DNA of 48,038 nucleotides from Bacteroidales bacterium (GTDB taxonomy: Bacteria; Bacteroidota; Bacteroidia; Bacteroidales; UBA4181), in contig JAISCQ010000274.1 of NCBI GenBank assembly GCA_031265445.1, forward strand, positions 1 to 48,038. The letters are read 5' to 3'. A program made the translations under genes and the position numbers. Each line of letters starts with the position of its first letter. Position 1 is the first letter of the stretch. A model generated the notes under the pieces. It did not search any database. It saw only the letters and a program-made list of their open reading frames with translations, and was not told where the DNA came from. This document shows positions 1-48,038 of this stretch, piece by piece.

Positions 1-80
1 TGATGCCAACCGATGCCAACCGGATGGATGTGTTCAGTCGTAAGTCCTGTCGCAATCTGTTCCTGAAAAGCCTGACATAT

Positions 81-101
81 TGCCGGATTACAAATCCGGC
101 A
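81..101. repeat. Perfect 9-bp inverted repeat TGCCGGATT-ACA-AATCCGGCA (hairpin, possible terminator or attenuator of an upstream gene)
   Basis: Read directly from sequence: tgccggatt (81-89) / aatccggca (93-101). Confidence 0.6.
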
Positions 102-220
102 GTGTTCCGAGCGGCAATACAATTACCGCTCAACGGGTGCTCTTTCAGATCTTTTTACATCTTCCGACCACATCCGGAAAGAGCCGGCTAATAGCAGAAA
201 TGAGCCAATCAAACAAATCA

Positions 221-253
221 ATCAAATAAAAAATCAAATAAAAAATCAAATTT
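221..253 (+). repeat. 12-bp short tandem repeat (ATCAAATAAAAA x2 plus partial third) immediately before the start codon
   Basis: atcaaataaaaa|atcaaataaaaa|atcaaattt directly followed by ATG at 254. Confidence 0.8.
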
Positions 254-2515
254 ATGAACGACAGAAGAAAGTTTTTAAAGAAGGCCGTCATCGGTTCTGC
301 AGCCATTGCCGGCGGTTTGGGCACTGCCGCCGGCGCGTTGTCCGCGTGCGGCGCCAATATGCCGGAAGGAGCGCAAAAAGGCAAAAGCGATGCAAACGCC
401 GGATGGACAGCCGTTTTCGACGAAGCCGATTCGACAGTGGTTTTGCAAAACGGACAAATTACCCTCTCCGGGAAGCTGAGTTTCACCTCCGGCGGCGCCC
501 GGTGGACGGTTGCCCGTTCAAGGGACGGCGTGACCGACCGTTACGCTCTTGTCGATACGCAGGGGGATGTGCAGGGGTATCTGGTGCTGATAACAGACGG
601 CGAGCAATTGAAACTGCTGTTTTACCACCGCACGGCGCAGAATTATGCGGGCGTTTTGTCCTTTACCGGAAAGATCGGGTTTCCGGAAGACGGCTTTCCG
701 TGCCGCACGGTTCCGCTGGCCGGCGAGCGCGTGTTGCCGCTAAGCTGCGGCCGAACCGATTCCGTGCTGAACGATTCGCTGTTTTCTCCGTCCGGCGATC
801 TGGCCTTGCAGATCAAAGCGGCACGCCTGAGCCTCGCGACCGAAAGCGGCGGCGCGTATCTTTTTTCCATGCAGGGCGGGATAGAGGAACCGTCGGAGGC
901 TGAATGGACGTTTCGAGTGGAACGGAATTACTTCAAAAGCCGCTATGTGCCGTACTATCACCCGATCGACCGGAAACGCTGCCCGAAAGCGCCTACCGGC
1001 TGGATGTCGTGGAATACCTATTTCGACAAGGCTACGGCAGCCGACAACCTGAATGAGGCGAAAATCGGACAGAAATACCTGCAACCTTTCGGATGCGAGT
1101 TTTGGTCTATTGAGTCGTGGCAAGGCAATTCCGACCAGCTGCCCGTCAGCGATTTCTACAACATGAACCTGGAAGTTAATCGGAAACAGTTTCCCGGGGG
1201 CATGAAGAAGCTGGCCGACGACATCCGCGCGCTGGGCTTCCGTCCGGGCTTGTGGGTACCGCCCTTTGGCACGGGTAATCATGAGTTTTACAGGGAGCAC
1301 AGTAACTGGTTTCTGCATTACAGCGACGGCACGCCGATCCGTTCGTGGAACGGGCAATATACGCTTGATCCCACCGTAGTGGAGGCGCGCGAACATCTGA
1401 AAAAAATGTTCGATATTGCGTCGCATCAGTGGGGATATGAATTTTTCAAGATTGACGGCATGTCGGGGCGAAGCCACGGTCTAAGCGCTCATTTGTACGA
1501 GCGTCCCGAAGTCCGGGCCTGTTTCAAAGACCCGTCGTGTCCCAATCCCTTTGAGCTTTGCATCAAAGCGTTTCGCGAAGGCATCGGCGACGACCGCGTA
1601 TTTTTGGCCTGTCAGGGACATACTTCCGGCGCGGAAGTCCTGTATGCAGATGCTGCACGGCTTGGCGCAGACATTGTTCATCCCAATGAACCCGTCAAAT
1701 GGAGCAATGTGTTGAACCAGGGGCGTTGCCTGATCAATCAGGTATTTACCCACAACATTGTGATGATAGCCGATCCGGATACCCTGCTGGTACGCGACCT
1801 GCCTACGGAAGAAGCCCGAACCTCCGCAACCGTCGTAGCGCTGCCCGGACAGTTGACTTTCTTTGGCGATAAACTGGCCGGATTGTCGGAGCAGCAATTC
1901 AAAATCCTGCAGCAGACACTGCCCGTTCCCAGTGTGTTGCCCGTCAACTTATATCCGGTCTTCAGCATGCTGCCGGTATGGAACCTGCGGGTGCGCCACG
2001 AATATCTGGGCGATTACAACGTAGTAGCGCTCTTTAACTGGGAAGATCATGCGCAGCCTGTTTCAGTGACCGCTGAAGAATTGGGTGTTGACACCGGCAA
2101 AGATTATATCGGATACGAATTTTGGACGGAACAGGCTACGGGCATTGAACGGCTGGAAGCGTCGTGGCGTTTGTCGGTGGAAGTGCCGGCTCACGGCGTG
2201 CGCGTTGTGGCATTGCACGGGAAGGCTAACAGGCCTCAATGGGTTGGCAGCGACCGGCACATCACACAGACGGCTATGGAAGTCAATGAATGGACGTATT
2301 CCGGAAATCATGATATTTCCGGAAATATCCGTTTGACGGGTTCATTTCCACTCACCATGCGCCTGAACATTCCGCAAGGATGGAAGTTCTCACAGGTGAT
2401 TTGCAAGGATGCCGCCTGTACCGCAAAGGAAGAACCCGGCAATTTGCTGGCACTGAACTTCCTTGCGCAAGAAACGGCAAACGCTCAATTCAATATCTCA
2501 TTTCACAATGATTAA
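254..2515 (+). CDS. Alpha-galactosidase-like glycoside hydrolase (GH36/GH27 clan), exported lipoprotein with Tat-like signal
   Basis: GWMSWNTYFDKATAADN, GLWVPPFGTGNHEF and FFKIDGMSG motifs typical of the GH27/GH36 alpha-galactosidase barrel; N-terminus RRKFLKK followed by lipobox LSAC. Confidence 0.8.
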   Translation: MNDRRKFLKKAVIGSAAIAGGLGTAAGALSACGANMPEGAQKGKSDANAGWTAVFDEADSTVVLQNGQITLSGKLSFTSGGARWTVARSRDGVTDRYALVDTQGDVQGYLVLITDGEQLKLLFYHRTAQNYAGVLSFTGKIGFPEDGFPCRTVPLAGERVLPLSCGRTDSVLNDSLFSPSGDLALQIKAARLSLATESGGAYLFSMQGGIEEPSEAEWTFRVERNYFKSRYVPYYHPIDRKRCPKAPTGWMSWNTYFDKATAADNLNEAKIGQKYLQPFGCEFWSIESWQGNSDQLPVSDFYNMNLEVNRKQFPGGMKKLADDIRALGFRPGLWVPPFGTGNHEFYREHSNWFLHYSDGTPIRSWNGQYTLDPTVVEAREHLKKMFDIASHQWGYEFFKIDGMSGRSHGLSAHLYERPEVRACFKDPSCPNPFELCIKAFREGIGDDRVFLACQGHTSGAEVLYADAARLGADIVHPNEPVKWSNVLNQGRCLINQVFTHNIVMIADPDTLLVRDLPTEEARTSATVVALPGQLTFFGDKLAGLSEQQFKILQQTLPVPSVLPVNLYPVFSMLPVWNLRVRHEYLGDYNVVALFNWEDHAQPVSVTAEELGVDTGKDYIGYEFWTEQATGIERLEASWRLSVEVPAHGVRVVALHGKANRPQWVGSDRHITQTAMEVNEWTYSGNHDISGNIRLTGSFPLTMRLNIPQGWKFSQVICKDAACTAKEEPGNLLALNFLAQETANAQFNISFHND

Positions 2516-2589
2516 AAACAGTCACCGATGCAGGCTGTCTGCCCGACGACCATACGGGGGTATGGGTAAAACATTTGCGGTTTCGAAAC

Positions 2590-5500
2590 TTATCGCGCGT
2601 ATCTTTTCAACACCTGCTCAATTTCGGCCGCATCTATCGGGATTTCGACGGCTGTGTTGCACTGGCTGTCGCATATTACCTGCCGGTAATCTTCCTTTTG
2701 GCCGGGAATAATAAGTACTACCGGCAAACCGGCGCGTACATGCTTGATCCGGCGGATGCTGTCGATATCCTCATCCTTGAGGACGGATACATCAGCGATC
2801 ACAGTATCGATATGGTTGGTTTGGGCGATATAGTCGAGCCATTGCTGCAGGGTTTCGGCCTGGGTTACGTTGGCGCCCGTTGCCGAAATCAGTTTTTCGT
2901 AATACTTGAATTTCATGGGGTTCGGTTCTACCACCAGTACCGATTTGTTGCCCAGCGATCGGTCTTTCGGGGATTCGTCTTCCGGCGCTTCCTCGAAAAC
3001 CGGTTCATCCCCGGCTGCCACGGGCAGGTACGAGATGGTGAAATAGAATGAAGATCCCGATCCTTCGGTCGATTCCACCCACATTTCGCCGCCCATCAGT
3101 TGTACAAGGCTTCGCGAAATGGTCAGTCCGAGCCCGGTTCCGCCATACTGGCGGCTGTTGCTCAGTTCGGCCTGGCGGAAGCGTTCGAAGACGACTTCCA
3201 CCTGGTCGGGAGCCAGGCCGATGCCGGAGTCTTCCACCACAAATTCCAGCTGGTCGGGAGCCGACTGCCTGTAGGCGATGCGGATGAATCCCTTTTCGGT
3301 GAATTTTACGGCATTGCCGATCAGGTTGTTGAGCACCTGCCGCAGGCGCGTCGGGTCGACGTAGGCAACGCATGAGTCAATGGCCTGGCTGTCGTCGAAG
3401 ATCAGGGCGATGCGTTCCTTGTCATTGGCGTGCACGTAGGTTTCGAAAAATACCTGCAGCTCGCCCATCAATTCGTTGATGCGTATGGGAACCGGCCGGA
3501 TGTTCATCTGCTTGGCTTCTATCTTGGCCACGTCGATGATGTCGTCGATCAGTTTCACCAGCTGGATGCTGCTGTTGTTGATGATGTTGATGTAATCCTG
3601 GCGGCGCTTGGGCGACAGGCTGTCCGAGCCGAGGAAATGGAGGAACCCGATGATCCCGTTGATGGGCGTGCGTATCTCGTGCGACATGTTGGCAAGGAAC
3701 GCCGACTTGAGCTTGTCGGACTCTTCGGCTTTTTCCTTGGCGCGGATCAGTTCCATTTCGTCCATCTTCCTGCGGGTAATGTCGCGGATCACCATGATCA
3801 TGGAAGTGGTGCGGCCGTCGGAGTCTTTGACGGTTGCCACCGATATTTCGCCGATGAAGTCCGATCCGTCCCGGCGCATCAGCAGCAGCTGCGGCAGGAA
3901 TGTCACGTTGTCGGTGTTCATCCTGTGGAACATGCTGTATGCATGCCGGCGGTCGTGCGGATGAACGAATTTAAGCAGGCGCAGGAGGCTGACGTCGGCG
4001 TCTTCCTCTACCCTGAACAGTTCAAACGCTTTGGGCGACATGTACCGCAGCTGCCCGTCGGGGCTGCACACCGCGATGGCGTCGGGCGAGGCTACGGTAA
4101 GCTGGCGGTACAGTTCTTCGGACTGGCGCACGGCTTCCTCGGCCTTTTTGCGGTCGGTGATGTCGGTGGCGTATTCCATGTGTACCAGCCGCCCGTCGAC
4201 CCATTCGATGGCGGCATCGGTGGAGTCGTACCATTTCTTGGTATTGGTGTTCCACTGTTCCCAGTGATACAGCCCTGTAGGATGGCCCTGGCTGTCGCGG
4301 AGCCGGGGATTGGGACAGAAGTCGCACTGCGCGTTCTGGTTTTCCTGCAATACCTTCCAGCATACCTTCCCCTCGATGTTGTCGCCCATGGTTTCCTTCA
4401 CCTTTTTATTGGCGAAGAACACTTCGTGCGACTCGAAGTCGGCAACGTAGATGTTTGCATCGATATTGTCCAGCACCGTACGCATGGTTTGCTGCGACAG
4501 TCGCATGGCTGTCTCGGCCTGATGACGACGCGTGGTGGACGATATGATTTGCGAAAGGCTGATCAGCAGGTCTATTTCGGACTGTTCCCATTCTCTGCTC
4601 TCGATGCAGTCGTCGAATCCCACGAATCCATGATTGACGCCGTTGGCGGACAGCGGGAAAACAGCAATTGATTTCACGCCCTGGGACCTCAACAGTTCGG
4701 CGGGCTTTTCCTCGAGCGTATTGATGTCGGAAGTACGGATGTATTTGCCCGAGTCGAATGTATCGAACCAGGACTGCACGTATTCGGCAGGGACGTTCTG
4801 CAGCTCGTCAATGGCAGGCGCGATGCCTTCGTTGCACCATTCGTAGGTGTTGTTGACGCTGGCGTCGGCGCATTTCTCAAAGATATATGCGCGGCTCACG
4901 CCTGCGTATTTGCCCATTTCGGCCAGTGATGCGCTCATGGCTTCGGGCAGGCTTTCGGACGATTGCACGATTTGCAGCACCTTGATGAGGACGCTTTGCT
5001 GGCGCCGGGTGTTTTCCAGTTCCTGCTCGGCCTGTTTGCGGGCGGTGACGTCGATCATGAAGCCGTCCCATATACGCGCGCCGTCGCTGGAGCGGTGGCT
5101 CGAACGCATGTGTATCCATTTCAGTTTTCCCGATCTGGTGATGATGCGGTACTCCACGTCGATGTTGTTTTCGTCCCTCCGGTAAAACTCGATCAGCTGC
5201 GGCCGGTCTTCGGGATAGATGGATTTGTAGTACAGCGAAACGTCGGCCATGACGTCTTCCACCCTGATTTCAAACATGTCGGAAAAATAGCCGCTGATGT
5301 ACGTAAACCACGAGTTGACCATGCTCCTGTCCATCATCTGGTAAATGACGCCGCCCGGCAGGTTGTTGCTCAGCGAAATCAGCCGTTCCTGGCTGGCGAC
5401 CAGCTCGCGGGTTTTGAGTTCCACCATCTGTTCGAGTTGCGTCCGGTACTGTTCCAGTTCCATGTCGGCCATTTTCTGCTCGGTGATGTCGCGGAATATC

Positions 5501-8500
5501 CGTCCGAAACAGCAGGTGGTGGCTAATCCGATGGGGAACATCGACACCTGCATGTAACGTTTGGAACCATCGGGCATGTGCAGGACCAATTCTTCCACGG
5601 CGGGCGCCTGCTCACGGCCTCCTTCCAGATATGCCTTCCGCAGTTGACGCATTTTCTCGAAGGGCTGATGCCTGCGCTCCTCGTCCGAAAGGTACTTTTT
5701 CATCAGATCCCATTCGTACCTGCCCAGCGCTTCGTCGTGCGAGATCCCCGTTATGTTCTCCAGCGCTTCGTTCCATTCGATAACGCAGCCCTGTTCGTCC
5801 AGCATCATGATTCCTTCGAAGGATTGCCGGATGAAGTTGCTCATTTTGTTTTCGCTGTCTTCCAGTTTCCGCATCACTTCCATGCGGGCGGCTATTTCGT
5901 TGCGCAACTGGTCGTTTTTCGAGTGCAGTTCTTCGTTGGTGACCGAAAACTCTTCGTTGGTAGCGTACAGTTCTTCGTTGGTGGCGTACAGTTCCTCGTT
6001 GGTGGCTTCGAGCTCTTCGGTACGCTCCTTGACCATGAGTTCGAGTTCCACACGGTATCCCGCCAGTTCTTCTTCGGTCTTTTTACGTTCGGTGATGTCG
6101 AGGAGAAATCCGTCGGTCGTTATCCATTCGTCCTCGCGCCTTGGTACGGACGCGACCTGGAACCACCGCATTTCGGTGTCGCTGTAATGGTAGCGGATTT
6201 CGGTATTGAGTTCGGTAAGGTCGGTCAGGCTTTCCCGCATTGCAGGAATGATTCTGGCCAGGTCTTCCGCGTCGATTTTCATGAAAGGCAGCGAGACATC
6301 GCGCAAAGCGTCGTCGAGGGGTATATTGCTGACTTTTTCCCAGGTGCCGCTTGCATACGACAGTTTCAGGTGTTGCATCCACGTAGCGGCGTCCGATTGT
6401 GCGAGCAGTCCGGCATTGATCTGGAAGCGGAACAGCGTGCCGCCGGGGATATTGTTGCCCAGCGCTTCCAGGCGTTCCTTTTCGGAATGTACTTTCTCCT
6501 CGGCGACTTTCCGTGCGGTGATGTCGAGGATGAAGCCGTCGGAAAATACGATGTGGCCTTCGCGATGCGGATGCGACGAAATCTGGCACCACCGCAAACC
6601 AAATGCTTCATGCCGGAAACGGACTTCAACATCTATGTTTTCCAGACGTTCAACGCTTTCGCGGATTCGTGTCATCAGGAGCGGCAAGTCGTCGGGCACC
6701 ACGTATTCAAACAGTACCCTTATATCGGCCAGCGACGCTTCGGCGGACACGCCCACTGTCTTTTCCCAGGTGCCGCTGACGTAATCGAACGACATTTCCC
6801 CGGTCTGCAAATCCATTTTGAAACGGAACAGCGTGCCGTCGGGAAAATTGTCGCCCAATGCCTGTAGCCGTTCCTTTTCGGAGCGCAATTCTTCTTCGGC
6901 GGTTTTCCGCGGGGTGATGTCGAGGATGAAGCCGTCGGAAAATACGGTATGGCTTTCGCGGTGCGGGTGCGACGAAATCTGGTACCACCGCAGACCCCGC
7001 ACCGGATGCAGGCAGCGGACTTCAACATCTATGTTTTCCAGACGTTCAACGCTTTCGCGGATTCGCGTCATCAGGTGCGGCAAATCGTCGGGAACCACGT
7101 ATTCAAACAGGGTTCTTATATCGGCCAGCGATGCTTCGGCGGACACGCCCACTGTCTTTTCCCAGGTACCGCTGATGTAATCGAACGACATTTCTTCGGT
7201 CTGCAAGTCCATTTTGAAACGGAACAGCGTCCCGTCGGGGAAATTGTCGCCCAGCGCCTGGAGCCGTTCCTTTTCGGAGCGCAATTCCTCTTCGGCGGCT
7301 TTCCGCGCGGTGATGTCGAGGATGAAGCCGTCGGATACCATGCGTCCGTTTTCGAGATGGCGGTGCGTCGAAACCTGCGCCCAGCGTAATTCGTCCGGGG
7401 TGGAATAATAGCGCAGTTCCATATCGAAATTTTCCTCCCGGCTGGCGTATGTTTTCCATATCCGGTCGATCAATGCTGCACGATCGTCGGGATGAAGCTT
7501 CGACAGGGGAATGTTGATGTCGTTCAGGGTTTCTTCTATCCCGAGACCGGTAAGTCTTTCCCATGTTTTGCTGAGGTATGAGAATGAAATTTTCCTGTTT
7601 TCGCCGTCGACGCCGAACCGGAAGAGGCATCCGTTCGGGAAATGGTCGCCCAGCGCTTGCAGGCGGTCTTTTTCGGCGGTAAGTTTTTGCTCGGCCTGCT
7701 TGTAATCGGTGATGTCGACAATGAAACCGTCCCACACTACGTTGGCGCCTTCCATGTGCGGGGTTGACGATATGCGTCCCCAGCGCACCTCGCTGGCGTT
7801 GATCATAAACCGTACCTCCACCATGAAACGTCCCATGGTCGCGAGGCTTTGCTCGAATCTTTCCATGTATACCGGCAAATCGTCGGGATGTATCCCGGCC
7901 AGCAGCCGGTTCAGGTCGGTCATGATGGCTGCGTCATGCGCTATGCCCGTAATTTCCTTCCACGCCCGGCTCATGTAGGTAAAGCCCATCTGCCGGGTTT
8001 GGGTGTTGAGCGTGAACTGGTAGAGACAGCCGTTGGGCATGTTGTCGCCCAGCGTTTTCAGGCGGTCTCTTTCGAGTGTGAGCTTTTGTTCGTTCCGGCT
8101 GATCAGTTCCTGCGCGTACACTTCCTCTGTGACGTCGCGGCCGATAGCGCCCAGCATGGTACGTCCGGGCATGGCCACCGGGAAATACTGGATATTGAGT
8201 ATGCGGTGTTCGCCTGTTTTCCGGTGTACCACATGGTGTGTGATCATCTTTAACCGCATGTTGCCCACCAGTTCTTTCAACGTATCGTCCATTTTCCGGC
8301 GCTCTTCGCCATATCTCTGTTCGGGAAGGAATCCCGTGGCAGCCACATCCCAGAGCAAATTCCCTACGGCTTCCTCTTTGGTCAGGCCGGATATCCGTTC
8401 GTATCCGCTGCTCCATTCCCTCACCACTCCGTTGTGGTCGGCCAGCAACATTCCATCCGCCGAATGATCGAAGATGCCGCGTATGGTGCTTTCGCTTTCC

Positions 8501-9393
8501 TGCAGGCGGGCTTCGCTTTCCTGCGCCGCCTGCAATGCGTCGTACACGGCAGTGAGATCTTTCACTACCAGTACGTAACTGTCGGGCGCCGTTTTGTTTT
8601 TGCCGATGACGATGGGCGAGACATTGCACGAGACGCGGTAAACCCGGCTGTTGTCGCCGCAACGCATAAAAATTTCGTCAACCTGCACCATTTTGCAGGT
8701 TTCCGCCTCCAGTTTCAGGGGGTCGACCGGCGCTGCGAAATCCGCATTGTCGCAGAACTGCATGATGTCGCCCAGATGTTTGCCCCTGGCCTTCAAATTG
8801 ATGATGCCGACTAATCTTTCCGCAGCGCCGTTGAGCCGTTCGATGGAGCCGTCCGTACCGGTCAGGATCACTGCCTCGCCAATGCTTTTCAGCGTGACGA
8901 ACAGGTTTTCGTTGGCATCCTGCAAGTCTTCCTCGTAACGTTTGCGCCTGCTGATGTCCTTTACCTTTACCCAGAAATACGCGACTTCCCCCTGATCATT
9001 CGTTTCGGGAACAGCCACGCCGGTAACCCATATCACCTCCCCGGATTTTGCGCGAATCCGGTATTCGGATTCCATGCTTACCGCGCCTTTTGCACATTCC
9101 GCGGCAACATACGCCGAAAAGGATTCGATGTCCTGAGGATACAGGACATCGCGCCATCCGATCCCGCCCGAAGTAAAATCCACAGGCGAATATCCGTACG
9201 TGGAAATACTGTCGGAGATTTGTATTACGGTCAGGCGTTCGTCATTCGCAACATAAAACACAACCTCCCTGCCATGTGCAAAAAGGCTGTTCAATGCCTG
9301 TTCCGGGATATTTTCCTGTGTGTGCGCCAATTGTTTTTTTAACGAGAGAACCTCGTTTTCCAATTGAGCGATACGATCATATGACTGACTCAT
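2590..9393 (-). CDS. Giant hybrid sensor histidine kinase: about 12 PAS domains, GAF, HisKA, HATPase_c, C-terminal degenerate receiver
   Basis: Repeated PAS/PAC motifs (DGFILDITxRKxAEEEL), GAF region, H-box SHEIRTPINGI, N-box NLIGNAVKFTEKG, G-boxes DSGIGLAPDQ and GGTGLGLTISRSLV; C-terminal Rossmann-like SVLVVEPNPMKFKYYEKL. Confidence 0.93.
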   Translation of the reverse strand: MSQSYDRIAQLENEVLSLKKQLAHTQENIPEQALNSLFAHGREVVFYVANDERLTVIQISDSISTYGYSPVDFTSGGIGWRDVLYPQDIESFSAYVAAECAKGAVSMESEYRIRAKSGEVIWVTGVAVPETNDQGEVAYFWVKVKDISRRKRYEEDLQDANENLFVTLKSIGEAVILTGTDGSIERLNGAAERLVGIINLKARGKHLGDIMQFCDNADFAAPVDPLKLEAETCKMVQVDEIFMRCGDNSRVYRVSCNVSPIVIGKNKTAPDSYVLVVKDLTAVYDALQAAQESEARLQESESTIRGIFDHSADGMLLADHNGVVREWSSGYERISGLTKEEAVGNLLWDVAATGFLPEQRYGEERRKMDDTLKELVGNMRLKMITHHVVHRKTGEHRILNIQYFPVAMPGRTMLGAIGRDVTEEVYAQELISRNEQKLTLERDRLKTLGDNMPNGCLYQFTLNTQTRQMGFTYMSRAWKEITGIAHDAAIMTDLNRLLAGIHPDDLPVYMERFEQSLATMGRFMVEVRFMINASEVRWGRISSTPHMEGANVVWDGFIVDITDYKQAEQKLTAEKDRLQALGDHFPNGCLFRFGVDGENRKISFSYLSKTWERLTGLGIEETLNDINIPLSKLHPDDRAALIDRIWKTYASREENFDMELRYYSTPDELRWAQVSTHRHLENGRMVSDGFILDITARKAAEEELRSEKERLQALGDNFPDGTLFRFKMDLQTEEMSFDYISGTWEKTVGVSAEASLADIRTLFEYVVPDDLPHLMTRIRESVERLENIDVEVRCLHPVRGLRWYQISSHPHRESHTVFSDGFILDITPRKTAEEELRSEKERLQALGDNFPDGTLFRFKMDLQTGEMSFDYVSGTWEKTVGVSAEASLADIRVLFEYVVPDDLPLLMTRIRESVERLENIDVEVRFRHEAFGLRWCQISSHPHREGHIVFSDGFILDITARKVAEEKVHSEKERLEALGNNIPGGTLFRFQINAGLLAQSDAATWMQHLKLSYASGTWEKVSNIPLDDALRDVSLPFMKIDAEDLARIIPAMRESLTDLTELNTEIRYHYSDTEMRWFQVASVPRREDEWITTDGFLLDITERKKTEEELAGYRVELELMVKERTEELEATNEELYATNEELYATNEEFSVTNEELHSKNDQLRNEIAARMEVMRKLEDSENKMSNFIRQSFEGIMMLDEQGCVIEWNEALENITGISHDEALGRYEWDLMKKYLSDEERRHQPFEKMRQLRKAYLEGGREQAPAVEELVLHMPDGSKRYMQVSMFPIGLATTCCFGRIFRDITEQKMADMELEQYRTQLEQMVELKTRELVASQERLISLSNNLPGGVIYQMMDRSMVNSWFTYISGYFSDMFEIRVEDVMADVSLYYKSIYPEDRPQLIEFYRRDENNIDVEYRIITRSGKLKWIHMRSSHRSSDGARIWDGFMIDVTARKQAEQELENTRRQQSVLIKVLQIVQSSESLPEAMSASLAEMGKYAGVSRAYIFEKCADASVNNTYEWCNEGIAPAIDELQNVPAEYVQSWFDTFDSGKYIRTSDINTLEEKPAELLRSQGVKSIAVFPLSANGVNHGFVGFDDCIESREWEQSEIDLLISLSQIISSTTRRHQAETAMRLSQQTMRTVLDNIDANIYVADFESHEVFFANKKVKETMGDNIEGKVCWKVLQENQNAQCDFCPNPRLRDSQGHPTGLYHWEQWNTNTKKWYDSTDAAIEWVDGRLVHMEYATDITDRKKAEEAVRQSEELYRQLTVASPDAIAVCSPDGQLRYMSPKAFELFRVEEDADVSLLRLLKFVHPHDRRHAYSMFHRMNTDNVTFLPQLLLMRRDGSDFIGEISVATVKDSDGRTTSMIMVIRDITRRKMDEMELIRAKEKAEESDKLKSAFLANMSHEIRTPINGIIGFLHFLGSDSLSPKRRQDYINIINNSSIQLVKLIDDIIDVAKIEAKQMNIRPVPIRINELMGELQVFFETYVHANDKERIALIFDDSQAIDSCVAYVDPTRLRQVLNNLIGNAVKFTEKGFIRIAYRQSAPDQLEFVVEDSGIGLAPDQVEVVFERFRQAELSNSRQYGGTGLGLTISRSLVQLMGGEMWVESTEGSGSSFYFTISYLPVAAGDEPVFEEAPEDESPKDRSLGNKSVLVVEPNPMKFKYYEKLISATGANVTQAETLQQWLDYIAQTNHIDTVIADVSVLKDEDIDSIRRIKHVRAGLPVVLIIPGQKEDYRQVICDSQCNTAVEIPIDAAEIEQVLKRYAR
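5926..6012 (-). repeat. 21-bp in-gene tandem repeat encoding TNEELYA heptads (coiled coil)
   Basis: cttcgttggt recurs at 5931, 5952, 5973 and 5994 (period 21); protein EELEATNEELYATNEELYATNEEFSVTNEELHSKN. Confidence 0.9.
6521..7312 (-). repeat. Two tandem 396-bp units encoding near-identical 132-aa PAS/PAC modules
   Basis: atgtcgaggatgaagccgtcgga landmark at 6521, 6917 and 7313, exactly 396 bp apart; about 14 differences over 132 residues between the two modules by eye. Confidence 0.9.
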
Positions 9394-9472
9394 AATGAAT
9401 TATTAAGGTGAGTTTCACAAAATATTCTCACTGCTTTTTACCGTGTAAAGGTATGACAAATTTCTAAACGAT

Positions 9473-10630
9473 TTATTCCAAATCAATGATTCCTTCTTCA
9501 AGGACGGTTAATTTTTCGTTTCCGTTTGTTGTTACTGCAAAGGTGTTTTCGATACCGACCGCTCCCGTGCCTTCAATGACGAATTTCGGCTCTATGGCCA
9601 GCACCATGCCCGGTTCCAGCCCGGTACGCGAACGGACGCCCAGTACAGGCGGCTCATTGACTTCAATGCCTACGCCATGCCCTACAAAACGCGCCTGCTG
9701 GCGAACGCCCATGTAACAGCCGTCCAGCCCGCTGCGTGTGGCCATTTCAACCGACCGGTTGTAGATCTCCTCGCATACGGCTCCGGGACGCATCGCATGC
9801 GCGATCATATCCTGTATTTCAAGCGCTGTCTGGTGTGCGCGATACGCTTTTTCCGTCAATTTTCCTACGGAATACGCGCGGGTCATATCGGTCATGTAGC
9901 CGGTGAAATTGCCGCCCATGTCCACCATCAGGCTCATCCCGCGCCGCAGAATCGTGTTGCTGGCGCCCACAGGGAGCGAAGGATGCAGTCCCCTGCCGCC
10001 CAATGCAAAATCGTAGGGCGAGGCTTCGCAGGCATTGTCGCCCGCCAGTACGCTTCCCATAAAAATCTCCATGCTTTGTCCGAAAACCCTGAAGATGCCA
10101 AGGTTACCGGCGCGGCGCATTTCGCGTTCTATTTCAACGGACAGTTCCAAGTCGGTCATTCCTGCGCGGTACAACTCCGGGATTTTGCGATACACTGCCG
10201 CGTGCAGCTTTCCCGAACAGCGGATCAACTCCAGCTCTGCTTCGGTTTTCACGCTGCGCGCCCGCTGTATGGCCGGCGTCCCGTTCATTATTCCGGCCGG
10301 CCGGAAAATCGCTTCGTAACGCAACCACTCGGTGTGCGGCAACGAATCGCCTTCGAGCATGAGGCTGTTCGGCAGCGGGATGCCGCGTTCGGCCATTATT
10401 TCGGCGATCTGTTCCGGCTTGCGTACGTATACCGTATGTTCGCCATCCAAACCAACCGGCCGCCGCACAAAAAGCATGGGAGCGCCTTCAACGGGGATGT
10501 ACAGGTAACCCGCCACCACTTGTCCGACAGCGTAATACAGGTTTGCGTTCGAAGTTACCAGGAACGCGTCGGCGCCTGCTGCCTGCATTTCCCTGCGGAT
10601 CTTTTCGATGTGTATCCCTTGTTCTGTCAT
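9473..10630 (-). CDS. M24 family aminopeptidase (Xaa-Pro aminopeptidase / creatinase fold)
   Basis: MVDMGGNFTGYMTDMTRAYSVG, GHGVGIEVNEPP and MVLAIEPKFVIEGTGAVGIENTFAVT match the M24 metal-ligand motifs. Start moved from 10687 to 10630 because a -7 element lies between the two starts. Confidence 0.88.
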   Translation of the reverse strand: MTEQGIHIEKIRREMQAAGADAFLVTSNANLYYAVGQVVAGYLYIPVEGAPMLFVRRPVGLDGEHTVYVRKPEQIAEIMAERGIPLPNSLMLEGDSLPHTEWLRYEAIFRPAGIMNGTPAIQRARSVKTEAELELIRCSGKLHAAVYRKIPELYRAGMTDLELSVEIEREMRRAGNLGIFRVFGQSMEIFMGSVLAGDNACEASPYDFALGGRGLHPSLPVGASNTILRRGMSLMVDMGGNFTGYMTDMTRAYSVGKLTEKAYRAHQTALEIQDMIAHAMRPGAVCEEIYNRSVEMATRSGLDGCYMGVRQQARFVGHGVGIEVNEPPVLGVRSRTGLEPGMVLAIEPKFVIEGTGAVGIENTFAVTTNGNEKLTVLEEGIIDLE

Positions 10631-10650
10631 TTGTTTTAAATCAGAAGGCG

Positions 10651-10658
10651 CAAAGATA
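10651..10658 (-). promoter_or_regulatory. Bacteroidetes -7 promoter element (TATCTTTG) for the M24 peptidase gene
   Basis: caaagata on + strand is TATCTTTG on - strand, matching TAnnTTTG; just upstream of the start at 10630. Confidence 0.6.
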
Positions 10659-10669
10659 AGCAAAATGCG

Positions 10670-10677
10670 TAACTTTG
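10670..10677 (+). promoter_or_regulatory. Bacteroidetes -7 promoter element (TAACTTTG) for dacB-like gene
   Basis: taactttgcg matches TAnnTTTG; divergent to the element at 10651. Confidence 0.6.
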
Positions 10678-10806
10678 CGACATTCATTTTCTTTGTGCCG
10701 TTCCCTGCGGCTCTTTTTGTATCCTGAAATCGGATACGGCACAGGAAAGGCCGGTAAGTTTAACAAATATGATCTTCAAATGTTCTTGGATATTCTCAAT
10801 TCGGCA

Positions 10807-12228
10807 ATGAGGCTGAAATGGCTGGCATGCGCTCTCTGGTATGCCGGGACAATCGCTGCACAGCCTGCAACTTTGCAGGACAGGCTGGACAAGCTGCTGG
10901 GTGATGATTTTTTCCAGCAGGCAACGGCAGGTGTCGCCGTGTACGACCTTACCGGACAGAAACCGGTGTATGCCTGCAACGAAAGGCGCCTGTGCCGTCC
11001 GGCATCGAACATGAAGCTGCTCACGTCGGCCACGGCGCTGTCGGCGTTGACGCCCGGCTACACGTTTAAAACAGGCCTGTATTATACCGGAACGATCGAC
11101 GAATCGGGACGGCTGCTCGGCGATATTTACTTAGCCGGCGGTTTCGATCCCGAACTGAAGTCCGCCGACCTGGATTCCCTGATCCTGCAAGTAAAAAAAG
11201 CCGGCATCGGCAGCATCGACGGGAATCTGTACCTGGATGCATCAATGGCCGACTCAACATTCTGGGGAAAAGCATGGTCGTGGGACGACGACATGGAGGC
11301 TTTCCAGCCGTACCTGTCGCCCATACCGCTCAACAAGGGCGTGGTGAAGCTGACCGTGGTACCGGCGTCGCCCGGCCGTGCGCCCATCATTAAAACAGAA
11401 CCGGAAAGTTCGTTCATACAGGTGGTAAATCGCGCCGTTACCACGTGGAAAAGTTCCGAACCGCCCCAAAAAACGCTTCATATCACTCGCGAGTACAGCA
11501 GCGGCGGCTATAATCGGATCGTCGTTTCAGGCGTCATTTCGGCGTCGGACGCTTACCATACCGCGATCAGCCTCAAGAATCCGTACGGTTATGCCTTGAC
11601 GCTCTTTTCGGAAAAATTATCGGAGCAGATTCCCGGAAGCAACATTCGCGTGGCCGGCATGTCCCACGTACCGGACGACGCAGTGAAGCTGGGCGATGCA
11701 GCACACAGCATGGCCGAAGTGGTGCGGCAACTCAACAAGGAAAGCGACAACCTCAACGCCGAAATGCTTTTATACGCCCTGGGATACCGGCAGGACAACG
11801 GGCCGTCGTCCACCGGAAAAGGCATTGCGGCGGTGCAGCAGTTCATCGCGCAAATGGGACTTAACCCCAAAACGTACAGCATCGTCGACGGATCGGGACT
11901 CTCCAACCAAAACTACCTGACCCCCGAACTGCTGGTAGCCGTGCTCAAGCACATGTACCGGTCGCCCTGCTTCGAGCTGTTCCGCGAATCGTTGCCCATT
12001 GCCGGCGAGGACGGCACCCTGGCGCACCGTATGAGAAACTCCGCCGCATACCGTAAGGTAACAGCCAAGACAGGCTCCATCACCGGCGTTAGCGCTTTAT
12101 CAGGTTATGTGACGGCACGCAATGGACATTTATTCGCCTTCTCCATCATGATTCAAAACTTTGTGGAGAAGACATCGTACGTTTCCGTGAATTATATCGA
12201 CCGGATTTGCGAGGCGCTGGCAGAGTGA
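10807..12228 (+). CDS. dacB: D-alanyl-D-alanine carboxypeptidase/endopeptidase (PBP4, S13 family)
   Basis: SNMK (SxxK), SDN (SxN) and KTG motifs; signal peptide MRLKWLACALWYAGTIAAQ starts at 10807 (ORF track extends to a TTG at 10675, which overlaps the promoter). Confidence 0.88.
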   Translation: MRLKWLACALWYAGTIAAQPATLQDRLDKLLGDDFFQQATAGVAVYDLTGQKPVYACNERRLCRPASNMKLLTSATALSALTPGYTFKTGLYYTGTIDESGRLLGDIYLAGGFDPELKSADLDSLILQVKKAGIGSIDGNLYLDASMADSTFWGKAWSWDDDMEAFQPYLSPIPLNKGVVKLTVVPASPGRAPIIKTEPESSFIQVVNRAVTTWKSSEPPQKTLHITREYSSGGYNRIVVSGVISASDAYHTAISLKNPYGYALTLFSEKLSEQIPGSNIRVAGMSHVPDDAVKLGDAAHSMAEVVRQLNKESDNLNAEMLLYALGYRQDNGPSSTGKGIAAVQQFIAQMGLNPKTYSIVDGSGLSNQNYLTPELLVAVLKHMYRSPCFELFRESLPIAGEDGTLAHRMRNSAAYRKVTAKTGSITGVSALSGYVTARNGHLFAFSIMIQNFVEKTSYVSVNYIDRICEALAE

Positions 12229-12247
12229 TTGACCTGTCTCAAAAGCA

Positions 12248-12282
12248 CGCAGATGACACAGATGAGACAGATTTTCGCAGAT
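12248..12282. repeat. CGCAGAT-type intergenic repeat (cgcagatgacacagatgagacagattttcgcagat)
   Basis: Repeated (c)rCAGAT words; related element at 26814-26890. Confidence 0.5.
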
Positions 12283-12298
12283 CAATCAATAGATGATT

Positions 12299-12466
12299 TT
12301 CGCTTAATTAAGCGAAGCCTTCAATTAGCTAAGCGAAACGTTCGCTTAACTAAGCGAAGTTTTCAATTAACTAAGTGAAGTTTTCACTTAACTAAGCGAA
12401 GCTTTCACTTAACTAAGCGAAGCGTTCACTTAACTAAGCGAAACTTTCGGCTAACGAGCGGAAGCT
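12299..12466. repeat. Eight-unit 21-bp tandem repeat array, each unit palindromic (TTCRCTTAACTAAGCGAAgct)
   Basis: Units start at 12299, 12320, 12341, 12362, 12383, 12404, 12425 and 12446; consensus ttcacttaactaagcgaagct; lies between convergent genes. Confidence 0.95.
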
Positions 12467-12508
12467 TTCCGGACAAGGCGCACGGCGTAATTTTGTGCGA
12501 TGATTTTT

Positions 12509-12536
12509 GTAGAGACGTGGCACGCCACGTCTCTAC
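12509..12536. repeat. Perfect palindromic element GTAGAGACGTGG-CACG-CCACGTCTCTAC
   Basis: 12-bp arms, 4-nt loop; touches the stop codon of the minus-strand oxidoreductase gene; half-copy at 47954-47965. Confidence 0.85.
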
Positions 12537-13528
12537 TACTCTGCGTCCGACGGATATACCACTCCCAACTGTTTCCTGATTTCATCCATGATTTCCATCG
12601 TAATCAGCGAATTTTCCCAGCTGTTGACGGCCGATTCCTGTCTGCCCGACTGCACCGTATCCATAAATTCCTTTATTTCGTAATAATACTCATTACGGTC
12701 GGCAGGGCGAGAGAGGGATTCCTTCCGTCCGTCGCGGAAATGGAGGTTCACTTCGCTGATCATATTGATGCGGTCGAGAACGATATTACCGTCTTCGCCC
12801 TGTATCTCGGTGGGAAGTGAAGAATTTGCGATTTTGGAATAGAGCACCGCGGCATCCATCGCAGGGTATGAAAATACGGCGCTGCCCTCTCCGTCGACGC
12901 CTGATGAAAGTTTCAATCCTGCGGCTTTGACGGTTTGCGGCCGGCCAAACAATACCACCATCGGGTAGATGGTGTATATGCCGATGTCGGGCAGGGCGCC
13001 GCTGGAAAATTCCGGGCGAAAGGCGTTGAGTACGGTGCCTTCGCGAAATTTGTCGTATCGTGACGAATACTGGCAGTAGCAGGAAAAATACCGGCGGATA
13101 GCGCCGATTCTGCCCAATGCGTCGCGCGCAGCCAGAAAATTGGGCGTGAGCGTCGGCTTCATGGCTTCCATCAGTGCAACTTTGTTTCTACGGGCGGCAG
13201 CGATCATTTCGCGAGCTTCGCGGGCATTGGATGCGAAGGCTTTTTCGCAAAGCACATGCTTGCCATGCTCCATGCAAAAGATGCTCTGGCCGGCATGTAA
13301 TGCATTGGGCGACGCCACATACACGGCATCGATCAGCGGATCGGCGGCCATTGCTTCCAGCGAGGTAAACGTGCGGGGAATGCTGTGCCTGGCGGCAAAA
13401 GCATCGGCGGTTTCCTGCGTGCGCGAATACACGGCGGCGAGTTCAAAACGTTCATCCTGCCGTCCGCCGGTAATCACCCAGTCGGAAATAAAGTTGGTGC
13501 CGATCACGCCAAAACGTAAACGATTCAT
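12536..13528 (-). CDS. Gfo/Idh/MocA family NAD(P)-dependent oxidoreductase
   Basis: N-terminal Rossmann RFGVIGTNFISDW; EHGKHVLCEKAFASNAREAREM motif (EKP-type) and C-terminal MocA fold. Confidence 0.9.
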   Translation of the reverse strand: MNRLRFGVIGTNFISDWVITGGRQDERFELAAVYSRTQETADAFAARHSIPRTFTSLEAMAADPLIDAVYVASPNALHAGQSIFCMEHGKHVLCEKAFASNAREAREMIAAARRNKVALMEAMKPTLTPNFLAARDALGRIGAIRRYFSCYCQYSSRYDKFREGTVLNAFRPEFSSGALPDIGIYTIYPMVVLFGRPQTVKAAGLKLSSGVDGEGSAVFSYPAMDAAVLYSKIANSSLPTEIQGEDGNIVLDRINMISEVNLHFRDGRKESLSRPADRNEYYYEIKEFMDTVQSGRQESAVNSWENSLITMEIMDEIRKQLGVVYPSDAE

Positions 13529-13550
13529 TGTTCAGGGTTCAAGGTTGAGA

Positions 13551-15263
13551 TCAGGTCATGGCTGTTTTTGGCCTGTAATTTCCATAGCGAAAGCGGCGCC
13601 ACCCGTTGTATGCCAGCCCGCCGGCAAGCAGCAAAAACATGGGCAATACCAGATTAATGATTTGCCATTTCAATTGTTCACTGGCTACTTTCTGCCTGTT
13701 GAGCAGTCGCAGTTTAAATTCGCGATTTCGCAGGTTCATCAGCCCGGTATCGTCGGTCAGGTAATTGAGCGCGTTGACTAAAAACTCCCTGTTGGCAAAC
13801 GTTTCGCGGGTATAGCGGTCGTATCCGAGCGGATAAGCCGGAACAGGGCCGTTCGGGGTATAGCGCACATCATTGCAGGCAACATTGCCGTCGGATATCA
13901 CCAGCATTTTAGTAGGGACGCTTTTTTCGGCCTGCTTTTCCTGCAAGTCAGGGAACAGGTTCCGGGCATTGCGACTGCGGAATACCGATGGAAATTCGCC
14001 CTCGAGCAGCACGCCGGTAATGCGGTGCGGCCTGTTGAATTGCTGCTGTTCGGGCATGTGTTCTACTTCGCTGAGGGTGATCATGAACGGAAGTCCTTTC
14101 GTACGCGACATTTCGGATGTTTGCAGCAACACGCTTTTGCGGACAGCGTTATCGCGCCCCACCGTATCGATGTCGCTGGCATAACGCAAGCAGACAGGAC
14201 TCAGATTCCGTGTGATCACATGGTGAGGCGAAGGGTTTACCAGCGGGTAATAGAGCCAGGGCGCAAGCACAGGCTGCGAAGAGTCGTCAGCTAACCTTAC
14301 CGGCACAGGATGGGATACGATGTCCTGTATCACGTCCGGATTGATGCGCACGCCGTAAGTGAACAGCTGGTCATCGAGGTTCAGTTCGGAAGCCAGCGCA
14401 TAGGTTATTCCCGTGGAGAACAGGCTGTCCGTATTCACATCAGCGCCGTTGATGAGCCACATTACCTTACCGCCCCGCATGATGTAACGGTCGATCACAA
14501 ACTTGTCCTTCTCGTCGAAGGCTTCGCGGGGCTTGGCGATGATTACCGCCCTGTACGGATCCAGGGCGTTCAACTGTCCATGGATGGCTTTACGGTCTAC
14601 CTCGTAAAAACCGGCAAACTCATTGGCAAGATCGTACGTTTCGGCCCTGCCGGGCTCGCCGTGTCCGATGGTGAAAGCCACGCGCCCGACACTGTCCGTG
14701 TTCAGCAGGGTTACGGTTTTAGCCAGTTCATACTCAAGCGCCTCTAACGATGCATTCAATGCCGTTTCGTAATGTACCATACGGTTGTTTCCCCTCAGCA
14801 GGTTGATAGCCGCCCGCCTGTCCCTGTATGAAAGGATGGCGCCCGGGAAAATGATTTGTTGCGACAGGCTGCCGTCCTTATTGGTTTTGTTGATATTGAT
14901 ACCACGGATACCCGACTCCTCAAGCCCGGCATAATATTTCTCCCGTTCCTGCCGGCTGTTCGCTTCGGCAGGATCGATCAAGTGATATATGATGCGGCTT
15001 CCGCTGTATGCCTTGAAATCATCCAGCATTTCGCAAATGCTGTTGCGGAGCTTCCGGAATTGTACAGGGAGATCGCCGTCGAGAAAGATATCCACGTACA
15101 GCGGAGCATCCAGGCGGCGCAGCGCCTGGATGGTTTCGGGCGACAGGGTATATCGCTTTTCGGCAGTAAGGTCGATTCGAAAGGAGTATTTCGACGAAAC
15201 CATCGCTACCAGCACAATGCCGCACAAAAGGATGATACATTGACGGATATTTCTTTTCTTCAT
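13551..15263 (-). CDS. gldG: Gliding motility-associated ABC transporter substrate-binding protein GldG
   Basis: RIDLTAEKRYTLSPETIQALRRLDAPLYVDIFLDGDLP and VAFTIGHGEPGRAET; C-terminal TM segment LPMFLLLAGGLAYNGWRRFRYG. Confidence 0.88.
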   Translation of the reverse strand: MKKRNIRQCIILLCGIVLVAMVSSKYSFRIDLTAEKRYTLSPETIQALRRLDAPLYVDIFLDGDLPVQFRKLRNSICEMLDDFKAYSGSRIIYHLIDPAEANSRQEREKYYAGLEESGIRGININKTNKDGSLSQQIIFPGAILSYRDRRAAINLLRGNNRMVHYETALNASLEALEYELAKTVTLLNTDSVGRVAFTIGHGEPGRAETYDLANEFAGFYEVDRKAIHGQLNALDPYRAVIIAKPREAFDEKDKFVIDRYIMRGGKVMWLINGADVNTDSLFSTGITYALASELNLDDQLFTYGVRINPDVIQDIVSHPVPVRLADDSSQPVLAPWLYYPLVNPSPHHVITRNLSPVCLRYASDIDTVGRDNAVRKSVLLQTSEMSRTKGLPFMITLSEVEHMPEQQQFNRPHRITGVLLEGEFPSVFRSRNARNLFPDLQEKQAEKSVPTKMLVISDGNVACNDVRYTPNGPVPAYPLGYDRYTRETFANREFLVNALNYLTDDTGLMNLRNREFKLRLLNRQKVASEQLKWQIINLVLPMFLLLAGGLAYNGWRRFRYGNYRPKTAMT

Positions 15264-15309
15264 GACAGTTAATTCTCTGTATTTTACGCAACCGGCGCAA
15301 CCCGAAACC

Positions 15310-16194
15310 CTATTTTAAAATTTTTGTCAACCAGGCTTTCAGTGGTACGCTCCATTCAAGGTATTGTGATTTTTCCGGGCTGGTGCCCCATCCGTGGCCG
15401 CCGTCGGGGATAACATACAGTACTGCCGGGATATTGTTGCGTTTCAGTGCGGAATAAAATTCTATACTGTTGCGCGGAGGAACGGCTTTGTCGTCGTCGC
15501 TGGTGATCAGGAATGCGGGCGGCGTCTGTGCCGTCACCTGTTCCTCGTTCGAGTACAGTGTTACCAATTCGGCATTGTACCCGTCGCCCATCAGGTTGCG
15601 GCGCGAGCCCATGTGCGTAAACGCTTCCTTCATGGTGATGACGGGATAGAACAGTATGGCGAAATCGGGACGGCAACTGAGGCGGTCGAGCGGATCGGCG
15701 GCCGATGCATTACCCGCGTCAAAATGCGTTGCAGCAGTGGATGCCAGATGACCGCCTGCCGAAAAGCCGGAAATTCCAAGTTTGGCCGGATCGATGTCCC
15801 ATTCCTTCGCTTTGGAACGAACGGTACGTAACGCTCTTTGCGCGTCCTTCAGCGGGATGAAATGATTTTTATCGGGGAGGCGGTATTTCAGGATAACCGC
15901 CGTAATGCCATTGTTGATCAGCCACCGGGCATAATCGTGCCCTTCGTGGTTCATGGCCAGGCCGGCATAACCGCCGCCAGGGCAGATGACCACTGCCGCC
16001 CGCGTATTCTTTTGTTTGTCGGGACGGTAAACATACAGTTTTGCGGTGGAATAGCCGTCGCCTTTTTCATTTTTCGACAGGCTATTGCTTTCGGGTGCGC
16101 CATCGGGCCAAAGATCCATCTCAACGGGTTGTTGGGAAAAGCATGAACAATAAGTCATTGCCTGGACAAGAAGAACTGTAAAAAATCGCTTCAT
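15310..16194 (-). CDS. Secreted alpha/beta hydrolase, acetyl(xylan) esterase-like
   Basis: AAVVICPGGGYAGLAMNHEGHDYA, GISGFSAGGHLAS nucleophile elbow, DGGHGWG; signal peptide. Confidence 0.85.
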   Translation of the reverse strand: MKRFFTVLLVQAMTYCSCFSQQPVEMDLWPDGAPESNSLSKNEKGDGYSTAKLYVYRPDKQKNTRAAVVICPGGGYAGLAMNHEGHDYARWLINNGITAVILKYRLPDKNHFIPLKDAQRALRTVRSKAKEWDIDPAKLGISGFSAGGHLASTAATHFDAGNASAADPLDRLSCRPDFAILFYPVITMKEAFTHMGSRRNLMGDGYNAELVTLYSNEEQVTAQTPPAFLITSDDDKAVPPRNSIEFYSALKRNNIPAVLYVIPDGGHGWGTSPEKSQYLEWSVPLKAWLTKILK

Positions 16195-16319
16195 TTTTTT
16201 AAATCCTGCTGATTAGAAATGTGAAAATTATCCTGCAAAAGTAATTTTTTATGATGAATATCGGATATTTATTGTGCGGGTTCATTTCAAAATTATGGAG
16301 CGCTTTCAAAAACTTACCA

Positions 16320-16327
16320 TACCTTTG
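16320..16327 (+). promoter_or_regulatory. -7 promoter element TACCTTTG upstream of cobalamin riboswitch
   Basis: tacctttgcg immediately 5' of the riboswitch. Confidence 0.6.
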
Positions 16328-16332
16328 CGTCA

Positions 16333-16520
16333 AGTTTTGGTATGAATCATTTCGTCCGGGATGATTCGTGAAAAGGGAACCAGGTGCAAGTCCTGGACAG
16401 ACCCGCTGCTGTAAGCTCCGTTGAGCCGAAGCCCGGTACTCAAAGTCACTGTCGCTGCGTGCGGTGGGAAGACAGGGTTGAGGAGGAGTAAGTCAGAAGA
16501 CCTGCCGGAACGGTTTAGTT
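16333..16520 (+). ncRNA. Cobalamin (AdoCbl/B12) riboswitch
   Basis: gggaaccaggtgcaagtcctggacagacccgctgctgtaa, ...gaagcccgg..., gtcactg, gggaagacagggtt, and B12-box-like agtcagaagacctgcc; lies directly upstream of a BtuB-like receptor. Confidence 0.95.
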
Positions 16521-16633
16521 ACAAGGCTTTCGCGGAATAGAGCCAAGGGCAGCCGGAAGAAACAGTCTGACCGATTGTTTTTCTTCTTCGTTCACTCCTT
16601 TTATTCCCCGACAGCTGTTTCACGACAGTGTAA

Positions 16634-18667
16634 ATGAGGAGATCGCATTTTATCATCGCCTTTTTAGCGACCCTTAACGGGTTTGTCGCGGGTGTATTTG
16701 CCCGGGACATTGATACTGTAAGGGTTCACGAAATACAGGAAGTTACCGTAACGGCCGACCGTATCCGCCGCGAAATCATTCCCGTGCAGCGCCTGGAAGG
16801 AAAACTGCTCGAACGGTTGAGCAGCCATTCGGTGGCCGATGCATTGCGGTATTTTTCCGGGGTACAGCTGAAGGATTACGGCGGTATCGGCGGGTTGAAA
16901 ACCGTGAATATCCGCAGTATGGGAAGCCAGCATGCAGGTGTGTTCTATGATGGCGTTGAGATAGGAAATGCGCAGAATGGCGTGGTAGACCTTGGGCGAT
17001 ATTCGCTCGACAATATGGAGGCGGTTTCCCTCTACAACGGACAAAAGAGTTCCATTTTCCAGCCGGCTAAAGACTTTGCTTCGGCGAGTTCCATCTACCT
17101 GACCACACGGGTTCCCCGATTCGCAGAGGGCAAAAACGACCATATAAAGATTACTTTCAAGACCGGTTCCTTCGATCTGATCGATCCCTCCCTGTTATGG
17201 GAGCATCGAATCTCGCCAAACATCCAATCCTCCCTGAACGCGGTGTATACCAATTCGTCCGGGAAATATAAATTCAGGTATAAGGTAAACAACCCGCGCG
17301 ACGCCCGGGGCGGCTATGATACTACTGCGGTGAGGAAAAACGGAGATATTGAGATTTTCAGGATTGAATATGCCCTGTTCGGGAAAATCAGCGGCGGGGA
17401 ATGGAAAACACGGCTCTATTATTATGATTCGGAACGGGGATATCCGGGAGCCGTGGTCAAAGAAGAACCCGGCCGGATGAAGCATGAAGACAGGCAAAAA
17501 GACCGTAATTTTTTTTCCCAGTCGTCCCTGAAAAAGCGTATTTCGGAAAACTGCTTCACCCAGCTAACCGGTAAATACGCCTACGACTATATCTATTACG
17601 AATCGGACACGCTGATACAGAAACTGCGGAATAAATATACCATCCACGATGTATACCTGTCATCCGCCAACATGTTCGGCATCCTTCCCTTCTGGTCTGT
17701 GAATGTGTCTGCTGACTACCGCTGGAACGGGATGGATTCCAACATACCGATGTTCAACTATCCCCAGCGGCACACGGGGTGGGTTGTAGCGGCTACTTCC
17801 TTTCACTGGCCGCGGCTGAATGTGCAGGCGAGTTTACTGGGTACGTTTGTACACGAGTCTGCGAAGGAGGAAATCGGTGTGCGGCGGGATTGGAAGCGCT
17901 ATACCCCTACCATCCTGGCTTCGTGGCAACCCTGGCCGGAACAGCGTTTCTTCCTGCGCGCCTTTTATAAGGATATTTTCCGCATGCCGACTTTCAGCGA
18001 GATATACCTGGCCTACATGGGCAGCCTGTCCTCGTATCTCAAACCCGAATATGCCAGGCAATTCAATATGGGTGTGGTGTATTCCGGAAATATTGGCAAA
18101 AACTTCGATATTGACGGGCAGGTTGACGTCTATTACAACCGGGTCAGGGATAAGATACTGGCGCGTCCGGGAGGCGTTAATTTCAGATGGACGATGAAGA
18201 ATGTGGGGTTAGTGAAGATTCGGGGGGTTGATGTCGCTCTTGGCGCCAGCAGCCGTATATGGAAGGATCTTAAATTGTCCGGGAAAGTGAACTACAGTTA
18301 TCAAAAAGCACAGGATTACACTCCTGTGGAGGTTTTAAGCGATACGATCTCCTATAAGGGGCAGATTTCCTACATTCCCCGGCACAGCGGCTCAGCCTTG
18401 TTCGGCGCGGGTTACAAAACATGGGATCTTTCGTATAGCTTCATTTATACCGGTAAACGATATACGGAAAGTTCCAACATACCGGAAAATAAAGTGCTGG
18501 AATGGTATACGCACGATCTTGCAATCAGCAAGTCGTTCCGGTGGGATAAACTACAGTTTAAGGCCACCGTAGAAGTCAATAACCTGTTGAACCAGGCCTA
18601 TGATGTAGTGAAGAATTACCCCATGCCCGGTACGAATTTCAAATTTATCTTTCATCTCATTTTTTAA
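16634..18667 (+). CDS. btuB: TonB-dependent outer-membrane receptor, vitamin B12 transporter BtuB-like
   Basis: Plug domain VQEVTVTADRIRREIIPVQRLEGKLLERLSSHSVADALRYFSGVQLKDYGGIGGLKTVNIRSMG; C-terminal aromatic residue (FKFIFHLIF); riboswitch upstream. Confidence 0.9.
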   Translation: MRRSHFIIAFLATLNGFVAGVFARDIDTVRVHEIQEVTVTADRIRREIIPVQRLEGKLLERLSSHSVADALRYFSGVQLKDYGGIGGLKTVNIRSMGSQHAGVFYDGVEIGNAQNGVVDLGRYSLDNMEAVSLYNGQKSSIFQPAKDFASASSIYLTTRVPRFAEGKNDHIKITFKTGSFDLIDPSLLWEHRISPNIQSSLNAVYTNSSGKYKFRYKVNNPRDARGGYDTTAVRKNGDIEIFRIEYALFGKISGGEWKTRLYYYDSERGYPGAVVKEEPGRMKHEDRQKDRNFFSQSSLKKRISENCFTQLTGKYAYDYIYYESDTLIQKLRNKYTIHDVYLSSANMFGILPFWSVNVSADYRWNGMDSNIPMFNYPQRHTGWVVAATSFHWPRLNVQASLLGTFVHESAKEEIGVRRDWKRYTPTILASWQPWPEQRFFLRAFYKDIFRMPTFSEIYLAYMGSLSSYLKPEYARQFNMGVVYSGNIGKNFDIDGQVDVYYNRVRDKILARPGGVNFRWTMKNVGLVKIRGVDVALGASSRIWKDLKLSGKVNYSYQKAQDYTPVEVLSDTISYKGQISYIPRHSGSALFGAGYKTWDLSYSFIYTGKRYTESSNIPENKVLEWYTHDLAISKSFRWDKLQFKATVEVNNLLNQAYDVVKNYPMPGTNFKFIFHLIF

Positions 18668-18677
18668 GCATATTGTC

Positions 18678-19859
18678 ATGATCCAAAGAATTTTTTATTT
18701 CGGTTCTATCCTGTTTCTTGTATCTGTATCCCTTTTCACGTCGTGCCGGGGCGATGAGGAAGAAATTATCCCGCCCGGTGTCACGCCTGTAGCTCCCGGC
18801 GAAAGCGGCCCAGTGAAAGGATTTTTCCTGCTCAATGAAGCCAATATGGGAAGCAACAAGGCATCCATCGACTATTTCGACAGTGAGTCAGGCAAATATT
18901 ATAAAAACATCTACCCGACGATCAACCCGAATGTGGTACATGAATTGGGCGACGTGGGTAACGACATCAAGATATACGGGGGAAAACTGTATGCAGTGAT
19001 CAACGTGTCGGGATACATCGAGGTGATGGATGTCCATACTGCGAAACATACACATTCCATCACTGTTCCCAATTGCCGCTACATCATTTTCGACAGGGGT
19101 TACGCTTATGTGAGCTCGTACAACGGCCCGGTGTCGATCGACCCCGATATTCCGCTCGGATGCGTGGTGAAAATCGACACCGTGACGATGGAAGAAGTTG
19201 GGCGTGTTGCTGTCGGGTACCAGCCCGAAGAAATGGTGATACGCGGTAACAAACTCTATGTAGCCAACTCCGGCGGCTACCGCGTTCCGGACTACGATCA
19301 TACCGTTTCGGTAATCGCCCTGAACGATTTTACCGGGGAGCAGAAGCGCATTACGGTCGGTATCAACCTGCACCGGATGAAACTGGACAACGACAGTAAC
19401 ATCTACGTCGGTTCGCGCGGTGATTACCGGAACAGTCCATCGAATACATACATCATCGACAGGAACGACATGGTACGCAGGAAACTTGATTTACCATGCA
19501 GCAGCATGGCTCTTGGCGGTGACTCCATGTATGTATGCAGCGTGGAATGGAGCAATATCACCTTGAAAAATACGGTTACCTACGCCATCGTCAACACCAA
19601 AACGCAAGCCGTTGTGTCCCGCAGGTTCATCACCGACGATACGGATCAACAGATCGTCGTCCCTTACGGGATTGCCATTCATCCTGAAACCAGGGACATT
19701 TATGTTACGGATGCCAAAGATTATATGAATCCGGGCGTTCTGTACTGTTTCGACCGTTACGGCAAGCGGAAATGGGCGCAGGTCACCGGGGATGCGCCTG
19801 CTCATATCGTTTTTACCCGGAGAAGCCTGCAAAACCCGGAAATATTGGAATCCAACTAA
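18678..19859 (+). CDS. btuG: Beta-propeller surface lipoprotein, BtuG-like cobalamin-binding protein (YncE-like)
   Basis: Lipobox FTSC; GFFLLNEANMGSNKASIDYFDSESGKYYKNIYPTINPNVVHELGDVGNDIKIYGGKLYAVIN resembles the Bacteroides BtuG family; directly downstream of btuB. Confidence 0.78.
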   Translation: MIQRIFYFGSILFLVSVSLFTSCRGDEEEIIPPGVTPVAPGESGPVKGFFLLNEANMGSNKASIDYFDSESGKYYKNIYPTINPNVVHELGDVGNDIKIYGGKLYAVINVSGYIEVMDVHTAKHTHSITVPNCRYIIFDRGYAYVSSYNGPVSIDPDIPLGCVVKIDTVTMEEVGRVAVGYQPEEMVIRGNKLYVANSGGYRVPDYDHTVSVIALNDFTGEQKRITVGINLHRMKLDNDSNIYVGSRGDYRNSPSNTYIIDRNDMVRRKLDLPCSSMALGGDSMYVCSVEWSNITLKNTVTYAIVNTKTQAVVSRRFITDDTDQQIVVPYGIAIHPETRDIYVTDAKDYMNPGVLYCFDRYGKRKWAQVTGDAPAHIVFTRRSLQNPEILESN

Positions 19860-19964
19860 TGAAGTGATCACCTCCCTGATCTTCGGGATTTATTTCGGAA
19901 TATCTACCTTATCAATCGGGGAATGATTAGGCATTATATCAATATTTGTGAAAAAATGTTTACT

Positions 19965-20230
19965 TTGCGCCATATTATGCAAAGACAGACATATCAAAAT
20001 CTCAAGCGCCACTGTGCGCAGTTTCAGCTCGCAGTGGGTCTCTCTCTGTCCTGCCTTGATGAGTTTTTCCTCTATTTTGAGGTTCAATGGGACAAGTGTT
20101 ATAGACGGTTTGCCATAGCAGGAAAAGAGCGGATTCGTCCGCCACGAACCTGCAAAAACAAAGTGCTTGAAAACACTCAAAGTATGCTTGTGTTTATTCT
20201 GCATGATAAGCCTGGGGCATTTGGAAACCG
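19965..20230 (+). pseudogene. Truncated transposase remnant (N-terminal helical region of an IS5/DDE-type transposase)
   Basis: QTYQNLKRHCAQFQLAVGLSLSCLDEFFLYFEVQWDKCYRRFAIAGKERIRPPRTCKNKVLENTQSMLVFILHDK resembles IS N-terminal domains; no catalytic DDE region follows. Confidence 0.5.
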
Positions 20231-20271
20231 TAAAATAGTGATCGTTTTTCGTTTAAGTAAGGATGTAAAAA

Positions 20272-21189
20272 ATGACTTTATACCAACGTTTTAGGAGGAA
20301 AAAAAGAGCGCTGCACGAGCAATGGAGAAGATTCAGACGGGTTCTTTTAATACCATTGCTTCAATCGCGGAAGTTTAATGAAAACGGAGAGAATTTTATT
20401 GTTTCGCTAACGTCTTATGGAAAGCGCCTTGCGAATACTGCTCCGTACGCAATCATTACGCTTCTTCGTCAAAAAGTAAAGCCTGACAAAGTTATTTTGT
20501 GGGTTGGTCATCAAGATAGAGAAAATATTCCGAAAATTCTATATTGTTTGACTGACAAAGGACTTGAAATAAGATTCTGTGAAGATGTAAAATCCTACAC
20601 CAAACTGATCCCGGCACTTGAAGCATTTCCAGACGCCTGTATTATCACTGCCGATGACGATATTTTTTATCCGAAAAACTGGTTTGGGCAATTGTTGATA
20701 GAACACAGGAAAAATCCGAAAAAAATAATTTGCCATCGTGTTCACGGAATCATAACAGATGAAAATCACAATCCGCTTGCGTATAATGAATGGGATAAGT
20801 GCATTGAACCAAATTCGGCGCATAAGCCGGAAAGTTATTTTCCAACGGGCGTAGGAGGAATATTGTATCCTCCCAAATGTTTCCACAAAGATATTGCAAA
20901 CAGGGAACTGTTTCTTAAACTTGCTCCTAATGCCGATGATATCTGGTTTTGGGCTATGGCTTTAATCAACGGAGAATACTTCGATAATGAAACTCCGTAT
21001 GTTATAATTGAAAAAGGTTCCTTTAACAAATTGCGCATGATTGACTGGTGGCAACATGTTGCACATTCTCTGCAGAGCGTCAATGTTTCGGAGAACAGGA
21101 ACGACGGTCAACTCAAAGCGATTATCGACTATTATCCGCAGATTGGGGAAAAATTAAAAGAAATTGAGCCGGCCAAAACTAAAACTTAA
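20272..21189 (+). CDS. Glycosyltransferase-like protein (DxDD-type, polysaccharide cluster type)
   Basis: IVSLTSYGKRLANTAPYAIITLLRQKVKPDKVILWVG and ACIITADDDIFYPKNWF; visibly AT-rich relative to neighbours. Confidence 0.7.
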   Translation: MTLYQRFRRKKRALHEQWRRFRRVLLIPLLQSRKFNENGENFIVSLTSYGKRLANTAPYAIITLLRQKVKPDKVILWVGHQDRENIPKILYCLTDKGLEIRFCEDVKSYTKLIPALEAFPDACIITADDDIFYPKNWFGQLLIEHRKNPKKIICHRVHGIITDENHNPLAYNEWDKCIEPNSAHKPESYFPTGVGGILYPPKCFHKDIANRELFLKLAPNADDIWFWAMALINGEYFDNETPYVIIEKGSFNKLRMIDWWQHVAHSLQSVNVSENRNDGQLKAIIDYYPQIGEKLKEIEPAKTKT

Positions 21190-21351
21190 ATGCTTCAGTC
21201 GTTCCGACCCTGCTCTTTAACCATGTCGGGTTCGGGTTTGGAATGGCCGTGGGGTCGAGGTTTCCGAAAACCGAAATTTTAGAAAGATGAGGAAAGATGA
21301 GGTTTTTTTTTGTTATTATAAAAAAAATCGCCTACTTCGCATCTTTTTAAC

Positions 21352-22506
21352 ATGGGTTACGTGAAAATCTTAGACCGGTTAGATTATTTTACTTGTATGA
21401 TCCTTGCATTGTTTGCATGGGCGATATTCATACAGTTGGCATATTATCTGCTTGTGTACTTGCGGGTTGCGTGGCATAAGAAAAAACAAAATGCACCTGA
21501 AATGAACGAAACACCCCCCGTATCTGTTATTATATGTGCGCGCAACGAAGAAGAAAACCTGATTTTGAACCTTACATCGGTTCTGGAGCAGGATTATCCT
21601 TCGTTCGAAGTGATTGTAGTGAATGACTGTTCGGAAGACGACACCGAACAAGTGTTGGCGGGACTTAAACAGAAATATCCGCACCTGCGCAGCACCATCA
21701 TCAAAAAAGACGGTTCGTTCCGTAACGGCAAGAAATTCGCTGCAACAGTCGGTATCAAGGCGGCGCAGCACGAATGGCTGTTGTTCACCGATGCCGATTG
21801 CCGTCCCGAAAGCAAGCAATGGATCGCATCCATGAGCAGGCATTTCATCGACGGGAAGGATATTGTATTGGGCTATGGCGGTTACCTGGCTCAAAAAGGT
21901 TATTTGAACAAATGGATCCGTTACGACACGTGTTTTATCGCCCTCCAATACTTTGCTTTTGCCAAAATGGGGAAAGCATATATGGGCGTGGGGCGTAACC
22001 TGGCTTATCGGAAATCGTTGTTCTTTGCGCATAACGGTTTTGCGGCGCACGCTCACATCCTTTCGGGTGACGACGACCTTTTTGTCAACCAGGCTGCGAC
22101 CAAACGGAATGTAGCCGTAACATACGCCCGGGAAGCACACATACGGTCGATACCCAAAAAGACCTTTAAGGAATGGATATGGCAAAAAAGCAGGCATATC
22201 ACCACAAGTAAGTACTACAGGGGCAGTCAGACCTTCTGGCTGACGCTCGAACCTTTTTCGCGGGTACTGATGTGGGCTTCGGCAGTGAGCGCATTCATGC
22301 TTTTTTGTCCGTTTTGGCAATACATATTGATCGCATTAACGGTGCGGATGATCTTATTCATGTCGGTGATCGGGGTCGTTGCCAAGAGGTTCAACGAACC
22401 CGGCATCCTGAAACATGCCCTGTTTTTTGACATTGCCATACCCTTCGTATATCTCTATGTATTTCTTTTAAACAGGGTTTCTTCAAAGCATAACAAATGG
22501 AAGTAA
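21352..22506 (+). CDS. Membrane-associated family 2 glycosyltransferase
   Basis: PVSVIICARNEEENLILNLTSVLEQDYPSFEVIVVNDCSEDDTE, FTDADCRP, GDDDLFVN, QKSRH; TM segments at both ends. Confidence 0.88.
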   Translation: MGYVKILDRLDYFTCMILALFAWAIFIQLAYYLLVYLRVAWHKKKQNAPEMNETPPVSVIICARNEEENLILNLTSVLEQDYPSFEVIVVNDCSEDDTEQVLAGLKQKYPHLRSTIIKKDGSFRNGKKFAATVGIKAAQHEWLLFTDADCRPESKQWIASMSRHFIDGKDIVLGYGGYLAQKGYLNKWIRYDTCFIALQYFAFAKMGKAYMGVGRNLAYRKSLFFAHNGFAAHAHILSGDDDLFVNQAATKRNVAVTYAREAHIRSIPKKTFKEWIWQKSRHITTSKYYRGSQTFWLTLEPFSRVLMWASAVSAFMLFCPFWQYILIALTVRMILFMSVIGVVAKRFNEPGILKHALFFDIAIPFVYLYVFLLNRVSSKHNKWK

Positions 22507-23090
22507 AATCAGAAAAAGCGCAATTGGATGTCGAACTGGTACAACAGGCCGTTGGGGGCGACCAGAAAGCCTACTCGGAATTGATGGAGCGCTATCGCAA
22601 CGCCATTTATTACATGTTGCTGAAAATGGTCGGTAATCCATCGGATGCCGAAGACCTGACCATCGAAGCATTTGGCAAAGCATTCAAAAATATCAAGCAA
22701 TATACGGCTCACTTCGCTTTCAGCACCTGGCTGTTCAAGATCGCATCCAACAACGCGATCGACTTTATGCGCAAGAAGAAGCTCAACAATATATCCATCG
22801 ACGATACCTCACGCGACGCCGACACGGCGCTGCCGATAAATATCCGGTCGGAACAGCCCACGCCCGAAGAAAGCCTTATTTCCGAACAAAAAATAACGAT
22901 GTTGCACTCCATCGTCTCCAAACTCAAGCCCCGTTACCGGAAACTGGTTGAATTGCGTTATTTTCACGAATATTCGTATGAAGAAATCAGCGAAGAAACG
23001 GGCTTACCTATCGGAACGGTGAAAGCGCAACTGTTCCGCGCCCGCGAGCTGTTACAGAACGTTTTGAAAGAACACCGGATCCAACCGTAA
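22497..23090 (+). CDS. RNA polymerase sigma-70 family factor (ECF type)
   Basis: Region 2 YRNAIYYMLLKMVGNPSDAEDLTIEAFGKAFKNI...FSTWLFKIASNNAIDFMRKKK; region 4 RYRKLVELRYFHEYSYEEISEETGLPIGTVKAQLFRARELL. Overlaps the preceding gene by 10 bp. Confidence 0.92.
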   Translation: MEVKSEKAQLDVELVQQAVGGDQKAYSELMERYRNAIYYMLLKMVGNPSDAEDLTIEAFGKAFKNIKQYTAHFAFSTWLFKIASNNAIDFMRKKKLNNISIDDTSRDADTALPINIRSEQPTPEESLISEQKITMLHSIVSKLKPRYRKLVELRYFHEYSYEEISEETGLPIGTVKAQLFRARELLQNVLKEHRIQP

Positions 23091-23105
23091 TCACTCTTTG
23101 ACGGC

Positions 23106-23756
23106 ATGCAGAACACCCCGTCGCTCGAAACTTGCCATACGTCGCTTCACAGGTACTTTCAACGGCTCAACGAACGGCAGACGGAACAGTTTGCCATGCT
23201 GGGCGGATTGTATGCCGAGTGGAACAGCCGCATCAACGTGATTTCGCGCAGGGACATCGACAACTTGTACGAACATCATGTGCTGCACTCGCTGGCCATT
23301 GCCAAAGTCATCGATTTCGCCCCGGACGCCGAAGTACTCGACGTGGGTACCGGCGGAGGCTTCCCGGGAATACCTTTGGCGATCCTCTTCCCCGAAACGC
23401 ACTTCCACCTGATCGACTCCATCGGTAAAAAACTGAAAGTAGCCGCCGCCGTGGCGGATGCATTGAAACTGCAGAATGTAACCACGCAACAGATACGCGC
23501 CGAACAGTTAGCCCGTAAATGCGATTTCGTGATCAGCCGCGCCGTTACCTCGCTTCCGGTATTTATCCCCTGGATGAAAGGAAAATTTTTGGAACGCGCT
23601 TTCCATCCCCTTCCTAATGGGATGTTCTTCCTCAAGGGCGGCGACCTTACCGAAGAGTTACAAGCCTGTAAGGAAGAGACAAGCGTATGGCCCATCAGCG
23701 AATTTTTCACCGAACCGTTTTTTAAAGAAAAAAAGCTGGTGTATGTAAAGAATTGA
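23106..23756 (+). CDS. rsmG: 16S rRNA (guanine527-N7)-methyltransferase RsmG
   Basis: WNSRINVISRRDIDNLYEHHVLHSLAI, VLDVGTGGGFPGIPLAI, DFVISRAV. Confidence 0.95.
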   Translation: MQNTPSLETCHTSLHRYFQRLNERQTEQFAMLGGLYAEWNSRINVISRRDIDNLYEHHVLHSLAIAKVIDFAPDAEVLDVGTGGGFPGIPLAILFPETHFHLIDSIGKKLKVAAAVADALKLQNVTTQQIRAEQLARKCDFVISRAVTSLPVFIPWMKGKFLERAFHPLPNGMFFLKGGDLTEELQACKEETSVWPISEFFTEPFFKEKKLVYVKN

Positions 23757-23784
23757 CAGGTATCCCGTCAGGCTGCGAAACTGC

Positions 23785-23807
23785 CCCTGTCAGCGGTCTT
23801 GACAGGG
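23785..23807. repeat. Hairpin CCCTGTCA-N7-TGACAGGG (CTGTCAG-type intergenic element)
   Basis: Read directly; a related element lies at 34063-34091. Confidence 0.5.
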
Positions 23808-23830
23808 CGGAGGAGTTTGCAAAAAATCCG

Positions 23831-23838
23831 TAACTTTG
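23831..23838 (+). promoter_or_regulatory. -7 promoter element TAACTTTG upstream of recG
   Basis: taactttgc matches TAnnTTTG, 14-26 nt before candidate ATGs. Confidence 0.6.
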
Positions 23839-23863
23839 CAGCCATCGGTAAATGTATCAACTG

Positions 23864-25972
23864 ATGAGTGCTTATCTGGAACAGGACATCAAATTTCTGG
23901 CAGGCGTCGGCCCCCGTCGCGCCGAGTTGCTTGGCAAAGAACTGAACATCCACACGTTCGGCGACTTGCTGCATTATTTCCCCTACAAGCATATCGACCG
24001 TACTAAATTTTACGCCATCAAGGATATACAACCGGTGGATACGTACATCCAGGTACGGGGCCGGATTGCTTCCGTGCAGAAGGAAGGCGTACTGCAGAAG
24101 GAACGGCTGGTCGTGCAACTGTCCGATCATACAGGCTCAATACCCCTCCTGTTCTTCAAAGGCGTCAAGTACCTGACACAAAACATCAAACAGGGGGGCG
24201 ACTATGTGGTATTCGGCAAACCGACCGAATTTAACGGGCAAGTGAATTTTGTACATCCCGAAATGGAGTTTGCCGAAAAGTATGAAGAAGGCATCGCAGC
24301 CGTGCTCCAGGCGCATTACAGCGTTACCGAACGGCTCAGGAACAGCTACATTACCTCGCGCGTCATCGGGCGGCTGATGGTGACGCTTTGGAAAGGAATG
24401 AAAACCGATGTCCCCGAAACCTTGCCCGATGAACTGATCAAACAGTACCGCCTCTTGCCGTTGCATGAGGCGTTGTTCCACATCCATTTCCCGCAAAGCG
24501 CACTTCTTTTGCAGAAAGCGCAGCACAGGCTCAAGTTCGAGGAACTGTTCCGGATACAGTTGCGCATGCTGTATCTGCGCGAGGAACGCAACACTTACAT
24601 CAAAGGTTTTAATTTTACGATCGTTGGCGATTATTTCAACCGGTTTTATTCGGAATACCTGCCGTTTGAGTTAACGGGTGCGCAGAAACGGGTAATTCGC
24701 GAAATCCGCAGGAATATGGGTAGCGGCAAGCAGATGAACCGCCTGCTGCAAGGAGACGTTGGCAGCGGGAAAACACTTGTGGCGCTTATGACCATGCTTA
24801 TTGCACTCGACAATGGCTACCAGGCCTGCCTGATGGCGCCCACCGAAATATTGGCCTCACAGCACAAGCAAATCATCACGAAGATGCTTGAGGGGATGGG
24901 GTTGAACATCGCTTTGCTGACCGGTTCTACCAGGAAGAAAGAGCGGCGCGCGATACACGACGGATTGACCGGCGGAAGCATACACATCCTGATCGGGACG
25001 CATGCCCTCATCGAGGAAACGGTACAGTTTGCCAACCTTGGGCTGGTGATCATCGACGAGCAGCACCGGTTTGGCGTGGCGCAGCGCGCCCGGCTACGGA
25101 AGAAAAACGCCGAAGCGCCGCATGTGCTGGTGATGACGGCTACGCCCATCCCGCGCACGCTGGCCATGACCGTGTATGGCGACCTGGAAGTATCGGTGAT
25201 CGACGAACTGCCGCCCGGGCGCAAACCGGTGAAAACGGTACATTACTTCGACCACCGGCGCAAGGACGTGTTTGAGTTCATGCAGCGGCAAATTGGCGAG
25301 GGACGGCAGATATATGTTGTTTATCCGCTCATCGGCGAGTCGGAAAAAATGGACTACAAAAACCTTGAAACGGGTTTCGAACAGATACGGGCAGCCTTCC
25401 CCGAAAAAGACGGCTACAGCATCATCATGGTACACGGCAAAATGCCGGCGGCGGAGAAGGATCTGGCCATGCGACTCTTCAAGGAAGGTAAGGCGCAGAT
25501 CATGGTAGCCACTACGGTGATCGAAGTGGGCGTGGATGTGTCCAATGCTTCGGTGATGGTGATCGAAAGCGCCGAACGGTTCGGACTCTCGCAACTGCAC
25601 CAGCTGCGCGGTCGCGTGGGGCGGGGCGCCGACCAGTCGTACTGCATACTGCTAAGCTCATACAGGCTTAGCGCCGATGGACGAAAACGTCTGCAAACAA
25701 TGGTTTCGACTACCGACGGCTTTGCTATTGCCGAAGCAGACCTGAAACTGCGCGGCCCCGGCGATATTGACGGCATACAGCAGAGCGGCGCTCCGTTTGA
25801 TTTGCACATTGCCAGCCTGGCTACCGACGGTCAACTGCTGCAAGTGGCCCGTAATGCCGCTTCAGATATTCTCACAGACGATCCGGGATTGAATCAGCCA
25901 AAAAATATCCTGCTGAAAAGCAATATCCAAAAACAAATGAATACCGAAGTGGACTGGAGTAAAATAAGTTAG
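23864..25972 (+). CDS. recG: ATP-dependent DNA helicase RecG
   Basis: GVGPRRAELLGKEL, LLQGDVGSGKTLVAL, LVIIDEQHRFGVAQR, VMTATPIPRTLAMTVYGDLEVSVIDELPPGR, VIESAERFGLSQLHQLRGRVGRG. ORF track start is 23852; the ATG at 23864 fits the promoter better. Confidence 0.96.
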   Translation: MSAYLEQDIKFLAGVGPRRAELLGKELNIHTFGDLLHYFPYKHIDRTKFYAIKDIQPVDTYIQVRGRIASVQKEGVLQKERLVVQLSDHTGSIPLLFFKGVKYLTQNIKQGGDYVVFGKPTEFNGQVNFVHPEMEFAEKYEEGIAAVLQAHYSVTERLRNSYITSRVIGRLMVTLWKGMKTDVPETLPDELIKQYRLLPLHEALFHIHFPQSALLLQKAQHRLKFEELFRIQLRMLYLREERNTYIKGFNFTIVGDYFNRFYSEYLPFELTGAQKRVIREIRRNMGSGKQMNRLLQGDVGSGKTLVALMTMLIALDNGYQACLMAPTEILASQHKQIITKMLEGMGLNIALLTGSTRKKERRAIHDGLTGGSIHILIGTHALIEETVQFANLGLVIIDEQHRFGVAQRARLRKKNAEAPHVLVMTATPIPRTLAMTVYGDLEVSVIDELPPGRKPVKTVHYFDHRRKDVFEFMQRQIGEGRQIYVVYPLIGESEKMDYKNLETGFEQIRAAFPEKDGYSIIMVHGKMPAAEKDLAMRLFKEGKAQIMVATTVIEVGVDVSNASVMVIESAERFGLSQLHQLRGRVGRGADQSYCILLSSYRLSADGRKRLQTMVSTTDGFAIAEADLKLRGPGDIDGIQQSGAPFDLHIASLATDGQLLQVARNAASDILTDDPGLNQPKNILLKSNIQKQMNTEVDWSKIS

Positions 25973-26074
25973 TCGTGTCAATGCTGATTGAAAAAAGAAA
26001 ATCGACACATTCGCTGAAATTGACGCCCGGCATCTTGCAACTCTTGAATACTGCGCCGTTCATCCGGCGAACGG

Positions 26075-26734
26075 TTATTTTCTTAATAACTTTAATGTGA
26101 GGTTTTTCATTGTATTATGCTTGTCGGAATCCTTACGCAGGAACATCAGGTGATATTTCAGATGATTGATTTGCCTCATGAAGTCTTTAGGTTCCTGAAA
26201 TTCTGACAGTTGTTGGATCAGTGCGTCCATGCGCCTGTTGATTTCCAATTCCTGCTCGATCACGTATTCTATTTGGTCGGATGTGATCGAATCGGGGGTT
26301 TGACCATATTTCACAAAGATGTCGGAAATACACGACATGTGTTCGATGACGGCTTCCATGAAAGCATCGAAAAGCGCTGTGGTATACCTGTTCAGCATGG
26401 GAGCAATTTCCATGTATTCTTGCCTCAGCTGGGGAACGGTGTTTTTGATAAAAAAATCATGCGCCTTGGTGATGTAATCTATGGCGGGGTCAACAGGAAA
26501 ACCGTCAGGGATGTTCTCTTCCAGCAAGTAATCGTCGAACGTATACAGGTTGCATACATGTAGAAAGATTTCAAGGTTGACATGGTAGATTTCGCAAACT
26601 TCTACCACCGAAATATGATCATCCGGTTCGTATTTGACGTCCAGAAAGTTCCACAAATCCGACCTGCGAAAATTATCCCTCAAGATATCCGCCATTTTAC
26701 TTACCGATGTATAGTACAAACTTTTCATGATCAT
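26075..26734 (-). CDS. Hemerythrin-like helical protein (Bacteroidetes HHE/DUF542-like family)
   Basis: YYTSVSKMADILRDN...ISVVEVCEIYHVNLEIFLHVCNLYTFDDYL...PAIDYITKAHDFFIKNTVPQLRQ resembles the hemerythrin domain-containing family seen in Bacteroides. Confidence 0.55.
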   Translation of the reverse strand: MIMKSLYYTSVSKMADILRDNFRRSDLWNFLDVKYEPDDHISVVEVCEIYHVNLEIFLHVCNLYTFDDYLLEENIPDGFPVDPAIDYITKAHDFFIKNTVPQLRQEYMEIAPMLNRYTTALFDAFMEAVIEHMSCISDIFVKYGQTPDSITSDQIEYVIEQELEINRRMDALIQQLSEFQEPKDFMRQINHLKYHLMFLRKDSDKHNTMKNLTLKLLRK

Positions 26735-26813
26735 AACTTAAAATAGCGCAAGGAACAATAATTTTGTCAAAAAACATATGACTGTGACTTTTTTCAATAT
26801 TGCGATGTTGACC

Positions 26814-26890
26814 TTTCCCGCAGATTTCGCAGATCATCGCTGATTTTATATGTTTTCTCTTCTGCAAAAGTCTGCGCGATCTGCGGGAAA
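26814..26890. repeat. 12-bp inverted repeat TTTCCCGCAGAT ... ATCTGCGGGAAA with internal CGCAGAT words
   Basis: Arms 26814-26825 and 26879-26890. Confidence 0.75.
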
Positions 26891-26896
26891 ATACAT

Positions 26897-26904
26897 TACC
26901 TTTG
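26897..26904 (+). promoter_or_regulatory. -7 promoter element TACCTTTG
   Basis: ttacctttgccg, upstream of the GT2-DUF2062 gene. Confidence 0.55.
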
Positions 26905-26969
26905 CCGGGAGAATAAGTCATATAGTGAATCGAACAAGAATTGCCAGCGGGTACACAAACACTTGAACC

Positions 26970-28286
26970 TTGAATTCTGATTTTTCCGCTACCGGTACAG
27001 ATCGCCTCTGCCTCCGTCCGGGCTATCCGGAGGTAGCGTTTTGTTGCGCCGTTGTGCCTGCTTACAATAACGGCGGCACATTAGAAAAGGTATTGCTCGA
27101 TGTGGCGCAGTATGTCCCGTATATTATCGTGGTGAATGACGGCTCTACCGACTGCACTGGGTCGCTGCTTTGCGATCTGCAAAAGGATCACCCTGTTTTC
27201 AGCAGACAGGCGACAGACCCATCCGAAGAACCGGTGGAAAAAGTTTTCCTGGAGGTTGTTCATCAACCGAGGAACAGGGGAAAAGGGAAGGCTTTGCAAA
27301 AAGGTTTTGAATGTGCTGTTGCAGCGGGATTTCGCTATGCCGTCACCATTGATGCCGATGGACAGCATTTTGCCGATGACATCCCCCTTTTCATCCGAAT
27401 GATCGGGAAATACCCCGACAGTTTGATTGTAGGCGCACGGAACATGCAACAGGATGGGGTTCCGGGAAAAAGCAGTTTCGGCAACCGTTTCTCCGGTTTC
27501 TGGTACAGGATCGAAACCGGTATCAAGCTCGCCGATACGCAATCGGGTTTCCGGCTATATCCGGTCGAACGTCTGAAAGGCATGCGCTTCTTTACGCGGA
27601 AGTACGAATTCGAAATTGAAGTGCTGGTACGCGCTGCCTGGAGGGGTTGCCGCATACGCTGGGTGCCGGTTAAAGTCTACTATGCGCCGGAAGAAAGCCG
27701 TGTGTCGCATTTCCGTCCTTTCCGCGATTTCATGCGCATCAGCCTGCTCAACGCTGTGCTGGTACCGGTTGCGTTCCTGTGGATCAAACCCCGCGATTTT
27801 GCGCGCAGCCTCAACCGACAAAAGATCAAACGTTTTCTTCGCCGCCAGTTGGTCAACCCGGAACACAGCGCTGCACATATCGCCTTGTCGGCAGGATTTG
27901 GCGTATTCATGGGGATCGTTCCCATCTGGGGTTACCAGCTGATCCTGGGCATCACGTTGGCCCATTTCATGAAACTCAACAAAGCCATTGTATTCATCAC
28001 GGCAAATATCAGCATCCCGCCCATGATCCCTGTGATACTGTACCTTAGTTTTCTTACCGGGGGATGGATCGCAGGCAGTCCGGCGACATCCGTTCCGGTG
28101 AACGCCATCCATCCGGATTTTGTGAAACACAACCTGTATCAATACCTTGTTGGAAGCGTATCTTTCGCTATTGCCGCAGGGGTTGCAGTTACCTTACTGG
28201 TGTGGCTGACTGTTTCCATGGCGAGAAGGAAGAACCGGTTCGGCTTTCCTGCCTCTCTTGAAGAAAAAAAACGGCAGGTAAAATAA
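26970..28286 (+). CDS. Family 2 glycosyltransferase fused to a DUF2062 membrane domain
   Basis: CAVVPAYNNGGTLEKVL...IIVVNDGSTDCTGSLL, TIDADGQH, ADTQSGFRLYP; C-terminal HIALSAGFGVFMGIVPIWGYQLILGITLAHFMKLNKAIVFITANISIPPMIP is DUF2062-like. Confidence 0.88.
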   Translation: MNSDFSATGTDRLCLRPGYPEVAFCCAVVPAYNNGGTLEKVLLDVAQYVPYIIVVNDGSTDCTGSLLCDLQKDHPVFSRQATDPSEEPVEKVFLEVVHQPRNRGKGKALQKGFECAVAAGFRYAVTIDADGQHFADDIPLFIRMIGKYPDSLIVGARNMQQDGVPGKSSFGNRFSGFWYRIETGIKLADTQSGFRLYPVERLKGMRFFTRKYEFEIEVLVRAAWRGCRIRWVPVKVYYAPEESRVSHFRPFRDFMRISLLNAVLVPVAFLWIKPRDFARSLNRQKIKRFLRRQLVNPEHSAAHIALSAGFGVFMGIVPIWGYQLILGITLAHFMKLNKAIVFITANISIPPMIPVILYLSFLTGGWIAGSPATSVPVNAIHPDFVKHNLYQYLVGSVSFAIAAGVAVTLLVWLTVSMARRKNRFGFPASLEEKKRQVK

Positions 28287-31200
28287 GATCCCTACCAGCG
28301 AGAATAACAACCCGCCCATGGTTCCGGCGGCAAGGGCAAACCAGAAGGGTTCGCGGTGTCCGCCTGCTACAAATGGTATTAACCCGAGGATGGTCGACAG
28401 GATGGTCAGCATCACAGGCGTTATCTTGCCGTGCAAAGCCTGCATGTAGACGCGGCGTGACGAGCAGGGCGAGGTTTTCAGGTTATTGTAGTCGTTGATG
28501 ATGTAGATGGCGGCATTGACCGTAAGACCGCAAAGCAGCACCAGGGCGGCAAAACCGCCCTGGTCGAAATTCAGGTGGAACAGGTAAAAGGTGAGGAATA
28601 ACCCGATAAATGCAAACGGAACCAGGCTGATAACCGCCAGCGGTTGCCACAGCGACTCGAACAATATCGCGCAAAGCACATACATGACCACCAGGATCAA
28701 TATAATCAGCCAATACTGTTTTTTCTCCTTTTGCCACCAGCTCCAGCCCACAACTTCGGCCCTGTAGCCCAACGGCAGTATTTCGTTGGCTTCTTTCACC
28801 ATACGCTCGTGCAGGTTACTGCCAAACTTAGCCGAACCGATGTAATCGTAGCACACGTTCATGACATATTGCTGATCTTCCTTACATATCTCCATCTGCT
28901 CGGCCTCTTTCACCATCTCGCTGGTCGCCGATAACTTCAGATAAGCATCGCCGGTATGCAGCATGTTGTTGTACAGCGACCACCGGTCGGTTTCGGCCAA
29001 TTGTTTTGCCCGATACTTGATGTATTGGTAGGTTCCGTCGATGACTGCGCCCGAAGCTACCTGTTCGTTGCCGGCAGCGTCGCGCACCATGCCGAAATAC
29101 GTGGGCAGCGAGATGCCGTTCATGGCTATCCGCCTGATGTCAGGCGTCAGGGTGAACTCGCGGTTGATATTCTTCTCCCATGTGTAACGGCTCATCAGGT
29201 TCACTTCCTTGATACGCGGGTATTGCAGCAATTTCAGGCGGATATCCTCGGCATAACCGTACAGCTGGTCAAAATTGTACCCGTAAAGCTGTATACGGTA
29301 CTGTCCGTTGGTTTCATACATGCGGTTCGAGAATCCGTCGCCTACGCCATAGACCGACCAGTCGGAAGCGCCGGAATTGATGCTCCAGGTCGTCAACTGA
29401 CTCTTGAGCTGGTACGGGAAATAGCCAAATTCGTGTTCTTTCTTAAATGTGATGCTGATACTGGCGTTTTGAGCGCTGTATATGTTTGTCTGGAAACGGT
29501 CTATTTCCTTAAATCCCGACAGGTACTGTTCCAACGCTTCCATCGACCGGTTCATTTGCACAATGGTGGAGCCGGGCGGCATGTTGGCGTATACATTCAG
29601 TGTGGTACGTTCACGATTGGGATTCCACTGTGATCCTTCGTACACGAACTGTACGAACAGCCGCAAACTACCGCCCAATGCCTTATCGACAATCGGTTTG
29701 GCTTTTTCCGTGTACCATGAACTGCCCAGCGTTTTGTTGTAAATGCCTGCCCAGCGGCTTTTGCCTTCGATTTTATTAGGCAGCAGGAACACCGGCAGTC
29801 CAAACCCAAGGATAAGCAGCATCCATGCGATCCAGCTTCGACGCCGTATCCCCGAAAGAGCGGAAGTATAAATACGCGAAACGAAAGCCGCAGACCGGCG
29901 AAGTTTTTTCTTTCCACTCTTTCTGATGCGAAAGCTTTTTAACGGAATCATGTCATGTGCCTGCGGAAGGGGTAGAAAAGAAAGTTTTTTCCCGGAAACC
30001 AGCTTCTCATATAGCGCCGGCGTGAGAAACCAGGCGCTGGCTAATGATACCAGCAGGTTGATGATCACCACGATGGCAAAATCAGTCAGGTCGAGCTTGA
30101 TCCGTTCGTCCAGGAAAAAGACTGCTGAAAGCGAAATGGCCGTGGTAAGCGTTGCCGCCAGGATCGCCATGAATACGCGCCGGTTGCCGCGGCTGCGGAT
30201 ATGCTCTACCATCACAATGGTATTGTCGATGATCAAGCCCAGCGAAATGGTGATGCCTGCCAGCGAATAAAGGTGGATTTCGATATGCAGCAGGTAATAC
30301 AGTCCCAGCGCAATGCAGATATTGGCCGTAATGCTCAGCAGGATGATCGCCAGGAAACGGAATTTACGCGTAACGATCAGGATAAACAGCAGCAAAATAC
30401 AAATCGTAGCGACCGTGCGCATGTATATCTTGCCCAGTTCGTCACTGATGTATTCGGTTGAGTCGTAGGTGTTCAGCATGGAATAGCCTCCGGGAATCAA
30501 CGATTCCATGGCTGCCAGTTTTGCCTTTATCTGCTGCGCCAGTACAATATGATTGGCTTGCGACGAGGCGTATATCACTAAGTTGATCGTATTCATCCCA
30601 TTGATACGGTAATACGAAGTCGGTTCCTGTTCGGTATGCCGCACGGTGGCGACATCGCCAAGCCGTATTACCCGCCCGTCAGCCGACTGCAAAGGTATCT
30701 CCTCGAAACGGATGCGATGGGCATCGGCATTTCCCACAGTAAGCTGCATCCATGCTTTACGCCCCTTGTCGTCCACATCCTGCACCATGCCGAGCGGCTC
30801 CACATTATAGTGGCGATCGATGGCCTGTTGCAACGAACGCGGCGTAAGGCCGACGGCCCGGAACTGCACGGCGTCATACTCGATCATCCACTCGTAGGGC
30901 GAAGCGCCATACACGGCAATGCGGTTAACTCCTTCAATCTGCGCCAGCACAGGCTTGATCTGCTCCTCGGCATACTGTTGAATACCGGCAGGGTTGGCCG
31001 ACGCCTGCAACGAATATACCAGCAATGCTTTTTCCTGTTCGTTGTTCGGCCGGTTGAGCGACAGTGTCGGGAAACTTACTCCTTCGGGCAGCTTGGGGTA
31101 AAGTTGCCGTATGGCTGATGCCACCTCGAAGCGGGCGGCATCCATATCTACCGTTTTGTCGAACTCGATGGTGATATATCCGCTGTTGTTGCGCGAGGTG

Positions 31201-31427
31201 GACGAAATCTTGCGAATGCCGCGGATACGGTTCAGTCCTCCTTCGAGCAGCGAGGTTGCCTCCTGTTCCACAACCCTTCCCGATACGTTGGGCCACGAAT
31301 AACTCACCGTAACCGACGGCAACGTACGCGAAGGCTGCCACTGTACCCGCAACAGCGGCAGAAAGGCCAACCCTGCGATGCTGAGCGTCGCCCAGATGAG
31401 CAATACAGTGAAGGTTGAGAGTTTCAT
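28194..31427 (-). CDS. RND superfamily efflux transporter permease (AcrB/HAE-like)
   Basis: PSVTVSYSWPNVSGRVVEQEATSLLEGGLNRIRGIRKISSTS, ISLGLIIDNTIVMVEHIRSRG, LCGLTVNAAIYIINDYN, MLTILSTILGLIPFV. Confidence 0.93.
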   Translation of the reverse strand: MKLSTFTVLLIWATLSIAGLAFLPLLRVQWQPSRTLPSVTVSYSWPNVSGRVVEQEATSLLEGGLNRIRGIRKISSTSRNNSGYITIEFDKTVDMDAARFEVASAIRQLYPKLPEGVSFPTLSLNRPNNEQEKALLVYSLQASANPAGIQQYAEEQIKPVLAQIEGVNRIAVYGASPYEWMIEYDAVQFRAVGLTPRSLQQAIDRHYNVEPLGMVQDVDDKGRKAWMQLTVGNADAHRIRFEEIPLQSADGRVIRLGDVATVRHTEQEPTSYYRINGMNTINLVIYASSQANHIVLAQQIKAKLAAMESLIPGGYSMLNTYDSTEYISDELGKIYMRTVATICILLLFILIVTRKFRFLAIILLSITANICIALGLYYLLHIEIHLYSLAGITISLGLIIDNTIVMVEHIRSRGNRRVFMAILAATLTTAISLSAVFFLDERIKLDLTDFAIVVIINLLVSLASAWFLTPALYEKLVSGKKLSFLPLPQAHDMIPLKSFRIRKSGKKKLRRSAAFVSRIYTSALSGIRRRSWIAWMLLILGFGLPVFLLPNKIEGKSRWAGIYNKTLGSSWYTEKAKPIVDKALGGSLRLFVQFVYEGSQWNPNRERTTLNVYANMPPGSTIVQMNRSMEALEQYLSGFKEIDRFQTNIYSAQNASISITFKKEHEFGYFPYQLKSQLTTWSINSGASDWSVYGVGDGFSNRMYETNGQYRIQLYGYNFDQLYGYAEDIRLKLLQYPRIKEVNLMSRYTWEKNINREFTLTPDIRRIAMNGISLPTYFGMVRDAAGNEQVASGAVIDGTYQYIKYRAKQLAETDRWSLYNNMLHTGDAYLKLSATSEMVKEAEQMEICKEDQQYVMNVCYDYIGSAKFGSNLHERMVKEANEILPLGYRAEVVGWSWWQKEKKQYWLIILILVVMYVLCAILFESLWQPLAVISLVPFAFIGLFLTFYLFHLNFDQGGFAALVLLCGLTVNAAIYIINDYNNLKTSPCSSRRVYMQALHGKITPVMLTILSTILGLIPFVAGGHREPFWFALAAGTMGGLLFSLVGILFYLPFFFFKRGRKAEPVLPSRHGNSQPHQ

Positions 31428-31480
31428 CGGTTATGAGTTATTTTGAGGATCAGTAACAATGCCTGCTTTTTCCATTTCCG

Positions 31481-32254
31481 TCATTTTTTCCATTCGTAAA
31501 ACCGTACCCAGTCGATGTGCATCTCCACGGGCAGGTCGTTTGCATCTACTTCGCCCACCCAGGAACCGCCCAGCTGCATATCGAGCAACAGGTAGAAAGG
31601 CCGGTCAAACGGAAACTGTCCCTCCAGATCGGTTTCGATACGCGGATAGTTCATGGTACGTTTACCGTTCACGTTGAGTACCAGGCTATCGGAGTATAAC
31701 TCAATGCCATATATGTTGTATTCGTCCTTGCGGATGGGCGCCGTAATTCCCTGTTGGGGCTCTTTCTGCTTGAGCGTATAGGTATAGTATGAATGAACGG
31801 TTTGGTAGGCAACCGTATCGCCGTTGAGCCGTTCCATGATGTCTATTTCGCCGCCGTAAGGCCATTGTTCATTATCGAAAGGCAGCAGCCAGAAAGCCGG
31901 CCACGCTCCCTGAGCATTCCCTAACCTGGCGCGAATCTCGATCTTACCGTGGTAAAATGATTTTTTGTCCCTGGTATAAACGCCTCCTGTAATGAAAGGC
32001 GCCGTATCGTCCGGCAATCCGGGATTCACCATTCCCCGCAGCACCAGGCAGCCGTTCTTAACATCGTACAGCGCATCGTCATCGGACATGTGACGCTGCC
32101 ACTCGGGACCTCCACGGGGTATTTTACTCCATACGGTTCTGTCGATCACACCATCCTTATTGAAATTCTCTTCCCAAACGAGTTTCCAGCCCGGCCTGCA
32201 TGAAAACATGATGACTGCAAGGAAAAAAAATAATAAAATATTGATTCTGCTCAT
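31481..32254 (-). CDS. Glycoside hydrolase family 16 lipoprotein (beta-glucanase/laminarinase-like)
   Basis: Catalytic GGEIDIMERL (ExDxxE), WPAFWLLP, HIDWVRFYEW; lipobox MFSC. Confidence 0.9.
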   Translation of the reverse strand: MSRINILLFFFLAVIMFSCRPGWKLVWEENFNKDGVIDRTVWSKIPRGGPEWQRHMSDDDALYDVKNGCLVLRGMVNPGLPDDTAPFITGGVYTRDKKSFYHGKIEIRARLGNAQGAWPAFWLLPFDNEQWPYGGEIDIMERLNGDTVAYQTVHSYYTYTLKQKEPQQGITAPIRKDEYNIYGIELYSDSLVLNVNGKRTMNYPRIETDLEGQFPFDRPFYLLLDMQLGGSWVGEVDANDLPVEMHIDWVRFYEWKK

Positions 32255-32330
32255 GTGGTACTTGTGAAATCTTCAATGGTCATTTTTGCAGACCCATTGC
32301 GATCAGGCTTTTATAAAAATATTTGAAATA

Positions 32331-32338
32331 CAAAGATA
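32331..32338 (-). promoter_or_regulatory. -7 promoter element (TATCTTTG) for GH16 gene
   Basis: caaagata on + strand. Confidence 0.5.
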
Positions 32339-32368
32339 TTAATTTTGTCAAAAAGTCAGCATGTTTAC

Positions 32369-32376
32369 TATTTTTG
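32369..32376 (+). promoter_or_regulatory. -7 promoter element TATTTTTG for the DUF5040-like gene
   Basis: tatttttgc, with TTTG about 21 bp upstream. Confidence 0.5.
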
Positions 32377-32423
32377 CAATGACAAAAACGGAGCATGTTT
32401 TTTAACCGAATCAATGTCTTACA

Positions 32424-33271
32424 ATGAAAAAAGGTATTCTTTTCCTGTTATCCTGTTTGTTTTTTCTCTCGGCATCTGCTCAAAGCAAGCCGGCACAAAC
32501 AGCTGAATATCACATCCTGCTTTCGGGAGCATCGTTTGCATCGCCCGAAAACGGCTGGTTTGAGATGGGATGTACTGCGTTGAACGCCCGTCCCGTTAAC
32601 CGGGCTACAGGAGGCGAGTCCATTGCCAATACCGCCAATAAGATGAACCTCGGTGTGATGTACACCGGGGAAGAACTGGAAACACTGGATGCGTTCGTCA
32701 TCATGCAGGTTCACGATCGTGACGTTGTCAACGAAAGCGGCCTGCTCGAAAACTTCAGGGATTACAGGATTCCTTCCACACGGGGCGATTATGCTGCGGC
32801 TTTCGATTATGTGATCAAGCGATATATCAGCGATTGCTATGAGTTACGTAACGATCCGAATTCGAAATATTACGGAAGCAAAGCAGGGAAACCGGCTCTG
32901 ATTGTTTTGTGTACCGATTGGCACGACGCCCGTACTACCTACAATGCTTCCGTACGGAAGCTTGCCGGGAAATGGGGACTTCCGCTGGTGGAATTCGACA
33001 GGAACATCGGTTTTTCGAAAAATTCGCTGCATCCGGTAACCCGGGATCAGTACAGCCTGTTGTATTCGCCCGACACACAGGTCATCGACAGCGTGATATA
33101 CGGCTGGCACACAGACGTACCGTATGAAAAGAACGGACACTTGTCGTCATCGACAGCGTGATATACGGCTGGCACCCGTTCCGCGGCGACGATTCGTTTA
33201 TCCAGCAGCGCATGGCGGCTGTTTTTGCCGATTTGATGCGGAAAATACTGCCGGTACGGCCCATCGAGTAG
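32424..33271 (+). pseudogene. DUF5040-like (SGNH-hydrolase-like) secreted protein, frameshifted by a duplication/insertion near the 3' end
   Basis: Frame 1 ORF 32424-33161 ends VIDSVIYGWHTDVPYEKNGHLSSSTA*; after a second 30-bp copy of the VIDSVIYGWH coding DNA, another frame continues PFRGDDSFIQQRMAAVFADLMRKILPVRPIE* to 33271. Confidence 0.8.
33081..33175 (+). repeat. 30-bp exact direct repeat (gtcatcgacagcgtgatatacggctggcac) separated by 35 bp
   Basis: Copies at 33081-33110 and 33146-33175; offset 65 bp (not a multiple of 3). Confidence 0.97.
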
Positions 33272-33286
33272 GATCGTCTCTTTCAA

Positions 33287-33691
33287 TCACTGCATGACCC
33301 GCAGTTCCTTATCGCGCACAAACTTTACATGTTTCAGCTGTTTCTTAAGGCGGGGATCGGCCCGGAAACATATTTTGCGCGCCTCTACACGGTGCGGCAT
33401 ACAATCGTTGGGATGGTCGTAGCCGTCGCTTGAAACCGACAGGGTGAAAATGCCCAGCCCGTCGATCCGCACGCTGTAACCGTCGTGTAAAGATGTTTCG
33501 AGAATCTCTACCAGACCTATAATGGTGGCGAAAATATCGCCGGATGTAAGCGACGATCTTTCCGAAAGCCTTTTGGCAATCCACCTCAGATCTATTTCTC
33601 CCGTTCGTACCGGCACTGCGTAATACCGCGGCGCGGCGCGCTTGTTGATGTTGTCCGGCTTGGTCTTTACCCTGTATTTGATAGCCATCAT
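33287..33691 (-). CDS. HU/IHF-like histone-family DNA-binding protein (Bacteroidetes HU-related type)
   Basis: IAKRLSERSSLTSGDIFATIIGLVEILETSLHDGYSVRIDGLGIFTLSVSS matches the HU-related family seen in Bacteroidetes. Confidence 0.88.
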   Translation of the reverse strand: MMAIKYRVKTKPDNINKRAAPRYYAVPVRTGEIDLRWIAKRLSERSSLTSGDIFATIIGLVEILETSLHDGYSVRIDGLGIFTLSVSSDGYDHPNDCMPHRVEARKICFRADPRLKKQLKHVKFVRDKELRVMQ

Positions 33692-33777
33692 CGTATTGTT
33701 TTAAATGAATGTTACCTGATGAAATTTGAAATATATCCTTTCTCAAATCGAAAACGATCCGATATAATTTAGAAATA

Positions 33778-33901
33778 ACTTATGTCTAAATATTATTTAG
33801 ACTTATATCTAAAATTCATAAGACTTATATTTAAAAATACGATCACTTATATCTCACATAATTTAGATATAAATCATATATTATTTCAGATATAAGTGAT
33901 C
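33778..33901. repeat. Iteron-like direct repeats of ACTTATATCTAAA at 22-23 bp spacing plus inverted copies (AT-rich)
   Basis: ACTTATrTyTAAA-type words start at 33778, 33801, 33823 and 33845; GATCACTTATATCT (33841-33854) is perfectly inverted at 33888-33901. Confidence 0.85.
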
Positions 33902-34062
33902 ATCAAAAACTGTGCCGTATCATTTGAATTTTTATAAGGAAACCATAGGATTTTTGAACGGAGATACTGTATTTTGAACCGGAGATCCTTCCGTCGTCCT
34001 GACATATATGTTGATGGGCTATTTCTGCATGTGCCCGGGCAGGACGGTAAAATGGGACGGAG

Positions 34063-34091
34063 CCTGTCAGCCTGCTGAAACTGCTGACAGG
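34063..34091. repeat. Hairpin CCTGTCAGC-N11-GCTGACAGG
   Basis: 9-bp perfect arms, just downstream of the stop of the 511-aa PspC protein gene. Confidence 0.6.
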
Positions 34092-34112
34092 GTCGTTCCT
34101 TCATTATACTTG

Positions 34113-35648
34113 TTATTTCTCTATATCTGTTACCTGTAACCCGTTCTTTTCTGTCATCACCCAGGTACAGTCGGCATTTGAGCGCCAGCGGAGCCAGCGT
34201 CCGAGGGCGCGGTCGTTGCACAAAGTCTTGTCTGCAACAATGATGACGCCTTCGGGAACGTAAAGTACCACATCCAGCGTCTGAAACTTCCATTTATCCT
34301 GTGGCGTTACCGTAAAATAAGGGTCAAGAGTCAGCGCCGAATCGCGCGCATCTACGGTATATGCAATGTTTTCCGCATACTGGTATGCAGCGCGCTTGCT
34401 TTCGCCCTGCGACTCGCGGTTGAGCCTCAGCTTTACCTGCCCGTCTTCGCTTTTATGCACGCGCAGGCTTGGCTTACCATAGAAACAACGGTTGTCTTTG
34501 TCGAAATAAACCTCCATCGGGTTGTTCGAAATCTGCAAGCTCGACGGGGCTACGGCCAGGAAGATCGTATCCGACGGGGCTAACTGCCGCGTTTCCACAA
34601 TCTGATCGTTGCGCCAGGCAAAGTTACGCGCTTGCGAGAGACATACAATGATGCCCGTTACAATTGCAATGACCCACAATACGGACAATGCTACATGCAG
34701 CAGTTTGCGCTTCACCCTGAACCCGACAATCAGCCTGGCTCCCCAGAATATGAGTGCGAATACCGGCAATACCGCCACCAGGATCATACAGATCAGCAAA
34801 AAAGTATACGATGCGGGCGTAATAATATGGCGGAACAGTTCGGTGAACGACAGGAAATCCCAGTCCACCATACTGTTGAAAGCAAGATCCTGTATAAAGA
34901 TCAGGACAATCAGGCCAATGGCGATGCAAATGCCCCAGCATAACATGAATAATCCCAGAAGGACGCCAAGTATGCGTCCGGAAACATCGAATACCTTGCC
35001 GAGAAATTCGCCGGCTTCGTTCAGGAAGTTACGGAACGATTGCGAGAGCGATGGATCGGAAAGATTTTCCTTGATGATTTTCTCAATATTACTGATGGTC
35101 ACCGGTTCGCCGCTCATTTCGAGTTTTTGCGCGGTTGTTTTGGCTTTGGGAATGATGATCCACAGGAGCGCGTAAAATGCGATCGATAAGCCGTAGAAAA
35201 ATGCGACGGCAAGGAATACCAGGCGCAGGGCAAGCGGACTGATCCCCAGCCATGCTGCAATGCCGGAACAAACGCCGCCGATATAGCGCTGATCGGGATC
35301 GCGATAGAGCCGTCGACGTATGGACTTTCCCGGTTGCTGCGCCGGTTGTGGAGGAGTCGCGGTTCCGGCTTCGAAATCCGCATCGGCGCCGACAATATCT
35401 TCCGGCGTACCGAGTGTCTGGATCACCTTCGTTACATCCGCCAGTGTGATTACCTGCCCGGTTCCGCCATTCCGCTCGGCAAACAGTTCGGAGATACGCG
35501 CCTCTATATCGGTAATAATTTCGCGGCCTCCCTGCTCCTGCTCAAAATATTCGCCCAATGCATCGAGATACGAGCCAAGTTTGCCGAATGCATCGTCGTC
35601 GATACTGAAAACAATACCATTGATATTGATGGTTTCTACACGTTTCAT
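34113..35648 (-). CDS. PspC-domain membrane protein (long form)
   Basis: SIRRRLYRDPDQRYIGGVCSGIAAWLGISPLALRLVFLAVAFFYGLSIAFYALLWIIIPKA (PspC), additional TM helices and C-terminal soluble domain. Confidence 0.88.
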   Translation of the reverse strand: MKRVETININGIVFSIDDDAFGKLGSYLDALGEYFEQEQGGREIITDIEARISELFAERNGGTGQVITLADVTKVIQTLGTPEDIVGADADFEAGTATPPQPAQQPGKSIRRRLYRDPDQRYIGGVCSGIAAWLGISPLALRLVFLAVAFFYGLSIAFYALLWIIIPKAKTTAQKLEMSGEPVTISNIEKIIKENLSDPSLSQSFRNFLNEAGEFLGKVFDVSGRILGVLLGLFMLCWGICIAIGLIVLIFIQDLAFNSMVDWDFLSFTELFRHIITPASYTFLLICMILVAVLPVFALIFWGARLIVGFRVKRKLLHVALSVLWVIAIVTGIIVCLSQARNFAWRNDQIVETRQLAPSDTIFLAVAPSSLQISNNPMEVYFDKDNRCFYGKPSLRVHKSEDGQVKLRLNRESQGESKRAAYQYAENIAYTVDARDSALTLDPYFTVTPQDKWKFQTLDVVLYVPEGVIIVADKTLCNDRALGRWLRWRSNADCTWVMTEKNGLQVTDIEK

Positions 35649-35663
35649 TTTTGTTTGATTTGA

Positions 35664-36002
35664 TTAGATTGTTTGACGATTGTTACGAAGTTTATTCACC
35701 GAGTCGACCAGTTCCTGCCACGACGCGTCGAGGTCGGCCAGGAAACGCCTGCCTTCCCCGGTGATGGTGTAATACTTGCGCGGCGGACCCTGCGTCGACT
35801 CTTCCCAGCGGTAGGCCAGCAACCCGGCATTTTTCTGTCGGGTGAGCAGCGGGTATAATGTCCCTTCTACGACGATCATCTGCGCCTCTTTCAGCCGGTT
35901 GATAATGTCGGAAGCGTATGCATCGCCGTCAGACAATACGCAGAGGATACAATATTCCAGTATTCCTTTGCGCATCTGGGCTTTTACATTTTCGGCGCTC
36001 AT
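35664..36002 (-). CDS. PadR family transcriptional regulator
   Basis: MRKGILEYCILCVLSDGDAYASDIINRLKEAQMIVVEGTLYPLLTRQKNAGLLAYRWEESTQGPPRKYYTITGEGRRFL. Confidence 0.95.
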   Translation of the reverse strand: MSAENVKAQMRKGILEYCILCVLSDGDAYASDIINRLKEAQMIVVEGTLYPLLTRQKNAGLLAYRWEESTQGPPRKYYTITGEGRRFLADLDASWQELVDSVNKLRNNRQTI

Positions 36003-36004
36003 GG

Positions 36005-36448
36005 TCAGGCGATTAACATTTTAGGAGCCCTGGGAATAATGATCCAAAGGATGATGTACAGCCAGAAACCCAGAGTGCCCAGGAAGCCGGCAATCACAAA
36101 AAGCACCCGTACGATCACAGGATCAATTTCAAAATAATCGCCCAAACCGGTACATACGCCGGCAATCATCTTGTCCTTCGGCTGGCGGTACAACCTTTTC
36201 CCGCCGATTGCCGATGTGGCTGCCTGATATTCCGATGCCGAAAAACCAAGCTGATACAGCGCATCCACCACGTCAGGATAAGTGACAACCGGTTTGCCGC
36301 CGAGTTTTTGCTCCAGCCGATCGGCTACCTGTGCTTCCAGTTCCTGCTTCTTCCACTGGGCGTTCAATACATTATTTAAATATGCATAAGCATCTTCCTC
36401 TATTTGAAACATCTTAGTACCAAGATGAATCGAAATAACTTTTTTCAT
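36005..36448 (-). CDS. PspC-domain protein (short form)
   Basis: KRLYRQPKDKMIAGVCTGLGDYFEIDPVIVRVLFVIAGFLGTLGFWLYIILWIIIPRA. Confidence 0.9.
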   Translation of the reverse strand: MKKVISIHLGTKMFQIEEDAYAYLNNVLNAQWKKQELEAQVADRLEQKLGGKPVVTYPDVVDALYQLGFSASEYQAATSAIGGKRLYRQPKDKMIAGVCTGLGDYFEIDPVIVRVLFVIAGFLGTLGFWLYIILWIIIPRAPKMLIA

Positions 36449-36491
36449 GACATTTAATTATTTTAATGATGATGAATTAAAAATGACAATG

Positions 36492-36499
36492 CAAAGATA
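36492..36499 (-). promoter_or_regulatory. -7 promoter element (TATCTTTG) for the pspC-padR-pspC operon
   Basis: caaagata on + strand, 44-51 bp upstream of the start at 36448. Confidence 0.6.
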
Positions 36500-36509
36500 T
36501 GATAAATTT

Positions 36510-36536
36510 TTAGTACCATGTATAACAAAGTACTAA
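36510..36536. promoter_or_regulatory. Candidate PadR operator TTAGTACnnTGTnnnACAnnGTACTAA
   Basis: ttagtaccatgtataacaaagtactaa; 10 palindromic positions per half; sits directly upstream of the -7 element. Confidence 0.6.
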
Positions 36537-36730
36537 TTTTTGAAAATATTTTTACATTATTTTTTTAATGTATTGAATAATACGTGTATAATGTGGTTCT
36601 TTCCGAGCTGTCGAGTTGACGAAACAATCACAATATCCCTGTTTTTACCATTAGCAGGAATCACTTGAACCGGATCGCCCGCATCACTGAAAAAACAGTT
36701 TCCGGCAATACTTGAAACAGGCAGAAAACC

Positions 36731-37447
36731 TCAAATCTCCAGGAAATCGTTCATGGTAAAGATTCCTTTCCTGTCATGAATATATTCGGCTGCCATCACG
36801 GCGCCAAGGGCAAGGCCTTTCCGGTTGTGGGCGGTATGTATGATCTCGATATCATCAATCTCCGAAGAATACTTCACATGGTGCGTTCCGGGTACATTTT
36901 CCCTGCGGACGGCATGTATCGGGAGCGCATCGGGACTGTTGCCGCCGTCGAGCTCCCATTTTTTGATGCGGGGCATTTCGCTCATGACGCCTTCGGCAAG
37001 AGTGATGGCGGTTCCGCTGGGTGCATCCAGTTTTTGCGTATGATGCGTTTCTTCGATATCCACCGTATAATCCGGGAAACGGTTCATGATCCGTGCCAGG
37101 CGACGGTTGATTTCGAAAAAAACATTAACGCCAAGGCTGAAATTTGAAGTACAGAGCATCGACCCATTATGTTGCGTGCAAAGTTTTTTCGCTTCCTCCA
37201 GCCGGCTGTACCATCCCGTGGAGCCTGAAACAACCGGAACGCCATATTCGATGCAGCGGGTAACGTTGGCAAAAGCCGTTTCGGGCTTGGTAAACTCGAT
37301 GGCTACCTGTGCTTTCCCAAGATTGTCCCGTGTAAACTCGTCCAGGTTGTCAATGTCAATTTTCAGGACAACCCGGTGTCCTCTTTCTACAGCAATGGAT
37401 TCTACCATCTTACCCATCTTGCCGTATCCGATTAATGCGATGTTCAT
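36731..37447 (-). CDS. dapB: 4-hydroxy-tetrahydrodipicolinate reductase
   Basis: MNIALIGYGKMGKMVE, VAIEFTKPE, EETHHTQKLDAPSGTA. Confidence 0.95.
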   Translation of the reverse strand: MNIALIGYGKMGKMVESIAVERGHRVVLKIDIDNLDEFTRDNLGKAQVAIEFTKPETAFANVTRCIEYGVPVVSGSTGWYSRLEEAKKLCTQHNGSMLCTSNFSLGVNVFFEINRRLARIMNRFPDYTVDIEETHHTQKLDAPSGTAITLAEGVMSEMPRIKKWELDGGNSPDALPIHAVRRENVPGTHHVKYSSEIDDIEIIHTAHNRKGLALGAVMAAEYIHDRKGIFTMNDFLEI

Positions 37448-37483
37448 TTTTGATTTTTTTGATTACTGATACATGTGATACCA

Positions 37484-37517
37484 AAGACCCCGGAAGTTTT
37501 GAAATTTCCGGGGTCTT
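37484..37517. terminator. Hairpin AAGACCCCGGAA-N10-TTCCGGGGTCTT (terminator candidate)
   Basis: 12-bp perfect arms, downstream of the secreted-protein gene (37619-38092, - strand). Confidence 0.6.
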
Positions 37518-37618
37518 GATCATATTGAATTTAGCCTGACCCGCACATCAAGTGAACAGTATCCGATTCGGGAAACTTGGCGAAGCGGCCCCGCCGAAAG
37601 CGGGCAACGGGCCGAGGC

Positions 37619-38092
37619 CTATAACGTTTTCACGTGAGACAGGAGCGCTATGGCCGAACCCTCCTTGCCGTCCTTCACCGATATGAAAATGATGTATATG
37701 GCTGTTTTATGACAATCGAAATCAAAATTCTGGTATTCCTTACCTGTTTCCGGGTTATATGAACTCCCCATCAGTTTGGCTTCGTCGTACAGTTGCAGGA
37801 CAGCTTCGCCCGGCGATTCCTCGTCCGTACAGATGGTGAACCTGTACCGGTGTCCTGCGCGGAGCGCTAAGGCCTGCCTGAAGACAGGCGCTCGTTCGCC
37901 ATCCTTTGCGGCTGCCAGTTGAACCGGATAGTCGGATTGGAAAGTGGCGCCTCCCGCCAGTTTCGTACACAGCTCAACCCTTTGCGCTTCCGTTTGAGCC
38001 TTTGCCGACTGGGAAAAGAAAGCGACGGTAAATAAAAATAAGGTCAGGAAAAATATTTTTTTCATCTCGTGGAAGGATTTTTTAAAATTCAT
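37619..38092 (-). CDS. Secreted protein of unknown function (signal peptide, 157 aa)
   Basis: MKKIFFLTLFLFTVAFFSQSAKAQ signal peptide; TAATG overlap with upstream lipoprotein gene. Confidence 0.7.
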   Translation of the reverse strand: MNFKKSFHEMKKIFFLTLFLFTVAFFSQSAKAQTEAQRVELCTKLAGGATFQSDYPVQLAAAKDGERAPVFRQALALRAGHRYRFTICTDEESPGEAVLQLYDEAKLMGSSYNPETGKEYQNFDFDCHKTAIYIIFISVKDGKEGSAIALLSHVKTL

Positions 38093-39006
38093 TATTTGAT
38101 CAATTTGCCCCGGACGATTTCGGCCTGCGTCATAATTGCCTGCATCTGTTCCTCGGTATAATGGACGGTGCTGGTTTCGGTCTGCACGATGGTCAACATT
38201 CCGTCCACTTCGATGGCTTTCGGCTCGCCGATCTCGATGGTGATCCTGATCCCGTCGTAGATCTCCTTAATAGCGGTCAGGTCGACGATCAGGTCGGCTA
38301 TATACTGCTCCTTTTTATAATTATTCAGGATGATCAGCAACTGGTCGAGGATCACTTTCTGCTCGCCGATACTCTCGGCCAAACGCTTCTCGTCGGGGCG
38401 TTCCTTCAAAAACTGCGCCGACAGGTACAGTCCTTCCACCCAAACGCCGGCTATCATCAAGGTACTGAGGTTGCCGCGGCCGTTCTTTTGCAGGTACTTG
38501 TCCATCTTGTTGAAACTCCGCTGCGAAATATACACCAGCGAGTCGATGTTCTGGTTGTTGGTGGCCAGACGCTTCAAGGTAGAGAAATCGAAAAACTGTC
38601 CCACGTTGATCCCGTCGGCCAGGTTCTTCATTGCCGTAATATAGTCCAGCACCAGCGACGTCTTGCCGTACATGTTCAAATAACCGAGGTCGGTACCGAA
38701 AATACCCAGATTGAATGCCTTTGCAGAACTGGTATTGTAATTCGAAACATTTTTGGTTGTTGCCAGATACTTTTGCGAAAACGGCACTTTCAGGGTTTTC
38801 ACCAGCGAAGCCATTTCAATAGGCGACGAGATATTACCCACCATTTCCTCCATCACGCTCGGTTTCACTTTCAGCTCCCCTTCACTGCGAATTGAGTCGG
38901 GGATAGCAAAATCGTCCGTATTTGTCCGGCTACAAGTGGTGCAGGAGGTGAGTCCCTGCATCACCAGCGCTACAAAAGCGATGACAAATAAAGATTTATG
39001 AATCAT
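38092..39006 (-). CDS. Lipoprotein of unknown function (304 aa, helical)
   Basis: Lipobox LTSC after signal peptide; no recognised domain. Confidence 0.75.
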   Translation of the reverse strand: MIHKSLFVIAFVALVMQGLTSCTTCSRTNTDDFAIPDSIRSEGELKVKPSVMEEMVGNISSPIEMASLVKTLKVPFSQKYLATTKNVSNYNTSSAKAFNLGIFGTDLGYLNMYGKTSLVLDYITAMKNLADGINVGQFFDFSTLKRLATNNQNIDSLVYISQRSFNKMDKYLQKNGRGNLSTLMIAGVWVEGLYLSAQFLKERPDEKRLAESIGEQKVILDQLLIILNNYKKEQYIADLIVDLTAIKEIYDGIRITIEIGEPKAIEVDGMLTIVQTETSTVHYTEEQMQAIMTQAEIVRGKLIK

Positions 39007-39028
39007 ACGGTTACTTATTTTAAAGATA

Positions 39029-39036
39029 CAAAGTTA
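39029..39036 (-). promoter_or_regulatory. -7 promoter element (TAACTTTG) in front of the lipoprotein gene
   Basis: caaagtta on + strand, between ABCG stop (39041) and lipoprotein start (39006). Confidence 0.5.
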
Positions 39037-39040
39037 AGAA

Positions 39041-42000
39041 TTATTTTTTGAAATGTATACGGCCAAAGAAATCCATTAATTTTTTCAGCCAGTCGTAATA
39101 CAATGCAGCATACAGCAAAGCCGAGTAAAGCCAGATCAAGCAGATATTGAACCAGTAGGTATCAAAAAATGTACCTGCAAAATATTTTCGCGGCGCAAAG
39201 AAATGGGTGCGGACATTGACCATACTCGTGGTGGTCGGATCCTTGTAAATCGGGTCGATCTGCTGTACCAACTCCTGATCGAACTCCAAAATTTTATTTT
39301 TTTCGAACGATTTCTTCACAATCTCGCCCAAATGCTCGTTTTGGTACGAATTTTTGAGATCGGTATAGAGCTGGGCGTTCCGGTCGAGCATGAAACCGAT
39401 CAGTTTTTCCTTTTCGGTGTTGGCATGGGCAAACTCAGTCATATATCGCTCGTTCATCGCTCCGATGAATGTTTCCAGCTGAACGGCCGCCTCAACGTCA
39501 AATTTATCGGGAGTAAGCAGCAAAAGGTCGAAAGGCGCGGCAGGGTTAAGGGCCATCTCCTTCTTTACCTCATTGTACAACACTTTCAGTTCGCCGGCAT
39601 TTTCCGTTACCTTCCCTTTTGCCGACAGTTCGTCGAAACACAGGTTGAAGCGTTTTTCCATTTCGGGAATCAGATATACCTGCCGGAAATCGGCTGTACT
39701 TTCGCGTTTTTCGATGTCGTAGAAGTACCGCTCAAAACGGTTGTCCTTGTATTGGTGCACCATCAATGCTTCATACGACCAGCGTGTCACCATGAACTCG
39801 GCCACCAGCGGCACCTTATTGATGCTGCCTACATTGCGGTTCAGTTTGTCGAAGCTGAACATCGCGCCGCTGAGCACCATCATCGGGATCATCAACAGCG
39901 GGATGATGATGTAGATGGTAACCGCCGAATTGAACGAAGCCGAAATGTTCAGCCCAAGGATGTTGGCAAACACCGCCGTAGAGAACAGCGCCAGCCAGTA
40001 GGCGAAATACATGCCTTTCACTTCGAGGATCGTGTTGGCGATCGACACAAACAGCAACGATTGAACAGCAGAAATGGCGATCAGGATCAATACTTTGGAA
40101 ACCAGGTAACTCGACTTGCTCAGGTTGAGAAATGCCTCTCGCTTGAGTATCTTGCGGTCGCGGAATATTTCTTCGGCGCTCACGATCAACCCCAGGAACA
40201 GGGCTACGATGAGGCTCATGAAGATAAAGATGGGAATATTTTCGTTTTCGCGGAAGATGTACACTTTCGACATCGGGTCGGCGATATAGCGGATCACATA
40301 CGCCAGGATGAAAGCCAGCGCCGGCGCCTCGAGCATCGTAAGCATCAGGTATTGTTTGTTGCTGATTTTCGAGAAGAAATCGCGGACCGTATAGATGCGT
40401 AGCTGCTTGAACCAGTTGGGTATGTTCAGTGCCTTTGGCGGCTTGTCCTGTATGACGTCTTGCGTTTCGGTCATATAATTCTTCCGGTAGAGTTCCTCCC
40501 ACTGCGGCGGCGAAATTTTCCGCTTGTCGGTGTATCGGCCGAATTCGTCGACCACCCGCGCCTCGATGATATTGAAGATCAGCTCCGGGTTCACATTGCC
40601 GCACACGGGACACTCGCCTACATCGCTGTTGATCTGCGCGTCGATGCGCTTGAAATACATCACCGCTTCCACCGGGTTTCCGTAGTAAATCAGGTAACCG
40701 CCGGTGTCGAGGATGATCATCCTGTCGAACATCTTGTAAATATCCGACGACGGCTGGTGAATCACCACGAAGATCAGTTTTCCTTTCAGGACAAGCTCAC
40801 GCAGGAGGTCCATCACGTTTTCCGAATCGCTCGACGACAAACCCGATGTAGGCTCATCCACAAACAGTATCGACGGTTCGCGGAGCAGCTCCAGCGCAAT
40901 GTTCAGCCTTTTGCGCTGTCCTCCGCTGATGGTTTTATTCAGCGGCGACCCCACCTTCAAGTCCTTGCGGTCGTGCAGGCCGAGGCTATGCAAGGTCTTA
41001 TCCACCAGCGCCACCAATTCTTTCTCGCTTTTGTCGCGGAAGCACAGCTTGGCATTATAATAAAGGTTCTCGAAAACGGTCAGTTCCTCAATCAGCAGGT
41101 CGTCCTGCGGGATATAGCCGATCACGCCTTCGAGTTTTTCCCTTTCGGCGTGCAGATCAACGCCATTGATCAGTACTTCGCCTTTCGATGGTTTTTCGAG
41201 TCCGCACAACACATTTAATAATGTAGTCTTGCCGGCACCGCTGGCGCCCATAATCCCGATGAGTTTGCCGTGTCCCTCGGTAAAGCTGATGTTGCGCAAC
41301 CCGACGGCGCCATTGGGAAATTTGAAATCGAGGCGCTTCACCTCGAACGATATTTTATTGGCGGTCAGGTCGGCCAGAAAGTGCGACACCACATCGCTGT
41401 AGTAAACCGGCTTGCCCTTGGGCATTTTTACCGTGCTACCGCTGGCAAACAGGTATATGCGGCGTTTGTTCAGTCCTAACCCGTTCAGGAAGAGCGATTC
41501 GTTGCCGGTATATTTCAGGAAATAAAGATCGACGCTCGGTACGCGAAGCAGCGCTATGATTCCCTCCAGTTCGTCGGTTTTGATGAATTTGGCGCCGGAC
41601 AATTGCGGCTGGTCGCTGCTGATGAGCAGAATATCCGGAAGATCAAGCTCTTCGGGCTGATTTTTCACTACAAAAGTCTCAATGCTTTGAAACTCCTCCT
41701 TCGACACCTTGAATACTTCCGCCACCGTATTGATAATGGCCATACGCTGGTCGGAAAACTTGCGGTCGGCGTTCACCAGTTCGAACAGACGCAGCAGCGA
41801 CACCACTTTCTGCTCCTGGGTCAGCGTCTTGTTGATCTTTTTGCAGATGCCCAGCACGCGAACCGAATCCTTCACGGAGGTCAGCTTCTTTTTTCCGGTA
41901 TCTTCCTTATCGGTTTCTTCCGAAGATTGTTCGTCAAATAATTTCAAGTATTCGCTGGCAGTTTCCTGGCTGAGCTGCTGGTTGAGAAAACTCTCAACAT

Positions 42001-42088
42001 AAGCGCGTTCGCCACTCAAAACGCCTTCGTCTTGTTTTACAATCAATGCAAACAATTGCATTAACGCCCTCAAAATTTCCTCACTCAT
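39041..42088 (-). CDS. ABCG-type (ABC-2) transporter half/full protein with N-terminal TerB-like and FHA-like regions
   Basis: Walker A GIMGASGAGKTTLL, signature ISGGQRKRLNIALELL, Walker B ILFVDEPTSGLSS, H-loop VIHQPSSDIYKMFD; ABC2 membrane region; N-terminal helical TerB-like tandem. Confidence 0.9.
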   Translation of the reverse strand: MSEEILRALMQLFALIVKQDEGVLSGERAYVESFLNQQLSQETASEYLKLFDEQSSEETDKEDTGKKKLTSVKDSVRVLGICKKINKTLTQEQKVVSLLRLFELVNADRKFSDQRMAIINTVAEVFKVSKEEFQSIETFVVKNQPEELDLPDILLISSDQPQLSGAKFIKTDELEGIIALLRVPSVDLYFLKYTGNESLFLNGLGLNKRRIYLFASGSTVKMPKGKPVYYSDVVSHFLADLTANKISFEVKRLDFKFPNGAVGLRNISFTEGHGKLIGIMGASGAGKTTLLNVLCGLEKPSKGEVLINGVDLHAEREKLEGVIGYIPQDDLLIEELTVFENLYYNAKLCFRDKSEKELVALVDKTLHSLGLHDRKDLKVGSPLNKTISGGQRKRLNIALELLREPSILFVDEPTSGLSSSDSENVMDLLRELVLKGKLIFVVIHQPSSDIYKMFDRMIILDTGGYLIYYGNPVEAVMYFKRIDAQINSDVGECPVCGNVNPELIFNIIEARVVDEFGRYTDKRKISPPQWEELYRKNYMTETQDVIQDKPPKALNIPNWFKQLRIYTVRDFFSKISNKQYLMLTMLEAPALAFILAYVIRYIADPMSKVYIFRENENIPIFIFMSLIVALFLGLIVSAEEIFRDRKILKREAFLNLSKSSYLVSKVLILIAISAVQSLLFVSIANTILEVKGMYFAYWLALFSTAVFANILGLNISASFNSAVTIYIIIPLLMIPMMVLSGAMFSFDKLNRNVGSINKVPLVAEFMVTRWSYEALMVHQYKDNRFERYFYDIEKRESTADFRQVYLIPEMEKRFNLCFDELSAKGKVTENAGELKVLYNEVKKEMALNPAAPFDLLLLTPDKFDVEAAVQLETFIGAMNERYMTEFAHANTEKEKLIGFMLDRNAQLYTDLKNSYQNEHLGEIVKKSFEKNKILEFDQELVQQIDPIYKDPTTTSMVNVRTHFFAPRKYFAGTFFDTYWFNICLIWLYSALLYAALYYDWLKKLMDFFGRIHFKK

Positions 42089-42522
42089 ATTACTACCCTA
42101 CCTTTTAGATAAGCTTTTTCTTTACTTATTCGTGTAAAAATACAAAGCATCGATAACTAAACAAATAATATCTACTTTTCGATCAGAACCTTATTCCTGT
42201 TTTACGGGAAAAAACCAAAAATGTTTCCCCAATGTTAACAAATATCATCTGCAAATTCGCATATTGTTTTTAACAATATATCAATCAATAATTTACAGCG
42301 ACAACGGATCAAAGTCGAAAAAAGCGGCCTTATTGCCTACCAACAAACATTTTCATACATTATTTGTTTATTTATAGACAGTTGATCATTAATTGATGTT
42401 TCCATGCAAAAAAAATGCAAATGACTGTAACCTCAACGCCGAATTTTCGTATAATGATCGTAATCCAAAAACGAAAATCAGTCAGGGACTCAAAAATTGT
42501 TGTATTCATTTGAAAAATAACA

Positions 42523-42530
42523 TATATTTG
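42523..42530 (+). promoter_or_regulatory. -7 promoter element TATATTTG upstream of siaB-like gene
   Basis: tatatttg, 44-51 bp before the ATG at 42574. Confidence 0.5.
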
Positions 42531-42573
42531 TGCCAATATTTAAAATCTCATCTTTATATTATAGAAGAGCTAT

Positions 42574-43125
42574 ATGGGCTTTGATGTCAATCAGTTGTAT
42601 GCCGAAATTTGTGGGGATGATGTATTTTTTGCCTATGCAGGGAACATTGTATCGGAACAGATCAACCTGATCTTGGAAGAGATCGAAAAGAAGTCCGTAG
42701 AGGTGTCGACCAACATCAAGGTGAGGAAGAAGATCTATAACATCATGGTAGAAAGTCTTCAGAATCTTTTTCACCATTTGGACGATGTGCCCGAAGGATT
42801 ATCCGAAACCCTTGGTAAGAGATACGGAATGATTGTCATCAAAAGAGAAGGTGGTGATTTCAGGTTGACGGTCGGAAATTTTGTTTCGGCGGATAAAGTA
42901 AAGTTTCTCACCGAAAAAATAGCGAAAATCAATTCATTATCAAATGACGAGCTTAAAGAGATGTATAAATTCATCCTTAATTATCAAAAGTTATCCTCGA
43001 AAGGAGGCGGTGGTTTGGGATTGATCGATATTGCACGAAAATCCGACAAAAAACTTGAGTACAGGTTTTATCCCTACAGCGATCGTTATTATTTTTACAG
43101 GTTAGATATTTTTGTTTCAATATAG
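42574..43125 (+). CDS. siaB: SiaB-family (GHKL-like) protein kinase
   Basis: IYNIMVESLQNLFHHLDD (N-box-like) and SSKGGGGLGLIDIARKS (G-box-like), directly followed by a DUF1987/SiaC-like gene. Confidence 0.75.
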   Translation: MGFDVNQLYAEICGDDVFFAYAGNIVSEQINLILEEIEKKSVEVSTNIKVRKKIYNIMVESLQNLFHHLDDVPEGLSETLGKRYGMIVIKREGGDFRLTVGNFVSADKVKFLTEKIAKINSLSNDELKEMYKFILNYQKLSSKGGGGLGLIDIARKSDKKLEYRFYPYSDRYYFYRLDIFVSI

Positions 43126-43151
43126 AAATTGCGTAAATTATTAAAATTATT

Positions 43152-43532
43152 ATGGATACATTGTCAATAGAAGGAACTCCCAAAACGCCTACTGTTCGTT
43201 TTAACGGATCAAAAGGAATCATTGAAATCAAGGGGCGTTCGATACCCGAGAATTCAATTGAATTTTATAAACCACTGGTCGAGTGGCTTGAAGCTTATGC
43301 GAAAGAATCAAAGCCACAGACTCAGGTCAATATTCAATTGGAATATTTTAATACAAGTTCGTCGAAATGTATCCTGGATGTTTTCAAAAAATTGGAGGCA
43401 ATACAGAAGGCTAACCAGGGTGTTACCATCAATTGGTTCTACGACGAAGACGATGAAGATATGCTGGAAGCAGGGCAAGATTACGAGTCCATCATCCGCA
43501 TACCCTTCAAGATGATCGAAGTTGTGGGTTAA
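43152..43532 (+). CDS. siaC: SiaC family (DUF1987) regulatory phosphoprotein
   Basis: GIIEIKGRSIPENSIEFYKPLVEWLEAYAK...LEYFNTSSSKCILDVFKKLE matches the DUF1987/SiaC pattern; 26-bp gap from siaB. Confidence 0.82.
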   Translation: MDTLSIEGTPKTPTVRFNGSKGIIEIKGRSIPENSIEFYKPLVEWLEAYAKESKPQTQVNIQLEYFNTSSSKCILDVFKKLEAIQKANQGVTINWFYDEDDEDMLEAGQDYESIIRIPFKMIEVVG

Positions 43533-43551
43533 CCCGCTAAAAGCAACATAT

Positions 43552-43587
43552 TCAAGCCGGTTTGAGACATAATTCAAACCGGCTTGA
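43552..43587 (+). terminator. Intrinsic terminator after siaBC
   Basis: 14-bp perfect stem TCAAGCCGGTTTGA / TCAAACCGGCTTGA, 8-nt loop, then T-rich tgtgctttcttttt. Confidence 0.85.
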
Positions 43588-43606
43588 TGTGCTTTCTTTT
43601 TGGCAG

Positions 43607-44953
43607 CTACAGTTCAAATTCTAAAGCCATGCCGCGGGAGCTTTCGTCGAAACGTCCATTGTGGTACACCAAGTTCCCGTTTACCCAGGTGTGTGTTACC
43701 GCCGACCGGAATTTTTGCCCCTCAAAGGGCGACCAGCCGCATTTATAAAGAATATTTTCCGGCGCTACCTGCCATTCCTGCGCCGTATCAACCAACACAA
43801 GATCGGCCCAATAGTTCTCACGTATAAACCCGCGACGCTTCACCCCGAACAATAGCGCCGGATTGTGACACATCTTTTCAACTACCTGTTCGATGGCAAT
43901 ACAGTGGTCGTGGAAAAACTCGAGCATGGCCACCAGCGAATGCTGTACCAGCGGCCCGCCCGACGGCGCATTAAAATACGTATTCTGCTTTTCCGCCAAT
44001 GTGTGCGGCGCATGGTCGGTAGCTACCACATCGATGGCGCCGTTCAGCAGGGACTCGAAGAGCCGTTTGCGGTCAGCCGCTGTTTTAATGGCCGGATTCC
44101 ATTTGATGCGCGCGCCGTACCGTTCATAATCCGCATCGCTGAAACACAGGTGATGTACGCACACTTCGGCTGTGACCCGTTTTTGCGAAAGCGGCACGTC
44201 GTTGCGAAACAGCTGCATCTCCCTTGCCGTGGAAAGATGCAGCACATGCAGCCGTGTGTTGTGCCTGTGCGCCAGCTCCACCGCCAATGCACTCGACCGG
44301 TAACATGCTTCGTCGCTGCGGATGGCAGGGTGGCATGCGATGGGGACATCCGCGCCGTAGTTTGCACGGAACAGTTCCGTATTCCTCCTGATCATGGCCT
44401 CGTCCTCGCAATGTACCGCGATCAGCCCCGGTACACGGGCGAAAATGTTTTCGAGCGTCGTGCGGTTGTCCACCAGCATATTACCTGTGGATGCGCCCAT
44501 GAAAACTTTTATGCCGCAGGTTTTCGAGAAATCGGTTTTCAGCAGTTCGTCGATATTTTCGTTGGTTGCGCCGATATAAAACGAGTAATTGGCTAAAGAT
44601 TTCTGCCCGGCCAGTGCGAATTTTTCGGCAAGCCGCTCCTGTGTGGTGGTTTGCGGCACCGTGTTGGGCATCTCCATGTACGAAGTTACCCCGCCGGCCA
44701 CCGCAGCCCGCGCCTCGCTGTATATATCGCCCTTACAGGTCAGTCCCGGTTCGCGGAAATGCACCTGGTCGTCAATCACACCCGGAAGCAGGTACTTGCC
44801 GCCGGCATCGATAACCTCGCTGCCCGCAAGCGCTTCCGCCGGCGCCTCGCCTGCATGGATGGCGGCTATCTTTCCTCCGCGAACCAGGACGCTCCCCTTC
44901 TGTTGCTGCCCCTCGTTAACCATAACAGCATTGATGATCCATTGTGATTTCAT
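43607..44953 (-). CDS. pyrC: Dihydroorotase (class I)
   Basis: LLPGVIDDQVHFREPGLTCKGDIYSEARAAVAGGVTSYMEMPNTVPQTTT, HCEDEAMI, ATDHAPHTLAEKQ. Start placed at MKSQW (44953) rather than 44986. Confidence 0.93.
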   Translation of the reverse strand: MKSQWIINAVMVNEGQQQKGSVLVRGGKIAAIHAGEAPAEALAGSEVIDAGGKYLLPGVIDDQVHFREPGLTCKGDIYSEARAAVAGGVTSYMEMPNTVPQTTTQERLAEKFALAGQKSLANYSFYIGATNENIDELLKTDFSKTCGIKVFMGASTGNMLVDNRTTLENIFARVPGLIAVHCEDEAMIRRNTELFRANYGADVPIACHPAIRSDEACYRSSALAVELAHRHNTRLHVLHLSTAREMQLFRNDVPLSQKRVTAEVCVHHLCFSDADYERYGARIKWNPAIKTAADRKRLFESLLNGAIDVVATDHAPHTLAEKQNTYFNAPSGGPLVQHSLVAMLEFFHDHCIAIEQVVEKMCHNPALLFGVKRRGFIRENYWADLVLVDTAQEWQVAPENILYKCGWSPFEGQKFRSAVTHTWVNGNLVYHNGRFDESSRGMALEFEL

Positions 44954-44977
44954 GGAATTTGGATTTAGGTGAGAACA

Positions 44978-45013
44978 AAAAAGCACCTTCCCGAAAGGGT
45001 GAAGGCGCTTTTT
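44978..45013 (-). terminator. Intrinsic terminator of the kelch-like lipoprotein gene
   Basis: Stem AAAAAGCaCCTTC / GAAGGcGCTTTTT, with a T-run on the minus strand; 20 bp past the stop at 45033. Confidence 0.8.
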
Positions 45014-45032
45014 GTGAAAATGCTATTGAGGA

Positions 45033-46169
45033 TTACTGGGAATCGTCGTAAGTATAATCTTCTTTCAAGGGGATAAATTCCCACATATCATCAAACCAGG
45101 ATCCCCCGGAGTTACCCAGACCGACAAATGCCCGTCGCGTATTCGGGAAAGAGAAAGCTACTGCCCCTCCCCTTGACGATCTGGATAAATTATTGTAAAA
45201 ATATGTTCTTTGTGTCCACAAATCATTTTCATGATCATATTCCCATACGGAAGATTTGTTTTCGCCCGCCGCAATGTGTCCCCTCAACTGTCCGCCTTCG
45301 GATACTGTGGTAAAAGCAATGCCAAAGGATCGCGCAAGATCGCCATAGTCATCGTCATAATCTTCGTCCGGATTTGCGTTATTCATATTTTTTTTCGCCG
45401 TCCAGGGTTTTGCTCCGGCAGGATCGAACAGCCAGAAGTCGGTAATGGTGCCGCCCGAATTCCTGCCAAGACAAATATAGGCTTTGTTATCGAGTACAAA
45501 TACTGTAGCGCCGGCTCTTTTACCACCACCGTAGCCGCTTACCGATGTCCATTTGCCATGCAACGTACCGGCGCCGCTTTCATTCGGAGTTGTACCTTCA
45601 GGATCGAATTGCCAGAAATCGAGCATATAATCTTTTTCCGGTTCTTCGGTATAACCTGTTCCGACGTAACCGTACTCTTTGCCGTTTACCGTAAGCGAAA
45701 AGGCAATAGCGCCCCGTCTCGCAACTCCCGGTAGCGGAGCGATAGAATCCCACGTATCAGTGGCCGGATCATACCGCCAAAAATCCCTCATATCGGTTAA
45801 ATCACCGTCCCATCCGGTACCCACGTACCCGTAGCTTTTTCCTCCTGCCGTGAGCGAAAAGCCGACAGCCTGCTGACGGGCTTGTCCGGGAAAAACTCTC
45901 AACTGTTCGTTCCAGCTCCCTCTACCATCCGCCTCCGTATGCCTTATAGCGTATACTTCCCTGCGTGCACGCTGGGTAGCGCTGCTGCCATTATATCCGC
46001 AGCAAACATATCCCTGATCGCCAATAACAAAAGTGGCCGCATGTGACCTCGCTCCTTTGGGGAAAGGAGCCCGGCGCTGCCAGTCGCCGATTAATTCTTC
46101 TTCGCTATCGCTTCCGCATGCAACAAATACACCTGCCAATATCAGAAAAAACCACTTAAATGTCTTCAT
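45033..46169 (-). CDS. Kelch-repeat (galactose-oxidase-like beta-propeller) lipoprotein
   Basis: Repeated GYVGTGWDGDLTDMRDFWRYDPATDTWDSIAPLPGVARRGAIAFS-type kelch units; lipobox VACG. Confidence 0.85.
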   Translation of the reverse strand: MKTFKWFFLILAGVFVACGSDSEEELIGDWQRRAPFPKGARSHAATFVIGDQGYVCCGYNGSSATQRARREVYAIRHTEADGRGSWNEQLRVFPGQARQQAVGFSLTAGGKSYGYVGTGWDGDLTDMRDFWRYDPATDTWDSIAPLPGVARRGAIAFSLTVNGKEYGYVGTGYTEEPEKDYMLDFWQFDPEGTTPNESGAGTLHGKWTSVSGYGGGKRAGATVFVLDNKAYICLGRNSGGTITDFWLFDPAGAKPWTAKKNMNNANPDEDYDDDYGDLARSFGIAFTTVSEGGQLRGHIAAGENKSSVWEYDHENDLWTQRTYFYNNLSRSSRGGAVAFSFPNTRRAFVGLGNSGGSWFDDMWEFIPLKEDYTYDDSQ

Positions 46170-46476
46170 TCAATATATAATATTAATTTACCAACCCTAA
46201 CGGGTCTTCTTTTGTTTTATTGTTTGTATTACTCAATTTTTCAAAAACGCACCAAAAGTATTGGGTCATTGGCTCATCTCAAAATATATTCTACCAATCA
46301 GTGTTTTTTATAATTCAATCGTTATTTTTTATCTGCAAAAATGAAAATCATCTCATTTCAAGCTTAAAGGTTGTAAAATCAGCTTTCATGGAAATATTAT
46401 CATCTTATGTCTAATAAATTTTTTGATCATCGAAAAAGATGATTAGTTTGTATCAGCATTTAATAAAGGAGGTAAT

Positions 46477-47940
46477 ATGAAAACTTTTTGGTTGAAATTG
46501 GGGCGGTTAGCCTTTTTGTGGGCGGCGATCCTGATCGTAGCAATATCAGGATGCAAAGACAATACAACAAATTGCGACGAGTGCCCAACATGTGAGGGTT
46601 GCCCGGATGTTCCCGACTATACCGAGGTTAACGAATTTATACGGGAATGGATGTATTACGTATATTATTGGAACACAAAGATAGACAGCAAGCTGCTGGA
46701 AAATTCACGACAATTCAAAGACGTTCCTGCGACAACTGTTCCTGAAGATTATTTCAATTCGCTGCTGTATGATCAATCGATGGTCGACACGAAAACCACC
46801 AGCGAATACGACCGGTGGAGCTTTTTAATTTCGTACGAAGAATATGCGAGCGTTATGGTAGAAGGCGAGTACAAAAGCTTTGGATATTTTCTCGCCCAGG
46901 CTTCCGATTATTCGGTTCGCGTGTGCTATGTCTATGAAGATTCGCCGATGGCAAAAGCGGGAATCGAACGGGGTTACAAATTGGTAAAACTTAATGGAAT
47001 CGATGTAATGACGCTTATTGGAAATAAAACCTTATTCAATAATGAACTGGCTAAAGGAACCAGTCGGTTTTTATTTGAGAATCGTCAAGGGGAACTTTTA
47101 GAAGAGAAAACAATCAGCGCTGCTGTAGTCAGGATAAATCCGATATTACGAAAAGAGAGATATTCGGTGGACGGTAAAAACGTTGGATATATCGTGTACA
47201 ACAGTTTTATTACCGCATCGGAAGAACTGATCACCGGCACGCTGAAAGAATTTAATGATGTTGATGAGCTGATTCTTGATCTCCGCTACAACGGTGGAGG
47301 AGATGTTTCCGTTGCCGATCATATCTGCGAATATTTGTTGCCGGAAACGGAAGAAACAGCAGACAGCACAGAGTTTGCAAAATATGTATACAGCAAACGT
47401 ACCAATGACAATTACAAAAATATTGGGCTAAGGGATGAGTTTCGCAAGATCAAGCGCAATGCCGACGCATTGAATCTGTCACGGCTGTTTGTTATTGTTT
47501 CGGATATGACCGCATCGGCAAGCGAAGAAGTGATCAACAGCATGAGACCTTTTATAAATGAAGTTATCCTTGTGGGCACGAAAACCGAAGGGAAACCGGT
47601 AGGAATGCTCGCTTTACCGTATCCTCAATACAACTCGAGGCAAATTAATGCAGGAATGCTGCCCGACTGGATCATTGCCGCCATCAATTTCAGAATCGAC
47701 AACAAGAGGGGAGAAGGCAGCTATTTTGCAGGAATGTCCCCGGATCATGAGGTGGATGATGATTTATACCATGATTTTGGAACGGATCCACAGACTTTGT
47801 CAGGCGAAAAATGTCTGCAAACCATCCTGGAGTATATAAAAACGGGTGGGTCTGTTTCCAGGTCAGCCAAGGCGGTCAGAAAAAACGCCCCAAGGCTGGT
47901 TGAGCTTAAAGGGATTCAAATTCATGCGGGCTGCATTTAA
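46477..47940 (+). CDS. S41 family (C-terminal processing) peptidase lipoprotein
   Basis: PDZ-like region SVRVCYVYEDSPMAKAGIERGYKLVKLNGIDV; ELILDLRYNGGGDVS; catalytic SDMTASASEEV; lipobox SGC. Confidence 0.88.
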   Translation: MKTFWLKLGRLAFLWAAILIVAISGCKDNTTNCDECPTCEGCPDVPDYTEVNEFIREWMYYVYYWNTKIDSKLLENSRQFKDVPATTVPEDYFNSLLYDQSMVDTKTTSEYDRWSFLISYEEYASVMVEGEYKSFGYFLAQASDYSVRVCYVYEDSPMAKAGIERGYKLVKLNGIDVMTLIGNKTLFNNELAKGTSRFLFENRQGELLEEKTISAAVVRINPILRKERYSVDGKNVGYIVYNSFITASEELITGTLKEFNDVDELILDLRYNGGGDVSVADHICEYLLPETEETADSTEFAKYVYSKRTNDNYKNIGLRDEFRKIKRNADALNLSRLFVIVSDMTASASEEVINSMRPFINEVILVGTKTEGKPVGMLALPYPQYNSRQINAGMLPDWIIAAINFRIDNKRGEGSYFAGMSPDHEVDDDLYHDFGTDPQTLSGEKCLQTILEYIKTGGSVSRSAKAVRKNAPRLVELKGIQIHAGCI

Positions 47941-47953
47941 GCAGGCGCAAGCG

Positions 47954-47965
47954 GTAGAGACGTGG
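47954..47965 (+). repeat. Half-copy of the GTAGAGACGTGG palindromic element
   Basis: gtagagacgtgg identical to the left arm of 12509-12536; located just after the S41 gene. Confidence 0.7.
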
Positions 47966-48038
47966 GGTGGCCCCCGGCTAAAAAAAAAGATGAATGGTAA
48001 TTTTTCCGAAAAGGGTGAATGTGGGGTTTTTTTTTTTT

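Follow-up and report, generated by a model that had tools for sequence, protein, structure and literature searches.

The SiaABC partner-switching system of the Bacteroidota probably has an ABCG exporter as its output in place of a diguanylate cyclase. In the window, by which we mean the whole 48,038-nucleotide stretch of DNA that was analysed, a siaB-siaC pair diverges from the genes of a TerB-ABCG transporter, a lipoprotein (LP) and a secreted protein (SEC). A sequence-only reading had suggested that SiaC has an output here other than a cyclase, with the TerB-ABCG transporter as the candidate. Comparison with related genomes supports that suggestion strongly, through conserved operons, two paralogous pairings, co-occurrence in genomes nearly free of GGDEF proteins and a correlation with the transporter N-terminus, but it also shows that the pair in the window is itself re-paired.

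All five genes are real and arranged as that reading described them, by Pfam and NCBIfam searches and by inspection of the sequence (Table 1). Moreover, siaB and siaC form a tight pair before a terminator-like stem as it had claimed, with siaC starting 26 bp past the end of siaB. The gap between siaB and the divergent ABCG gene is 485 bp. SiaB could be aligned by profile to the solved Pseudomonas aeruginosa SiaB (6kko), with the N-box (E60/N64) and the G-box (KGGGGLGL) kept, whilst SiaC gave a profile match over 122 residues to the solved P. aeruginosa SiaC (6kkp/6k4f), in which its phosphosite motif YFNTSSSK, containing T68, aligns to YLNTSSIK. Both proteins score below the cut-offs of the narrower equivalogs, kinase_SiaB and phos_prot_SiaC. 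The TATATTTG part of the candidate siaBC promoter lies at the same place in two congeneric genomes, G494 and G498. The match is to a Bacteroidota-type promoter motif, and such a pattern is no proof of function. Elsewhere in the window (34113-36448), two PspC-like membrane proteins surround a PadR-like regulator, by eye an apparently separate envelope-stress operon.

Table 1. Features of the siaBC/TerB-ABCG region, in coordinates of the window.
Feature	Position	Strand	Basis or remark
siaB, SiaB-family protein kinase, 183 aa	42574..43125	+	NF038262 SiaB_fam_kinase 6e-40, above cut-off; type-B-linked clade
siaC, SiaC/DUF1987 phosphoprotein, 126 aa	43152..43532	+	PF09345 1.1e-45, above cut-off
Terminator-like hairpin 3′ of siaC	43552..43587	+	15-pair stem, 7 GC, T tail interrupted
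Candidate Bacteroidota-type promoter of siaBC, TTG-N20-TATATTTG	42500..42530	+	Pattern match only
TerB-ABCG half-transporter, type A, 1015 aa	39041..42088	-	Pfam TerB, ABC_tran, ABC2_membrane
TerB domain of transporter, residues 3-148	41645..42082	-	PF05099 8e-11 at residues 8-136, above cut-off; helices in model
Small beta domain of transporter, residues 151-245	41354..41638	-	Strands 153-221 in AF2 model
Helical insert between TM5 and TM6, residues 766-976	39161..39793	-	AF2 model; predicted periplasmic
Conserved lipoprotein (LP), 304 aa	38092..39006	-	LTSC lipobox read from sequence
Conserved small secreted protein (SEC), 157 aa	37619..38092	-	Found after LP in type-A loci and in many of type B

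Pfam and fold matches give the transporter the layout of an ABCG half-transporter, in which an N-terminal ATPase is followed by a six-helix ABC2 membrane domain with the ABCG fold; its AF2 model (mean pLDDT 79) matches ABCG5/8, ABCG1 and ABCG2 at E about 1e-23. The insert before the last membrane helix is about 200 residues long and mainly helical in the model, and would lie on the periplasmic side by analogy with ABCG topology. The TerB-like character ascribed to the N-terminus is borne out by the PF05099 match, a family found in 18 of 20 transporter relatives by Pfam scan. The FHA-like character has no support from sequence, as there was no FHA match to Pfam in the 20 relatives or in a PDB profile search, although the model still shows a separate small beta domain (residues 153-221). 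Neither LP nor SEC has a Pfam family. LP occurs beside both types of transporter described below; its AF2 model is confident (pLDDT 87.5), a Foldseek search with this model against the PDB found nothing significant (best E 0.14, poor TM-scores), and going by the model it possibly has a new fold. Sequence-family matches of LP were scattered, weak and mostly confined to single members, and were judged to be chance.

The proximity of siaBC to a TerB-ABCG gene recurs across relatives. One form is a type-A operon of the order CheR-CheB-GAF-SiaA(PP2C)-SiaB-SiaC-TerB/ABCG-lipoprotein-secreted protein, which spans Bacteroidales and Cytophagales and whose carriers include Flexithrix dorotheae DSM 6795, Marinilabiliaceae JC017, Catalimonadaceae JC749 and Cesiribacteraceae YIM B00369. 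Type-A transporters, that of the window among them, are about 55-71% identical within the order. Among 19 type-A loci uncut by contig ends and selected on transporter similarity alone, 18 have an adjoining SiaC, which is upstream in 17 and part of a divergent siaBC in one (L056); the remaining locus has none. In a larger set, 45 of 51 full-length type-A loci (one locus counted twice) had SiaC on the strand of the transporter, no more than 700 bp upstream of it, with a median gap of 49 bp (range 4-295); three of the loci without it are cut by contig ends. Some members of this larger set were chosen with SiaC matches in view, and therefore the set based on transporter similarity is the unbiased one.

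A second form involves a paralogous clade, the type-B transporters, which are roughly 45% identical to type A. In 17 of 24 full-length loci these stand, independently of the type-A pairing, convergent to a SiaC of another clade. Transporter and SiaC are here 17-647 bp apart, and four of the other seven loci are cut by contig ends. Type-B loci keep siaBC beside the transporter and have no sensory genes. Many further TerB-ABCG loci, mostly in other orders, contain lipoprotein and/or secreted-protein genes with no SiaC nearby. SiaC is therefore not obligatory; the transporter set is the core, to which SiaC would be added as a lineage-specific controller. Most SiaC paralogues do not adjoin a TerB-ABCG transporter.

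Three further kinds of SiaC locus were seen. At L185:5324-10129 (G097, C29) a distant, third TerB-ABCG transporter (39% identical) has a lipoprotein of the same family upstream and a same-strand SiaC downstream, possibly a third SiaC-transporter pairing. At L174:3267-4963 (G064) and L177:4187-5844 (G097), in two families, SiaC lies directly 3′ of a MacB/FtsX-type ABC permease and so adjoins a second kind of ABC transporter. Lastly, L154:4781-6850 (G042, C51) encodes a 689-aa fusion of a SpoIIE/PP2C phosphatase domain with a C-terminal SiaC domain, which fits the action of a PP2C on SiaC.

The association also holds at the level of whole genomes. In 198 genomes of the order, TerB-ABCG was found in 84 and SiaC in 87; both were present in 79, the transporter alone in 5, SiaC alone in 8 and neither in 106 (Fisher p 3e-39, shared ancestry not corrected for). 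GGDEF proteins are present in 6 of the 198 and absent from 192, and only one of the 87 SiaC-bearing genomes has one. A wider sample of 297 genomes contained full-length TerB-ABCG in five, all of the window's class, and these same five were the only SiaC-bearing genomes of that class in the sample; SiaC without TerB-ABCG was found in other classes of the phylum. Several genomes of the survey (e.g. G042, G070, G167, G192) carry at least 20 SiaC paralogues each. Nearly all of these SiaC-rich genomes are without GGDEF, and they represent a large unexplored expansion of SiaC.

We then compared evolutionary distances among the proteins of 42 type-A operons (mirror-tree), after the share attributable to the ATPase and membrane domains had been subtracted. 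SiaC correlated at 0.35 with the transporter N-terminus versus 0.12 with the periplasmic insert, and SiaB at 0.49 versus 0.17. The reverse was seen for the lipoprotein (0.12 with the N-terminus, 0.43 with the insert) and the secreted protein (0.26 and 0.43). The combined contrast was 1.02 (bootstrap 0.21-1.71; 0/500 permutations), a modest signal with overlapping individual intervals, drawn from loci that are related. With 40 loci the pattern was the same, although there the SiaA PP2C protein correlated with the beta domain and the insert alike. These sequence correlations fit a contact of SiaB/C with the N-terminus in the cytosol and of LP/SEC with the insert in the periplasm.

The window genome (4.6 Mb assembly, 309 contigs, 85% complete) holds two further SiaC genes. 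One, on contig C78, follows CheB-GAF-SiaA(PP2C)-SiaB and precedes a hybrid histidine kinase. The other is a solo gene on contig C142 (L018:8821-9243, G000), placed between mltD and a small nucleoside diphosphate kinase-like gene at the end of a parA-parB-(unknown)-mltD run; this locus is kept in most of the genus (congener loci L227-L233). A second TerB-ABCG transporter on contig C289 is 42% identical to that of the window and has no SiaC beside it. The earlier reading had seen neither a SiaA-like phosphatase nor a GGDEF protein. For the window this stands, and no GGDEF domain was found in the 85% complete genome either, but a SiaA(PP2C)-SiaB-SiaC operon does exist on C78. It had also said that a SiaA/SiaD pair elsewhere in the genome would count against it; half of such a pair is there, since SiaA lies on C78 and no SiaD was found. 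No PP2C SiaA accompanies siaBC within the window; it is present beside the second SiaBC on C78 and in the conserved type-A operon. The system as such does not lack SiaA, which the ancestral operon contains.

In trees built from 129 transporters and 118 SiaC proteins, the transporter of the window falls in clade A (support 0.92) and its SiaC in the type-B-linked clade (support 0.81), whilst the type-A SiaC of the genome is the C78 copy. The siaBC/ABCG arrangement of the window is a lineage-specific re-pairing, in which a type-A transporter has siaBC of the type-B clade as its neighbour, its ancestral SiaABC being located on C78. The divergent arrangement of siaBC with the ABCG, lipoprotein and secreted-protein genes is common to three congeners (the window genome, G494 and G498), with the same dapB and dihydroorotase flanks; the transporters of G494 and G498 are 98% and 71% identical to that of the window. 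As two congeneric genomes have the same junction and flanks, it is not an assembly error. Other congeners carry siaBC of the type-B-linked clade and TerB-ABCG at separate places, with no lipoprotein or secreted-protein genes beside the transporter. Outside the genus we found divergent siaBC-ABCG once, at L056. In one congener (G492, C72) type-A and type-B transporters adjoin divergently (L251:1796-8090), the only such case seen.

The re-pairing leaves room for a reading in which the conserved link is real, but the SiaC of the window serves the type-B transporter on C289 and the transporter of the window is controlled in trans by SiaABC from C78. We consider this a reasonable contender with rather less than an even chance. 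It agrees with the clades of the two SiaC proteins in the trees, and the genome has both transporter types and both SiaC types. Against it, the divergent junction is kept in three species down to an identity of 68-71% (SiaB, transporter), and an independent divergent siaBC-ABCG is found at L056. Moreover, no type-A SiaABC was detected in G498, which is 96% complete, and so its type-A transporter has only siaBC of the window type. It is unlikely, although not negligibly so, that SiaC acts on a sigma factor or on some other product of the sensory operon, with the transporter, LP and SEC merely co-expressed with the switch. CheR, CheB and GAF proteins are indeed encoded in the same operon, many SiaC copies have no TerB-ABCG anywhere near them, and SiaC resembles anti-sigma-factor antagonists (PMC7647112). 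Against this reading, siaBC in type-B loci stays beside the transporter but is convergent with it, hence on a separate transcript, and sensory genes are missing; nor is the divergent arrangement of the window one operon. The tracking of the transporter N-terminus by SiaB and SiaC in the mirror-tree comparison also speaks against it.

Two other explanations fare far worse. That the adjacency is due to chance is very improbable: the precise divergent layout is confined to three congeneric species plus one unrelated locus, but with up to ~22 SiaC genes in 3-6 Mb we estimate that ~1-2% of transporters would lie within 700 bp of one by chance, whereas adjacency is observed at nearly all type-A and most type-B loci. 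The neighbourhood surveys thus reject chance as an account of the general link. An undetected diguanylate cyclase, through which the module would control c-di-GMP as it does in Pseudomonas, is scarcely credible. SiaB and SiaC are true family members, yet GGDEF searches of the 85% complete window genome and of the 198 genomes of the order, in which a single SiaC-bearing genome in 87 was positive, led us to reject this output.

The most probable reading is partner switching with the ABCG exporter as its output. Points against it are the many TerB-ABCG loci that have no SiaC, the SiaC paralogues located away from such a transporter, the mixed clades of the pair in the window and the modest size of the mirror-tree signal. 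SiaA (a GAF/PAS sensor with a PP2C phosphatase) and SiaB (the kinase) would together set the phosphorylation of SiaC at T68. By analogy with Pseudomonas, the CheR/CheB/GAF set would signal to SiaA, which would dephosphorylate SiaC. In one of its forms, probably without the phosphate if SiaD is a guide, SiaC would bind the cytoplasmic TerB/beta N-terminus and turn export on, and SiaB would switch the transporter off. LP and SEC may work with the large periplasmic insert and carry the substrate onward. The data themselves show the gene content and order, the conserved operon, co-occurrence with GGDEF nearly absent, the conserved catalytic and phosphosite residues and the compartment-wise correlated evolution; we infer the contact between SiaC and the transporter, the direction of the switch, the export activity and the direction of transport.

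No report of a link between SiaC, TerB and ABC transporters was found in the open-access literature searched. DUF1987/SiaC is widespread, and the papers searched describe a single mechanism for it, in which a diguanylate cyclase of Pseudomonas is activated. In the present data SiaC is abundant in bacteria almost without such enzymes, and its most conserved neighbours are the sensor/phosphatase/kinase set and an ABCG exporter. The repeated pairing of the switch with such an exporter in Bacteroidota makes it probable that export across the cell envelope is under its control there. More tentatively, we suggest that SiaC may be a general phospho-switch adaptor in Bacteroidota, that it may act directly on the TerB/beta N-terminus to gate the ABCG exporter, so that a CheR/CheB-PP2C sensory array would drive the export of an envelope compound with the help of a new pair of lipoprotein and secreted protein, and that SiaC and transporter clades swapped partners in the genus of the window. 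These findings provide a concrete candidate for a role of SiaC outside c-di-GMP signalling and one for post-translational control of bacterial ABCG exporters, and the natural re-pairing in this genus offers a ready test of specificity.

The transporter resembles human ABCG1/2/5/8 in having the ATPase before the membrane domain in one chain, as well as in the fold match, and differs in its extra TerB/beta N-terminus and in the helical insert before the last membrane helix. In partner switching of the SpoIIAA/RsbV type, a small STAS-like protein shuttles between partners through phosphorylation controlled by a kinase and a PP2C phosphatase. SiaC, which is likewise STAS-like (PMC7647112, PMC8457831), would be under the same kind of kinase/PP2C control; unlike in that system, the linked candidate target here is a membrane transporter, and no sigma factor or cyclase target is in evidence. 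Features in common with the SiaABCD system of P. aeruginosa (PMC8457831, PMC7647112) are the SiaB kinase, a SiaC carrying the T68 motif and, as far as the conserved operon is concerned, the PP2C SiaA, as well as the gene order SiaA-SiaB-SiaC with the output gene next in line. In P. aeruginosa, SiaC that is not phosphorylated activates SiaD by binding to its stalk, and phosphorylation at T68 blocks binding; DUF1987 proteins have been proposed to commonly modulate adjacent proteins (PMC8457831). In contrast, the output slot here holds TerB-ABCG, the lipoprotein and the secreted protein and not the GGDEF enzyme SiaD, CheR/CheB/GAF genes precede SiaA, and the siaA of the window genome is on another contig. 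The nearest analogue of the principle is Rv1747/PknF of Mycobacterium tuberculosis, where a similarly built ABC transporter has N-terminal cytoplasmic domains linked to Ser/Thr phosphorylation and a kinase gene next to its own (PMC3908365, PMC5549992). Rv1747 uses FHA domains and a Hanks-type kinase (PMC3908365, PMC5549992), whereas the system described here has TerB and a beta domain without an FHA match, and a GHKL-like kinase, SiaB, that would act through an adaptor.
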